A DNA stretch of 64,000 nt from the NCBI RefSeq assembly GCF_003841505.1, contig NZ_REGA01000001.1:310001-374000 (forward strand), given 5' to 3'. Both the position numbers and the translations under genes were made by a program. Every line of letters begins with the position of its first letter. Within the stretch, counting starts at the first letter, position 1. This DNA comes from Natrarchaeobius chitinivorans (lineage in GTDB: Archaea; Halobacteriota; Halobacteria; Halobacteriales; Natrialbaceae). The notes under the pieces were generated by a model that made no database searches, was not told the origin of the DNA, and worked only from the letters and a program-made list of their open reading frames with translations. Of the stretch, positions 1 to 64,000 are shown one piece after another.

Positions 1-1
1 C

Positions 2-181
2 GAGGACGTGCGGGAGAAACTCCGCTCGCTCGCGTGGTGGGAGTGGGACGAGGAGACGATCCGAGCGAACAAGGAGTTCTTCGAGCGCGAACTGCGAGAG
101 CCAGAAGACGTTCCGGTCGTCGGATCCGAGGACGAGACAGGAAACCGAGAACCGATAGTGCAGCCATCGGCCACGCTGTAG
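2..181 (+). CDS. C-terminal fragment of a probable hexapeptide-repeat acetyltransferase (cut by window edge)
   Basis: An open frame enters from the left edge and ends with TAG at 179-181, giving 59 residues. The tail contains LAWWEWDEETIRANKEFF. The aromatic WW-W-x-E-x-I-x-x-N pattern is typical of the C-terminal helix that follows the left-handed beta-helix in the CatB/Vat xenobiotic O-acetyltransferases, so this is probably the end of such an enzyme. The hexapeptide repeats and catalytic His lie outside the window, so the assignment rests on the tail alone. Confidence 0.55.
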   Translation, partial: EDVREKLRSLAWWEWDEETIRANKEFFERELREPEDVPVVGSEDETGNREPIVQPSATL

Positions 182-216
182 CGGCGCCAGGCGAATCCCG
201 AATCCGGAGCCTGCGA

Positions 217-921
217 TCAGAGCAGCGCCGACAGCGCCAGGACGACCGCGAACGCGAGAATCGGGTAATCCACCCTCGAGAACGACAGCGGCGGGAGCGT
301 CGGGTTCCACGCGAAACACCGTGCCTGCAGGGCGAGACTGAGCCGATCGGCTCGCTCGAACGCTCGCGTCAGGCCCAACAGTCCGATCGTGCTCAGCCGC
401 TCGAGTGCCCCTCGTTCGGTTCCGAGTCTGACGGCCATGGCTTCGCGGATGGTACGGAGGTCGCCCCGGAGGACGGGCAAGAATCGAAAGACGAGCGCGA
501 CGCCGATACCGAGCATCTGTCCCGGCTTGCCCGGGATCGTCCGCTGGATCGCGCTCCGAGAGTGACGAACCGGCGTCGAGCGCACGTAGGCCGCGCTGAC
601 GAGGAGAATGAGGAGGACCCGATAGCTGGCCCGCAGGGAGGTGAGTCCGTCCTCGACGTCGATCCAGGGCGACCCGAACGTCACGGCTGCGACCAGAGGC
701 GCGATAGCGAGGACCACGAGCGCGAACCGGTAGGCGTACAGCGTCTCGAGGAGCCGAACGCGTGCCGCGGCGAGCACGACTCCGGTGACGGCACTGAGAA
801 CGACCAGGGCGGGCAGACTCGTGTGTGCGAGTGCGGTCGCCGCGAACCCGATCTGGACCGCGAGCTTCGAGCGCGGATCGAGCCGGTGGGCGATCGTCTC
901 GTCGGGTTCGTACGAGAGCAT
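217..921 (-). CDS. ECF transporter transmembrane subunit EcfT (BioN-like)
   Basis: This 234-residue membrane protein matches the CbiQ/BioN/EcfT family, the scaffold that couples the ATPases of an energy-coupling-factor importer to its substrate-binding subunit. The N-terminus carries HRLDPRSKL, typical of the family, followed by several hydrophobic segments (about residues 20-50, 65-80, 95-115 and 210-234). Around residues 150-200 is a charged cytoplasmic coupling region with an Ala-Arg-Gly-like motif (AMAVRLG) and ALQARCF. Its ATG overlaps the TGA of the upstream ATPase gene by one base, so the two are translationally coupled. With bioY upstream the substrate is inferred to be biotin. Confidence 0.9.
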   Translation of the reverse strand: MLSYEPDETIAHRLDPRSKLAVQIGFAATALAHTSLPALVVLSAVTGVVLAAARVRLLETLYAYRFALVVLAIAPLVAAVTFGSPWIDVEDGLTSLRASYRVLLILLVSAAYVRSTPVRHSRSAIQRTIPGKPGQMLGIGVALVFRFLPVLRGDLRTIREAMAVRLGTERGALERLSTIGLLGLTRAFERADRLSLALQARCFAWNPTLPPLSFSRVDYPILAFAVVLALSALL

Positions 922-1619
922 CAGGGAACCCGGACCGCGACGTCCGCGAGTCCGTCACGTGCCCGCTCTGGCGGCTCGTCCGCGACGATACGGCCGTCCC
1001 GCATGGCGATCACGCGATCGGCCATCTCGAGGACGTCTCGGAGGTCGTGGGTCGCGAGCACGACGCCGGTTCCCTCCGGAGACAGCGACTCGAGGCGGTC
1101 CAGCACGGATCGGCGAGCCGGGTCGTCGAGTCCGGTAAACGGCTCGTCGAGAACGAGATGAGTGGGTTCCATCGCGAGCGCACCGGCGATCGCGATCCGC
1201 GCCTGCTCGCCGCCCGAGAGCGTCGCGATCCGATCGTCGCCGCGGCCGCCCATGTTTACCGCCTCGAGGGCGACCGCGACTCGGCGGTCGATCTCCTCGC
1301 GCGGTAAGCCGAGGTTTTCGGGGCCGAACGCGATGTCCGCGCCGACGGTGGCAGCGACGAACTGGTCCCGGGGGTGTTGAAAGACCATGCCGACGCTCGA
1401 GCGGGCCGCGATCAGATCAGCCTCGACCGGTCGGCCGTCGACGAGGACCGATCCCTCGTCGGGCGAGAGCAGTCCGTTGCAGTGGCGCAACAGCGTCGTC
1501 TTCCCGCTGCCGTTGGCTCCGGCGAGGACGACGAACTCGCCGTCGTCGATCGACAGCGAGAGATCGGAGAGGACCGGAACGTCCTCGAAGGCGTACGAGA
1601 CGGATCGGAATTCGATCAT
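921..1619 (-). CDS. ECF transporter ATP-binding subunit EcfA (BioM-like)
   Basis: A 232-residue ABC ATPase with Walker A GANGSGKTT near residue 35, a Q-loop (FQHPRDQF) near 80, the signature LSGGEQARIAIAG near 135, Walker B HLVLDEPFTGLD near 155 and the switch His in ATHDLRDV near 190. The QHPRDQ Q-loop is characteristic of EcfA/CbiO/BioM ATPases. Only one ATPase gene is present, so the module probably uses a homodimer. It lies 12 bp downstream of bioY and overlaps ecfT by one base. Biotin uptake is inferred from this context. Confidence 0.92.
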   Translation of the reverse strand: MIEFRSVSYAFEDVPVLSDLSLSIDDGEFVVLAGANGSGKTTLLRHCNGLLSPDEGSVLVDGRPVEADLIAARSSVGMVFQHPRDQFVAATVGADIAFGPENLGLPREEIDRRVAVALEAVNMGGRGDDRIATLSGGEQARIAIAGALAMEPTHLVLDEPFTGLDDPARRSVLDRLESLSPEGTGVVLATHDLRDVLEMADRVIAMRDGRIVADEPPERARDGLADVAVRVP

Positions 1620-1631
1620 CGTCGCTCGGGA

Positions 1632-2219
1632 TTACGGCCGGACCTGTGTAATCCGTTTGCTCTTGACGATAGCGACCGCCGCGACCATCTTGAGCAGGTC
1701 GCCAACGAGGAACGGAACCATCCCCATGGCGACCGCCTCCAGGAGTTCGAGTTCGAGCAGCCAGGCCATGTAGCCGACGCCCATCCCGTAGATGACGACC
1801 ATCGATGCGACGAGCGCGACGACGACGATCGGAAGGGGTTGCTCGGCGGGGTCGCGTAGCTCGGTTCCGCGGTGGACCATAACTCCGATCAGCCACGCCG
1901 CAACCACGTACCCCCAGAGGTAGCCCCCGGTCTGGCCGAACAGAATTCCGATCCCGCTTTTCATCTCTGCGAACACCGGGAGACCGACCGCACCGGCGGT
2001 GAGATACAACAGGACCGAGAAGGGCCCCCAGACCGGCCCGAGATAGAGTCCCGCGAGGAAGACGAACAGAACCTGAAGTGTGATCGGTACCGGGGAGATC
2101 GGTATCGGAATCGAAACGGGTGCGGTCGCTCCTAACAGGGCCGCGAGTATCGCAGCTCGAGCGAACGACCGGACGACATCGTCGGCGACGGGATCGACCG
2201 ACTCTCGATGCGTTTCCAT
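1632..2219 (-). CDS. bioY: Biotin transporter substrate-binding subunit BioY
   Basis: A 195-residue membrane protein of the BioY family, the S component that binds biotin in ECF transporters. The conserved motifs PIPISPVPITLQ near residue 45 and FGQTGGYLWGY near residue 110 are visible, with about six hydrophobic segments. The ATG at 2217-2219 is the only Met close to the conserved start; the open frame runs further upstream but that part lacks family character. It is the first gene of a bioY-ecfA-ecfT operon, and a BirA-type palindrome lies 14 to 43 bp upstream of the ATG. Confidence 0.95.
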   Translation of the reverse strand: METHRESVDPVADDVVRSFARAAILAALLGATAPVSIPIPISPVPITLQVLFVFLAGLYLGPVWGPFSVLLYLTAGAVGLPVFAEMKSGIGILFGQTGGYLWGYVVAAWLIGVMVHRGTELRDPAEQPLPIVVVALVASMVVIYGMGVGYMAWLLELELLEAVAMGMVPFLVGDLLKMVAAVAIVKSKRITQVRP

Positions 2220-2232
2220 ACGCTCCGTCTCC

Positions 2233-2262
2233 CGTAAACCAAAATTAAGGTTGTGGTTTACG
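2233..2262. promoter_or_regulatory. BirA-type biotin operator upstream of bioY
   Basis: A perfect palindrome CGTAAACC-N14-GGTTTACG lies directly upstream of bioY. It matches the known BirA-box consensus TTGTAAACC-N14/15-GGTTTACAA in both core and spacing, differing only at the outermost bases. Its position over the expected promoter (AT-rich spacer AAAATTAAGG) fits repression of uptake when biotin is plentiful, by a BirA carrying an N-terminal DNA-binding domain. No birA gene is in the window. Confidence 0.85.
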
Positions 2263-2475
2263 AGGATGGAGAGGGGAAACGAAATCGGCCCCGAATTCGG
2301 GGGCAAGAATCGTTCGAAACCACGAATTCCTTTCGATTTCGATGACGGTCCGTCGACGCCGACAGTTCGAGAAGCGGGCGATAGCCCCGGTGAGAGGCCA
2401 CTCGTCCGCAGGTCTCGGATGCGTTCTCGAGTAAGACGCGATTGTCTCGAGGAGCTAACTGGAACGACCGGGCCG
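2263..2475. other. Intergenic stretch with no gene seen
   Basis: Between the biotin operator and the next promoter I find no open frame with haloarchaeal codon character, no RNA gene and no clear repeat. Confidence 0.5.
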
Positions 2476-2481
2476 TTTATA
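2476..2481 (+). promoter_or_regulatory. TATA-like box upstream of the 2511 small ORF
   Basis: TTTATA sits in a GC-rich context 35 bp before the ATG at 2511. The transcription start expected about 27 bp downstream would fall near 2503, leaving a leader of only a few bases, as is usual in haloarchaea. It would drive the small ORF and, through it, the 1481-residue protein. Confidence 0.5.
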
Positions 2482-2510
2482 CGCGAATTCGATCCGCTCA
2501 CGTGAGACGG

Positions 2511-2717
2511 ATGTACATCGCCAGTGCGTGGTTCGGAACGCAGGGGAATCGATCGACGGGATGGTATCGGTGGGCCGGAACGGATGGTGCGGATCGGTAC
2601 TCGAGTGGCGAGACCGACGAACGGGTCAGGCGCGGATCGGCCGTCGCGAAGGGGCGTCTGGCCGTCGCAGGGAGTCGATTCGTGAAGGGACGGCTGGCCG
2701 CCGAGGGGGGTCGGTAA
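2511..2717 (+). CDS. Possible small Arg/Gly-rich leader ORF in front of the giant repeat protein
   Basis: A 68-residue frame starts with ATG 35 bp after a TATA-like box and ends with TAA at 2715-2717, immediately followed, in the same frame, by the ATG of the giant protein gene. The product is rich in Arg, Gly, Ser and Trp and has a duplicated AKGRLAV/VKGRLAA segment near its end. It is basic, which is unusual for a haloarchaeal protein, and I recognise no family. It may be a real upstream peptide, a translated leader that couples to the next gene, or a chance frame. The TAA-ATG junction and the promoter position argue for translation. Confidence 0.35.
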   Translation: MYIASAWFGTQGNRSTGWYRWAGTDGADRYSSGETDERVRRGSAVAKGRLAVAGSRFVKGRLAAEGGR

Positions 2718-5700
2718 ATGCCCTCGCGTGCGGGTCTTGGAGTGGTGGTCGTCGCAGCCGTCATGGTAACCAGCATCGTCGCCCTCCCGCTGCTCGGCGG
2801 CGGTCTCGGCAGCGTTCTCGAGGGGTCCGAAACCGGCGAGGAGGCCTCGGCGCTCGAGGGAGGGGGCGATCTCCTCGAGTCGGTCGACACGGCTAACGAC
2901 GCCGCTGGTTCGACCGATTCGGGAGGCGTTCAGGCTGGGCCCGGCGTCGAACTCGTCTCGATGGCGGCGGCCGAATCCGGCTCGAGTGCCGAACTGTCGA
3001 TCTCTCAGGAACACGAGACCGCCGTCGAAGACGGCGTCGACGAGGGGATCGAACTCGCCCAGTCACAGGGCGTCGAGGTGAGCCAGGAGCAGCGCGCGAC
3101 CGCGGTCGAGGCAGCCACCGACGCCGTCGTCCAGCACCAGGAAGCCGAAATCGAACAGGTTCAGCGGGCGACCGCGGGTGCGGTTCACGGCTCGCTGATG
3201 CAGGCCCAGGCGGTCGAGGCCGAAGGGATGCAGTCGGCGGTCGCCGGAGCGACCGGCGGCGCGCTCTCGCAGTACCAGACGGTCGAGGCGAGCCAGATGC
3301 AGAGTGCGAGCTGGGGCGCGGCCCACGGCGCGCTCGCCCAGAAACAGCGCGTGACCGTCGAGCAGATACAGGTCGCGACGTACGGCGCAGCGGCCGGTGC
3401 CGCGAGCGAGGCCGGCGAGAAGGGGATCGATCGAACGCCGAAGATCCAGGAAGCCGCCCAGGGTGCGGCCTACGGCGTCCTCGACCAGTATCAGCGGATC
3501 ACCGTCGAGCAACGCCAGGAGATAACCCTCGAGCACGTCCGCCACGCGGCGGCGGGCGCGTCGGCCGGTGCGCTCGAAGGGAGCACCGAGGCCGTCCTCG
3601 AGCAAGAGCAGGTGATCGAGATCGAACAACACCAGCGGGTAGACATAAAGCAGGTTCAGAAAGCGGCGAAGGGCGCGGCGAAAGGCGCGCTCGTCCAGAA
3701 GCAGACGGTGACGGTCGAACAGACCCAGGCCGCCGCACGCGGGGCGGGGAAAGGGTCACTGAAGCAGGTCCAGTCGGTTCGAATCGAACAGGTTCAGCGG
3801 ATCTCGATCACGATGATCCAGGAAGCTTCGTTCGGTGCCGCGAAGGGGGCGATCGTCCAGAGTCAGGAGGCGACGGTCGAACAGATTCAGGCGGCTGCTG
3901 ACGGGGCTGCGGGCGGGACTCTCGTCCAGCATCAGGAGATCTCGATCACGCAGATCCAGTACGCCGCGACCGGGGCCTCGAAAGGCGTGGTCGAGTCGGC
4001 GATCCAGTACCAGGTCGTCGAGGTCGAACAGATTCAGGCCGCTGCACGCGGGGCCGGTGAAGGTGCGGTCCTCCAGAAGCAGGTCGTCGACGTCACGCAG
4101 GTTCAGGCCCTCGCGAGCGGTACCTCGAGCGGAACGCTCGCACAGCACCAGGAGGCGACGGTCACACAGCTCCAGGTGGCGTCTCGAAGCGCCGCCCAGG
4201 AGACGGCCAGAGCAATCCAGTACCAGCGCGTCAGCATCACCCAGCTACAGGTGCTGTCCCAGGAGACTGCGGCTGACACGACAGCCTACGCGGTCTCGGA
4301 GGACACCGACGACGAGACGCAACTCGTCCAGTTCGTCGAAGTCGAAGTCGTCCAGAAGGTCGAGGAGATCGACGAACTCGAGGGGACGGCGACGATCACG
4401 TTCTCCGATCAAGAATCCGACGGAGAGAGCGTCGTCGTGGACGACGTGGAGCTCTCGGAAGGCGGGTTCGTGGCGATCTACGACGGGATGGACGTCGACG
4501 CGGATCCCGATGGCGTGATCGGCGTCTCGAGTTACCTCGAGTCCGGCGACCACGAGGACCTCGAGATCGAACTCGCGGACCCGCTCGCCGAAAGCGGACC
4601 GCTCGTCGCGGTCGTCCACCACGACACGACCGGCGACGAGACGTTCCAGTACGGCGAAACCGACGGCGCGGAGGACGAACCGTACGTCGCAGACGGCGGA
4701 GGGCCGGTCCTCGACGCCGCGTTCGTGACGGTCGAGGAGCCGACTGAAGACGAAGCGTCCCTCTCGGTATCCGATCAGGAAGGCGACGGGGAAACCCTCG
4801 TCGTCGACGAGGCGAACGCGTCGGTCGAGTACGTCGTCGCGGCCGAGTACGACGGCGAGCGGGTCGACAGCGACTCGTTCGACGCCGGCGAACCGGTCGA
4901 ACCGCTCGAACTCGACCTCGAGCCGGCGCTCGAGGAGAACGCGACCGTCGACGTCTCCGTACGATCGGTCGCGGACGACGAGGTACTCGCGAGCGAATCG
5001 ATCGAGTACACGGTCGTGGACGCGCCGCCGGACGACGCCGACGCGACCCTCGCGATTAGCGATCAGGACGGCAGCGGCGAGGCGGTCGTCGTCGAGCAGG
5101 CGAGCGCGGACGTTCCGTTCGCGATCATCGTCACCGACGAGGACGGCGAGATACGCGGCGAAAGCGTCCCGTTCGAGGCGAACGAGGTCGTCGAGAACGA
5201 GAGCATCGGAATCGACCCGCCGCTCGAGGAGGACGCGACCGTCGAGGTGGCCGTCGTTTCGCTTGCCGACCTCGGGGGTGACGACGCGAACTCGGAATTC
5301 ACGGAGAACCCGGGCCTCGAGACGCTCTCCGGCGACATCGACGCATCCGTCGCGTCCGATACTGTCGCCGTCGGCGAATCTGAATCGCTCGATGACGTCC
5401 CCGTGACACCCCTCGAGAGCGTCGACGTCGACGACGCGCCGGTCCTCGAGAGCGAGACGATCGAGTACACCGTCGAGGACGTCCCGCCCGAGTTCGACGT
5501 CGAGTTCGTCGACTGTTTCGAAGCGAACGTGACCGGCTCCTTCGAGGACGGCGACACCGTCATCGTGGCGACCGGTTTCTACGAGTCGAGCGGCTTCGGG
5601 AACACGATGGGCGAGTACGCGATCACCGTCGGCGACGACGTCGACGCCCCGCTCGAGGGGACGATCGTCTTCGAGGTCGGCGAGGAGTACGAGATCACAG

Positions 5701-7163
5701 AAACCGACGACGGGGCGACGGTCGAGGTTCCACCCGGCGAGTTCGGCGCGGCGATCACGGGAATCAGTTCGCCCGAGGCAATCCCCGGCGAAATCGACTA
5801 TCCGAATCCGGATGCCGCGGATTGTCTCGAACAGGTCAGACCCGACCTGCCGGATCTCGACGTGGCGGAGACGACGCCGACCGACGACGCGATCGACGTG
5901 ACCTTCGAGTACGAAAACCCCAACGACGCCGACCTGATCGTCGACAGCGAGTTCCTCGAGGGAACGACCGACGACGAACCCCCCGAGGAACTGTCGGCCG
6001 ACGGCGGCGAGTTCACCGTCGAGTGGACGCCGGCGGACGACGACGAACGACTCGTCTGGCGAGCCGGGATGGGGTTCTACGACTACGACGAGGAAGAGTG
6101 GCCCACCGCCGAGACGGACGCCGCGGGCGAGATCGACCCCGGCGAACCGTTCTTCGGTGTCTCGATCGTCGAGACGAACTCGCCCGTCGAGGAGGGTGAG
6201 ACGCTCGAGGTCGTCGCGGAGGTAGCCAACGCCGGCGACGCCGACGGAACCCAGGAAGTCGAACTCGCGGTCGACGAGGTCGTCGTCGACGCCGCGACGG
6301 TGTCGCTCGAACCCGGCGACGTCGAGACGGTCGCTCTCGAGTACGAGACCGTCGACGTCGAACCCGGCGAGTACACGGCCACGGTCTCGAGCGATGACGA
6401 GTCCGCCGAGATCGCCGTGACGATCGAACCGGCTGGTGAACCCGCCGCGTTCGTCGTGAGCGATCTGTCGGCCCCCGAAACTGCCGAACCCGGCGAGACG
6501 GTGGAGGTCGACGCGACGATCGAAAACGAGGGCGACCTCGAGGGAACGGCCGTCGCGACGTACGCGGTAAACGACCAACCGATCGCCGACGCGACGATCG
6601 AACTCGAGGGCGAGGAATCGACGGTCGTGACGTTCGCCTCGACGCTCCCCGAGGGTGAATCGACGCACTCGGTCGCGGTCGACGGGAGCGAGTTGGCGAC
6701 AACTATCTCGGCGGCTGGCGATACCGAGACCGACGGCGAAACGACCGGAAGTGTGGAAACGGACGGTGACTCGATCGACGAGACAGTGACGGACGACGCG
6801 GCAGACGGAACCGACGCGATCGGGGATTCACAACCTCAGACGTTCGACGACGCCGGAGGGGACGGAGATGGACCGTCCGCCGATCAGGACGATGACGATC
6901 CGCTCGAGACACCCGAAACCGGGGACGAGGCCGGGACCGGGGACGGTACGGGGACGGAAGACGATTCCGCGAACGCGGCGGAAACTGAAGTGAACCCGGA
7001 CGAGGGAGACGAAACAGAGGCGAGTGAGGGAGACGAAGCAGAGGGGAGCGGGGGAGGCGAAACGGAGCCGAATGAGGGGGCCGAAACGGAGGCGAGTGAA
7101 GAAGCCGGAAATGGTGAAACAGACGCCGCTATTCAGGGGTCTGTCGGTGCCGGTGTCGGCTGA
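2718..7163 (+). CDS. Giant exported protein: about fifteen 23-residue QxQ repeats, DUF7282-like and CARDB-like modules
   Basis: This 1481-residue protein starts with a short basic stretch and one hydrophobic segment (residues 6-28: signal peptide or N-anchor). Residues 95-517 hold about fifteen repeats, mostly 23 residues, of the form AAxGAxxGxLxQxQxVxVEQxQ, in which a small-residue helix-like half alternates with a Gln/beta-branched half. Residues about 556-672 resemble the haloarchaeal DUF7282 module (ITFSDQESDGESVVVDDV...). Two related modules follow, each opening with SxSDQ/AISDQ and closing with ETIEYTV or SIEYTV. Two CARDB-like Ig folds lie near 1147-1235 and 1246-1335, and an acidic low-complexity tail ends the protein. 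I see no PGF-CTERM signal or C-terminal membrane anchor. The start is fixed by an in-frame TAA directly before the ATG. Role unknown; surface or extracellular structural or adhesive function is inferred. Confidence 0.85.
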   Translation: MPSRAGLGVVVVAAVMVTSIVALPLLGGGLGSVLEGSETGEEASALEGGGDLLESVDTANDAAGSTDSGGVQAGPGVELVSMAAAESGSSAELSISQEHETAVEDGVDEGIELAQSQGVEVSQEQRATAVEAATDAVVQHQEAEIEQVQRATAGAVHGSLMQAQAVEAEGMQSAVAGATGGALSQYQTVEASQMQSASWGAAHGALAQKQRVTVEQIQVATYGAAAGAASEAGEKGIDRTPKIQEAAQGAAYGVLDQYQRITVEQRQEITLEHVRHAAAGASAGALEGSTEAVLEQEQVIEIEQHQRVDIKQVQKAAKGAAKGALVQKQTVTVEQTQAAARGAGKGSLKQVQSVRIEQVQRISITMIQEASFGAAKGAIVQSQEATVEQIQAAADGAAGGTLVQHQEISITQIQYAATGASKGVVESAIQYQVVEVEQIQAAARGAGEGAVLQKQVVDVTQVQALASGTSSGTLAQHQEATVTQLQVASRSAAQETARAIQYQRVSITQLQVLSQETAADTTAYAVSEDTDDETQLVQFVEVEVVQKVEEIDELEGTATITFSDQESDGESVVVDDVELSEGGFVAIYDGMDVDADPDGVIGVSSYLESGDHEDLEIELADPLAESGPLVAVVHHDTTGDETFQYGETDGAEDEPYVADGGGPVLDAAFVTVEEPTEDEASLSVSDQEGDGETLVVDEANASVEYVVAAEYDGERVDSDSFDAGEPVEPLELDLEPALEENATVDVSVRSVADDEVLASESIEYTVVDAPPDDADATLAISDQDGSGEAVVVEQASADVPFAIIVTDEDGEIRGESVPFEANEVVENESIGIDPPLEEDATVEVAVVSLADLGGDDANSEFTENPGLETLSGDIDASVASDTVAVGESESLDDVPVTPLESVDVDDAPVLESETIEYTVEDVPPEFDVEFVDCFEANVTGSFEDGDTVIVATGFYESSGFGNTMGEYAITVGDDVDAPLEGTIVFEVGEEYEITETDDGATVEVPPGEFGAAITGISSPEAIPGEIDYPNPDAADCLEQVRPDLPDLDVAETTPTDDAIDVTFEYENPNDADLIVDSEFLEGTTDDEPPEELSADGGEFTVEWTPADDDERLVWRAGMGFYDYDEEEWPTAETDAAGEIDPGEPFFGVSIVETNSPVEEGETLEVVAEVANAGDADGTQEVELAVDEVVVDAATVSLEPGDVETVALEYETVDVEPGEYTATVSSDDESAEIAVTIEPAGEPAAFVVSDLSAPETAEPGETVEVDATIENEGDLEGTAVATYAVNDQPIADATIELEGEESTVVTFASTLPEGESTHSVAVDGSELATTISAAGDTETDGETTGSVETDGDSIDETVTDDAADGTDAIGDSQPQTFDDAGGDGDGPSADQDDDDPLETPETGDEAGTGDGTGTEDDSANAAETEVNPDEGDETEASEGDEAEGSGGGETEPNEGAETEASEEAGNGETDAAIQGSVGAGVG

Positions 7164-7175
7164 CAGGAGGTCGCG

Positions 7176-7463
7176 TCAGTGCTGGTGACCGGTCGCCTCG
7201 CCGAACGTCACGCCGAAGCGTTCCTCGAAGAGGTCCATCACGCGCGCCTCCTGTGCCTCGAGGTCGTCGTCCGCGCCGTCCCCGTGGTGGACGAGGTGGT
7301 GTGCGCGACTGGCGAACGAGAGGAGAACGACGTCGCCGACCGTCTCGGCGTCGGTCTGGTCACCTTCCGAAACGAGGTCGACGAGGCCCGAAGGAACCGT
7401 AATCTCGTCGGAGCCGTCTTCGGATTCGATCGAGAACGTAATCGTGTCTACGTCGTCGGACAT
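7176..7463 (-). CDS. Conserved haloarchaeal small acidic protein (DUF7545-like)
   Basis: A 95-residue acidic protein, convergent with the giant gene and only 12 bp from its stop. It begins MSDDVDTITFSIESEDG and ends in a His-containing tail (ATGHQH). I believe it belongs to a small haloarchaeal family (DUF7545), but this is from memory of the family pattern rather than a search. The frame extends upstream to 7583, but that portion covers the promoter of the divergent gene at 7577, so the ATG at 7461-7463 is preferred. Function unknown. Confidence 0.7.
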   Translation of the reverse strand: MSDDVDTITFSIESEDGSDEITVPSGLVDLVSEGDQTDAETVGDVVLLSFASRAHHLVHHGDGADDDLEAQEARVMDLFEERFGVTFGEATGHQH

Positions 7464-7576
7464 ACCCCTACGGTCGGGAAGCCACCGTAAAGATGCTGTG
7501 GCTTGCGACGGGTTCCGGGCCGACCCCGAATTACCGGGGCCTGGCGTTTTTACTGGTAGAAGACGTACGGATTCCC

Positions 7577-7720
7577 ATGCCAACCGTCGAACTCGAGGAG
7601 GAAACGATCGAACGGCTGGACGCGCTCAAAATCGAGGACGAATCCTACGACGAACTGATCACCGAGCTCATCAACATCTACGAAACGAGCGAGTACACGC
7701 TCTTTCGGGCCGGGGACTGA
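7577..7720 (+). CDS. 47-residue VapB/DUF7557-like small protein
   Basis: The product MPTVELEEETIERLDALKI... has a short beta strand followed by two helices, with the ExLDALKxxDESYDELI pattern seen in VapB-type (DUF217/DUF7557) antitoxins. No toxin gene adjoins it, so it may be an orphan DNA-binding protein. A TTTTTA box lies about 28 bp before the ATG, indicating a leaderless message. The last base of its TGA stop is the first base of an 82-bp palindromic element. Confidence 0.7.
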   Translation: MPTVELEEETIERLDALKIEDESYDELITELINIYETSEYTLFRAGD

Positions 7721-7801
7721 TACGGTTTACTGTAAGTCATTTCCGGCGCAACCGCGACCCAGGCGGCGGTTGCGCCGGTAAATCGTTACAGCAATCCGTA
7801 T
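7720..7801. repeat. 82-bp palindromic element, copy 1
   Basis: The element begins ATACGG and ends CCGTAT. It folds as an outer stem ATACGG/CCGTAT, a second stem CTGTAA/TTACAG after a four-base internal loop, and an inner stem GGCGCAACCGC/GCGGTTGCGCC around a short loop. It starts within the stop codon of the preceding gene (TGATACGG). A second copy of identical length is at 35273-35354, and variants with different but still complementary arms occur at 12084, 19091 and 25242. Confidence 0.85.
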
Positions 7802-7832
7802 GACGGACCGCTGTCAGTCTGTGGTATCCCGG

Positions 7833-8276
7833 TCACTCCTGCTCGCTGACCGACTCCCGGACCGAACTCCAGCGTCCCTTCGACTCGAGGTGCGACTGTA
7901 ACTCGTCGGCGTACTCCTGGGTGAGGCGTTCGGCGGCGTCGCGTTTTTCCGCGTGGTCGTCCCCGCCACCGAGTCCGAGCGACCCCTTGATCGAATCGAA
8001 AATCCCACCCGAGGATCCCGACTGTGCGCCGCCTCCCGGCCCCATCCGGGCGTCGACGTTCTCGAGTTCGGGGAGGATCTGCTCGACCTTGTCCGTGTTG
8101 GCGACGATCCGCGCCCGCTCGGGATCGTCCGGATGCTCGATCTCGAATTCGGTCGCGGTCATGATCAGGCTCCACTGCTGGTTCGAGAACTCCGATCCCT
8201 GGATCCGCGAGGAAAACTCCTGATCGACCGTCATCCGCTCGCCGACGATCCGGTCGGTCCACGACGATTTGCTCAT
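7833..8276 (-). CDS. DUF5799 family protein
   Basis: A 147-residue acidic protein beginning MSKSSWTDRIVGERMTVDQEF, which fits the haloarchaeal DUF5799 family. It has an N-terminal alpha/beta half with TATEFEIEHPDDPERARIVA and a Gly-rich linker (MGPGGGAQSG, LGLGGGDD) before a helical C-terminus. No catalytic motif or membrane segment is visible. Function unknown. The ATG at 8274-8276 matches the family start; an upstream in-frame extension to 8456 crosses an IS-end-like sequence and is unlikely. Confidence 0.8.
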   Translation of the reverse strand: MSKSSWTDRIVGERMTVDQEFSSRIQGSEFSNQQWSLIMTATEFEIEHPDDPERARIVANTDKVEQILPELENVDARMGPGGGAQSGSSGGIFDSIKGSLGLGGGDDHAEKRDAAERLTQEYADELQSHLESKGRWSSVRESVSEQE

Positions 8277-8373
8277 ATCGGGCGGTAGGGACGGTGTGCG
8301 TATCAGAGTTTCCCCTCGTCGGGAGTCGGCGGCGTTCGACCAGCCCATAAATGACAAAAATATAGTAAAATCC

Positions 8374-8445
8374 GGCTCTGTTGAAATCCTCAAGAAGTGA
8401 CAGTTTTCACGCGTCGTGCTGCATACAGAGCATGTACTCAGCATT
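8374..8445 (+). mobile_element. IS-end-like sequence, left copy of an inverted pair
   Basis: GCTCTGTTGAAATCCT at 8375-8390 recurs as an exact inverted copy at 11480-11495. About 35 bp further in, CGTGCTGCATACAGAGC here matches CGTGCTGAATACACAGC of the other copy read inward. Paired ends in inverted orientation suggest the termini of an insertion sequence or of a mobilised segment. No transposase gene lies between them. Confidence 0.55.
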
Positions 8446-8556
8446 CGAGGTAGCACGAGGAATTACATCGGTACCCGATTTGGAGTTTTGATGGCTGAAT
8501 CGTTGGCTTCCGAACGAACCAAATGGGGTAGACGAGTATGCGACCTGGTTGAATCC

Positions 8557-9270
8557 TTACTCACGCCAGCTCACGTGTTCCGGAGGCTCTCGTTTTTCGC
8601 CCATCGCCAGTCGCTCGGCCGGCCATACGGTTATCCCGAACATCGCGAGGTAGAACAAACTCACGGCGGCGACCACGAGAGTCCCGGGAACGGGATCTAT
8701 CGTCGCGGCTTCCCACGCGTCAACGTCGTCGGGCGAAAAAATGGCGATGCGGAATCCCCACGAGGTAACGATGATCGTCATTAGCGGAAAATACACGCGC
8801 CTGAGCCGTCGCGAGAGCGCTTCGAGGAACGGAACCTTGAGAGTCGGTCGTCGAAGGTCATCGGCGAGGAGCTCACGCCACTGCTCGTGGACGACCCCCT
8901 CCGGGTCGGCCGCGTTAGCAAAGACGTTTTCCTCGACGAGTCGGACTCGGGAACGCCAGATATCGTAGATCCGGTACCGCCGCGTCTCGATATAGAGAAA
9001 TATCGTTACGGCGGCGAGACTTCCGATGATAATGTAATGAGGTCGGTCGGCCGCCGAGAACGCCCACGTAATCAATGTCGCCGTGAGCCCGACCGCCCAG
9101 TTGGTCGTTCGGTCGATTCGTGCCCGCCAGTCGGTCGTCCGACCGAGTTCACCGCGGTAGAAGTGCTGCATGAGGCCGACGAACTCGGCGCGCTGATCGG
9201 CAAGTTCGGCGGCCACCTCCCGCTCGTGTCGCCCCTCGGGTTCGAAGTCATCATCCTCTCCATGTGCCAT
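8557..9270 (-). CDS. DUF2270 domain membrane protein
   Basis: A 237-residue protein that fits DUF2270: an acidic N-terminus (MAHGEDDDFEPEGRHEREVA), the segment FVGLMQHFYRGELGRTTDWRARIDRTTNWAV, then membrane segments near residues 82-95, 101-120, 167-185 and 205-225. The C-terminus EHVSWRE is cytoplasmic-like. The open frame reaches 9408, but the added residues are not family-like, so the ATG at 9268-9270 is used. Function is unknown; the family is widespread in haloarchaea. It sits just inside the left IS-end-like sequence. Confidence 0.85.
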   Translation of the reverse strand: MAHGEDDDFEPEGRHEREVAAELADQRAEFVGLMQHFYRGELGRTTDWRARIDRTTNWAVGLTATLITWAFSAADRPHYIIIGSLAAVTIFLYIETRRYRIYDIWRSRVRLVEENVFANAADPEGVVHEQWRELLADDLRRPTLKVPFLEALSRRLRRVYFPLMTIIVTSWGFRIAIFSPDDVDAWEAATIDPVPGTLVVAAVSLFYLAMFGITVWPAERLAMGEKREPPEHVSWRE

Positions 9271-9501
9271 GTGTTCACATGACCGACAAGGGTCAAAAGT
9301 GTCCGTCACGTCGTCTTGGGACTGTTTCGCCGAGGTCGTCGAATAACTACTGTATTCCTCTTGCAGCATGGGATAGACACTAAGCCGAAAGCGCGTGAGC
9401 CGCTCCAAGCTAGATCGTGCTTCCGCCAGCAGATGACTCAGCGCATATCAGATGAAGTGACTGAAAGGGCCGATGCTGCGTAATAATACTATAGGATCGG
9501 A

Positions 9502-10008
9502 TCAGAGTTGTTTCTCATAGACATACTCCTCGATCTCCGGTTTCAGGTCGCTATCCTGGGTTCCGATCCGTTCGAAGCCGGCCGATTCGTAGAACGAGAC
9601 ACCAACCTCGTTGTCCGCGAGCACGGCAAGGCACAGCCGATCGTATTCTCCGCGAAGGGAGTCTTGGACGTGCTTGAGCAGCGCCGTACCGATTCCTTCG
9701 CCCCACCGGTCGGGACGGACGTAGATCCGGTTCAGCGATGCGATCGCTGGCCGATCGCGGTGCGGACCGGCATGCGCGAAGCCGACGGGTTCGTCCGCTT
9801 CCTCGGCGGTCAGGCAGACGGCGTCCTCACGAGCATGTGACTCGGTAATCGACGCCTTGAGATTCTCAAGTGCGTACCACTGGTTGATCGTTTCCGCGAC
9901 GGTCTCCTCTCCGAGGATCGGGTCGTAGGCGGCATGCCAGCTCTTACGAGCAATTTCACGGATTGCCGCCGCGTCGTCCGGGACTGCACATCGAACGTCC
10001 AGAGACAC
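9502..10008 (-). CDS. GNAT family N-acetyltransferase
   Basis: A 168-residue single-domain acetyltransferase. The acetyl-CoA site is seen as RIYVRPDRWGEGIGTALL near residues 93-110 (Q/R-x-x-G-x-G/A motif) followed by a helix, and NEVGVSFYESAGFERIG near 133-149 is the typical C-terminal half. The N-terminus VRCAVPDDAAAIREIARKSW is the usual first strand and helix. The substrate cannot be predicted. It lies in the AT-richer block bounded by IS-like ends. Confidence 0.9.
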   Translation of the reverse strand: MSLDVRCAVPDDAAAIREIARKSWHAAYDPILGEETVAETINQWYALENLKASITESHAREDAVCLTAEEADEPVGFAHAGPHRDRPAIASLNRIYVRPDRWGEGIGTALLKHVQDSLRGEYDRLCLAVLADNEVGVSFYESAGFERIGTQDSDLKPEIEEYVYEKQL

Positions 10009-10266
10009 GCCCCATCGTTTGACACCAGGGGGATAAACTGTTACTCACCTACACTCATTGGTCAGTAGAATCATCAAAAGACCCTCTCGCTAAGTAGGTG
10101 ATCACCGGTAGCTCTCCGAAGAGGCGCATTCCTCAGTAGTCACCCCTCCGTTCGTACTACACTCGCGCTGTGAGTTCAGCATGGATTGTTCGAACTACTC
10201 GGAATCTGTCAGAAGTGGCGTGACCGATACAGAGGATGTATACAGCACACTTAGAGAAGAATCGCT

Positions 10267-10695
10267 TCAGACTGTCTGCCTCACTGATGGAAGCAACGCG
10301 AGAAGAATGAGGACGAATCCTAAGCTAAGATACAGCCACTGTAGCCAGTGCCCGAAGCCCACGATCAATCCTTGAACAACAATCCAGACGATTAACGCAA
10401 TCCCGACCATAATCGCAGCGGGCCACGCCCAACGGCGCTCTGTATAGAGGCCGTAAAGGACAGCGAGTGGGAAGAGTCCCAAAGCGGTGAAGAGAATCAT
10501 CCCCGGCAATAGGAAATCTGTAAACGGTGAGCCAGCTAAGACGTCTACCGGCATACCGATTATATCTCCGGTTGGATTTAAGAGAAATTGACCACCACCA
10601 CCGATAGCACTGATACCGAGAAACAGCAAACAGGCCATCAGCAGTCGAAGGGGAACTGGACGGTTCTGAGGCTTTTGATCGCTGTTCGTGCTCAT
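10267..10695 (-). CDS. Hypothetical four-helix membrane protein
   Basis: A 142-residue protein with a short polar N-terminus and about four hydrophobic segments (residues 17-35, 62-82, 90-112 and 115-135). I do not recognise the family; it resembles the many small uncharacterised haloarchaeal membrane proteins. Base composition is visibly poorer in GC than most of the window, in keeping with recent acquisition of this block. Confidence 0.6.
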   Translation of the reverse strand: MSTNSDQKPQNRPVPLRLLMACLLFLGISAIGGGGQFLLNPTGDIIGMPVDVLAGSPFTDFLLPGMILFTALGLFPLAVLYGLYTERRWAWPAAIMVGIALIVWIVVQGLIVGFGHWLQWLYLSLGFVLILLALLPSVRQTV

Positions 10696-10902
10696 CTGAT
10701 AAACGTCCGTTAGCTCGTCTAATAGTTATTCCGTGCGTCGAAGCGGCGAATTGTGACGAGTATACTGGCTCACCAGCACGTGCTGACTTCGTTAGCCCTG
10801 ACCGACACAGCGTGATGAATCCGCGTTCTGTATCTTGCAGAGACTCAACGATCTACCGAACTGTTGTCAGAAGTAGCCTTCAACATTCAGAGGGTAAATC
10901 TC

Positions 10903-11394
10903 TCAAAGGAACCGTTCGTCAGCCTGCTTCGATTGGATCGTTGACTTCGATGCGTTGATCCAGCCCGTGTCTGCATTATCGGGAACATCGAAGTCAGGAA
11001 CGAACGGTTTGATATCCAGCAACGGCGTCTGATCAACGACATCAATTCCTCTAACTATCACTTCGTGATCTGTGACAGAATCAACCTTGACAACAGAGAG
11101 GCCAATCTGGTTCGGACGTTGTGGTGCACGCGTAGCAAAGACTCCTCTTGTTTCTTCATCAAGAAACGGCTCAACCTCTAAGGAAGCGATTTCAGTACCT
11201 GCGTGAAAGTGATACAGCAAGATACAGTGAGAAAACCCGTCCAGATCCCGCAACCCTTCCGCATATGACTCGTCTACCTCGACGGTACCCTCTACGTTAT
11301 CCGATCCGGCCGGTTGAATCGGCATTCCGTCCGGTGATTCGAAAGGCGTCCGGATAACGCCAATTGACTCGTAGTGGAACTGGTCTTCAGACAT
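10903..11394 (-). CDS. trmO: TrmO/TsaA-like tRNA (adenine-N6)-methyltransferase
   Basis: A 163-residue protein of the TrmO family, which N6-methylates the t6A residue at tRNA position 37 using S-adenosylmethionine and a single beta-barrel fold. The family patterns IGVIRTPFESPDGMPIQP (residues 11-28), LRDLDGFSHCILLYHFH (48-64), FATRAPQRPNQIGLSVVKV (87-105) and the end motif LLDIKPFVPDFD are all present. The gene is AT-rich relative to its surroundings, so this may be an acquired copy. Confidence 0.88.
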   Translation of the reverse strand: MSEDQFHYESIGVIRTPFESPDGMPIQPAGSDNVEGTVEVDESYAEGLRDLDGFSHCILLYHFHAGTEIASLEVEPFLDEETRGVFATRAPQRPNQIGLSVVKVDSVTDHEVIVRGIDVVDQTPLLDIKPFVPDFDVPDNADTGWINASKSTIQSKQADERFL

Positions 11395-11449
11395 GTTACT
11401 CCCTCAGTCCTCGAATATGAAAGCAGTGTCGTGACCGACTTGCGCTGTG

Positions 11450-11500
11450 TATTCAGCACGGAGTCCGTGTCAGAGTTGAAGGATTTCAACAGAGCGTAAA
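11450..11500 (-). mobile_element. IS-end-like sequence, right copy of an inverted pair
   Basis: AGGATTTCAACAGAGC at 11480-11495 is the exact reverse complement of 8375-8390, and GCTGTGTATTCAGCACG just inside it is a near match to the inner part of the left copy. Weaker forms of the GCTGTGxxTTCAGCA motif recur at about 10167-10184 and 10822-10840, suggesting several layers of IS debris in this segment. Confidence 0.5.
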
Positions 11501-11533
11501 ATCCTACTAGTTTCTCTCAACAGAGTGGAGAGG

Positions 11534-12097
11534 ATGGAAAAAGACCACGAGGGAGAGGTCGGTCGAACACCGCCGGACGCGGACGGGAACGAACGTTGAC
11601 TGTACTACGTCCGGATCCAGTTCGACGAAGTCGGCTCCGACGACGGAAAGGCGCTGCTCCCCCACGAACCCGGGAACGCACTCGACGTGTGGAACAGCCG
11701 ACCGACTCTCGAGGGAATCGATCCGTCGGTACCGGTCGTCGAACTCGTGGTCGAGACGTCGGTTTCCGTCTCGGCGATCGTCGACGCGCTCGACCACGAG
11801 TTCATCCGAAACGTCGACCACTGGCGACTGGAGGCCACCACCGAAGACCCGGCCGACGTGACGACGGAACGATCGGTCGACCGGGAGCGAACGACTCTCT
11901 TTGAGGAAACCGAATTCACTCACGTTCGCTCTCGGACGGAGCGTCTCGCAGCCTGTATCGGGATACTCGAAGACGCCGTCGCCGGCGACGGGCCGAAGCG
12001 ACACCTGATCGAGGAGATGCGGGCGGAGATCGAAGCGATGCGTTCCGAACTACCGCCGAACTCGAGGCCCGTCTCGAGGTACGATAGTAACAACTGA
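11534..12097 (+). pseudogene. Hypothetical protein gene interrupted by an in-frame TGA
   Basis: From the ATG at 11534 a frame runs MEKDHEGEVGRTPPDADGNER, meets TGA at 11597-11599, then continues in the same frame without another stop to 12097 (LYYVRIQFDEVGSDDGKALL...). Codon use is haloarchaeal on both sides, which points to one gene whose TGG or CGA-like codon became TGA. If the nonsense codon is terminal, the only start in the rest is a GTG at 11687, giving 136 residues. The C-terminus YDSNN and its TGA come from an 82-bp palindromic element. The family is not recognised; the C-terminal half is a predicted helix. Confidence 0.55.
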
Positions 12098-12165
12098 AAC
12101 GATTTACACACCGATCGCCGATCCGTCTGGCGATCGGGTGTACAATGACTTTCAGTGGCTACTAT
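12084..12165. repeat. 82-bp palindromic element, copy 2 (different arms, same fold)
   Basis: The ends are ATAGTA and TACTAT, followed inward by TTTCAG/CTGAAA type pairing and an inner stem CCGATCGCC/GGCGATCGG. Length and architecture are identical to 7720-7801, but outer and inner arms differ at most paired positions with complementarity kept. In the opposite orientation it shares CTGxAAGTCATT and AAATCGTT with copy 1. It overlaps the stop codon of the preceding broken gene. Confidence 0.85.
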
Positions 12166-12330
12166 AGAGGCGGAACGCGACGAACAGCGAGCGTGGCGAC
12201 GAGGACTCTCGAGGGTGTTCGCCGGGGCGGGTCCGCGAGACGAGACGGCGACGGACTGCTGATTCGTGAGGCGGGACGGCCGAAGCCGGAGACGAACTGA
12301 AGAGTCGACTATCACACAGTCTCCCGGCTC
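12166..12330 (+). other. Possible 3' remnant of a gene next to the palindromic element
   Basis: One frame just beyond the element reads EAERDEQRAWRRGLSRVFAG and so on to a TGA at 12260-12262, with good haloarchaeal codon use but no start codon. It may be the tail of a gene interrupted by the element, or chance. Nothing else is seen here. Confidence 0.25.
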
Positions 12331-12409
12331 ATCCGGACTACTGGCAGTCGTTTCCGGGGCGACCGGGGCCGTCCCGCGGTCTCAGGTACACGGGAACACC
12401 AATCCGCAT
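12331..12409. repeat. Degenerate palindromic element, sister of 61255-61334
   Basis: This 79-bp stretch shares CCGCGGTCTCAGGTACAC and most flanking bases with 61255-61334 and has the general plan of the 82-bp family (ATxCGG...CTG...CCGxAT ends). Its arms pair less well than in other copies. It ends on the stop codon of the minus-strand carbonic anhydrase gene. Confidence 0.6.
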
Positions 12410-12909
12410 CAGTCCAGTCGTTCCGACGTCTCCGCGTACCGGGTCGCCAGTTCGGCGTAGCCGTCGGCGGTCTCCTCGAGACGGGGGTCGTCGATTTCGC
12501 CTTTCGGTTCGGCGGGCGTTCCGGCGACGAGCGTCGACGGCGGGACCTCGGTTCCCTCGGTGACGACGCTGCCGGCCGCGACGACGGCTCCCTCGCCGAC
12601 GTGTGCGTCGTCGAGAACGACCGCGTTCATCCCGACCAGCGCTCCCTCGGCGACGGTCGCCGCGTGGACGATCGCGCTGTGACCGACCGTCGTCTCCGCC
12701 TCGAGGACGGCCGCGTCGTGGAGCACCGCGTTGTCCTGGACGTTCGCCCGCTCGCCGACGACGATCGTTCCGTGGTCGCCGCGAAGGGTGGTGTTCGGCC
12801 AGACGCTCGCCCCGTCTTCGACGACGACGTCGCCGATGACGACCGCCGCTTCGTCGACGTACGCCGAGTCGGCTATCCGTGGCTCGTTCCCATCGAAGGA
12901 TCGTATCAT
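12409..12909 (-). CDS. Gamma-class carbonic anhydrase family protein
   Basis: A 166-residue left-handed beta-helix protein with hexapeptide repeats through residues 20-130. The three His ligands expected for the gamma-carbonic anhydrase metal site are visible in NAVLHDA, TVGHSAIVH (two). The sequence GMNAVVLDDAHVGEGAVVAAGSVV closes the helix and a short C-terminal alpha helix follows. Members hydrate CO2 or act as related transferases, so activity is inferred. The ATG at 12907-12909 matches the family N-terminus (IRSFDGNEPRI); a start at 12999 would add unrelated residues. Confidence 0.88.
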   Translation of the reverse strand: MIRSFDGNEPRIADSAYVDEAAVVIGDVVVEDGASVWPNTTLRGDHGTIVVGERANVQDNAVLHDAAVLEAETTVGHSAIVHAATVAEGALVGMNAVVLDDAHVGEGAVVAAGSVVTEGTEVPPSTLVAGTPAEPKGEIDDPRLEETADGYAELATRYAETSERLD

Positions 12910-13234
12910 ACCAGGTTCTGGTCCGAGGAGGGTCTTGAACGTACCTCTCGAGACGCGTCGTTCGCGGTCGATATGGGCGACCTCGAGCGTGGGCCTCATC
13001 GGGACAGCAAACCGTATGAGCGTGGGTACGCGCCCCCTTCTACGTCTCCGGCGTGAGTTGGGATCTGGCCCGCCCAGCCATGAATGCGGACGTCTCGTTG
13101 TCCGGCGGATTCACCGTGGCTACCCGGTAATCGCCGTCGGGGTCGCGACGGGTTCCAGAGATGATTTCTCGAGGGGTTTGATTCAACCGAACACATTGCA
13201 GAACATACTTCTCTACCGAGACTAATATCCAGAG
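12910..13234. other. Divergent intergenic region, no gene seen
   Basis: This region separates a minus-strand and a plus-strand gene and probably carries both promoters. No convincing frame, RNA or repeat is visible. Confidence 0.5.
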
Positions 13235-13666
13235 ATGAAACGCCGAACGGTTCTCGGGCTCTCGATCGGTGCGACAGCGTCCCTTTCAGGGTGTGTGGCT
13301 CGAGTTCGATCACCGGGTGTGTCTGGCGATGAGCCGACGCTCTCCCCCGGGGAGGAGACGACGCTCTCGGTAGACGCACGATCCGTTCGGGGACTCAAAT
13401 TCCAGGAGTTGCCGGACGAAGACCACGTGACGTTCGACCTGGACAATGTCGAACTCAGTCCCGGCCCATCCTCGGTAGCGGAGTCGTATCCACCGGTTTG
13501 GTACTGGCGGTTCACTCGCTGGAGCGTCACCGTGGAAGTGCCGATTCACGTTCCGTCCGATTCACCACCTGGCGAATACCAGTACGCGGTCAGCGTTACA
13601 CCGAGCGGGAGGATATCTTCGGACACGACAACTGAGGAGTTTTCGATACAGATAGACGGAAACTGA
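13235..13666 (+). CDS. Tat-type lipoprotein, hypothetical
   Basis: The 143-residue product opens MKRRTVLGLSIGATASLSGC, a twin-arginine signal with a lipobox ending in Cys20, so it should be exported folded and lipid-anchored to the outer face of the membrane. The mature part is beta-rich (SVTVEVPIHVPSDSPPGEYQ) and looks like a small Ig-type fold. I do not recognise the family and no metal or catalytic motif is obvious. Confidence 0.75.
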   Translation: MKRRTVLGLSIGATASLSGCVARVRSPGVSGDEPTLSPGEETTLSVDARSVRGLKFQELPDEDHVTFDLDNVELSPGPSSVAESYPPVWYWRFTRWSVTVEVPIHVPSDSPPGEYQYAVSVTPSGRISSDTTTEEFSIQIDGN

Positions 13667-13778
13667 ATTGACGCTGTACTGTGATCAGAGTGCTCTTCTC
13701 CGGTAATTAGCTACTATCCGCTCACCGGTAACGATCAGTATCCTAACATTCTTTACGTTGGTTGAATAAGATATAGGC
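13667..13778. other. Intergenic, no gene seen
   Basis: An AT-richer stretch before the paired hairpins; no open frame or repeat recognised. Confidence 0.4.
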
Positions 13779-13860
13779 GCGCACTGAAAGTGCGCAAGAG
13801 CCGGAGTGCTTAGCTTGGAGGCAAGAACTCCGGCTCCAACGACCCCCGCGTAGCGGAGGC
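13779..13860. other. Two consecutive hairpins, possible IS200/IS605-type end or small RNA
   Basis: GCGCACT-GAA-AGTGCGC (13779-13795) is followed after two bases by GAGCCGGAGT-N19-ACTCCGGCTC (13798-13836), both stems perfect. This precedes CCCCCGCGTAGCGGAGG. Compact tandem hairpins of this kind occur at the ends of IS200/IS605-family elements and in their guide-type RNAs, but no transposase or TnpB gene is present. The other possibility is a stand-alone RNA or a terminator. Confidence 0.35.
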
Positions 13861-13997
13861 AATCACCCATTGTCGGTGGCGAAATAAAGACCTGCCGACG
13901 TGTCGCCGAACCAGTCTCGCCTCGGTTCCACCGAGCCACCAGCGGACGGTTCTGCGGTCGGGTGTGCTCCGCTACGTCGGGCCAGACGGAGCTACGC

Positions 13998-14174
13998 ATG
14001 ACACGACTCACCATACACTGCGACTGTGGCACCGACGTACGCACGGAAACGACCGACGGGACGATCACGTGCCCCGGCTGCGAATCGGCGTTCGAGACGA
14101 CGATTATCGAATTCGTCCCCGATCACGACACCTCGAGCCGTCGCTCCGGTGTTCGCTCGTGTCGCGGCCCGTGA
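13998..14174 (+). CDS. Small zinc-ribbon protein
   Basis: A 58-residue product starting MTRLTIHCDCGTDVRTETTDGT with CxC near residue 8 and CPGC near residue 27, which fits a four-Cys zinc ribbon of the type common among small haloarchaeal proteins. The C-terminal 20 residues are polar and unstructured. Partners and function are unknown. The ATG at 13998 gives the compact ribbon; an upstream GTG at 13962 is possible. Confidence 0.6.
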   Translation: MTRLTIHCDCGTDVRTETTDGTITCPGCESAFETTIIEFVPDHDTSSRRSGVRSCRGP

Positions 14175-14484
14175 GCCGAGACCGTACGGCGCTCCCGCGG
14201 CTATAGGAGAGCGTCGATACCGACGCCTCGGTCTCGCAACTCGAGACGGATGTTGACGTGACGGACTCGAACGGATACCGACGTGACGGACTCGAGCGGC
14301 CACCGGCGTGACGGTCTGGTTCGAGCACGAGGACTACCGCGTCGCGATCGAAACCGCGCCGCTCGAGGTGGTGGAGATCGACGCCAGACGCTGACGGCCG
14401 TCGACCGACGAATTCGACGGCTGCGTCACATCGGGATGGAGAACACGTTCGACTCGAGGCCACTCCGGAACGCCGCGCCGGAAT
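14175..14484. other. Intergenic region with a 25-bp tandem repeat
   Basis: Two 25-bp units starting GACGTGACGGACTCGA lie at 14255-14279 and 14280-14304, followed by a partial third unit (GGCGTGACGGTCT). A short frame after it (GTG at 14308, VWFEHEDYRVAIETAPLEVV) ends at TGA after 28 codons and is probably chance or a remnant. Confidence 0.55.
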
Positions 14485-14880
14485 TTAGACGGCGTTTCCG
14501 TCTATCGATACGTCGGCGTGGAGATCCGATTTCAGCGCGTCGTGGACCTTACAGAGTTCGAACGCGCGCTCGACGATCTCGTCGCCCGTCTCGTCGTCGA
14601 CGTCGGCTTCGACGCGGATGTCGAACGAGATCGACTCGAGTTTGTCGTCGTCGTTGAGTTCGCCCGTCGTCTCGATCTCGATCGTCCCGAGTTCGTCGAC
14701 GCCGCGCTGTTGGCCGCCGACGCGCAGTGCGGGGACGTAACAGGAGCCGTAGGCGGCGAGAACGCTCTCGAGCGTGTCGGGGCCGTCCTCTCCGTTCGAG
14801 TCGATCGTCGTCTCGAAATCCCGGATCTCGTTGGTCGCGCTGAACCCCTCTTCGGAGACGGTGGTGACTTCTTTCGCCAT
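14485..14880 (-). CDS. OsmC family protein
   Basis: A 131-residue OsmC/Ohr-like protein. The two conserved Cys positions of the family are seen in YGSCYVPALR (near residue 46) and FELCKVHDAL (near residue 109), consistent with a thiol-based peroxidase dimer acting on organic or sulfur peroxides. The N-terminal strands FSATNEIRDFETTID and the central helix ESVLAAYGSC fit the fold. Physiological substrate unknown. Confidence 0.88.
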   Translation of the reverse strand: MAKEVTTVSEEGFSATNEIRDFETTIDSNGEDGPDTLESVLAAYGSCYVPALRVGGQQRGVDELGTIEIETTGELNDDDKLESISFDIRVEADVDDETGDEIVERAFELCKVHDALKSDLHADVSIDGNAV

Positions 14881-14994
14881 GCACTCCTGACGACCACAGC
14901 CGGTACCGTAAACGTTGTTCCGAACCGGCGGATGCGAAATTCGACTGAAGTGGCCGAAAAAAGAGCCCCGTACCCGCGTGAATCGGGGTCGTCG

Positions 14995-15717
14995 TTACTC
15001 GAGGCTAAACGGTTCGTCGGCCGCTAAGGCGTGAACGGTCGCGTCGCTTCCGGTCGCGTCGACCTCATCCGCGAACTCCTCGGGATCCTGTTCGATCGGC
15101 GGGAACGTGTCGTAGTGTTGTGGGAACGCGTGGTCGACGTCGAGCCAGTCAACCGCGATCGCGGCCTGTCGCGGCCCCATCGTGAAGTGGTCGCCGATCG
15201 GAACGATCGCCGCGTCGGGCTCCAGATACTCCCCGACGACGTCGCGCATCTCGCTCATCAGCGAGGTGTCCCCGGCGTTGTAGACCGCGGTCGACTCGGC
15301 GTCCGCGTCCGTCGGGTGAGCGTCCGAGATGACGAAGCCGGCGGGCATACCGGCGCTCGAATCGTTTTCGGTCATGATCCCGTTCGTGTGATCGGCGCGG
15401 GTCATCGTGACGTACGCGTCGCCACACTCGACGGTGCCGCCGAGGTTCATTCCCATCCCGCCGACGGCATCGTCGTAGCCGAACTCCGCCTCGCAGTAGG
15501 AGACGAGTTCCGGCGTCGCGACCAGCGTCGCGCCGTCGAACGCGCCGGCGTGGGCGATGTGGTCTGCGTGCCCGTGGGTCAGAAGGACGTAATCCGGCTC
15601 GTCGACGTCCGACGGCTCGAGGTCGGTTTTCGGGTTGTCGAAAAACGGATCGATCAACAACTCCGTTTCGCCAACGGTGACGCGCCACGTCGAGTGGCCG
15701 TGCCAGATGAGTTCCAT
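14995..15717 (-). CDS. Metal-dependent hydrolase, metallo-beta-lactamase fold (UlaG/UPF0173-like)
   Basis: A 240-residue protein beginning [13 protein letters not shown], with the HxHxDH metal-binding motif in [13 protein letters not shown] near residues 47-60, an Asp ligand in YNAGDTSLM near 150 and a terminal His in [10 protein letters not shown] near 210. This pattern fits the UPF0173/YtkL-UlaG hydrolases, which bind two metals, probably zinc, in the cytoplasm. The substrate is unknown. The ATG at 15715-15717 begins exactly at the conserved first strand. Confidence 0.9.
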
Positions 15718-15913
15718 AGCACGATGACAGTTTTGAAGACGATACCTTAAATTTGACGTGACAGTTTTCTGACTGAGGTGTGTCGGTCCATAGGGCCTGA
15801 GATAGTCCGGACTGACGATGGGGTGTGACAGTGAACCAGCGACCTTCCGTTCCGTTCGGTGACTGCCACCACCGATGCCGTGTCGTTTTTTACCCGGGAC
15901 CCTAACGGCAGGT

Positions 15914-16177
15914 ATGCTCTCACTCACGCTCGAGGAGTTCATGGTTGAGCTAAACGAGGGGTCGATCAAGAACGTCGGCCCGAAGAACAAGTCCGCGACG
16001 GCCAAACTGTTCGACGTCGAGTCGGCGGAGGCTCGCGAATTTGGCGACAAGCGGGTCAAATTCGTCTTCGAAGACGAGGACGGTAACGAGATTCAGGTGT
16101 CTCTGTTTCCCGAACACGTCCGAACGATCGCCGACGATATCGACGCACTCGAGGAGGATTCCCCGGTTTTCGACTGA
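15914..16177 (+). CDS. Conserved hypothetical small protein
   Basis: An 87-residue acidic protein ([20 protein letters not shown]...) with a mixed alpha/beta pattern, no Cys pair and no membrane segment. Its composition and regular spacing after a TTTTTTA box about 25 bp before the ATG support a real leaderless gene. I do not recognise the family. The alternative upstream start at 15875 would overlap the promoter. Confidence 0.6.
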
Positions 16178-16267
16178 CGTGACGACCGACGCAGTCGGTC
16201 TCGGCGAGATCGAAGCGCGGACGCATTTCGACAACCGTTTTAGGGCGAAACTGCTTGAACCGAATAG

Positions 16268-18409
16268 ATGGGTAACTGCATCATCTGTGGCACACCCGTT
16301 GACGGCGAGATCTGCAAGAGCCACGAGGAGGACGTTGTCTTCGAATTTCGTGGAACTGCAGCCTCGCAACTTACCCCCAAGCGGTACTACCTTGGGACCG
16401 TCGACGGCTATGCCGACTTCGGCGTCTTCGTAGACGTCGGAGATCACGTAACCGGACTGTTGCACAGAAGCGAACTAGACCAACGACTCGAGAGCCTCGA
16501 GTGGGAACCCGGCGACGACGTCTTCGTCCAAGTTCTCGACGTTCGAGACAACGGAAACGTCGACCTCGGCTGGTCGATCCGCCAGCGCGAACGAGAGTTC
16601 CGCGGCAAACTGATCGAGACGGCGGACGACGAGTTCCGACCGGAAACCTTCGACGAGGAGAGCGGAACGTCCGAGTCGGCGTCCGAGGCGGACGCCACAG
16701 CGGCCGACGACGACACGACGGAGAGCGCGGAGTCCGATCAGGAGTCTGAAACCGCGGATCAGCCGTCACCGGACACGCCGAGTGCGACCGAAGCCGTCAC
16801 CGGCGGAAGCGGTTCGGTCGCCACGGAGACGGCGACCGCGTCCACCCCAGCGACCGACAGCGAAGAATCCGACGACGAACCCGCGCTCAAGCGGGCGACG
16901 ATCGACTCGATCGGCGACCAGATCGGAAGCGTCGTCAGACTCGAAGGCGAGATCACGGGCGTTCGCCAGACGAGCGGCCCGACCGTGTTCGAACTACGAG
17001 ACGAGTCTGCAACCGTCGAGTGCGCCGCATTCGAGGAGGCGGGCGTCAGAGCCTACCCCGACGTCGACGTCGACGACGTCGTCGCCCTGGAAGGGGAAGT
17101 CGAACGCCACCACGGCGACCTGCAGGTCGAAACCGAGACGCTCGAGATCCTCGACGGTGAGGACGCCGAGACCGTCGCCGAACGCCTCGAGAACGCGATC
17201 GAGCGCGAAGCCCGACCGGCGGAGATCGACACGCTCGCCGACCACGACGCGGTGAGCGCGGTCGAAGACTCGATCGAGGACGCGGCGACCGCGATTCGGC
17301 GTGCGGTCGTCGAAGCGCGTCCGGTCGTCGTCCGCCACTGTGCGACCGCGGACGGCTACGTCGCCGGCGCGGCGATCGAACGGGCCGTGTTGCCGCTGGT
17401 CCGAGACAAGCACACGCGCGAGGACGCGGAGTATCACTACTTCGAGCGACGGCCGCTCGACGATCGCGTCTACGGCATGGACACCGCGACCGACGACGTC
17501 ACGACGATGCTCGAGGCCCGGGACCGACACGGCGAACAGCTCCCGCTCGTGGTCCTCGTCGACGCCGGTTCGACCGTCGAATCCGTCGACGGCTACGACC
17601 TCCTCTCGCTGTACGACGCCGAAGCGATCGTTATCGACGACAGCCGCGCCGACGAGGAGGTCACGAACGCCGTCTCCACCGAGGTCGCCCCGTCGCTCGA
17701 CGGAGCGGACGTCTCCGATCTGACGTCGACGGCACTGGCGGCCAACGTCGCAGCCCACGTCAACGAAGACGTCCGGGACGACCTCGAACACCTCCCGGCC
17801 GTCAGCTACTGGGAGGACACGCCCGAATCGTACCTCGAGCTCGCCTCCGAGGCGGGGTACGACGAGACCGCGATCTCCGAACGCCGCGAGGCCGTCGCCC
17901 TCGAGGCGTACTACCAGTCGTACAAGGACAAGCGCGAACTCGTCGCCGACCTCCTGTTCGGCGACGGCGGAGCGGCCGACGAGAGTCGTGACGGCGAACT
18001 CGCGGCCCACGTCTCCGAGCAGTTCCGCGCGAAACTCGAGACGGAACTCGAGACCGCACGCGAGAACCTGTCGACCGAAGACGTCGGCGGGATCACCGTC
18101 GCCGTCCTCGATACGGGCGCGTTCACCCACCGCTACAACTTCCCGACGACGACGCTCCTGCTCGATGCCCTCCACCGACAGCGGGCGTCCGAAACGGTGG
18201 TCACGCTCGGCGTCGGCGACGACGAGCTGCACGTCCGTGCGGCCGACTCGCTGAACGTCCGCGAGTTGGGCGACGCGATCGCCGAGGCGGTGCCTGACGC
18301 CGGCGTCAGCGTCGTCGGCGGAGCGGACGGCCACGTCGAGTACCTGCCGGGCGAACGCGACGCCGTCCGCGAGGCCGCACTCGAGGCACTCGCGGACCTG
18401 CTCGCATAA
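16268..18409 (+). CDS. RecJ/DHH-family protein with zinc finger, S1 and OB domains and a degenerate active site
   Basis: The 713-residue protein has an N-terminal CxxC...CxxH zinc finger (residues 4-19), an S1 RNA-binding domain (about 40-105), an acidic Ser/Thr linker (about 130-215), an OB-fold domain (about 220-298), and a DHH/DHHA1-type phosphoesterase domain (about 350-713). The phosphoesterase motifs are eroded: motif I reads HCATADG instead of HxDxDG, and the DHH motif reads IDDSRAD (Asp457-Asp458-Ser459), so both His are lost; VDAGS near 432 remains. Loss of metal ligands suggests little nuclease activity and a binding or structural role, comparable to the inactive RecJ-like (Cdc45-related) proteins of archaea. 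That comparison is inference. Confidence 0.85.
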   Translation: MGNCIICGTPVDGEICKSHEEDVVFEFRGTAASQLTPKRYYLGTVDGYADFGVFVDVGDHVTGLLHRSELDQRLESLEWEPGDDVFVQVLDVRDNGNVDLGWSIRQREREFRGKLIETADDEFRPETFDEESGTSESASEADATAADDDTTESAESDQESETADQPSPDTPSATEAVTGGSGSVATETATASTPATDSEESDDEPALKRATIDSIGDQIGSVVRLEGEITGVRQTSGPTVFELRDESATVECAAFEEAGVRAYPDVDVDDVVALEGEVERHHGDLQVETETLEILDGEDAETVAERLENAIEREARPAEIDTLADHDAVSAVEDSIEDAATAIRRAVVEARPVVVRHCATADGYVAGAAIERAVLPLVRDKHTREDAEYHYFERRPLDDRVYGMDTATDDVTTMLEARDRHGEQLPLVVLVDAGSTVESVDGYDLLSLYDAEAIVIDDSRADEEVTNAVSTEVAPSLDGADVSDLTSTALAANVAAHVNEDVRDDLEHLPAVSYWEDTPESYLELASEAGYDETAISERREAVALEAYYQSYKDKRELVADLLFGDGGAADESRDGELAAHVSEQFRAKLETELETARENLSTEDVGGITVAVLDTGAFTHRYNFPTTTLLLDALHRQRASETVVTLGVGDDELHVRAADSLNVRELGDAIAEAVPDAGVSVVGGADGHVEYLPGERDAVREAALEALADLLA

Positions 18410-18518
18410 GACGCGCAGACGAGCGCGACGCGTCAGTCCTGTTCTCCGACACCACGGTCGAAAGCGGACGCTCCATCGGGTGAAAACACCTTTCGGGTGG
18501 GCCTGTGTACTGACTAAC

Positions 18519-19079
18519 ATGAGCGACGACCCCGCGACCCGGTTCCGTGAGAACGTCACGGAAATCACGGCCACGATCGTCACCGGGATCTGGCTCGTCG
18601 GGCTGTTCACCGGTCAGTGGTGGTGGCTTCCGTTCTTGCTGGTGGGATACATCGTGATCGTCCCGCTGATCGCGCTCCTGTTCGGCGACGAATCCGACCG
18701 CGAAGAGTGGTGGGAGTGGGAAAGCGAATCCGAGGACGAACTGGAGGACTCGAGCTCCGACCGCGAACAGCAGCCGACCGGTCGACCAGGTCCGGAGCGG
18801 GGGCGAGCCGAAAACAACGCCGACGCCCTCGAGACGCTTCGCGATCGGTACGCCGCCGGCGAGTTGACCGACGAGCAGTTCGAACGGAAACTCGAGCGAC
18901 TGCTCGAGACCGAGACCCTAGAGGACGTCGAACGCTGGCGTCGTGACGCCCGCGCGGAGAACAGGCGGAATCGCGATCGGAGCGGGTCGGACGGTGACCG
19001 GAGCGATGACGACCACCGGGACGACCGAGACCGAAACCGAGACCGGGACCAGGACCGCGATCTCGAGTTCGAGACGTGA
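18519..19079 (+). CDS. SHOCT-domain membrane protein
   Basis: A 186-residue protein with two membrane segments (about residues 16-33 and 37-55) followed by an acidic Trp-containing stretch and a SHOCT domain near residues 100-135 (ETLRDRYAAGELTDEQFERKLERLLE). The C-terminus is a low-complexity D/R/N-rich tail. SHOCT domains are short oligomerisation modules. Such proteins are common in haloarchaea and have no assigned function. Its TGA is followed at once by TACGG, as at the 7720 element. Confidence 0.85.
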   Translation: MSDDPATRFRENVTEITATIVTGIWLVGLFTGQWWWLPFLLVGYIVIVPLIALLFGDESDREEWWEWESESEDELEDSSSDREQQPTGRPGPERGRAENNADALETLRDRYAAGELTDEQFERKLERLLETETLEDVERWRRDARAENRRNRDRSGSDGDRSDDDHRDDRDRNRDRDQDRDLEFET

Positions 19080-19090
19080 TACGGTCTGCT

Positions 19091-19435
19091 ATAGTAGCCA
19101 CTGGAAGTCAATACACACCTGATCGCACGACGAGAGCGAGGTTCGGAGCGTGCGCGGTTCGGAGCGCACGCGGTTCGGAGCGCACGCGGTTCGGAGCGCA
19201 CGCGGTTCGGAGCGAGTGGAACGAGCGAGAACCGCGAAACAGCGAACGGGGAGGAACGACCCGTGAGCGAGTGGAACGAGCGAGAACCGCGGAACAGCGA
19301 GCGGGGAACGACGTGACCCGCGAGGAGCGCGGTTCGGAGTGAGTGTAACGAACGAGAACCGCGATATAGCGAACGGGGAACGCAGTGACCCGTGAGCTGT
19401 GCGATGGGTGTGTAAATAGTTCCAGTTGTTACTAT
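19091..19435. repeat. Expanded palindromic element with a tandem-repeat cassette in its loop
   Basis: The ends are ATAGTAGCCACTGGAAGTC and the matching right arm TTCCAGTTGTTACTAT. The inner stem pairs CACACC and ATCGCA with TGCGAT and GGTGTG. In place of the short loop it carries about 270 bp: five 16-bp units GGTTCGGAGCGyACGC (about 19140-19215), then three diverged copies of a 55-65 bp unit containing GAACGAGCGAGAACCGCG and ending near GTGACCCGTGAGC. The arms are the 82-bp family with CTGGAA/TTCCAG covariation. Confidence 0.85.
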
Positions 19436-19554
19436 ATGAGTCTGTACCGGACGATCGCGAAAGCGTGGGCGATCGTCCGGCAATCAGTCATCGCAAACCG
19501 TACGAGGCCGTCTCGACCGGATAGTATATCGGATCGGACACCGTATCCGCTGGT

Positions 19555-20061
19555 ATGACGACGAGGCGACAGGTGTGTTCGGCGGCGGCGCTCGCACTGG
19601 TCGGAACGAGCGGCTGTCTCGGCGGACTCCGTGGCGGATCCCCGACTCTCGATGGCGATCTCGCGGACTGGGAGTGGTCCGGCACGCTCCCCGTCGATTC
19701 GGTCGTCCAGCACCACCACCCCTTTTGTGAGTGTTGTTCGGAGTACGTTACCTATCTCGAGGCGCACGGAATCGGCGTCGAGGTCGTCGAAATCGAGAGC
19801 CCACCGGCAGTCAAAGGGGAGTTCGGCGTTCCGGAGGCGGTGCGAAGCTGTCATACCGTGGAGTTCGGCGACTATCTCGTCGAGGGACACGTCCCGCTCG
19901 AGGCCGTCGAACGCCTGTTCGAGGAGGACTCGTCCGTCGACGGCATCGCCGCGCCCGAGATGCCCGATCACTCGCCGGGGATGGGACCGCGTGGCGACGA
20001 GCCACTGGCTATCTACGGTTTCACGGCGAGTGGCGAAGTCGACGAGTTCCTCGAGATCTAA
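19555..20061 (+). CDS. DUF411 family Tat lipoprotein (metal-binding)
   Basis: The 168-residue product begins MTTRRQVCSAAALALVGTSGC, a twin-arginine signal with a lipobox Cys at residue 21. The mature domain has HHHPFCECCSEYV near residue 55 and SCHTVEFGDYLVEGHVP near residue 100, the Cys/His pattern of DUF411 proteins, which are linked to copper or other metal handling at the cell surface. Metal identity is inferred only from the family. Two 35-bp tandem repeats begin directly after its TAA stop. Confidence 0.9.
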   Translation: MTTRRQVCSAAALALVGTSGCLGGLRGGSPTLDGDLADWEWSGTLPVDSVVQHHHPFCECCSEYVTYLEAHGIGVEVVEIESPPAVKGEFGVPEAVRSCHTVEFGDYLVEGHVPLEAVERLFEEDSSVDGIAAPEMPDHSPGMGPRGDEPLAIYGFTASGEVDEFLEI

Positions 20062-20131
20062 CCTCGAGTGACGACGTCCAATGGTGGAGCGTTCACCCTC
20101 GAGTGACGACGTCCGGAGGCGGGACGTTCAC
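20062..20131. repeat. 35-bp tandem duplication at the DUF411 gene 3' end
   Basis: Two units of 35 bp (20062-20096 and 20097-20131), each starting CCTCGAGTGACGACGTCC and ending GTTCAC, abut the stop codon. The middle 11 bases have diverged. Confidence 0.8.
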
Positions 20132-20249
20132 TTCGAACAGCCGCCGCCCGGACTGTCAGTCTCCCACAGAAACGATCGATCCAGGGACGATACCGCGGGG
20201 ACGACACCGGACCGGGACGGACCTCGATCCGGCTTATGGGATGAACAGG

Positions 20250-20287
20250 CGCAAAACCTCGCGCTTCAGCGCGGGGAGGATGTCAAC
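20250..20287 (+). mobile_element. Right-end scar of an IS200/IS605 (TnpB-type) element
   Basis: The hairpin CCTCGCGC-TTCA-GCGCGGGG (20257-20276) followed by AGGATGTCAAC resembles the right end of haloarchaeal IS1341/TnpB-type elements, where a GC hairpin precedes a short GGATGTCA-like boundary. No tnpA or tnpB lies next to it, so it is a scar or a reduced element. It touches the stop codon of the minus-strand M24 peptidase gene. Confidence 0.5.
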
Positions 20288-21518
20288 GCGAGACAGGCTC
20301 GAGGTCGACGGGGTACTCCGTCAGGTTCTCGTAGCCGTCCTCGGTGACGACCACCAGATCCTCGATTCGAACGCCGCCGACGGCGGGGTCGTAGATTCCC
20401 GGTTCGATCGTGATCACGTGGCCGGCCTCGAGTTCGCCGCCGACGGGCGAGATGCTCGGCTGTTCGTGGACGTCGAGACCGACGCCGTGGCCCGTGCTGT
20501 GGATGAATCCCGTCGACGCGCTCGGATCGGTGCGCAACGTCGCGTAGCCCGCGTCTTCGATGACGTCGCAGACGGCGTCGTGGACGTCCGCACCGGTGAC
20601 GCCCGCCTCGACCTCCTCGAGGGCGGCTTCGTAGGCTCGCTCGGTCACCTCGTACCGTCGCCGCGCCTCCTCGCCGGGATCACCGCGGGCGAACGTCCGG
20701 GTCATGTCACCGAAGTAGCCCGACTCCTTGTCCCGCGGGAAGATGTCGACCACGATCAGGTCGTCGGCCGTGAGGGGGCCGCTTCCACGGTCGTGGGGAT
20801 CCGCGCCGTCCGCACCGCAGGCGACGATCGTCTCGTCTAACCCGCAGCCGTGGCGGAGGAGTGCCACCTCGATCTCCTCTTTGACCCGCTCGCTCGTGAG
20901 CGGTTCGCCGTCGTGGACGAGGACGCCCGACTCGAGCGACTCATCGGCGCTCGCGGAACTCCGTGCCGGGCTGCCGGCGACGTCGGCCTCCGCGATGAGC
21001 CGTTCTGCGGTCGCCATCGCGACCTCGTTGGCCCGCTGGGTGCCCCGGATCCGTTCGATCTCCCACTCGGTTTTCGTCGCGCGAATCCCCTCGATAACCC
21101 CCTCCGATTCGACCGACACGGACACGTCCCGGTCACGCAGGCCGTCCGCCGTCCCGGTCGGAAACGAGCGCGGGACGGAGACGGAGCCCACGTCGTGGTC
21201 GTCGAGAAACGACTCGAGCATGCGGATCTTCCCCTCGTGAGGGCCGTGTTCGGCGGCCAGTCCCTGATAGTCGTAGCTCGCCCGACGGGTCACCGAATCG
21301 GCGTTCGACTCGGCGGTGGCACGACCGTACTCGAGTCCCGAGACGAGCAGGTGAACCCCGCCGTCGGGCGTGACGAGCGTCTGGTAGGCGTCGGGTGCCG
21401 TGAACCCGGAGACGTATCGCTGGTCGGAATCCGTCGAATCGTCGTCGATCAGATAGCCGTCGACGTCGTCCGAAGCGAGGACGTCGATCAGAGCCGAGAG
21501 ATCGGCGGTAAACTCCAT
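20283..21518 (-). CDS. M24 family metallopeptidase (Xaa-Pro peptidase-like)
   Basis: A 411-residue cytoplasmic pita-bread metallopeptidase. The N-terminal creatinase-like half covers residues 1-150. The C-terminal catalytic half shows the five metal ligands in order: Asp in IVVDIFPRD, Asp in FGDMTRTF, His in STGHGVGLDVHE, Glu in ITIEPGIY and Glu in VRIEDLVVV. It likely removes N-terminal residues before proline. The ATG at 21516-21518 begins the usual N-terminal domain (MEFTADLSALIDVL); the longer frame upstream is not supported. Confidence 0.92.
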   Translation of the reverse strand: MEFTADLSALIDVLASDDVDGYLIDDDSTDSDQRYVSGFTAPDAYQTLVTPDGGVHLLVSGLEYGRATAESNADSVTRRASYDYQGLAAEHGPHEGKIRMLESFLDDHDVGSVSVPRSFPTGTADGLRDRDVSVSVESEGVIEGIRATKTEWEIERIRGTQRANEVAMATAERLIAEADVAGSPARSSASADESLESGVLVHDGEPLTSERVKEEIEVALLRHGCGLDETIVACGADGADPHDRGSGPLTADDLIVVDIFPRDKESGYFGDMTRTFARGDPGEEARRRYEVTERAYEAALEEVEAGVTGADVHDAVCDVIEDAGYATLRTDPSASTGFIHSTGHGVGLDVHEQPSISPVGGELEAGHVITIEPGIYDPAVGGVRIEDLVVVTEDGYENLTEYPVDLEPVSR

Positions 21519-21797
21519 GCCGGAGTGTGTGCAGGGCGAGCACAAAACGACGGGGGGTACCGGGCGGTTTCGCCTCTGATGGGGATTATCGTAGAAGTTC
21601 ACATTTTGAAACCCGGGCAGATCATACATGGGTCTGTATCAGAAAGTTGATATATTAAATCCGCAGGATCACGGCTGTCTGTCGGTCACATTTTAGAATC
21701 ACTGTATTCCAACTGTGCGAACTGGGCAAGAAGTGTTCTTGGCTCCAACGTTGCGCTTCAATCGCCCGGTGTCGCCGTTGACGCCAGCACGGTTCGC
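21519..21797. other. AT-rich intergenic region, no gene seen
   Basis: The stretch is poorer in GC than its neighbours and contains CACATTTT twice (about 21600 and 21688). No frame or recognised repeat. It may be debris around the toxin-like gene pair. Confidence 0.4.
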
Positions 21798-22139
21798 TCA
21801 AGAGGAAATGTAGCTGATTAACTGTGTGGCCACGTCTTCGGTCCGTTCGTCGACCAGAGAGGTCATATGGAATTCCACCTCTGACGCATCGTTAAGGGTT
21901 ACGAGCGACCACGGGAGGACGTAACTCCGTTCTCCGAGTGACTCGCCTTTGTAGTCGTCGTCGCGGAGCGTGAGTGACTCCTCGTGGTAGGTCTTCGTGG
22001 AGATCAGGACGGTGATCAGCTGTACACCGTGGTTCGGGAATCGAGGTGTTCCCAGAACGAGCATCGGACGACCTTTGTCTGAGAGCGGATCGGTCCCCCA
22101 GATAATATCACCGCGTTCCAGTTCATCGAACGCAGTCAC
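21798..22139 (-). CDS. MazF/PemK-like endoribonuclease toxin
   Basis: A 113-residue protein with the PemK/MazF pattern: ERGDIIWGTDPLSDKGRPMLVL (residues 8-29) and a C-terminal helix. GRPMLVL corresponds to the conserved RPxVV strand, and the Thr/Ser in LISTKT to the active-site TS/TT segment. Family members are mRNA-cleaving toxins with an SH3-like barrel. Its ATG overlaps the stop of the upstream winged-helix gene by 4 bp (ATGA). Toxicity is not shown by sequence alone. Confidence 0.82.
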   Translation of the reverse strand: MTAFDELERGDIIWGTDPLSDKGRPMLVLGTPRFPNHGVQLITVLISTKTYHEESLTLRDDDYKGESLGERSYVLPWSLVTLNDASEVEFHMTSLVDERTEDVATQLISYISS

Positions 22140-22495
22140 TTCACTTCCTCCATCTCGTCAGTTTTCAACTCCTCGAGATGCTCCTCACCGTACTGTTCGT
22201 CTGCAGTCTGGTGGTGCTGGTGAAGTCGGTAGGCGGCTCGAAGACGGTCCTCGTCGTCTGTGATCGCCCAGTACGGACGCTTGTGCCGTACAAGATTTCG
22301 TTCCTTTAGTCGCGAGAGGATGGCACTGACAGCGTCCGTATCTAGATCGAGTTGGTCAGCGATCGTCGCCGCCTTCCACGCCCGGTCGTCGTTCTCATCG
22401 AGGAACAACACGATCCGCTCGGTGTCGTTTCGTTCCTCGAATTCATCGTCGTCGGCGTTCTCGAACTCGTCGATATCGATGGTACCGCTCGACAT
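22136..22495 (-). CDS. Winged-helix protein, probable antitoxin/regulator partner
   Basis: A 119-residue acidic protein with a MarR/winged-helix core at about residues 24-75 (ATIADQLDLDTDAVSAILSRL is the recognition-helix region, and HKRPYWAIT the wing). It overlaps the MazF-like gene by 4 bp, the usual order being antitoxin first. Most bacterial MazF antitoxins use AbrB or RHH folds, so a winged helix here is atypical. Function as antitoxin is inferred from the overlap. Confidence 0.75.
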   Translation of the reverse strand: MSSGTIDIDEFENADDDEFEERNDTERIVLFLDENDDRAWKAATIADQLDLDTDAVSAILSRLKERNLVRHKRPYWAITDDEDRLRAAYRLHQHHQTADEQYGEEHLEELKTDEMEEVK

Positions 22496-22725
22496 AAATC
22501 ACTGTTGGTTCCGTGGTCCCATAGCTATTTTGGGTGTTTGTTACAGGGGGAGTACACTCACGTCTGAAGGCCGGTTTGACTCTTTGAGCGCGCCTTGTGC
22601 CTCAAGGCACCAGTGAGCTTGCTGCTGGAAGTACGATAGTTCTGTCTGAGAGTATTAGCCCGTCCCGATCCGGCACCACCCACCGGATCGGTACCGGTAT
22701 AGGGAATCCACTCCACAGACCGACC

Positions 22726-24015
22726 ATGCACGTCACCATTTCGCCCTCGAGCGTCGAGGGGACGATCCGAGCACCGCCGTCGAAGAGTTACACCCACCGA
22801 GCGATCCTCGCGGCCGGCTACGCCGATCGGACGACGGTCCGGGACGCGCTCTGGAGCGCAGACACGCGCGCGACCGCCCGGGCGGTGGAGCTGTTCGGCG
22901 GTGACGTCGACCGACGCAACGGCGGAGCGCTCGAGATCGACGGGTTCGACGGCCAGCCGGGCGTCCCGTCGGCCGTCATCGACTGCGACAACAGCGGAAC
23001 GACGATGCGTCTGGTCACCGCGGCGGCGGCGCTTGCCGACGGTACCTCGGTGCTCACCGGCGACGAGTCGCTGCGTTCGCGGCCCCAGGGGCCGTTGCTC
23101 GAGGCGATCGCCGATCTCGGCGGTGACGCGATGAGCACCCGTGGAAACGGACGGGCACCGCTGGTCGTCACCGGCCCCATCACCGGCGATTCGGTGTCGA
23201 TACCCGGCGACGTCTCCTCGCAGTACATCACGGCCCTGTTGATGGCCGGCGCGGTGACCGAATCGGGGATCGAGATCACGCTCGAGACGGAGCTCAAATC
23301 CGCGCCGTACGTCGACATCACCCTCGAACTCCTCGAGGACTTCGGCGTCGACGCCCGTCGGACCGACGACGGCTTCGCGGTCGAGGGAGGCCAGCGTTAC
23401 GGAGTCGACGGCGGCGAGTACGCCGTTCCCGGGGACTTCTCGTCGATATCCTATCCGCTCGCGGCGGGCGCGATCGCCGGCGAGAACGGCGTCCGCATCG
23501 AGGGCGCACAGCCGAGCGCACAGGGTGACACCGCCATCGTCGAGATCGTCGACCGGATGGGTGCGACCGTCGACTGGGACCGCGAAGCCGGTGCGATCGA
23601 CGTCTCGGCGGGATCGCTCGAGGGGATCGAGGTGTCGGTCGAAGACACACCCGATCTGCTGCCGACGATCGCGACCCTCGGCGCTGTCGCCGACGGCGAC
23701 ACCCACATCACGAACGCCGAGCACGTCCGCTACAAGGAGACCGATCGCGTGAGCGCGATGGCCGAGGAACTCGGGAAGCTGGGCGTCGAGTCGACCGAAG
23801 AGCGCGACTCGCTGACGATCCACGGTGGCGACTCCCGACTCGAGGGGGCGGCCGTCGACGGCCGGGGCGACCACCGGATCGTCATGGCCCTCGCACTCGC
23901 GGGGCTGGTCGCCGACGGTGAGACGACGATCGCGGGCGCCGAGCACGTCGACGTCTCCTTCCCCGGCTTCTTCGACGTGCTCGAGGGCCTCGGCGCGAGC
24001 CTCGAGCGTCGGTAA
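22726..24015 (+). CDS. aroA: 3-phosphoshikimate 1-carboxyvinyltransferase (EPSP synthase)
   Basis: The 429-residue enzyme transfers enolpyruvate from PEP to shikimate 3-phosphate in aromatic amino acid synthesis. Visible motifs are [10 protein letters not shown] (residues 18-27), DNSGTTMRL near residue 90, [11 protein letters not shown] near 165, [10 protein letters not shown] near 337 and [10 protein letters not shown] near 384. The ATG at 22726 begins the conserved first strand MHVTISPS, with a GGTATAGG box about 28 bp upstream. The next step enzyme, chorismate synthase, is at 33886. Confidence 0.96.
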
Positions 24016-24047
24016 CGTCTTTAGGGCTCAGAGGCGAAACGGGACGT

Positions 24048-24401
24048 ATGTCCGAATCGCTTGCGGATCAGGAGTGTAAAGCGTGCACGTCCGAGGACGA
24101 ACCGCTTACCGAAGCGGAGTTTTCGGAGTATCTCGAGGAACTCGACGACGATATCTGGACCGTCGTCGACGAACACCACCTCGAGGGAACGTACCCGTTC
24201 GAGGATTTCCGCGACGCGCTGGAGTTTACGTACGACGTCGGCGAACTCGCCGAGGACGAGTGGCACCACCCGGATATCCACCTCGAGTGGGGCGAAGTGA
24301 CCATCGAGATGTGGACGCACAAAATCGACGGCCTCCACAAGACCGATTTCGTCATGGCGGCGCGGATGGATCGAATCCACGAGGAGTACGCACCCGAGTG
24401 A
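24048..24401 (+). CDS. Pterin-4a-carbinolamine dehydratase
   Basis: A 117-residue protein of the PCD family, which dehydrates 4a-hydroxytetrahydrobiopterin. The signature [19 protein letters not shown] (residues 74-92) has the active-site His cluster, and the segment [15 protein letters not shown] matches the N-terminal helix. An extra Cys-containing N-terminal arm (residues 1-17) is present. In haloarchaea a classical biopterin role is doubtful; use of tetrahydropterin-like cofactors is inferred. It follows aroA by 32 bp on the same strand, with its own CTTTAGG box. Confidence 0.9.
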
Positions 24402-24576
24402 GCGATCCGGATCGTCGATCGACGTGCACTCGAGTGGACGGTACAGGTGAATTACGGCCGGTCCACTGATCACCCTCAGCACGAGAGAAAGGGTACATTC
24501 GCGTCAGGTCGTGGGTTAGAATTGTTGGGTACACTTCACAATCCGACACCCCGTTTCCCTTTTTTGGGTATGGAAC

Positions 24577-25152
24577 TCAAACGGCGATCCATCCAGAGAT
24601 GATGACGTAACTACCGACGAATACCAGCACCGCTGGGACGAGCCACCTGTCGATCCAAGCTGGATGCGGGAGATCGTGTGTGAGGCGCGTGATCAGGAGG
24701 GCAACGAGAAACAAGATCACTGCGGCAATGATGTAGGCGAGTATCACTGCGAGAAGTTCCGCCGATGTGAGACCGACGAAAAACGGGATATAGACCGCTA
24801 GATTCTCGCCGTTCAGGCCGATCGCCGTTACGGTGACGACCCAAATCCGACCCGTCGGCCCCGGGATCACCTGTAGTTCGTCGCCCACCGGGTCGGGTTC
24901 GAGCCGGAACAGTCCCCAGAGCCCCAGGACGACCGGGACAGCCCCGAGTAAGAACGCCCACCGCTGTAAGACGCCAGTCACGACGAACGCACCGAAGACG
25001 GCTCCACAGAGTCCGACAAGAAATCCCGTACAGTAGCCAACTACCACTTCAACGGTGGCGTAATCCTCATCGAGACAGAAGGCGGTGACGACGATCAGTA
25101 TATCGATGTTAGTTGCGATGAACAATCCCGCTGCGACGAAGAGTGTCTCCAC
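24577..25152 (-). CDS. CadD-family cadmium/cation transporter
   Basis: The protein matches the CadD family: an N-terminal helix with AAGLFIATNIDILIVVTAF, five or so further membrane segments and a short Pro-rich loop. CadD-type proteins mediate cadmium resistance, perhaps by efflux or sequestration; metal specificity here is inferred. A frame begins at 25269 with no ATG near the conserved start, so I prefer the GTG at 25150-25152 (METLFVAAG), giving 191 residues, the usual family length. The region upstream is largely the 25242 palindromic element, whose arm encodes the odd N-terminus of the longer frame. Confidence 0.85.
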   Translation of the reverse strand: METLFVAAGLFIATNIDILIVVTAFCLDEDYATVEVVVGYCTGFLVGLCGAVFGAFVVTGVLQRWAFLLGAVPVVLGLWGLFRLEPDPVGDELQVIPGPTGRIWVVTVTAIGLNGENLAVYIPFFVGLTSAELLAVILAYIIAAVILFLVALLITRLTHDLPHPAWIDRWLVPAVLVFVGSYVIISGWIAV

Positions 25153-25241
25153 GGCTCGAGAAAAGATGATATCACCTAAAATTATTCGGCCGACTCCCGA
25201 CTGATTCTCGAGCGAGAGTGCAACGACGAAACACGGCCACT

Positions 25242-25516
25242 GCAGTAACAACTGGACCGATTTACACACCCATCGTACAGCTCACGGATCACTTCGCTCC
25301 CCGCTCGCCGTTCCGCGGTTCTCGCTCGTTTCACTCGCTCACGGGTCACTTCGTTCCCCGCTCGCTGTTCCGCGGTTCTCGCTCGTTTCACTCGCTCCGA
25401 ACCGCGTACGCTCCGAACCGCGTACGCTCCGAACCGCGTACGCTCCGAACCGCGTACGCTCCGAACCCCGTTCACCCTGTACAATCAGGTGTCCAGTGGC
25501 TTCCAGTGGCTACTAT
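25242..25516. repeat. Second expanded palindromic element with tandem-repeat cassette, inverted relative to 19091
   Basis: Read from 25516 backwards it has the arm ATAGTAGCCACTGGAAG, a stem ending GGACACCTGATTGTACAG, then five 16-bp units GGTTCGGAGCGTACGC, then two long units of 55-65 bp, and finally CTGTACGATGGGTGTGTAAAT and the closing arm CCAGTTGTTACTGC. Order and orientation of cassette against arms are the same as at 19091, but the copy number of the long unit differs. It lies between cadD and the divergent acetyltransferase gene, replacing their shared upstream region. Confidence 0.85.
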
Positions 25517-25565
25517 AACACAACCCCATACCACAATTATTGCTTCCGCTGGTGGAGGATGTAGT

Positions 25566-26159
25566 ATGTTCCCCGAACGTATCGAGACGGATCGACTCAG
25601 TCTCGAGCGAATTTCGTACGACTCCGTCGATGTGTTCGATCTCCACGAACTCTACTCCGCTGGAGACGATGCGGAGGAGATGTTCGAGTACTGGGATTCC
25701 TCGCCACACGAGACGGTAAAAGAGACGTACGACTACGTCGCCGAAGCTGAAGAATTGTGGGACGACGTCGAGGGTGCGAAATACGTGATCCGACCGACCG
25801 ACGGGGAAGACGGGGCAGGCGTCATCGCCGGAACGACAGGTCTGTATCCCCACTGGGAGAAACGGTCTGCGAACCTCGGCATCCTTCTCGACAAACGGTT
25901 TTGGGGACGCGGGTATTCCGGTGAGCGAGCCGATGCCCTCCTCTCCGTTGCGTTCGACCGACTCGATCTCGAACTCGTTTCCGCCGCTTGCATCGATGGA
26001 AACGAGAAGTCTCGTCGAGCGATTACCAAGTACGTCGAACGATATAACGGACAGTACGACGGTCTTCTGCGAAATTGGCTTCCCACGACCGATTCCGTCG
26101 CCGACGTTCACCGATACTCGATTTCACGAGCGGAGTATTTCGAATCGATCGAATGCTAA
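25566..26159 (+). CDS. GNAT family N-acetyltransferase (RimJ/RimL-like)
   Basis: A 197-residue protein with the RimJ-type layout: MFPERIETDRLSLERIS at the N-terminus and the acetyl-CoA loop LDKRFWGRGYSGERADALL near residues 103-121, then LELVSAACIDGNEKSRRAITKYV. It may acetylate the N-terminus of a protein or a small molecule; the substrate is not inferable. The ATG at 25566 is preferred over the longer frame through the repeat element. Its promoter lies within 50 bp of the palindromic element. Confidence 0.88.
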   Translation: MFPERIETDRLSLERISYDSVDVFDLHELYSAGDDAEEMFEYWDSSPHETVKETYDYVAEAEELWDDVEGAKYVIRPTDGEDGAGVIAGTTGLYPHWEKRSANLGILLDKRFWGRGYSGERADALLSVAFDRLDLELVSAACIDGNEKSRRAITKYVERYNGQYDGLLRNWLPTTDSVADVHRYSISRAEYFESIEC

Positions 26160-26199
26160 GAGGTGGTCTGTATCTACCGAACCAGCTATCCGGAGGGAG

Positions 26200-26625
26200 T
26201 CAATGACTGGGAGCTACCGAACGGATGATTTTGATGTATCCGTCGGGGTCGGTCGGTTTTTCCCTCACCAAATCCGCCTTCGACGAGGGTAAATGATCAG
26301 TCCCTACCTTCGTTTTCGAGCCGGTTAGTATCACCACCGGGATATGAGAGTAATCATCCTTGAGTACCGTCAATACGTCTCTCCCAGTCGTTCGTCGGAG
26401 ATTCCAGTCGAGAAATACGAGGTCGGGTTCGGGTGCATCCGGGTACTCCCCTTGCTGGTGAATGAAATCCAAACCTGCCGCACTCGTCGAGACACTGTGG
26501 ACTGTCACATCGAGTGAGGAATTGTTGACCGTCTCTTCGACGAATCGACTATCAGCCGGGTTATCCTCCACTAATAGGAGATCGTTCACTCCCCTCAGAG
26601 AGTCAGAGTAGTTTGATGTTTTCAC
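26200..26625 (-). CDS. Stand-alone response regulator receiver protein
   Basis: A 141-residue CheY-like receiver. The acidic pair is in LLLVEDNPAD (residues 17-26), the phospho-acceptor Asp in LVFLDWNLRR (near residue 74), the switch Thr in VVILTGSK (near 101) and the Lys in LVREKPTDPDGY (near 123). There is no output domain, so it should act through protein contacts. No histidine kinase is adjacent; a regulator with a bacterio-opsin-activator type HTH follows upstream on the same strand. Confidence 0.9.
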   Translation of the reverse strand: MKTSNYSDSLRGVNDLLLVEDNPADSRFVEETVNNSSLDVTVHSVSTSAAGLDFIHQQGEYPDAPEPDLVFLDWNLRRTTGRDVLTVLKDDYSHIPVVILTGSKTKVGTDHLPSSKADLVREKPTDPDGYIKIIRSVAPSH

Positions 26626-26717
26626 GGTTTGCTCTCTCAGAACACGTCTGAATGTGCTCCCCCTTGGACGGGCAACACCGTCAGATCTACTTTTGTATAT
26701 ACAATGCTCTTTAAGTA

Positions 26718-27377
26718 TTAGTGGTTCGGTTTCTTCGTTTCGGGAAGGGTACTCCCGAGGATGTGTTTCATCCCACGGCGGAGCCGAGACGCGATGGCTT
26801 GCTGGGAGATACCCAGTTCGTCGCCGAGTTCTTCCATCGTCACCTCGCGCGGAGACTCGAAGTATCCACGCTCGTAGGCGAGTACCAGCGCTTCTTGCTG
26901 TGTGTCAGTGAGTGCTGCTTCGGTTTCAGTCTCGACCGGCGTCAGTGCGTGCAGTTCCGTCAGCGTGACGGGGATGTCCAACTCTCGACACCGGGAGTGA
27001 AAGGTTGCAACATCGCTTCGAGTATCCCCGCGAATGTCGAACGTCCACTGCCGGTTCGTGCCGGTCGCTTTGATGAGCGGGATGTCTGCCTCGATCAGCA
27101 CACTCAGCACGTCGTCGTATTCGAGTGACCACTCGACACGCAGGAGATACTCATTCTCAACGGAATCGACGAGTTGGATGTGCTTTACGCCCGGGTGGTC
27201 AGCAAACTCTCCCTCGATGTCCTCAGCTTCCGTTCCTCGAACCCAGAAGTAGGGAATAACCACGTCACGCGACGGGATCAGTCGCTCCAGTTCGACCGTC
27301 ACGTTCGGCAGTTGTGCGAACACGGTTCCGAGGGGGAACTGATCGGCTGGAACGGTAAAGGTCGCTTCAGTAGCCAT
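26718..27377 (-). CDS. Bacterio-opsin activator-type HTH transcriptional regulator
   Basis: The 219-residue protein has an N-terminal alpha/beta sensor-like half (residues 1-150) and a C-terminal HTH_10 domain: TDTQQEALVLAYERGYFESP followed by TMEELGDELGISQQAIASRL near residues 180-200. This is the layout of haloarchaeal Bat-like regulators. The inducing signal is unknown. The gene begins with ATG at 27375-27377. Confidence 0.92.
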   Translation of the reverse strand: MATEATFTVPADQFPLGTVFAQLPNVTVELERLIPSRDVVIPYFWVRGTEAEDIEGEFADHPGVKHIQLVDSVENEYLLRVEWSLEYDDVLSVLIEADIPLIKATGTNRQWTFDIRGDTRSDVATFHSRCRELDIPVTLTELHALTPVETETEAALTDTQQEALVLAYERGYFESPREVTMEELGDELGISQQAIASRLRRGMKHILGSTLPETKKPNH

Positions 27378-27418
27378 TACTCGAACGATGTCACGCTGGC
27401 TGTAAAAACCTCCCTCGA

Positions 27419-27727
27419 TCAGTGTGACCGGGCCGAACGACTCTGCCGAACCAGTCTTATAGAATATCGCCCCTCGAGCACTCCACAGTCCGATTTCGTC
27501 GACGAGCAGGTTCGATCCTCCCGTGCGAACTCGAGCAGCCCGATGCCGGCGATGCAGTCGGGACAGTACGTCCTCGTGACGGCCGCATCCTGCTCTTCGA
27601 GTTCGGGACAGGGCTGACTCGAGAGGTACAGTACCCGCTCTTCGGGGATCCGATCATCACAGCGGTCGCAGACTGGATCAGCGAGGTCGTCGGCGCTCCC
27701 GATAGCGTGGTCGTCGCTCGAACTCAT
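27419..27727 (-). CDS. Zinc-ribbon-like hypothetical protein
   Basis: A 102-residue protein (MSSSDDHAIGSADDLADPVC...) with CDRC near residue 22 and CPDC near residue 59, which could form one zinc site, plus further Cys near the C-terminus. No family recognised. The frame extends upstream to 27883, but that part overlaps direct repeats and lacks motifs, so the ATG at 27725-27727 is chosen. It lies 41 bp upstream of the HTH gene. Confidence 0.6.
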   Translation of the reverse strand: MSSSDDHAIGSADDLADPVCDRCDDRIPEERVLYLSSQPCPELEEQDAAVTRTYCPDCIAGIGLLEFAREDRTCSSTKSDCGVLEGRYSIRLVRQSRSARSH

Positions 27728-28223
27728 CGGCGGCCTCCGCTCGTCCGCCGGCCCCGTCGACGGAGTTGCGACCGGTGACGCTGGGCTCGGCAACGGGGTC
27801 GTGACCGGTGACGCTGTGCCCGACAGCGGGAATGCGACCAGCGGTACTGCAACCGGCAGGTTCGAAACCGCGAGTCGAACCAACTCGAGTCATGTCGGCC
27901 GGCTCGAGTCGCGGCAGAGCGGCCGCTGTTTCGGATCTGTGGCTGATCGATGGCGATACTGGGCGTCGTGCGAGACCTTTTTGTCTCGGTGGCAGTAACG
28001 AAAACATGGCAGCCATTGCAAGCCGCAGTGGAAGCCACCGTCTCGGGTGTCTCTACCACCCGGGGGATTTCGATACGCATGCCCCCGCGCCGGTGTTCTG
28101 GAGCGCGATGGTTTTCACCATGACGATAGGCATGAGTTATAATATAATTGATGGTGTGTGATGAAGGAAGCGAGGACTGTTCGTGACGAATATCGCTCCC
28201 CCCGACGCATCACCGATTCCCGC
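27728..28223. other. Non-coding stretch, 27.7-28.2 kb
   Basis: Two imperfect copies of a roughly 33-bp unit containing GACCGGTGACGCTG lie near 27770-27835, next to the start of the zinc-ribbon gene. I see no credible frame, RNA or element in the remainder. Confidence 0.4.
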
Positions 28224-28955
28224 TCAAATCCGGTAGGCCATCAACACTTCGTCGACGTGGTCGCCGTCGATCGTGTAGTGGTTCTTGCGGATCCCCTCGG
28301 TGTGCCAGCCGTGGGACTCGAGAAACGAGAGGGCGGTGTCGTTGATCGCCGGGACGCTGTTGTACACCTTCCGGTAGCCGTTGGCTTCGGCCCACTCGAG
28401 GCCGCGGGTCAGAAGCCGGCTGCCGATTCCGGCGTTGCGGTAGTCGGGGCGAACGCCGACCGTAAGCTGTGCGGTGTCCTGGAGCTTCGCGGTGTGAGGG
28501 AGATCGAGGTGGGTCCAGCCGATGACGGAGCCCTCCATCGTCGCGACGAAGAAGACCCGGGATTCGACGGTCGTGTGCCGTGAGACGGAATCTTCGTACA
28601 GCAGTTGTTCGGCGACGGTTTCGGCCACGACGTACGATTCCGTCTCGGTCACGTCTCGAATCGTGTCGACGAGGCCCTCGAAATCCGCGTGTCGGGCGGG
28701 TCGGATCGTCACCGTCCCCGCGTCGGTGTCGTACTCCTCGATCGAACCGACCTCGAGTGCGACGCGAAGTGTCCCGCCTTCTTCCTCGAGGTAGCCCCGC
28801 GTTTTCAGTTGCTCGAGGTGGTCCTGGAACTGTTCCGGGGAAACCGCTGCCGCGTCGCGGACCCGGTGTCGGGCCGCGGTGCCGTGACGTTCGATGTACT
28901 GGTAAATCTCCTTGCTCACTTCGTCGTCGAACGTCGGTCGCTCGGGTGCGCGCAT
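28224..28955 (-). CDS. GNAT acetyltransferase with N-terminal winged-helix domain
   Basis: A 243-residue fusion. Residues 1-65 form a winged helix (VSKEIYQYIERHGTAARHRVRDAAAV...), and residues 80-243 an acetyltransferase with TVGVRPDYRNAGIGSRLLTRGLEWA near 165-185 and the C-terminal ALSFLESHGWHTEG. Such proteins are common in haloarchaea and may regulate a gene while acetylating a substrate, but no target is known. The ATG at 28953-28955 is used; a GTG 15 bp upstream (28968-28970) is possible. Confidence 0.88.
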   Translation of the reverse strand: MRAPERPTFDDEVSKEIYQYIERHGTAARHRVRDAAAVSPEQFQDHLEQLKTRGYLEEEGGTLRVALEVGSIEEYDTDAGTVTIRPARHADFEGLVDTIRDVTETESYVVAETVAEQLLYEDSVSRHTTVESRVFFVATMEGSVIGWTHLDLPHTAKLQDTAQLTVGVRPDYRNAGIGSRLLTRGLEWAEANGYRKVYNSVPAINDTALSFLESHGWHTEGIRKNHYTIDGDHVDEVLMAYRI

Positions 28956-29038
28956 GTCCGTTCGATACACCCCGACGACCGCAATAACTCTTGCTACTAG
29001 TTACCACAGTCCCGCCGGAATCGGGGTCGAACGGCTCC

Positions 29039-29692
29039 CTACGGCGCTCGAGCGTCTTCGACGGCGTCGACGAACGACGCCGCGCTCTCTCGCACCCGAT
29101 CCATGTCGCCGTCGTCGACGGCCTCGTAGTCGACGAGCGCGCTGCCGGCACCGACAGCGAGCGCTCCGGCGTCGAAGTAATCCGCGACGTTGTCCCGCGA
29201 GACGCCGCCGGTCGGGATGATCTCGACGTCGCCGAGTGGGCCCTGCAGTGCGCCGATGTGGGCCGGGCCGACGGTCTTCGCGGGAAACATCTTGAGAACG
29301 TCCGCGCCAGCGTCCATCGCGGTCACCGCCTCCGTCGGCGTCATGACGCCGGGCGCGACGAACGCGCCGTGGCGGTTGCAGGTCCGAATGACGTCGGTGT
29401 CGACGTGCGGGGAGACGACGAACGACGCGCCGGCGTCGATCACCGACTGCGCCGACGCCGCGTCGAGGACGGTCCCCGCCCCGACGACCGTCTCCGTTCC
29501 CGCCAGCTCGCGGTCGACCGCAGCGATCTTCTCCGCCGCTCGAGTCCCGTCGGCCGTCACCTCGAGTGCACGGACGCCGCCCTCGTGGATCGCCCTGGCG
29601 ACCGGGACGATCGAGTCCTCGTCGATTCCGCGCAGGACGGCGAGGACGCCGCTCTCGACGATCCGCTCTCGAACCGCACGCGAACCGGTCAT
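29039..29692 (-). CDS. eda: KDPG/KHG aldolase (2-dehydro-3-deoxy-phosphogluconate aldolase)
   Basis: A 217-residue class I aldolase. It shows VLAVLRGIDEDSIVPVARAI at the N-terminus, EVTADG near residue 45, the Schiff-base Lys in VLKMFPAKT (near residue 132) and PTGGVS near 160. It cleaves KDPG to pyruvate and glyceraldehyde 3-phosphate, the last step of the semi-phosphorylative Entner-Doudoroff route. It lies 266 bp downstream of the gluconate dehydratase gene on the same strand. Two exact 16-bp repeats (29861-29892) fall in that gap. Confidence 0.93.
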   Translation of the reverse strand: MTGSRAVRERIVESGVLAVLRGIDEDSIVPVARAIHEGGVRALEVTADGTRAAEKIAAVDRELAGTETVVGAGTVLDAASAQSVIDAGASFVVSPHVDTDVIRTCNRHGAFVAPGVMTPTEAVTAMDAGADVLKMFPAKTVGPAHIGALQGPLGDVEIIPTGGVSRDNVADYFDAGALAVGAGSALVDYEAVDDGDMDRVRESAASFVDAVEDARAP

Positions 29693-29860
29693 ACGGCGGT
29701 CACCCTCGCGTTTCGCCGGCTTGCTCCCGTCCCTGCACGGCTCTCCACGGCCGCGGCCCGATCTGTCGGAACTGAATCTGTCATCACGAACGTCGGTTCG
29801 CCACCCCGGAGCAAGAAAGTTACTCACGAACGAAAAAGAACCGCGGGTCGGCAGACTGTC

Positions 29861-29892
29861 GAGTCGGCGGGTCGGCGAGTCGGCGGGTCGGC
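29861..29892. repeat. 16-bp tandem duplication between gad and eda
   Basis: GAGTCGGCGGGTCGGC occurs twice without mismatch (29861-29876 and 29877-29892) just upstream of the aldolase gene. Confidence 0.8.
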
Positions 29893-29958
29893 CCTCGAGG
29901 TCTCGGCGCTCAGTCGAACGCCGCCGAACGGAGTTCGGCAGGGTCGATGTCGATTCGC

Positions 29959-31191
29959 TCAATCAAATAGCTCCTCGCCGTCGATCATGTGCTCGGAAAC
30001 GGCGTCCATGTCGAGCGTGACGCCGAGTCCCGGCTCCTCGGGGACCTCGATGTAGCCGTCCTCGATGACGTCCTCCTCGACGAGGTCCTCCCACCAGCCG
30101 AGTTCGTAGGAGTGGTACTCGACGGCAAGCGAGTTCGGGATCGCCGCGCCGACGTGGGCGCTCGCCATCGTCGCCACCGGCGAGGAGACGTTGTGCATCG
30201 CCACCGGCATGTAGTACATATCGGCCTTGTCGGCGATCTTCGCCGTCTCGCGCATGCCGCCGACCTTCGGCATGTCGGGTGCGATGATGTCGACGGCCTG
30301 CTCCTCGATCAACCGGCGCTGGCCGTGCTTGCGGTAGACGTTCTCGCCGGCCGCGATCGGCGTGCTCGTCGACTGGGTGACGTCGCGCTGGACGTCGTGG
30401 TTCTCCGGGGGAACCGGGTCCTCGAGCCACCAGACGTCGTACTCCTCGAGCGCCGCGGCGAGGCGCTTCGCGCTGCCACCGGAGAACGTCCAGTGACAGT
30501 CGAAGGCGACGTCCGCCCGGTGGCCGACGGCCTCGGTGACGGCCTCGACGATGCTCACCTTGTGAGCAATCTCCGGCTCCCGGAGGTGGCGGTTCGCGCG
30601 GTCTTTCTCGTGACCCGACGGGACGTCGAGGTCGAACTTGAGCGCGTCGTAACCGAGGTCCTCGACGACGCGTTCGGCCTCCTCGGCGCAGGCGATCGGG
30701 TCGGCTTCCTCCTCGGTGTGACAGTCACAGTAAACCCGTACCTCGTCGCGGTACTTCCCGCCCATCAGCTGGTAGGCGGGAAGGTCGAGGATCTTCCCCG
30801 CGAGGTCGTGGAGCGCGATCTCGATGCCGGAGATGGCGGTGACGGTGACGCCGCCGATCGATCCTTCCCCGGACATCTTCTGGGTCAGGTGCTCGGTCAG
30901 CCGGTCGATGTCGAGCGGGTTTTCGCCCTGGAGGAAAGGCTTCATGCGCTCGATGAGTTCGGGCGCGCCGGCTCCCCAGTACGCCTCGCCGGTGCCGACG
31001 ATTCCGGCGTCGGTGTAGATGCGCACGAGTGTCCACGGAAAGTTCCCGTCGACCATCGTCGTCTGAACGTCGGTGATCTCGACGTCCCGCCCGCCGCCGC
31101 GCTCGCGGGTGACGTTCATCGTCTCCGCGGAGAGATCACGCATCGTGTACTCGGCGTTCGGATCGTGTAGCGTGGAGTAATCGACGCCCAT
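29959..31191 (-). CDS. gad: Gluconate dehydratase (enolase superfamily, MR/MLE type)
   Basis: A 410-residue enolase-superfamily dehydratase converting D-gluconate, and perhaps D-galactonate, to 2-keto-3-deoxygluconate. The lid motif VRIYTDAGIVGTGEAYWG is at residues 56-73. ALKFDLDVPSG (near 193) carries the Lys region, VAFDCHWTFSG (near 238) the first metal Asp, LEDPVPPEN (near 262) the Glu, and AAGENVYRKHG (near 283) the third metal Glu. With glucose dehydrogenase at 32731 and KDPG aldolase it forms the upper Entner-Doudoroff pathway. Confidence 0.93.
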   Translation of the reverse strand: MGVDYSTLHDPNAEYTMRDLSAETMNVTRERGGGRDVEITDVQTTMVDGNFPWTLVRIYTDAGIVGTGEAYWGAGAPELIERMKPFLQGENPLDIDRLTEHLTQKMSGEGSIGGVTVTAISGIEIALHDLAGKILDLPAYQLMGGKYRDEVRVYCDCHTEEEADPIACAEEAERVVEDLGYDALKFDLDVPSGHEKDRANRHLREPEIAHKVSIVEAVTEAVGHRADVAFDCHWTFSGGSAKRLAAALEEYDVWWLEDPVPPENHDVQRDVTQSTSTPIAAGENVYRKHGQRRLIEEQAVDIIAPDMPKVGGMRETAKIADKADMYYMPVAMHNVSSPVATMASAHVGAAIPNSLAVEYHSYELGWWEDLVEEDVIEDGYIEVPEEPGLGVTLDMDAVSEHMIDGEELFD

Positions 31192-31302
31192 GGCCTAGGT
31201 GGCTACTCGAACGCGGGTAATAGTTGCTATCCCGAAACCCATTTGTCGTCGGCGGATATTCTCGTTTCCGTCGGATGGGTGATCGTCGTCGCTCGAGACC
31301 GA

Positions 31303-32019
31303 TTACGCGAGTCCGAGCTGGAAGAGCCCGCCGTACTCGAACAGAAACAGGTAGAGCTGAACGACGCCGACGACGATCAACAGCGTGCCACCTGCACGAT
31401 CCAGCGTCATCCACGGTGGCATCACGCGCTGGAACCCGGGGACCACTCGCCGAAACAGGGAGGCGTGGCCGACCGCCGTCAGAAGCGTCACCGCGACGAG
31501 CATCACGACCATTCCGCTCGCGTACGCACTGATCGTGAGGACCGCAGCGGCCGGACCGATGCTCAGACTCGAGACGACGACGGTGATGAAAAACGGGGCC
31601 GTACAGCCGGCTGCAGCGATCGCGTAGGCGACCCCGAACGCGAAGTACCCGCGGTAGCTGCGCTCGCGTTCCGGGAGTTGCATCGAAAACAGGCGGCCGT
31701 GGGTGGCACCGGTGATCATCGCGACGCCGAGACCGATCAACGCGACGCCGACGAGGGCTCCGAGCAACACCAGTCGATGGAAATACTGCGAACCGACGGC
31801 GACGGCGATCCCGACCAGGCCGAGATACACCGCGAACATCCCCGCGCTGGCGACGAGGCTCACGACCGCACCGCGCCGAAGGGACGATCGCGTCGAACTG
31901 GACCCGTCCCCGCCGAGGTAGTAGGCGACGTAGCCGGGGAGCATCGGGAACGCACACGGAGCGAAGAACGTCGCTGTCCCGGCGGTAAACGCGATCACGA
32001 GGCGGAGATCCGACAGCAC
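31303..32019 (-). CDS. ccdA: CcdA-like thiol-disulfide transport membrane protein
   Basis: A 238-residue membrane protein with six hydrophobic segments. The two redox Cys expected in CcdA/DsbD-beta are in FFAPCAFPMLPGY (residues 18-30) and AAAGCTAPFF (near residue 130). It would pass electrons from cytoplasmic thioredoxin to extracytoplasmic thiol proteins. The TlpA-like lipoprotein gene ends 4 bp upstream, indicating an operon and likely partner. The start is the GTG at 32017-32019. Confidence 0.85.
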   Translation of the reverse strand: MLSDLRLVIAFTAGTATFFAPCAFPMLPGYVAYYLGGDGSSSTRSSLRRGAVVSLVASAGMFAVYLGLVGIAVAVGSQYFHRLVLLGALVGVALIGLGVAMITGATHGRLFSMQLPERERSYRGYFAFGVAYAIAAAGCTAPFFITVVVSSLSIGPAAAVLTISAYASGMVVMLVAVTLLTAVGHASLFRRVVPGFQRVMPPWMTLDRAGGTLLIVVGVVQLYLFLFEYGGLFQLGLA

Positions 32020-32023
32020 GGTT

Positions 32024-32581
32024 TTACTCGTCGACGAGTTCGTCGTCGACCTGTTCGATGATCTCGTCGGCGTCGGCCGTTCCGGAGGTGTGCCACCGGA
32101 CGTCGCCGTCGCCGTCGCCGTCGACCAGGACGAGCGAGGGGTAGGCGCTGACGCCGAACTCGGAATGGATATCCGAGTCGGGGTCGGTACAGGCCGGATA
32201 CTCCACTTCGTGGTCTTCCCAGTAGTCGACGACTTCCTGTTCGTCGTCCTCGGGGGAAACGGCGCGCATCGCCAGCGTCTCGGGGTCGTACTCCTCACGG
32301 ACCTCGCGTAACTCCTCTCGCTGTGGGCCACACGGTCCACACCACGTCGCGAAGAAGTAGACGAGCGTGAGGTCGGCGTCAGTGACGATGTCGATCGTCC
32401 CCTCGTCGTCGACGACCCCGAGGCTCTCCTGTCGGAGGTCGGTGGGAACGCTCGGAGGAACCTGATTTCCCATCACGCTCGAGATGGCTCCGAGACAGCC
32501 CGAAAACGGGATCGATACGGCGAGGGCGAGGGTACCACGGCGGGTAAACGTCCGACTGGAAGGGGGGAGGTCGGGGACCAT
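32024..32581 (-). CDS. TlpA/thioredoxin-like Tat lipoprotein
   Basis: A 185-residue exported redox protein. Residues 11-29 (TFTRRGTLALAVSIPFSGC) are a twin-arginine signal with a lipobox Cys at 29. The thioredoxin fold carries the active site FFATWCGPCGPQ near residue 76 and the cis-Pro in SAYPSLVLV near residue 146. It probably keeps extracytoplasmic thiols reduced, with CcdA supplying electrons. It is transcribed divergently from the glucose dehydrogenase gene. Confidence 0.9.
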   Translation of the reverse strand: MVPDLPPSSRTFTRRGTLALAVSIPFSGCLGAISSVMGNQVPPSVPTDLRQESLGVVDDEGTIDIVTDADLTLVYFFATWCGPCGPQREELREVREEYDPETLAMRAVSPEDDEQEVVDYWEDHEVEYPACTDPDSDIHSEFGVSAYPSLVLVDGDGDGDVRWHTSGTADADEIIEQVDDELVDE

Positions 32582-32701
32582 GTGATTGGATTGCTGACAG
32601 CACTACAAGAGTGTTTCCTTTGATTTTCTAGACGAGTGGCGACTACCCTGGACGGCACCCAGACAGTATCGTACAGATATTTACTACAGTATGGGTAAAT
32701 C

Positions 32702-32707
32702 TTTAAT
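32702..32707 (+). promoter_or_regulatory. TATA-like box of gdh
   Basis: TTTAAT lies about 27 bp before the ATG at 32731, the spacing of leaderless haloarchaeal messages. Confidence 0.5.
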
Positions 32708-32730
32708 GCTCTCGACCCCTTTCGGCGAGT

Positions 32731-33801
32731 ATGAAGGCGATCGCTGTCGAACCAGGGGCTGGCGAACCCGTCCTCGTGGACCGGCCACGCCCCGAACCGG
32801 ACGTCGGCGAAGCGCTCGTGCGGACGCTTCGCGTGGGCGTCGACGGAACCGACCACGAAGTCATCGCGGGCAACCACGGCGACGTGCCGGCGAACGAAGA
32901 CCAACTCGTCCTCGGCCACGAGGCCGTCGGCGTCGTCGAAGACCCGAACGGGACGGCCTTAGAGGTCGGTCAGGTGGTCGTTCCGACGGTGCGTCGGTGG
33001 CCCGACGGGACGGACAACGAGTACTTCGAACGGGGCGAGCCGGATATGGCACCGGACGGCGAATACGTCGAACGGGGGATCGCCGGCGCTCACGGCTTCA
33101 TGGCCGAGTACTTCACCAGTCCCGAGGAGTACCTCGTCCCGATTCCGGACGACCTCGCACCGCTCGGGTTCCTGGTCGAGCCGATCAGCATCTCCGAGAA
33201 GGGGATCGAACACGCCGTCGCCGCCCGATCGGCGTTCGAGTGGAATCCCGACTCCGCGCTCGTGCTCGGAAACGGCTCGCTCGGGCTGCTCACGCTCGCG
33301 ATGTTCGAGGAGGTCCTCGAGATCGATCGAACGTACTGTCTCGGCCGCCGCGATCGGCCGGATCCGACGATCGACGTCGTCGAGAAACTCGGCGCGACGT
33401 ACGTCGACTCCCGGGAGACGCCGGTTCCCGAGATTCCAGCGGCCTACGAAGCCGTCGACATCGTCTACGAAGCGACCGGCTACCCCAGACACGCCTTCGA
33501 AACGGTCGACGTCCTCGCCCCGAACGGCGTCGGCATCCTGCTCGGCGTCCCCGAACCGTGGGAGTTCGACGTCGACGGTGGACGTCTCCACCGGGAGATG
33601 GTCCTCCACAACAAGGCGCTCGTGGGCTCGGTCAACTCCCACCGCGGTCACTTCGAGGCCGCGGTCGATACGTTAGCCCAGCTCCCGGACTGGTTCACCG
33701 ACGACCTCGTCACCGGCGTCTACGACGTCTCCGAGTTCGAGTCGGCGTTCGACACCGGCGACGACGTCGTGAAGACGGCCGTGGAGTTCGATCGGATATA
33801 G
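32731..33801 (+). CDS. gdh: Glucose 1-dehydrogenase (medium-chain, zinc-dependent)
   Basis: The 356-residue enzyme closely follows the Haloferax glucose dehydrogenase pattern: RTLRVGVDGTDHEVIAG near residue 31, LGHEAVGVV near 61 (His and Glu of the zinc site), GLLTLAM in the Rossmann fold and GRRDRPDP near 207, which suits NADP binding. It oxidises glucose to gluconolactone, starting the semi-phosphorylative Entner-Doudoroff route with gad and eda close by on the other strand. A 10-bp stem hairpin follows the stop. Confidence 0.95.
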   Translation: MKAIAVEPGAGEPVLVDRPRPEPDVGEALVRTLRVGVDGTDHEVIAGNHGDVPANEDQLVLGHEAVGVVEDPNGTALEVGQVVVPTVRRWPDGTDNEYFERGEPDMAPDGEYVERGIAGAHGFMAEYFTSPEEYLVPIPDDLAPLGFLVEPISISEKGIEHAVAARSAFEWNPDSALVLGNGSLGLLTLAMFEEVLEIDRTYCLGRRDRPDPTIDVVEKLGATYVDSRETPVPEIPAAYEAVDIVYEATGYPRHAFETVDVLAPNGVGILLGVPEPWEFDVDGGRLHREMVLHNKALVGSVNSHRGHFEAAVDTLAQLPDWFTDDLVTGVYDVSEFESAFDTGDDVVKTAVEFDRI

Positions 33802-33804
33802 GAT

Positions 33805-33830
33805 CTCGAGCGACCCATCCGTCGCTCGAG
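33805..33830. terminator. Perfect inverted repeat after gdh
   Basis: CTCGAGCGAC-CCATCC-GTCGCTCGAG begins 4 bp after the gdh stop and has no mismatch. It is a candidate 3'-end structure, although haloarchaeal termination usually relies on U-tracts, and none is present here. Confidence 0.4.
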
Positions 33831-33854
33831 TATTCTGTGCCCGTTCTCCGACAG

Positions 33855-33863
33855 TATAAGTAT
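33855..33863 (+). promoter_or_regulatory. TATA box of aroC
   Basis: TATAAGTAT is 31 bp upstream of the ATG at 33886, a strong match in a GC-rich context. Confidence 0.6.
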
Positions 33864-33885
33864 CCGCGTCCCAGATGACGGGGTA

Positions 33886-35037
33886 ATGAACGGCAACCGC
33901 TTCGGTCGCCTCTTTCAGGTGACCACGTTCGGCGAGAGCCACGGAGAAGCGATGGGCTGTACCGTGTCGGGGTGTCCCGCCGGCCTCGAGCTCTCCGAGG
34001 AGGACGTACAGGAGGACCTCGATCGACGAAAGCCGGGTCAATCGATGATCACGACCAGCCGCGGCGAACCCGACGACGTGTCGATCAAATCCGGCGTTCA
34101 GGACGGGTACACGACGGGCACCCCCATCGGGATGGTCATCCAGAACAAGGACGCCCGATCCGGCAAGTACGAACCCTTCATTACTGCACCCCGCCCGTCC
34201 CACGGCGACTTTACGTACTCCGCGAAGTTCGGCACGCGAAACTGGGGTGGCGGCGGACGCTCCTCGGCCCGGGAGACGGTCAACTGGGTGGCCGCGGGTG
34301 CCATCGCGAAGAAACTGCTCGCACTCGAGGGAATCGAACTCAAGGCCCACGTCAACCAGATCGGCGACGTCGAGGCTCCCGAAGTCAGTTTCGAGGAGAT
34401 GCTCGCACACTCGGAGGAAAACGACGTCCGGTGTGCCCACCCCGAAACCGCCGCGGAGATGCAAGAGTTGATCGAGACCTACCAGGACGAAGGTGACTCC
34501 ATCGGCGGCAGCATCTACTTCGAGGCCCGCGGCGTCCCCGTCGGCCTCGGCGCGCCGCGATTCGATTCGCTCTCGGCCAGACTGGGTCAGGCGATGATGG
34601 CGGTTCCGGCGACGACGGCCTTCGAGTTCGGTCTGGGTACCGAGGCCGCCGAGTGGACCGGCAAGGAGCGAAACGACGACTGGGAGTTCGATTCCGAAGG
34701 GAACCCGGTCCCGGTCGAGAACGACCACGGCGGCATTCAGGGCGGCATCTCGAGTGGCGAACCGATCTACGGCGAGGTTACCCTCCACGCGCCGACGTCG
34801 ATCCCGAAGTCCCAGCAGACTGCCGACTGGGAGACCGGCGAACTCAAAGAGGAACAGGTCATCGGTCGCCACGACCCCGTCCTGCCGCCGCGTGGCGTCC
34901 CCGTCGTCGAGGCGATGCTCGCGCTCACGCTCGTGGACTTCATGCTGTTGTCCGGACGGATCAACCCCGACCGCGTCGACGACCAGCCCGGCGAGTACGA
35001 TACGGACTACCACCCGAGTAATCCCCGAAACGAGTAG
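33886..35037 (+). CDS. aroC: Chorismate synthase
   Basis: The 383-residue enzyme makes chorismate from EPSP using reduced FMN. Conserved motifs are TTFGESHGEAMGC (residues 9-21), TAPRPSHGDFTYSAKFG near 104, GGGRSSARETVNWVAAGA near 122, GIQGGISSGEPI near 286 and RHDPVLPPRGVPVVEAM near 328. Its promoter is the TATA box just upstream. It is a monocistronic gene separated from aroA by about 10 kb. Confidence 0.97.
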   Translation: MNGNRFGRLFQVTTFGESHGEAMGCTVSGCPAGLELSEEDVQEDLDRRKPGQSMITTSRGEPDDVSIKSGVQDGYTTGTPIGMVIQNKDARSGKYEPFITAPRPSHGDFTYSAKFGTRNWGGGGRSSARETVNWVAAGAIAKKLLALEGIELKAHVNQIGDVEAPEVSFEEMLAHSEENDVRCAHPETAAEMQELIETYQDEGDSIGGSIYFEARGVPVGLGAPRFDSLSARLGQAMMAVPATTAFEFGLGTEAAEWTGKERNDDWEFDSEGNPVPVENDHGGIQGGISSGEPIYGEVTLHAPTSIPKSQQTADWETGELKEEQVIGRHDPVLPPRGVPVVEAMLALTLVDFMLLSGRINPDRVDDQPGEYDTDYHPSNPRNE

Positions 35038-35272
35038 CTCGAGGGGAGTATCAGTCGTTTGGGGTCCGGTGTATTCCTCGATATTACCCTTCGTGAAAGA
35101 GCACCCGTCAGTTGGTGCCAGTTTCTTCGAAAACGCTTTTCGAGTCCGGTATCTCTCTCGTATTCGTCGGTGTTCTACTGACAGCCCTGAGCGGTTCCGG
35201 TCCGTTCGAGGCTGTGGTCACGAGTCCATTCCCGGCGTGATCGAGCCATCGATCAGAACAATCCCCGGTTTC
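35038..35272. other. Intergenic, no gene seen
   Basis: The region between aroC and the palindromic element holds no credible frame. Confidence 0.4.
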
Positions 35273-35354
35273 ATACGGTTTACTGTAAGTCATTGTCGGC
35301 GCACCCGCGACCCGGGCGGCGGGTGCGCCGGTAAACAGTTACAGTAATCCGTAT
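35273..35354. repeat. 82-bp palindromic element, copy 3
   Basis: Same length and layout as 7720-7801. The inner arm reads GGCGCACCCGC/GCGGGTGCGCC where the other has GGCGCAACCGC/GCGGTTGCGCC, that is, a compensatory A-T to C-G change. Outer arms ATACGG/CCGTAT and CTGTAA/TTACAG are identical. It lies about 235 bp after aroC, between it and the PHP gene. Confidence 0.88.
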
Positions 35355-35413
35355 CAGGCAGGAGCGGTGTCGGTTTCGATCGGCACAACACCCAACAGCC
35401 TGTCGGCCGTAGA

Positions 35414-36208
35414 ATGGGTATGCAGGATTTCCACGCCCACTCGAACTACTCCGACGGGGGCTTTCTCGAGGGGATGGCTCGCTCCGCCGAGAGCGCCGGC
35501 CTCGAGGGGATCGGATTCACCGACCACTGCAACGTCTCCCCACGAGAACGCCTCGAGACGGTCCGAAGCGTCTACGGGTTCAACCTCGATATTACCTACG
35601 AGCGACGTCGGCGAGCGATCGAACGCCTGCGCGAGGAGACGAGTCTCGCGATCTACGACGCGGTCGAGATGGATTACGATCCGCGGGACGAACCCGAGAT
35701 CCGGGCCTTTCTCGAGGAGGCGGCGTTCGACTACGCGCTCGGCAGCGTCCACGAGATACGGGGGATGAACGTTCAGGTGGCGTCGAACTTCGTGGAACTC
35801 GCGGACGACGAACTCGACGCTATCGTCGAAGACTACGTCGAAACCCTCGTCTCGCTGATCGAGTCGGAACTGTTCGACGTCGCCGCACACGTCGATCTCA
35901 TCGCGCGGACGTCGCCGTTGCGCGGCCGAGCGACGGACGACCACTACCGCCGGATCGCGAGCGCGTTCGCGTCCTCGCGGACGGTTCCGGAGATCAACGC
36001 CGGGCGGGCGCTGACCGACGAGGAAATCGTCCACCCCTCCGAGCGGTTTCTCGAGGTGCTTCGAGAGTTCGACGTGCCCGTAACTGTCGGAACCGATTCG
36101 CATCGCCCGGCCGAAGTCGGCGACCGTGCCGACTTCCTCCGGGAGTTCGTCGCCGAGTACGGTGTCGACCCCGTTGCCCCGCCGGGACTCGAACGGCCGA
36201 AAGAGTAA
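35414..36208 (+). CDS. PHP domain protein (histidinol phosphatase-like)
   Basis: A 264-residue protein of the PHP fold. The first metal motif is DFHAHSNYSDGG (residues 5-16), followed by FTDHC near 38, the Glu in DAVEMDYD near 80, GSVHEIR near 112, HVDLIA near 156 and TVGTDSHRP near 222. These are the nine metal-binding positions of the PHP family. It may act as histidinol phosphatase, though the substrate is not determined by sequence. A start six bases later (MQDFHAH) is equally possible. Confidence 0.85.
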   Translation: MGMQDFHAHSNYSDGGFLEGMARSAESAGLEGIGFTDHCNVSPRERLETVRSVYGFNLDITYERRRRAIERLREETSLAIYDAVEMDYDPRDEPEIRAFLEEAAFDYALGSVHEIRGMNVQVASNFVELADDELDAIVEDYVETLVSLIESELFDVAAHVDLIARTSPLRGRATDDHYRRIASAFASSRTVPEINAGRALTDEEIVHPSERFLEVLREFDVPVTVGTDSHRPAEVGDRADFLREFVAEYGVDPVAPPGLERPKE

Positions 36209-36365
36209 ACAGGAAACGGGTTTTTGTAACTAATGTTCACATGCGATAGCGGATTGTAAATGGACGTACATTCTTCATGAAAGATCCTTGGTAATCTATA
36301 GCAAAGGCTTTAGGTTCGGTAGGGCAAAATTCGCGTACGGTTGGCCACTGGCCACTGATTTAGCT

Positions 36366-38267
36366 ATGAGCGACGACGAACTCATCTGGCGAATCGCAGG
36401 CGGTTCCGGAGACGGGATCGACTCGACGAGTCAGAATTTCGCGAAGGCGCTGATGCGCTCGGGGCTCAACGTATTTACACACCGCCACTATCCATCGCGG
36501 ATTCGCGGCGGTCACACGTACGTCGAGATCCGGGCCGCAGAACACGAGGTACAGTCACGTGGGGACGGCTACAACTTCCTGCTCGCACTCGGGGACTCGT
36601 TCGCCCGGAACCCGCAGGAAGAAGCCTACTACGGCAACGAGGAGATCAAACCGCTCTCGGAGAACCTGGACGACCTCCGCGAAGGCGGCGTCATCGTCTA
36701 CGACGAGGGCCTGCTGGACGAAGAGGAGGTCGCAGAGCTCGAACTCGAGAAACGAGCCGAAGAGAACGGCTGGCACGTTTATCCCGTCGATCTCCGGGGA
36801 CTCGCGAAAGAACACGGCCGGGAGGTCATGCGCAACACCGCCGGCGTCGGTATCACCGCCGCGCTGCTCGAGATGGACCTCGAGCACATCGAGGACCTGA
36901 TGGAAGACGCCATGAGCGGCGACGTCCTCGAGGCCAACCTCGAGATCCTCGACGAGGCCAACGAGATGGTCGGCGAGGAGATCGAGCGCGAGCACGATCT
37001 GCGCATTCCGACCGGCGAACACGAGACCGAACAGGCGTTGCTGTCGGGTTCGAACGCGATCGCCTACGGCGCGATCGACGCCGGCTGTCGGTTCATCGCC
37101 GGCTACCCGATGACGCCGTGGACGGACGTGTTCACGATTCTCAGCCAGAACTTCCCCGACATGGGCGGCGTCTCCGAACAGGTCGAAGACGAGATCGCCG
37201 CCGCAGCGCTCGCCGTCGGCGCGAGCCACGCGGGCGTCAAGGCCATGTCCGGGTCCTCCGGTGGCGGATTCGCGCTGATGAGCGAACCGCTCGGACTCGC
37301 GGAGATGACCGAGACGCCGCTCGTGCTCGTCGAATCCATGCGTGCCGGTCCATCGACCGGGATGCCGACCAAGCCCGAACAGGCCGACCTCGAGTTCGTC
37401 CTCTATACGAGTCAGGGTGACTCCCAGCGCGTCGTCTTCGCGCCCGGCAACATCGAGGAAGCCTACGAGCAGACACGCCTCGCCTTCGAGATCGCCTGGG
37501 ATTATCAGATCCCCGCGATCATCATCTACGACCAGAAGCTCTCGGGCGAGAACGCCAACGTCGACGTCGAGTTCTTCGACCGCGAGCCGACGCCGGATCT
37601 CGGCTCGACGCTGACCGAAGAAGAACTCAGAGAAGCCGCACACGACAACTCCGGGAAGTTCAAGCGGTTCAACTACGAGGACGCCGAGGACGGCGTCGCA
37701 CCGCGGTCGCTGCCCGGACAGAAAGGCGGGCGATACCTCGCGACCGGTAACGAACACAGTCCGGTCGGCCACATCGAAGAGGATCCCGACAACCGCACGT
37801 TCCAGATGGATCGCCGCCTCGAGAAACTCGAGTCGATCCGCGAGGAACTCGACGAACGCGAGTCGACCCAGACGTACTTCGGCGACGAAGACGCCGAGTA
37901 CGGCATCGTCACGTGGGGCTCGAGCCAGGGTGCCGTCGAGGAGGCCGTCGCTCGGCTGAACGAACAGGGCCACTCGGTCAAGGGACTCAGCGTCTCCGAT
38001 ATGCTGCCGTTCCCCGAAACGGAAGTCACCGAGTTCTTAGAGAGCGTCGACGAGGCGATGGTCGTCGAGATGAACGCAACCGCCCAGTTCCGCGGTCACA
38101 TCCAGCGCGAACTCGGCCGCTTCGGCGACAAGCTGACGAGCCTGCTCAAGTACAACGGCAACCCGTTCGAGCCGGCCGAAGTCGTCGAGGGCTACGAGAT
38201 CAACCTCGCCGACGAGGAGCGCGAACCGTCCGCACAGGTTCGAATCGAACCCGCAGCAGGTGATTAA
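36366..38267 (+). CDS. porA: 2-oxoacid:ferredoxin oxidoreductase alpha subunit (gamma-alpha fusion), probably pyruvate-specific
   Basis: A 633-residue subunit with an N-terminal gamma domain (IAGGSGDGIDSTSQNF near residue 10 and THRHYPSRIRGGHTYVE near 40) fused to the alpha pyrimidine-binding domain (AYGAIDAGCRFIAGYPMTPW near 235). It oxidises 2-oxoacids to acyl-CoA with ferredoxin as acceptor. The beta subunit length (311 residues) and sequence fit the haloarchaeal pyruvate enzyme better than the 2-oxoglutarate enzyme, whose beta is shorter, so porA is the preferred symbol. It is 2 bp upstream of porB. Confidence 0.85.
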   Translation: MSDDELIWRIAGGSGDGIDSTSQNFAKALMRSGLNVFTHRHYPSRIRGGHTYVEIRAAEHEVQSRGDGYNFLLALGDSFARNPQEEAYYGNEEIKPLSENLDDLREGGVIVYDEGLLDEEEVAELELEKRAEENGWHVYPVDLRGLAKEHGREVMRNTAGVGITAALLEMDLEHIEDLMEDAMSGDVLEANLEILDEANEMVGEEIEREHDLRIPTGEHETEQALLSGSNAIAYGAIDAGCRFIAGYPMTPWTDVFTILSQNFPDMGGVSEQVEDEIAAAALAVGASHAGVKAMSGSSGGGFALMSEPLGLAEMTETPLVLVESMRAGPSTGMPTKPEQADLEFVLYTSQGDSQRVVFAPGNIEEAYEQTRLAFEIAWDYQIPAIIIYDQKLSGENANVDVEFFDREPTPDLGSTLTEEELREAAHDNSGKFKRFNYEDAEDGVAPRSLPGQKGGRYLATGNEHSPVGHIEEDPDNRTFQMDRRLEKLESIREELDERESTQTYFGDEDAEYGIVTWGSSQGAVEEAVARLNEQGHSVKGLSVSDMLPFPETEVTEFLESVDEAMVVEMNATAQFRGHIQRELGRFGDKLTSLLKYNGNPFEPAEVVEGYEINLADEEREPSAQVRIEPAAGD

Positions 38268-38269
38268 CC

Positions 38270-39205
38270 ATGAGTGCATTCAACGCAATCGGTGAACAAC
38301 GAGAGATCGATCGTGACGAGTTCACCCCGGGTGTCGAACCGCAGCCGACCTGGTGTCCAGGCTGTGGCGACTTCGGGGTTCTGAAAGCCCTGAAACAGGC
38401 GCTTCCGGAGGTCGGCAAGACCCCCGAAGAAGTGCTGACCGTCACCGGAATCGGCTGTTCGGGCAAACTGAACAGCTACCTCGACACGTACGGCTTCCAC
38501 ACCATCCACGGCCGCTCGCTGCCCGTGGCCCGAGCCGCCAAACTCGCGAATCCCGAACTCGAGGTCATCGCTGCCGGCGGCGACGGTGACGGGTACGGCA
38601 TCGGTGGCAACCACTGGATCCACACCGCCCGGGAGAACCACGACATGACCTACATCGTGTTCAACAACGAGATCTTCGGGCTGACGAAGGGCCAGACCTC
38701 GCCAACCAGCCCCAAGGGCCACAAGTCCAAGACCCAGCCCTCGGGGAGCGCGAAGACGCCGCTTCGACCGCTCTCGATGTCGCTCAACGCCGGCGCGAGC
38801 TACGTCGCTCGCACGGCCGCGGTCAACCCGAACCAGGCGAAGGAGATCATCAAGGAAGCGATCGAGCACGACGGGTTCGCCCACATCGACTTCCTCACCC
38901 AGTGTCCGACCTGGAACAAGGACGCCCGTCAGTACGTCCCGTATATCGACGTCCAGGAGTCCGACGACTACGACTTCGACGTCACCGATCGGCGCGAGGC
39001 GGCCGAGATGATGCGCGAGACCGAGGACGTCCTCAACGAGGGAACCGTCCTCACCGGCCGGTACTACGTCGACGAAGATCGACCGTCGTACTCCCAGGAG
39101 AAGAAAGCCGTCGGCGAGATGCCCGACGATCCGCTCGCCGAGCGCTACTTCGACGACGACGCCGAGTGGGAGCGCAGCTACGACCTCCTCGAGCGCCACA
39201 CGTAA
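38270..39205 (+). CDS. porB: 2-oxoacid:ferredoxin oxidoreductase beta subunit, probably pyruvate-specific
   Basis: The 311-residue TPP-binding subunit. WCPGCGDFG (residues 25-33) and GIGCSGK (near 63) carry Cys that bind a [4Fe-4S] cluster, GGDGDGYGIGGNH (near 103) is the TPP/magnesium motif, and NEIFGLTKGQTSPTSPKGHK (near 130) follows. With porA it makes acetyl-CoA from pyruvate in aerobic haloarchaeal metabolism, joining the Entner-Doudoroff pathway encoded nearby. Confidence 0.88.
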   Translation: MSAFNAIGEQREIDRDEFTPGVEPQPTWCPGCGDFGVLKALKQALPEVGKTPEEVLTVTGIGCSGKLNSYLDTYGFHTIHGRSLPVARAAKLANPELEVIAAGGDGDGYGIGGNHWIHTARENHDMTYIVFNNEIFGLTKGQTSPTSPKGHKSKTQPSGSAKTPLRPLSMSLNAGASYVARTAAVNPNQAKEIIKEAIEHDGFAHIDFLTQCPTWNKDARQYVPYIDVQESDDYDFDVTDRREAAEMMRETEDVLNEGTVLTGRYYVDEDRPSYSQEKKAVGEMPDDPLAERYFDDDAEWERSYDLLERHT

Positions 39206-39240
39206 GCTCGCCGTTCGATCCCGCGCGTTCGTTCGGTTTT

Positions 39241-39320
39241 GGTTTTCCGAGAGTCCGCGAGAGATACTTGGTTTTCCGAGAGTCCGCAAGACTCGTTTCC
39301 AAAGTCCGCGAGAGATACTT
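39241..39320. repeat. 29-bp tandem repeat after porB
   Basis: The unit GGTTTTCCGAGAGTCCGC followed by GAGAGATACTT occurs at 39241-39269, again in modified form at 39270-39300, and partly at 39301-39320. It fills the gap between porB and the next gene. Confidence 0.75.
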
Positions 39321-39345
39321 CCGTCCTCGAGTCCCAGCCAGTTCC

Positions 39346-40428
39346 ATGAGTGGCCTCGAGACCGGCCGCTACTACTGTCGGGAACTCGGACGACGACTCT
39401 CGCACTACGTCGAGAGACGGCGGAACGGCTACCGACACCTCGGCTCGCTCGAGCGAGCAGCCGAAACGATCCTCGCCGATCGGGCCGACCGCGGATTCGA
39501 AGCCGGCGGTCACTTCAGGGGCGTCTGGCCGCGCGACCTCTGTTTTGGCGCACGAGGGCTCTCCGACGCGGGGTACGGCGAGGCGGTCGGCGATACGGGA
39601 GAGTGGATACTCGATCGGCTTTCCGACGTCTTCTACACCGATTTTCACGACGGGTACAACGCCGCAACACCGGCCGAAGGCGTCGACACCTTCCCGGCAC
39701 TCGTCGTCCTGCTGGCCGAGTCAGGACGACTCGAGACGCGTCCGGACGCGGTCGCCGACCTCGCGGCGCTTCACCGGAGGAAATTCGTCGACGACTCGGG
39801 GTTCGTCACCGGGAACGGAAGCTCGTGGTGGGATTCGGCCGCCCATCCGCGCGAAGCGTACAACACGGCGATGCTGCTGGCCGCGGTCGAACGGCTCGAG
39901 GCCCGTGGCATCGAAACGACGTTTACGGGCGAATCGGATCGCATCAGGGAAAAGCTACGCTCGCGGCTCTGGAACGGGACGTACTTCGACGAGCACTGGG
40001 GGTCGTCGACGCTCGCCTGCGACGCCAACGTCGTTGCGCTTTACTTCGGCCTGCTCGAGGACGACCGGGCGGCGTCGGTCGTCGACGCCCTCGAGCGACT
40101 CGAGACGCCGTACGGGATTCGGATGCGGGAACGCCCTTTCTCCCACACTGCGGTCCACCCGTTTTTCCTGTTGCACCGCGACTACCACTACCACGTCTGG
40201 CCCTGGAACGGGTTCATGTACGCGATCGGTCTCGCCAGGTACGGGTTCGAGGAGCGCGCTCGCCGGGAGGTGGATCGACTCGAGCGGCTGCTCGAGCCGT
40301 ACGGAAACTTCCTCGAGGTGTGTACGCTCGCGGGCGAGGCGTACGTCAAGCGCGGCTACGCGAGCGCGTCGGAGTTTACCGTCGCGGCGGCGCTCTGGAG
40401 GGAGTACGCCGACGACTGGCGAGGATAG
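39346..40428 (+). CDS. Glycoside hydrolase-like (alpha/alpha)6-barrel protein
   Basis: A 360-residue protein of the six-hairpin glycosidase type, resembling GH15 glucoamylase or amylo-1,6-glucosidase proteins. FRGVWPRDLCFGARGLSD (near residue 65) resembles the family's first catalytic-barrel motif, and SAHPREAYNTAMLLAAVE (near 167) the repeated inner helix. HVWPWNGFMYAIGLARYG follows near 287, and the last part contains EVCTLAGEAYVKRGY. No signal peptide is visible, so it acts in the cytoplasm. Substrate unknown. Confidence 0.7.
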   Translation: MSGLETGRYYCRELGRRLSHYVERRRNGYRHLGSLERAAETILADRADRGFEAGGHFRGVWPRDLCFGARGLSDAGYGEAVGDTGEWILDRLSDVFYTDFHDGYNAATPAEGVDTFPALVVLLAESGRLETRPDAVADLAALHRRKFVDDSGFVTGNGSSWWDSAAHPREAYNTAMLLAAVERLEARGIETTFTGESDRIREKLRSRLWNGTYFDEHWGSSTLACDANVVALYFGLLEDDRAASVVDALERLETPYGIRMRERPFSHTAVHPFFLLHRDYHYHVWPWNGFMYAIGLARYGFEERARREVDRLERLLEPYGNFLEVCTLAGEAYVKRGYASASEFTVAAALWREYADDWRG

Positions 40429-40484
40429 CGGTCGTGAAACGGGAGGACGTGTTCGATGGGCTGGATCAACTTCGAGAGACCGGA

Positions 40485-41477
40485 TCAACTCACTTCCCGC
40501 CACGTGGCCGTCGCAGTCACGCGGTCGTCATCGACGTCGATCGACCGTTCGTCAGCCGACGCGCCGAGTACCCCCTCGAGTGTCCGCTCGTCCGGGTCGT
40601 CGATGATCGCAGCGAACTCGCCGGTGGACGTTTCCGCGTCCTCGACGGAGAGCGACGAGACGAACCCGTCGGTTCCGTCCAGTCCCTCGAACTCCGCGTC
40701 GATGTCGACGCGGTCGCCGTACTGACCGACCGAGACGTCCCCGCTCGCGGTTCCGACGAGCCACTCGAGGGATTCCTCGTCGTCCGTCGCCCGATCGACG
40801 CCGTCCGCCCCCGTTGCGATAGTCGTCTGGAGTACCGTCGTCGGATCCGCCGCGTCCACATCGTCGTCCTCGCCGTCGCCCATCGCGACGACGAGCGCAT
40901 CCGTGCCGACGGCGATCGCCACGTCGTCGTCATCGACCGGCGTGTACACGTCGTAGTCGCCGATCTCGTCCGTCCGTTCGAACTGTCGGAAGAACTCGCT
41001 GTCCGGTTCGTCGGTCAGCCGGTCGTCGATCTCCGCCGGTTCGATCGGTCCGGTCACGACGAACGCCTCGTTGGTCGACAGCAGTCCCTCGACGGTGGAC
41101 TCGAGATCGTCCTCGAGGATTCTGCCGAGCCCGTAGGGTGCGAGGGTGAGGCCGACGAAGAAGTACGCCGAGAGCAGCCCTTCAGACGGCAGTACGATCA
41201 TCGGATCCGCCTCGTACTCCGCCGGAACGGCCTCCTCGTCGGTCGGTTGGACTTCCTCGAGTTCGTCCTCGACGTATCCCTCGAGGCTCGTCCAGTCGAC
41301 GTGGGTGAACTCGAGGCCGCCGTTCTCGAGCGTGAGCCAGCGGCTGTACACCGGGAGATCGTCGTCCTCGAGCATCGATCGTGCATCGGCCGTCGTACAG
41401 CCCGCGAGGCCGAGGGTCCCCGCTATCGCCGTTGTGCCCGCGAGCTGAAGCACCTCTCGTCGGCCCAGTGTCATCAC
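40485..41477 (-). CDS. Tat lipoprotein, hypothetical
   Basis: A 330-residue protein starting MMTLGRREVLQLAGTTAIAG with a twin-arginine-like GRRE motif and lipobox Cys near residue 27 (LGLAGC). The mature part is very acidic (EDDDLP, DDDDVA, GEDDDVDAADP) with a regular alpha/beta pattern and a Ser/Thr-rich C-terminal region. I do not recognise the family. It would be anchored outside the cell. Confidence 0.75.
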   Translation of the reverse strand: MMTLGRREVLQLAGTTAIAGTLGLAGCTTADARSMLEDDDLPVYSRWLTLENGGLEFTHVDWTSLEGYVEDELEEVQPTDEEAVPAEYEADPMIVLPSEGLLSAYFFVGLTLAPYGLGRILEDDLESTVEGLLSTNEAFVVTGPIEPAEIDDRLTDEPDSEFFRQFERTDEIGDYDVYTPVDDDDVAIAVGTDALVVAMGDGEDDDVDAADPTTVLQTTIATGADGVDRATDDEESLEWLVGTASGDVSVGQYGDRVDIDAEFEGLDGTDGFVSSLSVEDAETSTGEFAAIIDDPDERTLEGVLGASADERSIDVDDDRVTATATWREVS

Positions 41478-41640
41478 CCCACTTACACGTTTGACGGCGA
41501 TATAGCCCGTGCCTACGTTCGCTTTTTCCTATTCGATCCAGTGGGAAACCGACGGGGGTATGGGCCCCTGAAGGATACGGCGCCGGTTGTCGTGGCGTGA
41601 AGAGAGAAAGGAAGAGGTCGTACGATGCCCACCGAACTCT

Positions 41641-41730
41641 GACGAAACAGACTCGGACGATCAGACTCGTGACGAAACGGCCTCGGACGATCAGACTCGT
41701 GACGAAACGGATCCGACCGATCAGATATCT
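41641..41730. repeat. 30-bp tandem repeat spanning the permease stop codon
   Basis: Three 30-bp units (41641-41670, 41671-41700, 41701-41730) begin GACGAAACRGxCTCGGACGA. The third includes the TCA (41721-41723) that is the reverse-strand stop of the ABC permease. Confidence 0.8.
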
Positions 41731-42503
41731 CGCCGCGCGAAGACGAGGGCGGCGACGGCCACGAGGACGAGAAACGTCACGAGCAGGAGTCCGGCGTCGG
41801 CGAGGGCGTACTCCTCGTGGACGAGGATCGCGGTCTCGTCGTAGTACCGACTCGGCGTTACCGCACCGATCCACTCGAAATCGGGATCGAGCCTCGAGAC
41901 GCCATCGACGAGCCAGAGGACGAACACCAGGCTGATGGCCGTCGCTCTGGCGCTTCTCGGTCGGTCGACGAGAACGGAGACCAGAAGGCCGATCCCGGCA
42001 CAGACCAGCAAGTACGGAATCGAAAGGAGGTGGACCATCGCGAGCGAAACGGGATCGAACGACTCGCCGATGACGAGCGCGCCGACGTAGACGACGAGCG
42101 GGACCGCCGTGTTCAACACGACCAGCGGAACCCAGAGGGCGGAGACCTTCTGCAGGACGACCGACTCGCGAGAAACCGGGTTCGAGAGTGTGAGATCCAT
42201 CTTTCGTTCCCGAACGTCTTTCGCAATCATGCCCGCGCCGACGTACGCGAAGTAGATGGCGACGAGGACGACCCAGAAGAACGAGTAGATCTCCGCCGCG
42301 ATGAAACCCTCGATCGTGTGCAGTGCCTCGATGCCGAACAGTTCGAAGAAAAAGTCCGGAAACGCATCCGCGAGTTCCTCCATCTCCTCCTCGACGCTGG
42401 GGAACATCGAGAAGTAAAGCGCCGAGAGCAGGACGAACACGACGACCAGTACGATCGAGGCGCGCAGCCGTTTTCTCGACTCGAGTCGGAGAATAGCCGT
42501 CAT
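41721..42503 (-). CDS. ABC-2 type permease, copy 2
   Basis: A 260-residue membrane protein with six hydrophobic segments. It shares most conserved positions with the next gene, including MDLTLSNPVSRESVVLQKV near residue 101 and ILVHEEYALADAG near 226. It therefore looks like a tandem duplicate that has diverged, and the pair may form a heterodimeric permease with the ATPase upstream. The substrate is unknown. Confidence 0.88.
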   Translation of the reverse strand: MTAILRLESRKRLRASIVLVVVFVLLSALYFSMFPSVEEEMEELADAFPDFFFELFGIEALHTIEGFIAAEIYSFFWVVLVAIYFAYVGAGMIAKDVRERKMDLTLSNPVSRESVVLQKVSALWVPLVVLNTAVPLVVYVGALVIGESFDPVSLAMVHLLSIPYLLVCAGIGLLVSVLVDRPRSARATAISLVFVLWLVDGVSRLDPDFEWIGAVTPSRYYDETAILVHEEYALADAGLLLVTFLVLVAVAALVFARRDI

Positions 42504-42629
42504 ACTGTCACCCCCTGGGCTTCCGGCGTCGGTACTCGAGGGCCGACGCTCGCGCCCCTCCAGTCGCTGCGTTCGGCGAGAGAGCGGCGAATCGACCGCG
42601 TGGCGAACGCGAGGCGGACGGATTGCATG

Positions 42630-43412
42630 TCAGATATCCCTCCGGACGAAGATGACGGTGGCGACAGCCACGAGGGCGAGAAACGTCACGAGCAGGATCC
42701 CGGCGTCGGCGAGCGCGTACTCCTCGTGGACGAGAATCGCCGTCGGATCGAAGTACCGACTCGGCGTCAGATCACGGATCCACTCGAGGGCGGGATCTAA
42801 ATGTGAGAGCCCGTCGATCAGCCAGAGGACGAACACCAGACCCAGTGCCGTCGCCTGTGCGGTTTCCTCGCGATCGAGGACGACCGAGAGAACGAGTCCG
42901 ATCCCGGCACAGACCAGCAGGTAGGGGACGGAAAGCAGGTGCGTCATTCCGAGGGCGATGGGATCGATCGATTCGCCCAGGACGGTCACGCCTGCGAGGA
43001 CGAAGAGAATCAATCCGGCGTTCAACACGACCAGTGGGACCCACAGGGCGGCGACCTTCTGGAGGACGACCGACTCCCGAGAGACCGGGTTCGAGAGCGT
43101 GAGATCCATCTTTCGGGTCCGAACGTCGCCGACGATCAATCCGGCAGCGACGTACGCGAAGTACATGCCGCCGAAGAGGATCCAGAGCAGCGGGAACAGA
43201 TAACCGCCGACGAATCCCTCGATCGTGTGAAGCTCTTCGAAACCGAACAGTCCGGCGAGCACCGGCGGGAACGCCTCCTCGACGACCTCGGCCTGGTCTG
43301 CAAAGCCCGGAAACGCGGCGAAGAGAAACACCGAGATCAGGCCGAACAGTCCGGTCAACAACAGCGAGCTACGAATCAGTTTCCCGGACTCGTTGCGAAG
43401 GATGGCGGTCAT
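42630..43412 (-). CDS. ABC-2 type permease, copy 1
   Basis: A 260-residue permease, paralogous to the preceding one and overlapping the ATPase gene by 4 bp (ATGA), so it is translated with it. It begins MTAILRNESGKLIRSSLLLTG. Such permeases with a NosF-type ATPase export or flip unknown substrates, sometimes drugs or lipids. Confidence 0.88.
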   Translation of the reverse strand: MTAILRNESGKLIRSSLLLTGLFGLISVFLFAAFPGFADQAEVVEEAFPPVLAGLFGFEELHTIEGFVGGYLFPLLWILFGGMYFAYVAAGLIVGDVRTRKMDLTLSNPVSRESVVLQKVAALWVPLVVLNAGLILFVLAGVTVLGESIDPIALGMTHLLSVPYLLVCAGIGLVLSVVLDREETAQATALGLVFVLWLIDGLSHLDPALEWIRDLTPSRYFDPTAILVHEEYALADAGILLVTFLALVAVATVIFVRRDI

Positions 43413-44368
43413 CCTCCCCCCGTCCTGACCCGATCTTCGCCCGTCGAAACGGCGTCCTTGCCCGTCACAGCGGATTCCTCGTCGACTGTGGCGTCGTCAC
43501 CGTAGTAGTGTTTGAAGATGTCGTCCAACTGCGGTTCCCCGATTTCGACGTCGACGACGTCGAACCCGACGAGGTACTCGAGCAGCGTCTTCGCCTCCCC
43601 CGTGTACGTAAACTGAACCGTGGCGTCGGTCACCTCGAGGTCGATCATCTCGTCGGTGCGAAACCGCTCTTCGTCGACCGGTTCAGCCAGGTGAACCCAC
43701 ACCCGCTTTCCGCTCCGGCCGAGCAGGGTTTCGATCTCCTCTAGGGCGACGAGTTCGCCGTCCCGGATAATCCCCACTCGATCGCAGACGCGCTGGACTT
43801 CACTGAGGACGTGTGAGGAGAGGAAGATCGTCTTCCCGGCGTCGCGCTCTTTCTCGAGGAACAGGTGGAGTCGATCCTGTTTCAGCGGATCCAGTCCGGA
43901 CGTCGGTTCGTCCATGATGACCAGCTGTGGGTCGTGCATGAACGCCTGAACGATCCCCAGCATTCGTCGGTTTCCCGACGAGTACGTCTCGATCGGTTTG
44001 TCGAGCGGCGGACGAAACAGCTCCAGTAACTCTTCGCGCCGTTCGTCTCCGCGCATCCGGGCGAAGTGATCGAGAACCCGTCGACCGGTCAGTCGCTCTT
44101 CGAACCCGAGCGTATCCGGCAGGTATCCCACGTCGGATTTGACCTCGGTGAGCGCGCGGCGGTCGCGAATATCCGCACCGAGCACCTCGGCAGTTCCGGA
44201 CGTCGGCTTGATCAGACCGAGCAAGAGACGTATCGTCGTCGTCTTTCCAGCGCCGTTCGGGCCGAGATACCCGAATATTTCGCCGGCTTCGACGTCGAAC
44301 GTGACGTGATCGTTCGCGGCGACATCCCCGTATCGCTTGGTGAGATCGTCGATACGGATGACTGGCAT
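43409..44368 (-). CDS. ABC-2 type transporter ATP-binding protein
   Basis: A 319-residue ATPase with Walker A GPNGAGKTTTIRLLLG near residue 36, signature YSSGNRRMLGIVQAF near 130, Walker B LVIMDEPTSGLDPL near 152 and the switch His in LSSHVLSE near 184. The LSGGQ signature is replaced by YSSGN, typical of this multidrug/NosF-like group. The C-terminal 90 residues form an accessory domain. It heads the operon with two permeases. Confidence 0.92.
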   Translation of the reverse strand: MPVIRIDDLTKRYGDVAANDHVTFDVEAGEIFGYLGPNGAGKTTTIRLLLGLIKPTSGTAEVLGADIRDRRALTEVKSDVGYLPDTLGFEERLTGRRVLDHFARMRGDERREELLELFRPPLDKPIETYSSGNRRMLGIVQAFMHDPQLVIMDEPTSGLDPLKQDRLHLFLEKERDAGKTIFLSSHVLSEVQRVCDRVGIIRDGELVALEEIETLLGRSGKRVWVHLAEPVDEERFRTDEMIDLEVTDATVQFTYTGEAKTLLEYLVGFDVVDVEIGEPQLDDIFKHYYGDDATVDEESAVTGKDAVSTGEDRVRTGGG

Positions 44369-44574
44369 GGGTGTAGTACGATAAACCGTTACTTCAAACG
44401 TGTGCCCGGCGATTCGATGCGCCAGTGCAGACGCTCGAACGGCGCCCGGGCACTCGTCTCTCGTCCGCCGATCTTCACCGGGACGAGACTCTCTCTCGCA
44501 CCTGGAAAAACGTTCATCCCTCCGTCACTTGTAGCGTCTCGAAGCGGACGATCGTCCGTACTGAAGGGGTGTCA

Positions 44575-46260
44575 ATGAGCGAACCACCACAGCGCGAACG
44601 ACGACGCATCGACCCCGAGTACGACCACCGACGGGACGACGGCGTCGACGAAGCGAAACTCGAGGCGCTCCTCGAGGGATACGTGATCGACCGGGACGAC
44701 CACGAGAACGCACCGGCGTTCGTGATCCGCCCGGACGAGGTCCAGGACGTTCTGGAGTTGCTTCGGGACGATGCGGGATTCGACCACCTCTCGTGTATTA
44801 CGCCCCAGGAGTACGAAGACCGCTACGAGTCGATCCTCCACCTGACGAAGTTCGATCGGCGCACGCACGAGGTGTCGCTCGTCGTTCAGCTTCCGAAAGA
44901 CGATCCGGTCTGTCAAACCGCCGAACCGGTGTTTCGGACGGCCGACTGGCACGAACGCGAGGCGTACGACCTCGTGGGTATCGAGTACGAAGGTCATCCG
45001 GATCCGCGCCGGATTCTCCTCCCGGAGTCGTGGCAGGGCCACCCCCTCTCGCTGGGGTACGATCAGGATAAACCGCAGGTGGTCCGGTACGCCGAGCACG
45101 CGAATCCGCTTCAGGACGACCGTCACGACGCCGAATCCGAGACGATGTTGCTCAACATCGGTCCACACCACCCCGCCACGCACGGCGTGCTCCACCTCAA
45201 GGCGACGCTGGACGGTGAAACCGTCGCGGACGTAGACCCGGACATCGGCTACCTCCACCGCTGTGAGGAGCAGATGTGCCAGCAGGGTACCTATCGCCAC
45301 CAGATCATTCCCTACTCCAACCGATGGGATTACACGGCGAACCTGCCGAACGAGTGGGCGGTTGCCCGCGCCATCGAGGATATCGCCGACATCGAGGTTC
45401 CCGAGTACGCCCAGATCCTCCGGACGATGGCGACCGAACTCGGCCGAATGCTCGGGCACTTCCTCGCGCTCGGCACGTTCGCACTCGACGTCTACGGCGA
45501 GTTTACCGCGACGTTCCAGTACGCGTTTCGCGACCGGGAAGTGATTCAGGACATTCTCGAGGACCTGACGGGCCAGCGGATGATGTTCTACTACTTCCGA
45601 CTCGGCGGGGTTTGCTGGGACCTCCCGCAACCGCGCGAGGAATTCATCGAGAAGTGTCGGGACTTTCTGGACGAACTCCCGGCGAAGATCGACGAGTACA
45701 ACGACCTCATCGTCGGCAACGAGATCTTCCGGATGCGGACCGTCGACACCGGAGTTCTCGAGCCGGAGGTCGCAAAGTCCTACGGCTGTACCGGTCCGGT
45801 CGCGCGCGGCTCGGGCGTCGACTACGACCTCCGGCGCGACGATCCCTACGGCTACTACGAACACCTTGACTGGGACGTCATCACACGCGACGGCTGTGAC
45901 AACCACTCGCGGGTTCTGGTCCGGATGGAAGAGGTCGAAGAGTCAGCCAAGATCGTCCAGCAGTGCCTCGACCTGATCGAGGAGTGGCCCGAGGACGAGC
46001 GGACGGTCCAGAGCAACGTCCCGCGAACGCTAAAGCCGGACGCGGACGTCGAAACCTACCGCGCAGTCGAGTCCGCCAAGGGCGAACTCGGCATCTACGT
46101 TCGCTCGGACGGCACGAACTCGCCGGCCCGGTTCAAGATCCGTAGCCCGTGTTTCCACAACCTCTCGGCGCTCCCCGAGATGGCCGAGGGGGAGTACGTC
46201 CCCGACCTGATCGCCTCGCTGGGCAGTCTGGACATCGTCCTCGGAAGCGTCGATCGGTAG
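44575..46260 (+). CDS. nuoCD: NADH-quinone oxidoreductase subunit C/D fusion, free-standing copy
   Basis: The 561-residue product fuses NuoC (residues 20-175: AEPVFRTADWHEREAYDLVG then HPDPRRILLPESWQGHP) to NuoD (180-561: NIGPHHPATHGVLHLKA, DIGYLHRCEEQMCQQ and a C-terminal FKIRSPCFHN). These are the quinone-end subunits of complex I-like enzymes. No nuoA, B, H or I gene adjoins it, unlike the usual haloarchaeal operon. It follows a short promoter region after the divergent ABC operon. Its assembly with complex I is inferred. Confidence 0.9.
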   Translation: MSEPPQRERRRIDPEYDHRRDDGVDEAKLEALLEGYVIDRDDHENAPAFVIRPDEVQDVLELLRDDAGFDHLSCITPQEYEDRYESILHLTKFDRRTHEVSLVVQLPKDDPVCQTAEPVFRTADWHEREAYDLVGIEYEGHPDPRRILLPESWQGHPLSLGYDQDKPQVVRYAEHANPLQDDRHDAESETMLLNIGPHHPATHGVLHLKATLDGETVADVDPDIGYLHRCEEQMCQQGTYRHQIIPYSNRWDYTANLPNEWAVARAIEDIADIEVPEYAQILRTMATELGRMLGHFLALGTFALDVYGEFTATFQYAFRDREVIQDILEDLTGQRMMFYYFRLGGVCWDLPQPREEFIEKCRDFLDELPAKIDEYNDLIVGNEIFRMRTVDTGVLEPEVAKSYGCTGPVARGSGVDYDLRRDDPYGYYEHLDWDVITRDGCDNHSRVLVRMEEVEESAKIVQQCLDLIEEWPEDERTVQSNVPRTLKPDADVETYRAVESAKGELGIYVRSDGTNSPARFKIRSPCFHNLSALPEMAEGEYVPDLIASLGSLDIVLGSVDR

Positions 46261-46455
46261 GATTCGAACGCGTCTCTCGAAACGGTTTCGTCGGCGACAT
46301 TTCCAGGCAGGACCGTCGTCGAGACCGGCGGTCGAGATGGCTGCCGCCGAGAGTGCGATCAGAGGGGTGACTGTGAGCGTCGCACTGTTCGTCCGGTCGG
46401 CGTGTCTCGCCCGGGAGGAAAAACACGTATGGTCCACGGGTGAGTCAGAACACCT

Positions 46456-47517
46456 ATGTTCGAGAAATCGACGTGGATTCGTCTGCCGCGAAACGTCGTC
46501 GTCGGCCACGGCGTTCGGTCGGCAGTCGTCGACGTCGTCGACGATATCCACCTGCACGGACGGCCGTTGCTCGTGACGAGTCCGACGCCGCGGGCGGTCG
46601 TCACGGATTCCATCGCAGCCGACTTCGAGGATTCGGGAGTCGATCCCGCCGTCGTGACGATCGAATCGGCGACGTTCGACGCCGTCGAGAGCGTGATCGA
46701 AACCGCCGACGACGAGGACGTCTCCTACCTCGTTGGCGTCGGCGGCGGAAAGGCGATCGACATCGCGAAGATGGCCAGCGAACACCTCGAGATGGGCTTT
46801 CTCTCTGTCCCGACCGCGGCGAGTCACGACGGAATCGTCAGCAATCGGGGCTCCGTTCCCGACGGCGACACTCGCCACAGCGTGGCCGCCGAACCGCCGC
46901 TGGGCGTCGTTGCGGATACGGAGATTCTGGCCGACGCGCCCTGGGAGTTGACGACAGCCGGCTGTGCCGACATCATCTCGAACTACACGGCCGTGATGGA
47001 CTGGCGGCTCGCGAAACGGCTCAAGGACGTCGAGTACTCCGAGTACGCCGCCGCACTTTCGGAGATGACCGCCGAAATCCTCGTGGACAACGCCGACCTC
47101 GTCCGCCCCGGTCTCGAGGAGTCGGCGTGGATCGTCACCAAAGCCCTGGTTTCCTCGGGGGTCGCGATGAGCATCGCCGGCTCCTCGCGTCCCGCAAGCG
47201 GCGCGGAACACCTCTTCTCTCACCAGCTCGATCGACTCGCCCCGGACGCGGCGTTGCACGGCCACCAGGTCGGCGTCGGATCGATCATGACCGCCTACCT
47301 CCACGGCGGCGAACGCGGCTTCTGGCGGGACATCCGCGACGCCCTCGACAGCATCGACGCCCCGACGACCGCCGCGGAACTCGGGATCGACGACGAAACC
47401 GTTATCGAGGCGCTGACGACCTGTCACGAGATCCGGGACCGCTACACGATCCTCGGTGACGGAATGAACGAACGCGCGGCTCGAGACGTCGCGACGAAGA
47501 CCGGCGTCATCGGCTGA
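46456..47517 (+). CDS. egsA: sn-Glycerol-1-phosphate dehydrogenase
   Basis: A 353-residue archaeal enzyme making the sn-glycerol-1-phosphate backbone of ether lipids. It has VGVGGGKAIDIAKMAS (near residue 92), FLSVPTAASHDGIVSNRGS (near 116), the Zn ligands including Asp in GCADIISNYTAVMDW (near 170) and His in AEHLFSHQLD (near 247) and ALHGHQVGVGS (near 266). This is a marker of archaea and essential for membrane lipid synthesis. A 28-bp duplication spans its stop codon. Confidence 0.95.
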   Translation: MFEKSTWIRLPRNVVVGHGVRSAVVDVVDDIHLHGRPLLVTSPTPRAVVTDSIAADFEDSGVDPAVVTIESATFDAVESVIETADDEDVSYLVGVGGGKAIDIAKMASEHLEMGFLSVPTAASHDGIVSNRGSVPDGDTRHSVAAEPPLGVVADTEILADAPWELTTAGCADIISNYTAVMDWRLAKRLKDVEYSEYAAALSEMTAEILVDNADLVRPGLEESAWIVTKALVSSGVAMSIAGSSRPASGAEHLFSHQLDRLAPDAALHGHQVGVGSIMTAYLHGGERGFWRDIRDALDSIDAPTTAAELGIDDETVIEALTTCHEIRDRYTILGDGMNERAARDVATKTGVIG

Positions 47518-47557
47518 CCCGGACCGGGTCGGCGTCATCGGCTAATCCGGACCGGAT
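47502..47557. repeat. 28-bp tandem duplication over the egsA stop codon
   Basis: The unit starting CGGCGTCATCGGCT occurs at 47502-47529, where it contains the TGA of egsA, and again at 47530-47557 with a few changes. Confidence 0.8.
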
Positions 47558-47559
47558 AG

Positions 47560-48585
47560 TCACCCGCCTCGATCCAGCGCCCGTCGAGTCCCCGCGACGG
47601 AGACGGCGGCTGCACAGCCGGCGATCGCGAGGTGCGTCCAGTAGGTCGTAAGCCGGTAAAGGATCGCCGCGGCCGTCGCGACGCCGGCGGAGACGCCAGC
47701 CGTCGCGACGAGTAGGCTCGCGAGGACGACCTCGATCCCGCCGCTTCCGCCGGGGAGGGGGACGACGCCGCCGAACGACGCGAGCGGCGCGCAGACGAAC
47801 GCCAGTGCGAGGGGGACGTCGACCCCGAGTGCGAGCAGACTGACGTAAAGCGGGAGCGCGTTGAACATCCAGCCGATCGTCGTGATCGCCAACGCGATCG
47901 AAAGCGTTCGCCGGGACGCCTGAATCGTCTCGAGCGTTCGGAAGAAACCGTCGATACGGCCGGTGAGGACGCCTCGAGTACCGTCGATCCGCGGGAGTTT
48001 GCCGGCCGCGGATTCGAGGTACGCGGCGACCCGGATCGACGCGGATCGTGCGACCCCGCGATGGAAGACGATCGCGACCACGCTTGCCGCCACGAGTCCG
48101 CCGCCGCCAGCGATCGCGACGCTGCCCGAGACGGTGTCAAGCGTCCGTCCGGTCAGCGCGACGTAGCTCACGAAGCCGACGACGGCGACGATCAGACTTC
48201 CGATCAGGTTGAACCCCTCCGTCGCGGCGACCGCCGCCAGATTGTCCTCGAACTCCGATTCGGAGTTCCTCGAGAGCAGATACGCCGTGATCGGCGTTCC
48301 CGTCGACCGCCCCCAGGGAAGGGCGCTCCTGGCGAAGTACCCCGAAAGGAACGCCGAGACGAACGCGACGCCGCGAGCGCCACCGTCGACCGGCTCGAGC
48401 AACTGTCGCATGAGCACTCCGCGAAGAGCGAGCATCACGAGTCCGAGACCGACCGCGACGGCGAGCGCGACCGGGTTTGCCGCGCGAACGTTCTGGAGAA
48501 CCTCGTTCCAGCCGACGCTGAAGGCGAGCAAGGCGACGACTGCGACCGCGACCGCGAGCCCTCCGACGGCTCGTCGCCAGCGCAT
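47560..48585 (-). CDS. Flippase-like UPF0104/LPG synthase-domain membrane protein
   Basis: A 341-residue membrane protein with about eight hydrophobic segments. It matches the flippase-like domain of lysylphosphatidylglycerol synthases: FARSALPWGRSTGTPITAYL near residue 84 and FGGVVPLPGGSGGIEVVLASL near 264 are the two typical signatures. Members may flip lipids or lipid-linked sugars. The ATG at 48583-48585 gives MRWRRAVGGLAVA. It converges on egsA. Confidence 0.85.
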   Translation of the reverse strand: MRWRRAVGGLAVAVAVVALLAFSVGWNEVLQNVRAANPVALAVAVGLGLVMLALRGVLMRQLLEPVDGGARGVAFVSAFLSGYFARSALPWGRSTGTPITAYLLSRNSESEFEDNLAAVAATEGFNLIGSLIVAVVGFVSYVALTGRTLDTVSGSVAIAGGGGLVAASVVAIVFHRGVARSASIRVAAYLESAAGKLPRIDGTRGVLTGRIDGFFRTLETIQASRRTLSIALAITTIGWMFNALPLYVSLLALGVDVPLALAFVCAPLASFGGVVPLPGGSGGIEVVLASLLVATAGVSAGVATAAAILYRLTTYWTHLAIAGCAAAVSVAGTRRALDRGG

Positions 48586-48610
48586 ACTGACCGGTAAGAC
48601 AATCACCGGG

Positions 48611-50425
48611 TTAAACGTGTTCGTCGAGGAACGCAGCGATCGCGGAGTAGGCTTCGATCCGGTTCTCGAGTTTCGAGAAGCCGTGACCCTCGTCCTCGAA
48701 GATCAACTTCTGGACCGAAACGCCCTGTTCCGCCGCGTGATCCGCGATCTGTTCGGCCTCGCCGACTGGAACCCGCGGGTCGTTCTCGCCGTGAAGGACG
48801 AAAAGCGGCGCGTCGATGGTCTCGATGTTGTTCGTCGGGGAGATCTCTTCGAGGAACTCCCGGTCGTCCTCGAGGCTGCCGTACTCCGCCTCGCGCAACT
48901 CGCGTCGCCAGTCGCCGGTGTTCTCGAGGAAAGTGACGAAGTTCGCGATCCCGACCACGTCGATGCCGGCGGCCCACAGGTCCGGGTACTCGGTGAGCGC
49001 GGCGAGTACCATAAATCCGCCGTACGAACCGCCCTTGGCGGCGATACGGTCCGGGTCGACGGCCGGATGGTCCCGAAGCCACTCAACGCACGCCTCGATA
49101 TCGGCGACCGAGTCCATCCGCTTTTCGACGTCGTCCAGAGCGGCGTACTCGCTGCCATACCCCGCTGAACCACGGACGTTCGGTTCGAAGTACGCGTACC
49201 CCCGATCGAGGAAGTACTGTTTGACGCTCGAGAACGATGGCCTGCGCTGGCTCTCCGGACCGCCGTGGATGTCGACGATCACCGGCGTCTCGCCTTCCTC
49301 GACGTCGTCAGGGAACGTAACGAATCCGGGAATCTCGAGCCCGTCGAAGCTCTCGACGTGGACCAGTTCGGACTCGTCGAACGTCTCCCGGGGAATGCCC
49401 GCCGTCGGCGCGGCGGTCCACCGCTCGGTCTCGCCCGTTTCCACGTCCATGACGAAGACGTTCGTGTTGACCGTGTCGCCGCTGGTCGACAGCGCGAACC
49501 GTTCGGCGTCGGGACCGAAACTCACGCCGCCGGCGACGCCGCCCGGCAGGTCCGGCTCGGGAAACGTCTCGAACTCGGTCGGCTCCTCCCCGTCGAACTC
49601 GCCGACGGCCAACTCGGTGTACCCCTCGACGTTTCGCGAGTAGACGAACCGGCCGGTTTCGTCGTCCAGCGCGATTCCATCGACGTTCCACCCCGACCCG
49701 TCCACGACGGTCTCGAGTTCGCCGGTCTCGAGGTCGAGATAGGCGAGATAGAGCGTGTCAGCCTCCCCCTCGTCGGTGATCAGGTAGACGCCCTCGCCGT
49801 CCGGTGCCCAGCTCGCGCTCTGATATCGGACGTCGCCCTCGTGTGGCGTGAGGTGGTCCATCTCTCCGGACTCGAGGTCGAGAACGGACAGGTCCTGATC
49901 GAAGTTCGAGTACGCCTGCGAGACGAGCAGCCGCGAGTCGTCGGGGCTCCACCCCGACAGCGAGAGCCAGCCGTCGCCCTCGTACACCAGGCGGGCGTCG
50001 TCGCCGGTTTCGTCGCGGTGCTGGACGTAAACGTCGAAAACTGCCTCCTCGCGCCGGTTCGACGTGAACGCGAATCGATCGCCGTCGTGACTGAAGCCGC
50101 CCCACCGGTGTTTGGCGTCGGGCATCGCGGTCAGATTCTCGATCGAACCCGTTTCGGCGTCCAGTCTGAACAGTTGTGCCCGTTCGTTTCCGCCCTCGTC
50201 CATACCGAAGATCAACTCCGGCCGTTCGGGTGACCACGAGGCGAACGTCACCCGTTCGTCGAAGAACGTCCGTTGTTCGGGCCACTCCCGGGGCGCCTCG
50301 AGCGTCCAGATCTGTGACGTTCCGGTCGTATCCATCAGAAACGAGAGCCGTTCCCCCTCGGGACCGAACGACACGCCGTACGCGCTTCGAACGTTGAGAT
50401 AGCGTTCGATATCGTAGCTGGCCAT
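48611..50425 (-). CDS. S9 family prolyl-oligopeptidase-like serine peptidase
   Basis: A 604-residue protein with an N-terminal beta-propeller (residues 10-340, repeated WSPDDSRL and WAPDGEGV blades) and a C-terminal alpha/beta hydrolase. The nucleophile Ser is in AAKGGSYGGFMVLA, Asp in LHGENDPRVPVGEAE and His in EDEGHGFSKLENR. It should cleave short peptides and has no signal peptide. The ATG at 50423-50425 begins MASYDIERYLNV, the usual start. Confidence 0.93.
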   Translation of the reverse strand: MASYDIERYLNVRSAYGVSFGPEGERLSFLMDTTGTSQIWTLEAPREWPEQRTFFDERVTFASWSPERPELIFGMDEGGNERAQLFRLDAETGSIENLTAMPDAKHRWGGFSHDGDRFAFTSNRREEAVFDVYVQHRDETGDDARLVYEGDGWLSLSGWSPDDSRLLVSQAYSNFDQDLSVLDLESGEMDHLTPHEGDVRYQSASWAPDGEGVYLITDEGEADTLYLAYLDLETGELETVVDGSGWNVDGIALDDETGRFVYSRNVEGYTELAVGEFDGEEPTEFETFPEPDLPGGVAGGVSFGPDAERFALSTSGDTVNTNVFVMDVETGETERWTAAPTAGIPRETFDESELVHVESFDGLEIPGFVTFPDDVEEGETPVIVDIHGGPESQRRPSFSSVKQYFLDRGYAYFEPNVRGSAGYGSEYAALDDVEKRMDSVADIEACVEWLRDHPAVDPDRIAAKGGSYGGFMVLAALTEYPDLWAAGIDVVGIANFVTFLENTGDWRRELREAEYGSLEDDREFLEEISPTNNIETIDAPLFVLHGENDPRVPVGEAEQIADHAAEQGVSVQKLIFEDEGHGFSKLENRIEAYSAIAAFLDEHV

Positions 50426-51073
50426 GCGGGAGGGCACACGGCCGACGGCGGTAGGCGTTTGGGTTTCGTTTGAATCGATCGAACGGCTGCCGGTCGCCGA
50501 CTACCGTCGACGTTCGTCGAACGGGCGCGTCGTTCGGCCCGTCGAGAATTCGGTGTGATCAGCGATGAATTGCAAGCGACGACAGCGGACGGTGAATGCC
50601 TGGACGACGATGAAGGTATCACAGCGGTCACCCCGGAATACCGGCGTTCTCGACCACATTACCGTTTTTCGGAAGGACAGAATACCGCTCGCGATCGGCC
50701 CAAAGTTCGTGATCGACGGTCGGCGGTGACCCTCGAGAAACTGATGGAGTCTCGTTCGTTTCAAATGAAGAACAGTCGAAGTAATAACCGATGTGAGTCG
50801 ATCGAATCAGCGTGTCGTACGACCGGAGTCAAGCGGCCGGCCAGTCGCCCCTCCTAGCAGTGATTTCCCGGACTAGTCGGGGCAATAACCTGTCGAGAAT
50901 CGATGGTAGTACCGTTACATCGGGCCAACACGACCTTTATTCTCAAAGTTATGGGAGAAATGAACGAAGATATGAAGCCGTGTCTCGAGCGGGATAGACC
51001 GGTATCGACTGGGACTGTGTGGCTGTCATAACAAAGGGGAATGGTCACGTGGAAGTTCTCCGCGGGATGAGCC
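50426..51073. other. Long intergenic region, no gene supported
   Basis: Weak frames occur on both strands (50555-50857 plus, 50501-50764 minus) but lack family character and have a high share of rare-looking codons. A CTTTATTC box near 50932 may be the promoter of the gene at 51074. Confidence 0.45.
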
Positions 51074-51955
51074 ATGAGAGACACCAGATCAGCAGACAGG
51101 GATCGGGGTACAGAGAGCCTAATACCGGGGAAAAAGTGGGTACTTGCACTCGTAACGATCGGCGTGGCATTCGGACTCACGATCTCGGCCACAGGTGCGT
51201 TGGTCGGGGCATCGGAACACCGGACGACGGACCACGACGAGCTCGTCGTGACGACCGACTGCGAGGACAGCACGAATCTCCTCTCGATCGAAAATCCAAA
51301 CGACGTCCCCATCGAGCTCGCGATCAACTGGGCCGGTGATCACTCCTCGCTCGAGATTCACAGCGACGGAACGTTCGAGACCGCGGTACAAACCGATCGT
51401 GTCGTCGAGTTCGACGACACAGACGAGCGAACAGAGACGACCACGTTCAATCTGACGGCGGAACTGCCGGCTAACGAGAACGTGACGATCGGCGGGCTCA
51501 CGGACGGAACGTACGAACTCACCGCCACGGGAGACGGTGAGGACGTCTCGATCGATCACACCGAGGTGACCCTCGAGTGTGGCGATGAGTCGGAAGACGT
51601 CGTGCTCACCCTCGGTATCGCCGACGACGTCGTCCACGACGACAAAACCGACGAGAAAGTTGTGACCACGGTCATCTCACTCGAACTCGAGACCGACGAA
51701 AAAGTCGTGGATGGTGAAAAGAAAGTGGATAGAGACGACGAGAAAACTATTCTCGATAAGCTACCCGGGAAAGCGCTCGTGAATCAACCGCTCGATCCCG
51801 AAAAACCAGAGAAGTACGAGAAAGACGAACCTGACGAAAAACCAGAGAAGCACGAGAAAGACGAACCTGACGAGAAGATCATTATCGACAAACTCCCGGG
51901 GGACGCACTCGTGAATCAACCGTCCGATCCTGATAAACCGGAAAAGCACGACTAG
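51074..51955 (+). CDS. Exported protein with lysine-rich duplicated C-terminus
   Basis: A 293-residue product. An N-terminal hydrophobic segment (residues 21-45) is a signal or anchor, followed by a beta-rich domain (residues 50-190) with a Cys in VVTTDCED and another in TLECGDES. The C-terminal 80 residues consist of two copies of a unit around DKLPGxALVNQPxDPxKPEK joined by EKDEPDEKPEK. Such a run of Lys and Pro is out of line with the acidic haloarchaeal proteome. I do not recognise the family; the domain could be a cell-surface adhesin or spacer. Confidence 0.7.
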   Translation: MRDTRSADRDRGTESLIPGKKWVLALVTIGVAFGLTISATGALVGASEHRTTDHDELVVTTDCEDSTNLLSIENPNDVPIELAINWAGDHSSLEIHSDGTFETAVQTDRVVEFDDTDERTETTTFNLTAELPANENVTIGGLTDGTYELTATGDGEDVSIDHTEVTLECGDESEDVVLTLGIADDVVHDDKTDEKVVTTVISLELETDEKVVDGEKKVDRDDEKTILDKLPGKALVNQPLDPEKPEKYEKDEPDEKPEKHEKDEPDEKIIIDKLPGDALVNQPSDPDKPEKHD

Positions 51956-52021
51956 GTGGCAAGATATCGCTCTCGAGAACGTGAACGCGGCTGACGACGG
52001 CTACAAAACGACGAGGATGGA
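51956..52021. other. Short gap before the half element
   Basis: No gene or repeat seen in this 66-bp gap. Confidence 0.3.
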
Positions 52022-52060
52022 ATAGCAACAACCGAAACGAGTTACACACCGTTCGCCGAC
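52022..52060. repeat. Half copy of the palindromic element
   Basis: ATAGCAACAACCGAAACGA followed by GTTACACACCG matches the left half of the 12084 copy with five or so substitutions. The complementary right arm is not found, so the copy is truncated. Confidence 0.6.
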
Positions 52061-52104
52061 CCAACCGGGGCCGGGCCAGGGTTGTCCCGGAAAACAGTCC
52101 GCCT

Positions 52105-52139
52105 CAGCCTCGCTATCCGGTTTTTCTCGGCCGAGGCTG
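52105..52139. terminator. Inverted repeat before the glycosyltransferase promoter
   Basis: CAGCCTCG and CGAGGCTG flank 19 bp that include a TTTTT run. It may be a terminator for the upstream gene or a regulatory hairpin. Confidence 0.35.
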
Positions 52140-52195
52140 GGGTGAACTGACCGAAAGAAGTGACTTTTTATCCCATCGTTGCGTCCCGGTCGCAT

Positions 52196-53257
52196 ATGCG
52201 CGTCGCGTTCGTCTCGTTCGAAACCGTACACCACCGAGACTCAGAGACGAACCGGCGGTTACAGACGGTTGCCGAGTTACTCCGGGAGCAGGGCCACGAG
52301 ATTCACCTGTTCTGTGCCCGGTTCTGGGAAGGGGACGTCGACACGTTCGAACGAGACGAGATTACCTACCACGGCGTGGTTCCGAATCTCGAGGCGAAGA
52401 CGTCGTTTCTCGCTCGACTGCCGCGTGCGATTTTGTCGTTTTCCCCCGACGTCGTCCACACGGGGGCTTTCCCACCGGAACAGGTGATCTCGGCGAGTGT
52501 GGGCGCAACACTCGCGAGGGCCCCGGTATTTCTCGAGTGGCACGGCGAAGGTGGCATCGAGGACACCTGGTGGAACCGCCGGGCCGCCCGGTGGGCCGAT
52601 CGGATCGTCGCACCCTCTCACCTCGTCGCCACCTGGATCCGCGAACTCGGCGTCGGAAGCAGGGTGGTAGACGTCGTCCCCGATCCGATCGACGTCGATC
52701 GCATCCGGAGTGTGTCGCCCGACGATTCCGTCGACGTGATCTACGCCCGCCAGCTAGACGCGGACGCGAACCTCGAGAGCCTGTTTCTCGGACTGGCCGA
52801 ACTTCGTGATCGGGACTGGCAGGCGACGGTCATCGGCGACGGTCCCGAGCGACCGGTGTACGAACGGCTCGCGAGCGACCTCCGGATCGACGATCGCGTC
52901 ACGTTCGCCGGAACCGTCCCCCGCGAGGAGCGAATCGCCGCCTACCGCGGTGCGCACGTTTTCGCTCAGACCGCCGAACACTGCGTGTTTCCGACGGAGA
53001 TGCTGTGGGCGCTGGCGTCGGGTTGTATCGGTATCGTCGAGTACCACGCCGAATCGAGCGCCCACGAACTCGTCGAAGGATGGGACCGGGGCTTTCGAAC
53101 CACGAGCGAGGAGGAGCTGGCCGACGCTATCCTCGACGCCGGCGACCTCGAGCGCCGCGACTTCGACGAGACGTTTACGGAGTACGATAGGGATCGAATA
53201 CGCGACCGCTATCTGACGGCCTACCGCGCGCTGCAGGATTCCTCGGGGTTTCTGTAG
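52196..53257 (+). CDS. GT4-type glycosyltransferase
   Basis: A 353-residue GT-B enzyme. The N-terminal half includes RRLQTVAELLREQGHEIHLF, and the C-terminal half includes VIGDGPERPVYERL (near residue 218), FAGTVPREERIAAYRGAHVF (near 243) and the nucleotide-binding ExxxFPTEMLWALASGC (near 267). It likely builds a surface or lipid-linked sugar, but donor and acceptor are unknown. TTTTTATC lies about 28 bp before the ATG at 52196, so the longer frame from 52160 is not used. Confidence 0.88.
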   Translation: MRVAFVSFETVHHRDSETNRRLQTVAELLREQGHEIHLFCARFWEGDVDTFERDEITYHGVVPNLEAKTSFLARLPRAILSFSPDVVHTGAFPPEQVISASVGATLARAPVFLEWHGEGGIEDTWWNRRAARWADRIVAPSHLVATWIRELGVGSRVVDVVPDPIDVDRIRSVSPDDSVDVIYARQLDADANLESLFLGLAELRDRDWQATVIGDGPERPVYERLASDLRIDDRVTFAGTVPREERIAAYRGAHVFAQTAEHCVFPTEMLWALASGCIGIVEYHAESSAHELVEGWDRGFRTTSEEELADAILDAGDLERRDFDETFTEYDRDRIRDRYLTAYRALQDSSGFL

Positions 53258-53340
53258 GGGACTCGCGGATTCCGACCCGAACGCCGCCGTCGGCGCGTCC
53301 ACCGGGGGTACTTATTATCGGCTCCCGAGAACGTTCGGGT

Positions 53341-53748
53341 ATGGAAGAGTGTGAGTTCTGTCGAATCGTTGCCGCCGACGAACGGGAACACGTCCTCTAC
53401 GAAGACGAGCAAACGGTGGCGTTTCTCGACCGCAGACCGGCCGCAACCGGACACAGCCTGATCGTTCCCCGCGTCCACGAGGAGGAACTGCTGACCAGCG
53501 ACGCGTCGACGACGGAAGCGGTGTTTCGAACGGTTCGAACCGTTTCGGCGGCCCTCGAGGACGCACTCGAGCCCGACGGATTTAGCCTCTTTCACACCAG
53601 CGGTCCCCTGGTCGGTACCGTCGACCACGCACACGTCCACCTGGTACCTCGATTCGAGGGTGACGACGTGTCACTGTCGCTGTCGCGGGACCGTCTCGAT
53701 CCCGAAGACCGTACGGAGATCGTCTCTCGGGTGCGAACGCAGTTTTGA
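53341..53748 (+). CDS. HIT family nucleotide hydrolase
   Basis: A 135-residue HIT protein with the histidine triad in TVDHAHVHLVPRFEG near residue 101 and the N-terminal CEFCRIVAADE Cys pair, which probably binds zinc. Members hydrolyse AMP-linked or dinucleoside polyphosphate substrates. TTATTA lies about 25 bp upstream of the ATG. Confidence 0.92.
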   Translation: MEECEFCRIVAADEREHVLYEDEQTVAFLDRRPAATGHSLIVPRVHEEELLTSDASTTEAVFRTVRTVSAALEDALEPDGFSLFHTSGPLVGTVDHAHVHLVPRFEGDDVSLSLSRDRLDPEDRTEIVSRVRTQF

Positions 53749-53874
53749 GCCACGGTCGATGAACGCGGCCCGGACCCGTGGTCACGGAGACGGGACTCTC
53801 GTGGCCAGTCGTTCTCGAGTGCGGACGTAATCCGCAGAGCGTAGCGTCGCCGGTGCTCGCTCAGGCGGAGCGTG

Positions 53875-55026
53875 TCAAAGATCGAATTTCGACGCAGCGG
53901 TCTCCATGTCCTTGTCTCCTCGCCCGGAGAGGTTCACGAGAATGGTGTCGTGTTCGCCGTCCTCGGCGAGCTGGATCGCTCGAGCGATGGCGTGGCTGGA
54001 CTCGAGGGCCGGAATGATCCCTTCGGTCTCGCTCAGTTCGCGAAACGCCGCGAGCGCTTCCTCGTCCGTGATTCCCGCGTACTCACAGCGGCCGACGGCG
54101 CGGAACATGGCGTGTTCGGGGCCGACGCCTGGGTAGTCGAGTCCGGCCGACACCGAGTGGACGTCGACGTCCTCGTCGATGACCCGGGTCTTCATGCCGT
54201 GGATGACGTCGTCGGTACCGCTCGCGAGCGGCGCGGCGTGGCGGGTCGATTCGGCCCCTTCGCCGCCTCCCTCCGCGCCGAAAAAGGCGACGTCGTCGTC
54301 GCGGAAGGCGTGAAAGAGGCCGATCGCGTTCGAGCCGCCGCCGACGCAGGCGACGGCCGCGTCGGGCAACTCGCCCGTTCGCTCGAGGATCTGGTCCCGG
54401 GCCTCCCGGCCGATGACCGACTGGAAGTCACGGACCATTCGGGGGAACGGATCGGGGCCGACGACGCTTCCAACGAGGTAGTGCGTGTCGTCGACGTTCT
54501 GGGCGAAGTCCTCGAGCGCCGCGTCGACGGCGTCCGCGAGGCCCTCGCCGCCGCGGGTCACCTCGTTGACGTCGGCACCCATCAGGCGCATCCGGAAGAC
54601 GTTCATCTCCTGGCGTTCGACGTCTTTTTTCCCCATGTAGATCTCGGTCTCGAGGCCGAGTAACGCGCCGACCATCGCGGTCGCGGTGCCGTGCTGGCCC
54701 GCGCCCGTCTCCGCGATGAGGCGGTTTCGCCCCGCCCGTTTCGCGAGCAGCGCCTGCCCGAGGCAGTTGTTGATCTTGTGTGCGCCGCCGTGGAGCAGGT
54801 CCTCGCGTTTGAGGTAGATGTCGGCTCCGTAGCGCTCGCTCAGGTTGCTCGCGTGATACAGCGGCGTCGGCCGGCCGGCGAACTCCTCGAGCAGGTCCCG
54901 AAACGCCGTCTCGAACTCGTCGGTCGCGGCGACGTCGTCGTAGGCGGTCGCGAGTTGCTCGAGAGGTTCCTCGAGGGGCTCCGGAACGTGTCTCCCACCG
55001 TATCCTTCGAACTCTCCGTTGGACAT
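53875..55026 (-). CDS. trpB: Tryptophan synthase beta chain, free-standing
   Basis: A 383-residue PLP enzyme. The active-site Lys is in LLHGGAHKINN near residue 85, with AETGAGQHGTA (near 106), the PLP phosphate loop CVGGGSNAIG (near 229) and the final NLSGRGDKD. It makes tryptophan from indole and serine. trpA and trpC are not next to it, so it may be the only trpB or an additional copy. The ATG at 55024-55026 begins MSNGEFEGYGG. Confidence 0.93.
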   Translation of the reverse strand: MSNGEFEGYGGRHVPEPLEEPLEQLATAYDDVAATDEFETAFRDLLEEFAGRPTPLYHASNLSERYGADIYLKREDLLHGGAHKINNCLGQALLAKRAGRNRLIAETGAGQHGTATAMVGALLGLETEIYMGKKDVERQEMNVFRMRLMGADVNEVTRGGEGLADAVDAALEDFAQNVDDTHYLVGSVVGPDPFPRMVRDFQSVIGREARDQILERTGELPDAAVACVGGGSNAIGLFHAFRDDDVAFFGAEGGGEGAESTRHAAPLASGTDDVIHGMKTRVIDEDVDVHSVSAGLDYPGVGPEHAMFRAVGRCEYAGITDEEALAAFRELSETEGIIPALESSHAIARAIQLAEDGEHDTILVNLSGRGDKDMETAASKFDL

Positions 55027-55263
55027 ATGCGCGTTGGGTTTCGCCTTCAGGGTAAAGTATGTTCTGTGAGACACGGTCGGGGACCGATCGTCGACTCCGG
55101 TCGCGAGACGCTGGGCGTCGCTACCGGAGACGGTGAAGGGTGCGATCGGCGGGGAGACCGTCGTCTCCGGCCGCGAGTGGGGACCAGTATTATCCGACCG
55201 TGCGTGGTACGCAGTCGTGGCTGAGTGATCGATGTCGACCACTGCTGTCTTCCGGGGACCGAA

Positions 55264-56691
55264 ATGAGGATTTCGAGTCTCCTCGCGGGCGAGCGATCGA
55301 CGCCGCCGGCCATGCCGAACTTCGACTCGACGACCGTGTTCGTCAGGGCGGCGTCGCGATACCTCCACGGTGAACAGTTTCCGGCGCTGGGGATGATCCA
55401 TCCGCGACTGGTACCTCTCGGCGCGCGGCTCAATCACCTCCCTCGAGGCGTGCGAACGTCGATATACGCCCAGGGCGGGGCGAACGAGGGTATCTCCCCC
55501 GACGAACTCGCGGACGTCGACGTCGAACGGTTCCGCGAGTGGGTCGTCGACCAGTATCCGGAGCGGGGGTATCCCGCCGTAATCGTCGGCTCGAGCAACG
55601 GTGCCGCAGTGTATCTCTCCGCGCTGCTCGGCGTGCCGTGGCTCCCGCAGACGTTTCTCGTCCCCATTCGGCGGGACGTCGGTCCCGACGACATCCGTGA
55701 GGACGCCCGCTGGGGGATCGACCACGCGGGACCGTTTCTCGAGGCCAATCCCGACATCTCGCTCCACCAGATGCACGATCCCAACCAGGATCGGGTGATG
55801 GTCAGGAAGCTGGCGTACTTCCGGACGAAGTCCCGAACGCTGGGCGAAGCGTACGAGTCGTTCCTCGAGACGGTGCTCGAACCTGGCGGAACGATCGTCT
55901 CCCTCGAGTGTGAGTACGAGTGGCCGGCGATCGACCTGGGGGAGCGCCACAGCTTTCAGGTCGGCGGCCTCGGCGGACTCGAACCCGAGGCGTACTACGA
56001 CGGGAACGAAGCGGTCGCGGACTTCCTCGAACGCCAGAACGCGGGCATCCGGGAGTGGGATTCGCCCGAACCGGACGGACGGATTCCCGAGGCAGAGTGG
56101 GGGTTCGAACCGGCCCTTCGAGCGGATATCGACCGGTTCGCGGACGAGCGGGGATACGACGTCCGCCGGCTGGGATTCGACGATCCGCGGGACCTGAGCC
56201 CGTTCGTCGCGGATCGGTACCGGGAACGGTATGCCGAGCGCGGTCGGTCGGTCGACCGCCTGTTCGTCCAGTCGTTCGCGCTGGTCGAGCCGTGGTGGAC
56301 GATACGGACCGGCTCCGTCCCGTACTGGGCGGCGTTTAACACCGAGTCGGACGTCGAGTTCCTCGAGCGCTATCTCGACGAAACGGAGCCGTACGACGAG
56401 ATACGCGCGACGCTGTTCTCCCACGGTATCGAATCCGCCGGATTGGCGTCGATCGATCGCTGGCGGGACGCCCTCTCCCGTGCTCGAGACGGTCACGGGT
56501 TCGTTGGCGTCGACGCGCGGGAGTTCCCGTACGACGTCGAGACCCACGTCCGCTACCACCGGGATTTGCCCGACGAGATCGACGCACGCCACTCACACTT
56601 TCCGCCGCTCCCGTTCGACCGATTCGATGCGATCGCGAAAGCGGTCGCCGACGAGTACGGGCTCGAGTGGGACGAGACGTCTACCGGGTAA
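55264..56691 (+). CDS. Large hypothetical cytoplasmic protein
   Basis: A 475-residue protein with no signal or membrane segment and no family that I recognise. It contains YPAVIVGSSNGAAVYLSALLGVPW near residues 99-122, which resembles a nucleotide-binding or alpha/beta-hydrolase turn, and many acidic and aromatic residues. Codon use is typical of the neighbourhood, and the frame is clean over 1.4 kb, so it is a real gene. It is divergent from trpB and convergent with the pst operon; no functional link is evident. Start assumed at the first ATG of the conserved-looking region (55264); an earlier one at 55225 is possible. Confidence 0.6.
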   Translation: MRISSLLAGERSTPPAMPNFDSTTVFVRAASRYLHGEQFPALGMIHPRLVPLGARLNHLPRGVRTSIYAQGGANEGISPDELADVDVERFREWVVDQYPERGYPAVIVGSSNGAAVYLSALLGVPWLPQTFLVPIRRDVGPDDIREDARWGIDHAGPFLEANPDISLHQMHDPNQDRVMVRKLAYFRTKSRTLGEAYESFLETVLEPGGTIVSLECEYEWPAIDLGERHSFQVGGLGGLEPEAYYDGNEAVADFLERQNAGIREWDSPEPDGRIPEAEWGFEPALRADIDRFADERGYDVRRLGFDDPRDLSPFVADRYRERYAERGRSVDRLFVQSFALVEPWWTIRTGSVPYWAAFNTESDVEFLERYLDETEPYDEIRATLFSHGIESAGLASIDRWRDALSRARDGHGFVGVDAREFPYDVETHVRYHRDLPDEIDARHSHFPPLPFDRFDAIAKAVADEYGLEWDETSTG

Positions 56692-56726
56692 AATCCTCCG
56701 GAGAGTCCACGGAATAGGGGTCGAAC

Positions 56727-56824
56727 GGTGGTCTACCGACCGGGCGAAACGGTGGTCTACCGACCGGGCGAAACGGTCAACTGCGGAATAAAGCCCGAAC
56801 GGATGCCTACCGACCGGGCGAAAC
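56727..56824. repeat. 24-bp tandem repeat spanning the pstB stop codon
   Basis: Two exact units GGTGGTCTACCGACCGGGCG plus AAAC (56727-56750 and 56751-56774) are followed, after 26 bp, by a third unit (56801-56824) that encodes the last residues and stop of PstB (SPGR, stop TAG read from CTA at 56807-56809). Confidence 0.85.
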
Positions 56825-57643
56825 GGACGCCGTCGTCGGTTCCGAATCAGAATTCGAATCGTCGTCGTCCTCGACCGGCCGGGATCCGTCGACGAACTCG
56901 CGCGTCCGTTCGTTCTGTGGATTCTCGAAGAACGACCGGACGTCGTTGGCCTCGACGAGTTCCCCGAGATAGAGAAAGACCACTTCGTCGGCGAGTCGCT
57001 TCGCCTGATCCATACTGTGAGTCACCGCGACGATGGTGTACTCCGCTTTGAGCGACTCGAGGGTCTTCTCGACCTGGTCGGCTGAGATGGGATCGAGTGC
57101 GGATGTGACCTCGTCACACAGCAACACGTCCGGTTCGACGGCGAGCGAACGGGCGAGACAGAGCCGCTGGATCTGCCCGGTCGACAGTTCCGCGCCGGGA
57201 GTGTCGAGGCGGTCTTCGACCTCCTCCCAGAGGTTGACCTTTCGCAGGTAGCTCTCGACTCGATCGTCGAGTTCGGCTTTCGACTCACACTCGCCGTGGA
57301 TCCGCAGCCCGTAGGCGACGTTTTCGTAGATCGACAGCGGCAACGCCGTCGGTTTCTGTGGGACGTATCCGATCCGTTTGCGAAGTTCCGGGACGGGTTC
57401 GTCGGTGTCGTAGACCGACCGACCGCCGAGCGTGACGTCGCCGGTGATCTCGACGTTCGGCTGGATCTCGTGAAGCCGATTCAACGACTTCAGCAGCGTC
57501 GACTTCCCACAGCCAGAGGGGCCGATGATAGCCGTCAGTTCGTTCTCGGGGAACTCGAGGCTGACGCCTTTGACGGCCTCGACTTCGCGGTTTCCGGTGT
57601 ACGTTACGGCGAGATTCTCCGTTGTGAGTGCAGCGTTCGTCAT
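56807..57643 (-). CDS. pstB: Phosphate ABC transporter ATP-binding protein PstB
   Basis: A 278-residue ATPase. Walker A is GPSGCGKSTLLKSLN (near residue 38), the Q-loop YVPQKPTALP, the signature LSTGQIQRLCLARS (usual form LSGGQ; Thr replaces Gly) and Walker B DVLLCDEVTSALD. The motif STGQIQR is a deviation. It overlaps pstA by 4 bp. An acidic C-terminal extension (EDDDDSNSDSEPT) suits a halophile. Confidence 0.93.
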   Translation of the reverse strand: MTNAALTTENLAVTYTGNREVEAVKGVSLEFPENELTAIIGPSGCGKSTLLKSLNRLHEIQPNVEITGDVTLGGRSVYDTDEPVPELRKRIGYVPQKPTALPLSIYENVAYGLRIHGECESKAELDDRVESYLRKVNLWEEVEDRLDTPGAELSTGQIQRLCLARSLAVEPDVLLCDEVTSALDPISADQVEKTLESLKAEYTIVAVTHSMDQAKRLADEVVFLYLGELVEANDVRSFFENPQNERTREFVDGSRPVEDDDDSNSDSEPTTASVSPGR

Positions 57644-58500
57644 GAGTGTCGACCTCCTGGTGTGTATCGTGCGTAGCGTCCGGCGAGCAGTTTCGAGACG
57701 ACGATCAGGCCCAGCACGACGATGATGAGGACGAACGACGCCGCGTACGCGTGCGAGCGCACCTCGGCGTTGAACGACATCGCCTGATCGAAGATGAGCA
57801 CGGGGAGCGTCGTCGCCGGTTCGAACGGCCCGCCCGGCATGTTGGTGCTCCGGCCGGCGGTAAACAGGACCGTCGCGGCGTCGCCGACGCCTCGGGCGAA
57901 GCCCATGATGATCCCCGCGATGATGCCCGGCAACGCCGCTCGGAGTGTCATCAGTGCGGTTTCGAACCGGGTCGCGCCGAGCCCGTAGGTCGCCTCCTTG
58001 ACCGTGTCGGGCGCGGATCGGAGCGCCTCGTCGGTGTACCGTGTCATGATCGGATACTGGAAGATCGCGATGGCGACGATCCCGAAGAAGAGACTCGTCC
58101 GGGCACCGATCGCGATGATCACCGTGAGGACGAACACTCCATAGACGATCGGTGGCGTCCCCCAGAGCACGTTCAGGAACATGTTCACGACCTCCGAGAA
58201 CCGTTCGCTCGAGTAGTCGCTCTGGAGGTAGATCGCCGTCGAGACGGCGAGGATCATCGAGACGACCGTGGCCGGCCCGACGATGAAGATACTTCCGAGG
58301 ACCGCGTGGAGGAAGCCGCCGTCGCCCTCCAACATGTATCGGGACCCAGGTGGCGTGATCGCGATCGCCGGATCGGTGAGGAAGACGATCCCGCCCCTGA
58401 CGATCGTCACCGCGACGACGAGCACCATCACGGCGACGACGAGCGCGGCGGAGGCGCGGGCGAGCGCGCCGAAGAGCCGCTGTTCAGTGTAGCGATCCAT
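57640..58500 (-). CDS. pstA: Phosphate ABC transporter permease PstA
   Basis: The 286-residue permease has six membrane segments. The PstA pattern is seen in LNVLWGTPPIVYGVFVLTVII near residue 108 and the EAA-type loop EATYGLGATRFETALMTL near 168. The ATG at 58498-58500 overlaps the pstC stop by one base. With PstC it forms the channel for phosphate. Confidence 0.93.
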   Translation of the reverse strand: MDRYTEQRLFGALARASAALVVAVMVLVVAVTIVRGGIVFLTDPAIAITPPGSRYMLEGDGGFLHAVLGSIFIVGPATVVSMILAVSTAIYLQSDYSSERFSEVVNMFLNVLWGTPPIVYGVFVLTVIIAIGARTSLFFGIVAIAIFQYPIMTRYTDEALRSAPDTVKEATYGLGATRFETALMTLRAALPGIIAGIIMGFARGVGDAATVLFTAGRSTNMPGGPFEPATTLPVLIFDQAMSFNAEVRSHAYAASFVLIIVVLGLIVVSKLLAGRYARYTPGGRHS

Positions 58501-59441
58501 CAGTACTGCCACCTCCGCTGGAGCCGGCGGCGAACGAGCATCGCCGCGAAGTTGAACAGCCAGACGACGACGACCAGCATGAGTCCGACGAAGATCAGCG
58601 CCGACTGTGTCAGCGGCAGCGACATCAGTTCGCCGAAGTCGTTGACGATCAGCGTCGGCAGCGTCTGTCCCGTCGCGAACGGCGAACTCGGAACGTGAGT
58701 CTGGCCGCCGATCAACATCGCCGGCACGATCGTCGCTCCGAAGACGCGACCGAATCCGAGCAAAATCGCCGAGAAGATACCCGGACCCGCGGCACGCAAC
58801 AGGACGAGTTTGATCGTCTCCCACTTCGTCGCACCGACGCCGAGGGACGTCTCGCGCAGTTCGTCCGGCAGCGCCTCGAGCGATTCGACCGACAGGGAGA
58901 TCATAAACGGCGTGACGACGATCGCCATCACGAGACTGACGGTGAAGATCCCGAGGCCGGTCGCGCTCGAGCCGACTGCGGGTGCCAGATAATTACCGAC
59001 GAAGGGGACGACGACGATCAGCGCGACCAGCCCGAAGATGACGCTGGGGATCGCCGCCAGCACGTCGATAAACGACGAGACGAGCGTCTTCAGTCGCCCC
59101 TCTGCGTACTCGGCGAGGTAGATCGCCGCGAGGATCGCGATCGGCGTTCCCATGAGCATCGAGAGGGCGGTCACGTAGATCGTCCCGACGATCGCCGGCA
59201 TGAAGCCGAACTCGTTCTGTGCAGGATCCCAGTTCGACGACGTCAACATCTGTACGACGGAGTACTCAGAGAGAAGCGGCAGCGACTGGTAGACGAGCGA
59301 CATCACGATCAGGACGAACAACCCGATCGCGAAGTATCCGGCTCCACCGAGCCAGTAGCTACTCAGCCGTTCGATCCGCAGTCTGCGGCCGAGGCGGCCG
59401 CCTCGAGCGTTTGACTCCTGCGATTCCATCGATTCACCCAT
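58500..59441 (-). CDS. pstC: Phosphate ABC transporter permease PstC
   Basis: A 313-residue permease starting MGESMESQESNARGGRLGRR with six membrane segments. The motif LAAIPSVIFGLVALIVVVPF near residue 128 and the EAA loop RETSLGVGATKWETIKLVLL near 196 fit PstC. It is 8 bp downstream of pstS and overlaps pstA. Confidence 0.93.
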   Translation of the reverse strand: MGESMESQESNARGGRLGRRLRIERLSSYWLGGAGYFAIGLFVLIVMSLVYQSLPLLSEYSVVQMLTSSNWDPAQNEFGFMPAIVGTIYVTALSMLMGTPIAILAAIYLAEYAEGRLKTLVSSFIDVLAAIPSVIFGLVALIVVVPFVGNYLAPAVGSSATGLGIFTVSLVMAIVVTPFMISLSVESLEALPDELRETSLGVGATKWETIKLVLLRAAGPGIFSAILLGFGRVFGATIVPAMLIGGQTHVPSSPFATGQTLPTLIVNDFGELMSLPLTQSALIFVGLMLVVVVWLFNFAAMLVRRRLQRRWQY

Positions 59442-59449
59442 CGCTTCGG

Positions 59450-60427
59450 TCAGGGCCCTTCGGCCAGATCATCCTGTGCTTGTTCGAGTGTCTCACCGTC
59501 GAGCGGGACGTAGCCGTTCTCCCGGACGTGTTCCTGGCCGTCCGTGAGTACCCAGTCGACGAACTCGTGGGAATCCTCGTCGAACGGTCCGTTCGATGCC
59601 AGGAACATCTCCCGGGCCGGCGGCGCGGGGTATATTCCGTCCTCGACCGCGGCGAGGAACTCCTCACGCGTCTCGTAGAAGTCCTCGTCCGCCGAGAGGC
59701 CGGTTCCGTCGACGTCGAGTGGCACCGGTCGAATGTCGCCCTCGAGTTCGCCGCTCGAGAGGTCGTAGACGTAGTTGATGTTGTTCAGCGAGATGGCGTT
59801 CTCGTTGGATCCGACGGCCTCGGCGACCTGCTGGTCGCCGTTGTGATTGGCGTCCGCCAGCCCCTCGAGTTCGTTTTCCGTGTGCGCGTCGCCCTCGCCC
59901 GCGAGGAAGTCACCCCACTGTTTGTACGCCGCGGAGGCGTCCGAACGGCCGTAGACGGTGATCTCTTCGTCGACGTCCGCGTCGACGACGTCGCCCCAGT
60001 TCGTGATCTCGTCGAGGAAGATCGCCTCGAGATCCTCGCGAGTTAGGCCGTTTTCCTGGAGGTCCTCGAGGACCGGGTTGTCGACGTTGACCGTCGCGAC
60101 GACGGTGTCGATCAGCATCGGAACCGCGAACAGTCCCTGATCGATCTCCTCCGGTTCGGGCTCTCGCCCCATCATCGCGATGTCGACCTGATCGTTGAGG
60201 ACGTCCGAAACGCCGACGCCAGTTCCGCCGCCGGAGATGTCGAATGCGACGTCCGATCGATCCTCGTACATATCCGCCCACACTTCGACCATCGGCAGCG
60301 GGCCGACGCCGCCGGAGATCCGAACCGTGCTACTGCCGCCAGAACCGCCAGTACAGCCGGCCAGAGAGAGCGCAGAACCAGTCCCTACGAGGCCCAATAC
60401 GTCGCGACGCGAACAGTTCAATTCCAT
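59450..60427 (-). CDS. pstS: Phosphate-binding Tat lipoprotein PstS
   Basis: The 325-residue binding protein begins MELNCSRRDVLGLVGTGSAL, with a twin-arginine signal and lipobox Cys (LSLAGC) near residue 25. The mature domain shows the phosphate-site pattern SGGGTGVGVSDVLNDQVDIA (near 64), TNWGD (near 141) and YGRSDASAAYKQWG (near 158). It is the first gene of pstSCAB. No phoU follows pstB; the next gene is on the other strand. Confidence 0.92.
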   Translation of the reverse strand: MELNCSRRDVLGLVGTGSALSLAGCTGGSGGSSTVRISGGVGPLPMVEVWADMYEDRSDVAFDISGGGTGVGVSDVLNDQVDIAMMGREPEPEEIDQGLFAVPMLIDTVVATVNVDNPVLEDLQENGLTREDLEAIFLDEITNWGDVVDADVDEEITVYGRSDASAAYKQWGDFLAGEGDAHTENELEGLADANHNGDQQVAEAVGSNENAISLNNINYVYDLSSGELEGDIRPVPLDVDGTGLSADEDFYETREEFLAAVEDGIYPAPPAREMFLASNGPFDEDSHEFVDWVLTDGQEHVRENGYVPLDGETLEQAQDDLAEGP

Positions 60428-60870
60428 CAGTAACTGCTTTAGAAACCGGACCGTTGTAACCGCTCGTCAGCCAGCAATCCTTCGCTATTCAATCCAAATG
60501 AGGCAATTGTTGCGAGCGCATGTTTGTAATTCTCTTTCCCCGTTCGATCGTCGAACGAACAGTCTCGAGTGAAACGCCGGTCCATCGACGGGCGATGTTA
60601 CGAACTAGTAGGAGTCCGAACTCGGGGGTTCGATCGCAATAACTGTTTACCGTGATCCCTCACTGAGAGTATTCCGATCGACGCGTCAGTTTCCGCCAGG
60701 AAACTATTCACGCCCGGAGTGGTGAATATTGCCACTACCTACAACGGTGTTTACTCTCTCGAATTCGTCGCGGGTTCCTCGCCGGTCCCGGCTGGGCCAC
60801 AGCGAATCCGCCATCTCGAGGCGAGGCCCGGAAGTCAACTATATCTGTGCCGGATCAAAAGTGTGAACCG
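60428..60870. other. Divergent intergenic region upstream of pstS
   Basis: This 443-bp region precedes pstS (minus) and a plus-strand gene. It should hold phosphate-responsive promoter elements, but I can point to none with certainty. TTTCTAAA lies about 17 bp before the pstS ATG on the minus strand. No gene or repeat is seen. Confidence 0.45.
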
Positions 60871-61236
60871 ATGACGGAATCGCCGCGTTATGGAGCCACA
60901 GTGGACGACGGGTGGCTGTATCTGGAAGGCGACGACGAGCGACTCGAGATTGGATCGATGGAGACGGTGATCGAACTGTTCGGCGGCGAGACGTACACGA
61001 TCGAGTACGAACCCCAGCAGAGTGGCGCCGCCTGGCTGGCAACCGACGAGGACGATACGATCACGTTCGACGTGCGGGAAACGCTCGTCGACTGGGCGTA
61101 CACCGAGGAGTTCGTCGCGAACGTCGAGGCCTGTTCGCTCGAGGAAACCGACGGGGACGGGTATCCGCTCCGAGCGTCGGTGTTCGTGGACGTGGTGACG
61201 TCAATCTGGGACGCGAAGGGGAACCTCGACACCTGA
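60871..61236 (+). CDS. Hypothetical acidic protein
   Basis: A 121-residue cytoplasmic protein (MTESPRYGATVDDGWLYLEG...) with a beta-strand-rich N-terminal half and a helical C-terminal half. I recognise no family. It is divergent from pstS, so a link with phosphate metabolism is possible but unproven. The ATG at 60871 is preferred to an upstream frame start at 60847. Confidence 0.65.
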   Translation: MTESPRYGATVDDGWLYLEGDDERLEIGSMETVIELFGGETYTIEYEPQQSGAAWLATDEDDTITFDVRETLVDWAYTEEFVANVEACSLEETDGDGYPLRASVFVDVVTSIWDAKGNLDT

Positions 61237-61254
61237 TCCGGACCGTCTGACGTC

Positions 61255-61334
61255 ATACGGCTTACTGTACGTCGTTACCGGAGCGACCGGGCGCCGTCCC
61301 GCGGTCTCAGGTACACAGGTACACCAATCGGTAT
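61255..61334. repeat. Palindromic element, degenerate variant
   Basis: An 80-bp copy with ATACGG and CGGTAT ends and ACTGTACGTCGTTACCGG near the left arm. It shares CCGCGGTCTCAGGTACAC with 12331-12409, forming a subfamily. It lies 18 bp after the stop of the preceding gene. Confidence 0.65.
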
Positions 61335-61438
61335 CAGCCCCCGGACAACTGCGTGTCCGATCTCGACCTGCCTCCCCGATGAACTGTCTCGTCGAATGCA
61401 AATAGGGTTCTTTTTCTCCATCCGTAGAATCGTCGGAT

Positions 61439-62443
61439 ATGTCTGGGCACCAGACGACTGGTCGGACCGACCACCACCCACTTCGGTGCGATCACTGTGG
61501 CTACCCGATCCCGGACGAACCGATATCGACCGACGGCGGCCGGTTCTGTTCGACCAGCTGTACTGAAGCCACGGAGAGCGGTTCGACGCTGTCCGATCTC
61601 GAGGGGTACAAACGCGTCCCGTCGGGTGTCGAACCGATCGATTCGCTCGTTCCGAACGGAATGCCCGCGGACGCGTTCGTGCTCGTCTCCGGCGAGGAAG
61701 GGACTCGACGGAGCGAGTTGCTGACCGAACTCGCCTGGCGTGCCCTCGAGCGCGGTGAGTCCATCGCCGTCGTCTCCTACGCCAATCCGCCGACGGCGAC
61801 GCTCGAGCGCTTCTTCGAGAACGACTGGAACGTCGTTCCTGCCCTCGAAGACGGGCGGGTTCGGATTCTCGACTGTTTCACTCACAGACTCGCCGACCGC
61901 GAGGGCTTTCTCGAGGCGCGAAACGAGTGGACCGAGTTCGTCTCTGACGCCGCCGGAGACGCCATCGTCGACGTGAGCGATCCGGGCGACGTCAGGGAAG
62001 TTGCGAACACGCTGCTCGGGACGCTCGAGGATCTCGAGATGACCGAGACGGGACTCGTGGTGATCGACTCGCTCGACGAACTCGACGCGCTCGTCCAGGA
62101 CCAGTTAGTCCACAACTTCCTCAAAGACGTCCGGGCGACCGTCTGCAAGGCCCGGTACGTCCCGATCTTCGCCGGCGTATCGGCGACGGGCAACGAGAGC
62201 GTGCCGGACGACGAATACGTCGTCGACGGCATCGTCGACCTCCGTCTGGCGGATCACCTCGAGCCGGAGGCGCGTCTCTCACAGCTTGCTGTTCGGAAAC
62301 TGATCGGGGCCCGATTTCTGCCACAGTGGATCACCGTCGAGTACGAACCGGCCCGCGGGCTGATCGCATCGGTACCGCCAGCGGATACCGCACGGACACC
62401 CGTTGTCGATGGCGAACCGTCCCAATACGGAAGCCGACGGTAG
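61439..62443 (+). CDS. RAD55/KaiC-like ATPase-fold protein with zinc-ribbon and degenerate P-loop
   Basis: A 334-residue protein. Residues 16-40 are a zinc ribbon (LRCDHCGYPIPDEP then RFCSTSC). Residues 60-300 form a RecA-like domain, in which the P-loop reads LVSGEEGTRRSELLTELAW: the GKT/S of Walker A is replaced by TRRSE, so ATP binding is doubtful. Walker B-like LVVIDSLDEL is kept near residue 205. Comparable haloarchaeal RAD55-like proteins are of unknown role, perhaps regulatory. Confidence 0.8.
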   Translation: MSGHQTTGRTDHHPLRCDHCGYPIPDEPISTDGGRFCSTSCTEATESGSTLSDLEGYKRVPSGVEPIDSLVPNGMPADAFVLVSGEEGTRRSELLTELAWRALERGESIAVVSYANPPTATLERFFENDWNVVPALEDGRVRILDCFTHRLADREGFLEARNEWTEFVSDAAGDAIVDVSDPGDVREVANTLLGTLEDLEMTETGLVVIDSLDELDALVQDQLVHNFLKDVRATVCKARYVPIFAGVSATGNESVPDDEYVVDGIVDLRLADHLEPEARLSQLAVRKLIGARFLPQWITVEYEPARGLIASVPPADTARTPVVDGEPSQYGSRR

Positions 62444-62554
62444 GTGCGGCTCTCGGCTACCGAGCACGCTCACTCACGCTCTGGATTTAACTATCCGTTT
62501 GGCATAGGCCGCCTCGCAGCGATTCGAGCGCCTACTACAGCGGACGACCTTACT

Positions 62555-63973
62555 ATGACTGACAGAAACGAAAACCGGCGGAGGCACGAACGGAGAACCG
62601 AACGTCAGACGTCCGGCGGGGAACGCGACGGGCGACATCGAGGCCCGTCTGAAGACCAGCATCGACAGGAACGTCGCGGTGAAAGCGGTTTCGACGGGAG
62701 ACAGAGCCGAGAGCGACGGGAAGCCGGTTCCGAGCGACGCGACCAGGACCGGCAACGAAGCGGGTTCGAGACCGACGCTCGAGAGATGGCAAACCTCGAG
62801 TACGGCGGGGAAGCTCGACAGGACAGACCGCGAGACGACAGCGGGCAGCAATTCCGAGAGGAGCGCGGTCGACGATCCCAGGAACACCGACAGGAACGGC
62901 CTCATCAGTCCCGCGAGACGAGTTCGCAGGACCGACACCGCGGCGGACACGATAGACAGGAACGCGGCGGGGAACGACACGTCGACTCGCCGCAGTACGA
63001 AACGGCCGGACGACGCGACCAGTTCGACGCGGGAGTCCGACCCGAAGAGTCCGATCAGTACCGCCAGGAGCACCGAGACGAGCAGATGCGGGGCAAACGA
63101 CGGGGGCAGGGACGGCGAGACGAACAGGGATGGGATCGACGAGAGGGGGGACAATCGGAACGCCGCCAACAACAGGGCGATCGAGGAGGCCAACAGCGAC
63201 GGACTCGAGGCGAATCCGAACACCACGGACGGCAGCAACGAGGCGAACGCGGACAGCAGCCGCGAGGTGAACGCGGACGGCAGCAACGAGGTGAACGCGG
63301 ACAGCAGCCGCGAGGTGAACGCGGACATCAGCAACGAGGCGGAAATCACCGCGAAGTGCGCGAACGAGGGCAACGAGAGGGGCAAGGACAACGGCGACGG
63401 GAAGGACGCGGCCAACACCGAGAAGATCCTCAGCACGGCCAGCAGTTTCGCAGCCAGCCTCGAGACCAGGGGCACGATAGAGGGAAGTTCGAGGGATTCG
63501 AACAGGGACAACCGCCATACGGCCGTCACCAGCGGAGTCAGGGGTATCAGGACCACGGCCAGAGTCGACGAGGATCGCACGAAGGAGAGCAACGCGGTCG
63601 CCAGGAACGAGGACGACAGCAGCGAGGCCAGGATCCACAACAACGAGGCTTGGACCAGCAGCAACGAGGACAGGGTCGGCAGCAGCGAGGACAGGATCGA
63701 CGGCGACAGGACGACCGGTCCCAACGCGGTCGTCGAGAGGACTACGCTCGAGGCGAGCGCCACGGCGGCGGACAGAGACACCACCAGGGCGAGCGCCGGG
63801 CCGAACATGGTGACTGGACCGAAGGAGACGATCGCGCCGGACGACGACCCGACACGGGCAGGGATCGAGAGAGCGACGAGGAGATGAGCAACCGACGCCA
63901 CGTTCACGACCGAGACGACTACGCCGGCGAAGAACGTCGGCGAGACGACGACGTCCGCCACGACCACTACTAA
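62555..63973 (+). CDS. Arg/Gln/Gly-rich disordered protein (RGG-like)
   Basis: A 472-residue protein from the ATG at 62555, without hydrophobic stretches. Arg makes up about a quarter of the residues, with Gln, Gly, Glu, Asp and His providing most of the rest. The core (about residues 200-260) consists of 8-residue units such as RGERGQQP and RGERGRQQ, and a later part has RGQDPQQRGLDQQQRG. The DNA encodes them in tandem. The plus frame is preferred to overlapping frames because its codons follow haloarchaeal preference and the tandem units keep the 3-base phase. It resembles eukaryotic RGG-box proteins in composition only; RNA binding and phase separation are inference. Confidence 0.6.
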   Translation: MTDRNENRRRHERRTERQTSGGERDGRHRGPSEDQHRQERRGESGFDGRQSRERREAGSERRDQDRQRSGFETDAREMANLEYGGEARQDRPRDDSGQQFREERGRRSQEHRQERPHQSRETSSQDRHRGGHDRQERGGERHVDSPQYETAGRRDQFDAGVRPEESDQYRQEHRDEQMRGKRRGQGRRDEQGWDRREGGQSERRQQQGDRGGQQRRTRGESEHHGRQQRGERGQQPRGERGRQQRGERGQQPRGERGHQQRGGNHREVRERGQREGQGQRRREGRGQHREDPQHGQQFRSQPRDQGHDRGKFEGFEQGQPPYGRHQRSQGYQDHGQSRRGSHEGEQRGRQERGRQQRGQDPQQRGLDQQQRGQGRQQRGQDRRRQDDRSQRGRREDYARGERHGGGQRHHQGERRAEHGDWTEGDDRAGRRPDTGRDRESDEEMSNRRHVHDRDDYAGEERRRDDDVRHDHY

Positions 63974-64000
63974 TCGACGATCGAGCCGACGGACAGGGAT

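Follow-up and report, generated by a model that had tools for sequence, protein, structure and literature searches.

The recJ4 gene in the window, that is, the 64,000-nucleotide stretch of Natrarchaeobius chitinivorans DNA analysed here, is orthologous to the gene for Haloferax volcanii RecJ4 (HVO_2889), a haloarchaeal protein that is a catalytically dead paralogue of HAN (Hef-associated nuclease). With high confidence we regard its product as a duplicated, inactivated HAN-type paralogue, acting as the non-catalytic partner of RecJ3 in a heteromer that recruits aRNase J. Within the present analysis, this reading is based on the orthology, the catalytic residues missing across the family, the signs of purifying selection, the presence of both partner genes and the absence of RNase PH. 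The RecJ4 protein is already known, and the details of its finger and of the element upstream of its gene are new and testable. The modules of the 713-residue protein are ordered as C-x2-C-x8-C-x2-H finger, S1, disordered linker, OB, DHH and DHHA1:

16268 to 18409, plus strand: recJ4, gene of a catalytically dead HAN paralogue (713-residue ORF, ATG start)
16268 to 16333, plus strand: putative zinc finger C4-x2-C7-x8-C16-x2-H19 (ligand conservation; pLDDT about 90)
16370 to 16603, plus strand: S1 domain (Pfam PF00575, 30.6 bits against a cut-off of 22)
16604 to 16888, plus strand: linker rich in Asp/Glu and Ser/Thr, residues 113–207 (pLDDT below 50 at 135–199)
16889 to 17155, plus strand: OB-fold (tRNA_anti-codon) domain (Pfam PF01336, 47.6 bits against a cut-off of 27)
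17255 to 18067, plus strand: degenerate DHH domain (5yh1 match and motif counts)
18068 to 18406, plus strand: DHHA1 domain without the GGGH motif (GGGH in 0/140 RecJ4, 41/41 RecJ3, HAN and G021 sequences)

The zinc, S1 and OB modules named in the initial annotation are thus all present, with S1 and OB above their Pfam cut-offs and all four finger ligands (C-C-C-H) retained in 135 of the 140 RecJ4 sequences. The Pfam scan of the window protein returned no match for the finger or the DHH domain.

The best match in the fold comparison is the P. furiosus HAN structure, PDB 5yh1 (Z 43.4, rmsd 2.4 Å over 414 residues), which is also the top PDB match by sequence. The scores for P. furiosus RecJ (5x4h, Z 24.1), human Cdc45 (7pfo, Z 22.3) and a further Cdc45 structure (5dgo, Z 19.1) are considerably lower. 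The comparison with GAN, Cdc45 and RecJ that had been proposed as a check is therefore in favour of HAN, and the designation "RecJ-like" is right at the level of the DHH superfamily but not for the bacterial RecJ/GAN branch. Likewise, the top NCBIfam match is the HAN model NF053577 (E 1.3e-120), although the score of 403.8 bits is under the 840-bit cut-off of this equivalog model. The protein has the architecture and fold of HAN (arCOG00429 / NF053577) and lacks its intact motifs. HAN, known from a T. kodakarensis protein, carries a zinc finger, two OB-type domains, DHH and DHHA1 according to excerpts of PMC5717133, and in the passages of PMC3307487 consulted, no branch other than HAN is given an N-terminus made up of zinc, S1 and OB modules. 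The idea that these modules had been fused onto a dead RecJ does not hold, since they also accompany active HAN. RecJ4 shares the core fold with HAN, but HAN is a nuclease with catalytic motifs, while the window protein is without them and has an expanded linker.

In the tree, the RecJ4 sequences form one clade (30 rows, SH-aLRT 100) inside a haloarchaeal clade with a support of 97, and their stem branch is 1.64, compared to 0.35 for RecJ3. As a stand-in for H. volcanii RecJ4 we have used the protein of locus L218, which is not a row of the tree and was identified by the published landmarks H104, L236 and K358, all three being found in 1/30 loci. It matches the window protein with 686 bits, 372 of the 673 aligned residues being identical (ca 55%), and the RecJ3 of the window genome with 246 bits. 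A RecJ4-grade match (E 1.2e-146 or better) is found in 115 of the 116 genomes of the class, and in family f4 all 170 genomes match another RecJ4 with E ≤1e-100.

One genome, G021, has a single HAN and no match to RecJ4 or RNase PH, so RecJ4 would not be strictly needed where the exosome is missing. However, this genome is in about 120 contigs and is the only one of its family in the sample, and the absence of RecJ4 may therefore be due to assembly loss. A quick unconstrained tree pairs G021 with RecJ3 at a support of 19, while the best tree that keeps RecJ3 and RecJ4 together and leaves G021 outside has a log-likelihood higher by 6.45 than the free one (p-AU 0.669), which slightly favours that G021 split before the RecJ3/RecJ4 duplication.

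We now turn to the role of the protein. In H. volcanii, RecJ4 apparently serves as scaffold for a 3'-5' exonuclease made up of RecJ3, RecJ4 and aRNase J in a 2:2:1 stoichiometry. This complex degrades RNA and ssDNA, and RecJ4 is required in it to link RecJ3 with aRNase J (PMC10470531). The deletion mutant is sensitive to phleomycin, and recJ3 and recJ4 are dispensable while aRNase J is essential (PMC10470531). The suggestions of the initial annotation that the protein is a nuclease-dead scaffold, and that its role concerns RNA rather than Cdc45, agree with the behaviour of this orthologue, which is described as connecting RecJ3 with aRNase J in an RNA-digesting complex (PMC10470531). The window genome encodes an active-looking RecJ3 and an aRNase J, and RNase PH was not found in it, as in H. 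volcanii, with which it also shares the dead DHH domain. By analogy, the same complex may form in the window species.

In the mechanism that we consider most likely, a HAN-type 3'-5' exonuclease gene would have been duplicated within the haloarchaeal lineage, and the RecJ4 copy would have lost its metal-binding active site. RecJ4 would then be the non-catalytic half of the heteromer, with the catalysis coming from RecJ3. The finger, S1 and OB modules would hold RNA or ssDNA, with the finger presumably contacting the nucleic acid, while aRNase J would be recruited through the long disordered linker. The assembly would act as a 3'-5' exonuclease on RNA and ssDNA, restrain aRNase J and aid the recovery from DNA damage.

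A variant of this explanation, the probability of which overlaps with it, is that RNA decay is the main task, with RecJ3, RecJ4 and aRNase J replacing the exosome and the DNA-damage phenotype being indirect. The absence of the exosome, judged here from RNase PH alone, fits this: in the phylum sample, 125 genomes have RNase PH, and none of these is among the 33 haloarchaeal ones. Also the S1 domain and the finger, the RNase among the partners and the digestion of RNA by the complex point in this direction. However, the complex digests ssDNA as well, recJ3 and recJ4 are non-essential while aRNase J is essential, and G021, as well as outside genomes that bear HAN and have no RNase PH match, such as G118 and G248, are without RecJ4. 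We therefore hold this variant only as a tentative possibility.

It is important to establish whether the active site of RecJ4 is indeed lost. The segments concerned are the following:

17333 to 17359, plus strand: motif I, RHCATADGY, with the first Asp of DxD replaced by T360 and D362 retained (position 360: T126 S8 D4 N2, n=140)
17558 to 17575, plus strand: motif II, VDAGST, with Asp432 retained (Asp in 60/68 Natrialbaceae and 5/70 others)
17630 to 17644, plus strand: motif III, VIDDS (D457-D458-S459), in place of DHH (His at either DHH His position in 0/138 RecJ4; HH in 41/41 RecJ3, HAN and G021)
17792 to 17824, plus strand: LPAVSYWEDTP where HAN has its GDRS segment (137/138 RecJ4 with W515, and 137/138 with P519)

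At the seven positions that are catalytic in HAN, the window protein has T-D-D-D-D-S-D, as compared to D-D-D-D-H-H-D in all 41 RecJ3, HAN and G021 sequences, and the HAN set is retained in none of the 138 RecJ4. The change of DHH to Asp-Asp-Ser, the missing first Asp of motif I and the persistence of VDAGS and of the fold, all pointed out in the initial annotation, are confirmed by the alignment and by the HAN-type structure. Together with K555 (138/138), W515 and P519 are RecJ4-specific residues. Tyr364 was also considered as a hallmark, but it is shared with P. furiosus HAN, which carries Tyr at the same position of the alignment, and was therefore discarded.

Another scenario is that the protein is still an active nuclease, in which D362, D432, D458 and D517 make up a rebuilt site that binds one or two metals and takes over from the DxD/DHH set. 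The window protein retains D362, D432, D457 and D517 and has in addition D458 at the first His, and some residual metal binding is therefore possible. The T-D-D-D-D-S-D pattern is moreover the commonest one (33/138 RecJ4), and D458 is present in 64 of the 68 Natrialbaceae sequences. Across the family, however, D362, D432, D457 and D517 are all retained in only 36/138, and outside Natrialbaceae position 432 is Gly or Ala in most RecJ4, with Asp in 5/70, while 49/70 carry Ala or Gly at 458. Within the core, the entropies at 458 and 459 rank at the 79th and 95th percentile, and the GGGH motif of DHHA1 is likewise lost (0/140). In the H. volcanii form, D432 and D517 are replaced by Gly and Asn. 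Replacement residues at the metal site, which according to the initial annotation would speak against a dead enzyme, are thus frequent in Natrialbaceae only; judged from the alignment, a rebuilt site is not supported family-wide, though conceivable within Natrialbaceae, and we consider an active RecJ4 unlikely.

It has also been considered that RecJ4 is the haloarchaeal counterpart of Cdc45, that is, a dead RecJ in a CMG helicase with GINS and MCM. The two have the DHH superfamily fold in common, Cdc45 chains are matched in the fold comparison, the catalytic residues of RecJ4 are lost, and the identity of the H. volcanii Cdc45 homologue was still unsettled according to passages of a review from 2020 (PMC7776575). 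However, the match to the HAN fold is far closer, and RecJ4 is reportedly non-essential in H. volcanii. Furthermore, the inactive haloarchaeal arCOG00428 proteins are placed in the GAN-type neighbourhood, near S15 and S3, as stated in passages of PMC3307487, while none of the seven window ORFs scanned, recJ4 and those around it, is an S15/S3-type neighbour. In the window genome, a different gene holds the GAN/Cdc45 position beside S15: on contig C19, an ORF of 403 residues with a DHH-like N-terminus begins 9 nt past the S15 gene. This ORF has no Pfam match and in the PDB resembles GAN only weakly (E 0.65), and may be RecJ2-like, as judged by position and by eye only. RecJ2/arCOG00428 and Cdc45 thus share with RecJ4 the DHH fold and, according to the same passages of PMC3307487, an inactivated nuclease site, but they differ in branch, gene neighbourhood and replisome role. 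On the basis of fold, sequence and neighbourhood, the last judged from S15 among the S15, S3 and Pcc1 genes typical of that branch, the Cdc45/GAN identity is rejected as very improbable, and GINS and MCM are not expected as partners. What appeared as a puzzling dead RecJ is then a known pseudo-nuclease scaffold, which steers the effort away from the Cdc45 hypothesis.

Despite the lost catalytic set, the DHH domain of RecJ4 is subject to purifying selection. The median dN/dS of the DHH core is 0.139 for RecJ4 (238 pairs) and 0.107 for RecJ3 (21 pairs), and that of the finger and S1 (residues 1–112) is 0.057, the lowest among the RecJ4 modules, as obtained with a pairwise counting method for which saturation is possible. 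The decay of the motifs is family-wide, and this conservation and the dN/dS values rule out a pseudogene, errors in the sequencing and a fortuitous reading. The long stem branch and the lost catalytic residues could also suggest a decaying paralogue with no defined role, but in view of the matches in 115/116 class genomes, the dN/dS values, the near-invariant W515, P519 and K555, the conserved upstream element and the deletion phenotype in H. volcanii, this is hardly credible.

The available biochemistry seems to concern an atypical form of the protein. The H. volcanii RecJ4 appears, from its L218 stand-in, to be without the finger that is N-terminal in the window form, which suggests that the published work rests on a finger-less RecJ4 and may therefore miss a module kept by most of them. 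A text search of the literature found no study of the RecJ4 finger, which looks unstudied; Fig. 7A of PMC10470531 may show the finger distribution. Among the 20 HANs sampled outside the haloarchaea, finger and RNase PH go together: the genomes of the 11 finger-bearing HANs all have RNase PH, and those of the 9 finger-less ones all lack it. However, these nine constitute one clade, and G021 has a finger but no RNase PH, and therefore we make no causal claim about the finger and the exosome.

The order S1-IDR-OB-DHH-DHHA1, with a long disordered region separating S1 and OB, is common to the H. volcanii and window proteins. The S1–OB linker spans 63–169 residues in 138 RecJ4, as compared to 12–14 in 20 RecJ3 and 13–14 in 20 outside HANs. 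We infer that this linker is the dock for aRNase J, which is also proposed by the authors of PMC10470531. The SAMP2 site K358 aligns to Asp334 in the window protein, and the SAMP2 regulation can therefore not be identical; with Lys in 3/141 RecJ4 rows, including that of L218, the alignment indicates that the modified lysine is not a family-defining feature.

Finally, two features are located upstream of the gene:

16226 to 16243, plus strand: recJ4-specific conserved element TTTCGACAACCGTTTTAG, 42 nt ahead of the start codon (matched with 0 mismatches at G000:C1:326226-326243)
15914 to 16177, plus strand: small conserved ORF of about 87 residues, a possible operon partner

The promoter-positioned element, TTTCGACAAYNGTTTTAG, is found within 3 mismatches upstream of 42/42 divergent recJ4 genes, and its core has 0/41 matches upstream of the RecJ3, HAN and G021 genes. 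The element is probably a promoter of BRE/TATA type with an added binding site. Among the papers listed by a literature search for the element, none looks related, as judged by title, and the element appears to be unstudied. As it is found with recJ4 only, it provides a handle on the control of this complex in haloarchaea, where RNase PH was not found in the present sample.

RecJ3 and RecJ4 are paralogues in one genome and share the S1-OB-DHH-DHHA1 order, but RecJ3 has kept the catalytic set, has the short linker and lacks the finger (0/20 sequences). Loss of the finger by RecJ3 and of catalysis by RecJ4, as suggested by the alignments, is a detail beyond the published text. One can speculate that the duplication of HAN was followed by complementary loss, in which RecJ3 kept the catalysis while RecJ4 kept the finger and gained the disordered dock and the Trp/Pro by the dead site, together with a dedicated control of recJ4 through TTTCGACAAYNGTTTTAG across the haloarchaeal families. 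In such a case, the complex itself or one dedicated regulator would possibly bind TTTCGACAAYNGTTTTAG, and the amount of scaffold would set how much aRNase J is free and how much is harnessed.

As to the ORF of about 87 residues, it was not found in 18 of the 67 loci, is elsewhere in the locus in 7, and in 42, the window included, it lies directly upstream of recJ4 on the same strand with a gap of less than 400 nt.

The protein under study is encoded within the 4.57-Mb genome, in the part of contig C1 (310001-374000) that forms the window, by

16268-18409, + strand: recJ4 ORF, 713 aa, ATG start

and it is the already known RecJ4, a catalytically dead paralogue of the Hef-associated nuclease (HAN). 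The observation behind the initial annotation is real, and its reading of the motifs holds exactly, with RHCATADGY as motif I, VDAGS as motif II and VIDDS as motif III. The AlphaFold2 model, calculated from an alignment of 93 sequences, has a mean pLDDT of 88.6 and a pTM of 0.73, with disorder at 135-199. The proposed comparison of a structural model with GAN/Cdc45 and RecJ was carried out, and the Pyrococcus furiosus HAN (5yh1) was found to be by far the closest fold, with a Z of 43.4 and an rmsd of 2.4 Å over 414 residues; the scores are much lower for bacterial RecJ (27.2 or less), for RecJ/GAN chains from archaea (ca 19-26) and for Cdc45 (no higher than 22.3). The same entry is the closest solved structure by sequence (E 5.4e-52), and HAN_nuclease comes out top in NCBIfam (E 1.3e-120), at 403.8 bits under the 840-bit equivalog cut-off. 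According to PMC5717133, HAN is built from a DnaJ-like zinc finger, two OB folds and a DHH region. The zinc, S1 and OB modules of RecJ4 therefore belong to the HAN build and do not represent a novel fusion.

The second HAN copy of the window genome is RecJ3, the active-type haloarchaeal paralogue:

C4:57685-59463: recJ3, with intact RHHADGDG and VDHHHPD

At its seven catalytic positions HAN has DDDDHHD; this set occurs in all 41 sequences of RecJ3, of HANs from outside the haloarchaeal group and of G021 (a same-order genome with a single HAN), and in none of 138 RecJ4 sequences, about half of which (68/138) are from Natrialbaceae, the group in which the window's RecJ4 falls. Neither DHH histidine position holds His in any of the 138, the first Asp position of motif I is T in 126, S in 8, D in 4 and N in 2 (n=140), and the GGGH of DHHA1 is present in 0/140 RecJ4 compared to 41/41 of the others. 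Two observations count against a simple "dead" reading, namely that four other Asp are retained in 36/138 RecJ4 (most of them from the family of the window genome) and that D362 and D457 are well conserved.

Judging from dN/dS (medians over pairs, simple pairwise counting), constraint on RecJ4 persists despite the catalytic loss. The value for the DHH core is 0.139 (238 pairs), compared to 0.107 for that of RecJ3 (21 pairs), while the other parts of RecJ4 give 0.057 for finger plus S1 (227 pairs), 0.142 for OB (239 pairs), 0.168 for DHHA1 (239 pairs) and 0.408 for the linker (240 pairs). Residues specific to RecJ4 include K555 (138/138) and the pair W515 and P519 (137/138 each), which flank the former motif IV Asp, one per side.

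The zinc finger is kept in 135/140 RecJ4, the remaining five being four finger-less starts and one partial frame (L078), and it is found in 0/20 RecJ3 and 11/20 outside HANs. RecJ4 has an S1-OB linker of 63-169 aa, against 12-14 aa for both RecJ3 and the outside HANs. In a tree of 70 rows, all 30 RecJ4 rows form one clade (SH-aLRT 100, stem 1.64), all 20 RecJ3 rows another (support 100, stem 0.35), and both lie together with G021 within a haloarchaeal clade (support 97). The simplest reading of these sequence patterns would be a duplication followed by division of labour between RecJ3 and RecJ4.

All 116 genomes of the class sample have a match, 115 of them at E 1.2e-146 or better. The sole exception is G021, which has only an active-type HAN, matched at 7e-80:

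L152:246-2195, - strand (same gene as L205:4643-6595, - strand): G021 HAN

This HAN is acidic and single-copy, with a zinc finger and the full catalytic set, and neither a RecJ4 nor an RNase PH match was found in the genome. G021 could represent either a lineage branching before the duplication, which is slightly favoured by likelihood, or a secondary loss of RecJ4. Of the 196 genomes in the phylum sample, 136 match: 33 are haloarchaeal and 103 lie outside the order, the latter with one match (73) or two (30). When these 30 and G021 were searched again, each proved to have one HAN matched in pieces, once across two contigs. Near the G021 HAN lies a candidate RtcB split by an intein (segment CLSGDTEV...VVSNC, read by eye):

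L205:7303-10122, + strand: 939-aa ORF

Among the outside HANs (L153-L172), 11/11 in genomes with RNase PH, an exosome marker, have the finger and 9/9 in genomes lacking it do not; this split may be a single event, since the nine finger-less HANs form one clade.

According to PMC10470531, Haloferax volcanii RecJ4 is a HAN-group protein that lacks active-site residues, with an IDR that begins at H104 and ends at L236; K358 carries a remnant of SAMP2. Only one of 30 Haloferacaceae-like loci (L207-L236) has these three residues together:

L218:1501-3687, - strand: RecJ4 of 729 aa

It is identical to the window RecJ4 at 372/673 aligned positions (284/505 across OB-DHH-DHHA1), and we infer that it is the H. 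volcanii protein or a very near relative. All 30 loci (family f4) start with MDWITH and have no zinc finger, which is not a frequency because they were picked as most similar to a finger-less RecJ4 query; this finger-less group appears to include the protein of the published work. At the SAMP2 site, K358 in H. volcanii, the window protein has Asp334 instead, and Lys is present in 3/141 RecJ4 rows, L218 among them.

The initial suggestion of a scaffold pointing to RNA comes close to the account of RecJ4 in PMC10470531, and the Cas1 interaction table in PMC9051519 contains RecJ3, RecJ4 and RNase J. The window genome has an aRNase J (423.1 bits, cut-off 400). RNase PH was not found in it, and 0/33 haloarchaeal genomes of the phylum sample are among the 125 matching RNase PH. 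By analogy, RecJ4 would have the same scaffold role in the window species.

As to Cdc45, PMC3307487 places the inactive arCOG00428 protein of haloarchaea beside S15 and S3, in the gene neighbourhood conserved for GAN. In the window genome this position is taken by another DHH-like ORF:

L202:1073-2284, + strand: RecJ2-like ORF, 403 aa, starting 9 nt past the S15 gene, with a DHH-like TRADGDALAASG segment at its N-terminus

This ORF is likely the Cdc45/GAN-position protein, although sequence searches gave no confirmation of its RecJ2-like identity. RecJ4 as Cdc45 counterpart was rejected because of its fold, its sequence and its gene surroundings; none of the scanned recJ4 neighbours (metallo-beta-lactamase, OsmC, SHOCT, DUF411 and M24 peptidase genes and one small ORF of unknown family) belongs to this neighbourhood.

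The new detail beyond the known protein is an element ahead of the gene, a description of which was not found in the literature searched:

16226-16243: upstream element TTTCGACAACCGTTTTAG, 42 nt ahead of the recJ4 start codon

Its core CGACAANCGTTT occurs in 105/139 RecJ4 upstreams of 100 nt each (a stricter 15-base core in 86/139) and in 0/41 RecJ3, HAN and G021 upstreams. At up to three mismatches TTTCGACAAYNGTTTTAG is found in 42/42 RecJ4 genes less than 70% identical, in 39 of them 40-42 nt ahead of the start codon; shuffled upstreams gave none within four mismatches. With two mismatches allowed, the whole genomes G000 (the window's own), G005 and G078 have 1, 3 and 1 matches and a reversed control pattern 1, 0 and 0, the single perfect match per genome being ahead of recJ4. 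The best common 18-mer reaches 29.6 bits in 12 recJ4 upstreams; the figure is 15.2 for 12 upstreams of recJ3, the sole promoter comparison, and 13.3 for shuffles. This is so even though sequences vary more within the recJ4 set (mean identity 0.54) than within that of recJ3 (0.67). As far as sequence can tell, the element is recJ4-only and conserved across haloarchaeal families. The almost constant spacing, together with a T-rich 3' half, would by what is typical of haloarchaeal promoters point to a putative BRE/TATA region of a leaderless transcript plus an added binding site.

Two small neighbours may be mentioned:

15914-16177: conserved acidic ORF of ca 87 aa, immediately ahead of recJ4 in 42/67 loci, the window included
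L203:966-1571, - strand (opposite to recJ3): JAB-domain protein gene adjoining recJ3

For the former, all Pfam families were below cut-off; the latter (Prok-JAB, 37.5 bits) is of interest in view of the published ubiquitin-like link.

Follow-up and report, generated by a model that had tools for sequence, protein, structure and literature searches.

An Arg/Gln/Gly-rich, apparently disordered protein with conserved motifs: a patchily distributed family in haloarchaea

The window, that is the whole stretch of DNA analysed here, comprises 64,000 nucleotides of Natrarchaeobius chitinivorans (contig NZ_REGA01000001.1, positions 310,001 to 374,000), and close to its right end a KaiC-like gene is followed on the same strand by an open frame for a protein of very unusual composition. 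The features at this locus are as follows.

61439–62443, plus strand: KaiC-like gene (Pfam KaiC) with an N-terminal Cys cluster; a frequent, non-obligatory neighbour
62475–62508, plus strand: promoter-like element CACGCTCTGGATTTAACTATCCGTTTGGCATAGG, with a TATA-like box at about 62485–62493; conserved in orthologue upstreams
62555–63973, plus strand: Arg/Gln/Gly-rich gene for a probably disordered protein (472 aa plus stop), from open frame, dN/dS and conserved motifs
62555–62584, plus strand: motif M1 at the N-terminus, MTDRNENRRR (family MNDRYDSDRR; M[NT]DRxDxDRR), from orthologue comparison
62756–62827, plus strand: motif M3, RSGFETDAREMANLEYGGEARQDR, from a 24-column profile found in 46 of 125 family genomes
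63226–63341, plus strand: 24/48-bp tandem repeat encoding RGERG[QHR] octads, a lineage-specific filler, from repeat analysis and family comparison
63521–63544, plus strand: motif M4, GRHQRSQG, from orthologue comparison
63797–63823, plus strand: motif M5, RAEHGDWTE (family GGGLEY..RRSEQGDWTE), from orthologue comparison
63866–63916, plus strand: motif M6, RESDEEMSNRRHVHDRD, from orthologue comparison

The Arg/Gln-rich gene begins at an ATG (62555) that is conserved in the family and ends with a TAA stop at 63973; the mechanical ORF call starts further upstream, at a GTG (62444). The 472-aa product contains 24.4 % R, 15.5 % G, 14.8 % Q, 11.7 % E and 9.1 % D, and D and E together (20.8 %) nearly offset the Arg residues, leaving a net charge of only +19 (+0.04 per residue). 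A, V, L, I, M and C make up 4.4 % of the protein, which has no Ile or Cys and two Lys; aromatic residues account for 3.6 %, GRAVY is −2.6 and the pI is 10.9. The preliminary description of this DNA had noted that Arg forms about a quarter of the residues and that hydrophobic residues are few, and both statements are borne out by these figures. It had also placed the protein against the acidic trend of halophiles. Acidic proteins are the expectation for haloarchaea, and six other genes in the window encode products of pI 4.1–5.5, so that this contrast is real despite the near-balanced charge. The Arg/Gln-rich composition is kept across 40 family members, which are homologues of the kind that the preliminary description had suggested looking for; their charged fraction is 0.29–0.52 and their net charge per residue −0.02 to +0.12 (mean +0.03), and they are thus near-neutral polyampholytes rather than polycations. 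CGA supplies 47 % of the Arg codons in the window gene and 14–32 % in relatives, and since this bias is unmatched there we claim no function at the codon level.

Several other long frames overlap 62555–63973, as had been pointed out earlier, and these, together with the tandem repeats, could suggest that the ORF is spurious, lying in a repetitive T-poor stretch, or that another overlapping frame is the true gene. The overlap is a by-product of T scarcity: only 6.7 % of coding-strand positions are T, and any stop on either strand requires a T on the coding strand. When the KaiC-like gene directly upstream was used as a synteny anchor for finding orthologues, a first survey located an Arg/Gln/Gly-rich ORF directly 3′ of it, on the same strand, in 10 of the 11 genomes that have a close orthologue of the KaiC-like gene (the window's own included); in G028, the eleventh, a broken remnant is left, which ends in DEDLSNRRHVHDEDE. 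This frame is open in all ten syntenic orthologues, which settles the earlier doubt as to its conservation in relatives, whereas the +1, +2 and most antisense frames gather stops. In 15 close orthologue pairs dN/dS is 0.18–0.41 and third codon positions vary most. The alternative frames are ruled out as the gene by the stops in relatives, and a spurious ORF is extremely improbable for a frame that is conserved, carries motifs and shows purifying selection; judged by these comparisons, 62555–63973 is a genuine, conserved gene under such selection.

Searches with the whole protein returned a single homologue among 100 related genomes and none among plasmids, because low complexity masks the motifs, and synteny and motif profiles were therefore required. 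With the 24-column profile, M3 was found in 46 of the 125 genomes of Natrialbaceae, the family to which the window's genome belongs, and some additional members have no recognizable M3. It is missing in three congeners of the window's genome; in the congener G002 a MNDRNEDRRHERGTDG fragment remains near a DUF123 fragment, and broken or truncated copies of the gene occur in further genomes. This patchy presence and the decayed copies mark the gene as accessory, and it seems dispensable in some lineages. Sequence searches of Pfam, NCBIfam, PHROGs and PDB gave no useful match, and no profile match places the protein among LEA, collagen or other Pfam, NCBIfam or PHROGs families; among ten members, a single one gives a weak match to Pfam Collagen that reflects composition (E-value, 0.006). 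Literature searches on Arg-rich or disordered haloarchaeal proteins gave no description of such a family, and haloarchaea go unmentioned in the main text of a 2024 survey of low-complexity domains across life (PMC11132505). On the sequences compared, this is an undescribed, single-copy protein family, so far seen only in haloarchaea; in our judgement disordered low-complexity proteins that carry motifs are a known kind in general, while this family is new and its setting unusual.

The family is built of six conserved words (M1–M6) amid unconserved filler. The window protein has the motifs and spacers that define membership (M1 and M3–M6 with R/Q/G-rich linkers), although its M5 is partial, being only the terminal part of the family GGGLEY....RRSEQGDWTE; the family motif M2 (RGWLxGLFSRG) is missing from it. 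M3 has the consensus GFETDA....NLEYGGEAR (FxTxA..NLEYGGEAR) and occurs in one to three copies per protein, and M6, near the C-terminus, has the family consensus D.DMSNRRHVHERDP, which includes the word SNRRHVH. The motifs make up 13.5 % of the residues yet hold 70 % of the Leu, 41 % of the Trp and 36 % of the Phe, whereas Gln is 19 % in the linkers and 5 % in the motifs. The tandem octads of RGERGQQP type that figured in the preliminary description are present, as the 24/48-bp repeat at 63226–63341, but they are not a conserved feature; other lineages have different filler repeats. AlphaFold modelling with 14 sequences as input gave a mean pLDDT of 43 and no secondary structure, and predicts an apparently unfolded protein, although the low pLDDT may partly stem from the thin alignment of a low-complexity sequence.

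A disordered, very hydrophilic protein of this sort might be a protectant like the hydrophilins and LEA proteins, accumulating in soluble form on drying or a change in salinity and shielding macromolecules without specific partners. Hydrophilins are defined by a Gly content above 6 % and a hydrophilicity index above 1 (PMC7448490), and the window protein, with its 15.5 % Gly and GRAVY of −2.6, has this composition, as well as the predicted disorder; the family ranges are 8–21 % Gly and −2.6 to −2.2. This compositional definition is very broad, however, and the protein departs from hydrophilins and LEA proteins in being Arg/Gln-rich, in lacking any LEA profile match, Pfam included, and in its sequence-specific conserved motifs. 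RRHVH and LEYGGEAR stay fixed while the filler varies, and since a bulk protectant needs no such motifs we consider this role unlikely.

The preliminary description had called the protein RGG-like and compared it to condensate-forming eukaryotic RNA-binding proteins with RGG. The RGG label is not borne out: there are no RGG boxes, RGG itself occurring four times where composition predicts 2.7. RG dipeptides are enriched, at 30 against 17.8 expected (z 3.6), and the comparison as a whole has only partial support. An RGG box consists of di- or tri-RGG with units 0–4 residues apart (PMC9957100), and by this measure the window protein, like 35 of 40 members, never exceeds an RGG run of one. RG-type runs (di-RG/tri-RG) are found, with nine RG at gaps of ≤4 residues in the window protein and 2–9 in the family. 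Such runs, the abundance of Arg and the mean pI of 10.5 over 40 members could indicate an RNA- or DNA-binding protein of RG type, acting like eukaryotic RG/RGG proteins; RGG/GAR-box proteins such as fibrillarin and the hnRNPs are likewise disordered, Arg/Gly-rich chains in which RG dipeptides abound. Against this, RG runs are shorter than five in 37 of 40 members, net charge is near neutral, one member has a pI of 6.1, and profile searches with the family found no folded RNA-binding domain. The window protein also differs from the RGG/GAR-box proteins in being a Gln- and Glu/Asp-rich polyampholyte with conserved motifs of its own, here in haloarchaea only, and we regard an RG-type binding function as rather improbable.

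Between the KaiC-like gene and the ATG lies the promoter-like element, the putative own promoter of the Arg/Gln-rich gene. Its consensus 5′ of the conserved ATG in orthologues is CACGCTC-GG-TTTAW...CGTTCGG..TAG, and the core CGCTC-N2-5-TTTAW (or TTAAW) is present in 29 of 43 orthologue upstreams and in 0.1 % of shuffles, a control that disregards relatedness, so that the count overstates independence. The form ACGCTCNGGNTTTA has a single occurrence in the 4.57-Mb genome from which the window comes. A close KaiC-like gene is found in 34 of the 46 genomes with M3 and in 18 of the other 79 (125 Natrialbaceae genomes), the named genomes that have this KaiC-like gene belonging to Natrinema, Haloterrigena, Halopiger, Natronorubrum, Natribaculum, Natronolimnohabitans and others, all Natrialbaceae; put the other way, M3 is present in 34 of 52 genomes with the KaiC-like gene and in 12 of 73 without it (Fisher P, 2.6e-8, phylogeny ignored). 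This co-occurrence of adjacent genes on one strand might make the Arg/Gln-rich protein a dedicated partner or regulator of the KaiC-like protein, but 12 genomes carry the motif-bearing gene without a close KaiC-like orthologue, the promoter-like element, which is also found at loci that have no KaiC-like gene, separates the two genes, and we think such a dedicated role very doubtful. At its N-terminus the KaiC-like protein carries a CxxC...CxxxC cluster, and GEEGTRRS (family GDEGTRRS) forms its nucleotide-binding loop in place of the GxxGxGKT/S of KaiC; all 11 close orthologues have RR instead of GK, and this may be an inactive ATPase-like protein. In G028 (L041, minus strand) the KaiC-like frame runs upstream into a His/Gln/Arg-rich stretch, HQRQHQHHHQHQRGRRYQHQHHH..., which could either belong to the gene or reflect an ORF that was called too long.

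Our preferred reading, offered tentatively, is that the window protein is a member of a disordered motif-and-spacer family and acts as a multivalent docking scaffold, possibly a condensate-forming one, with its own promoter. Hydrophobic-enriched words, one of them duplicated, set in fast-evolving filler of fixed composition are the pattern expected of such a scaffold. The long polyampholyte linkers of R/Q/G/E, whose composition is conserved and whose sequence is not, would space the short linear motifs apart; at the motifs (the FETDA..LEYGGEAR repeats, GLEY..GDWTE and NRRHVH) one or more structured partners would dock; and the Arg/Gln/Gly filler would maintain solubility and mutual attraction of the chain at molar KCl, a condition that screens simple charge effects. 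The multivalent scaffold, which might form condensates, would be expressed from its own promoter and be dispensable in some lineages. In proposing this we infer expression, docking, scaffolding, condensation and partner identity. Arg and Gln can still stack and hydrogen-bond at molar KCl while charge attraction is screened, which makes self-association plausible, although near-zero net charge and 3.6 % aromatic residues do not alone predict that it is strong. No obligatory neighbour, as a candidate partner, was found among the KaiC-like, DUF123 and CMD genes.

The M3 word extends beyond the Natrialbaceae. A DNA pattern for LxYGGEA was matched in 33 of 392 genomes of the order against one reversed-control match; of the four matches beyond the window's family, three fall in Q/G/R-rich low-complexity proteins, and a profile search picked out eight genomes with such proteins in a second haloarchaeal family. 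Several of these distant proteins end in GTWSEEGLRYGGEARHDHDPSHVGSE, by which a GDWTE-like word (GTWSEE) directly precedes LxYGGEAR in some members, and profile comparison backs the shared word (probability 95 % over 13 columns). The distant Q/R/H-rich proteins (L136, L178, L179 and L190–L193) thus resemble the window family in joining a low-complexity Q/G/R chain to LxYGGEAR, but reach 35 % Gln, and in several the motif lies near the C-terminus. Their neighbourhoods have no partner gene in common with the window locus and gave no match to the promoter element. We lean towards distant homology over convergence on a short motif. A LEYGGEA match in frame L146, of different composition, and FLEYGGEAR after the HTH region of an IclR-like regulator in the window's own genome (G000:C10; L176:2696-3460) were both taken as chance. 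At L136:5427-8372 and L178:4783-7728 a large ORF, apparently a sensor or regulator with an HTH end, lies tail-to-tail with the Q-rich gene.

It is possible, though doubtful, that these proteins form a new archaeal class of condensates or scaffolds for molar salt, found in at least two haloarchaeal families and organizing ribonucleoprotein or enzyme assemblies. If so, Arg/Gln-rich chains with hydrophobic-enriched docking words would act where electrostatic coacervation is screened. A conserved, Arg-rich and almost Lys-free disordered family that has short linear motifs and a promoter-like element of its own suggests that selection keeps a non-acidic design for soluble disordered proteins at molar salt, and it would be a natural system for asking whether, and by what means, proteins assemble or condense once charge attraction is screened.

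The usual order 3′ of the gene in relatives is a DUF123 protein and a CMD-family protein (L036:6934-8016 and matching loci), then a convergent large ORF taken from its sequence as glutamate synthase. The window locus shows neither the DUF123 nor the CMD gene, and no DUF123 match was found in its genome. Just beyond the window end, at G000:C1:374085-374200 (L033:8085-8200), ATACGGTTTACTG is accompanied by inverted and direct near-copies (CAGTAAACCGTAT, ATACGGTTTGCT); the Arg/Gln-rich gene lies on one side of these and the convergent large ORF on the other.
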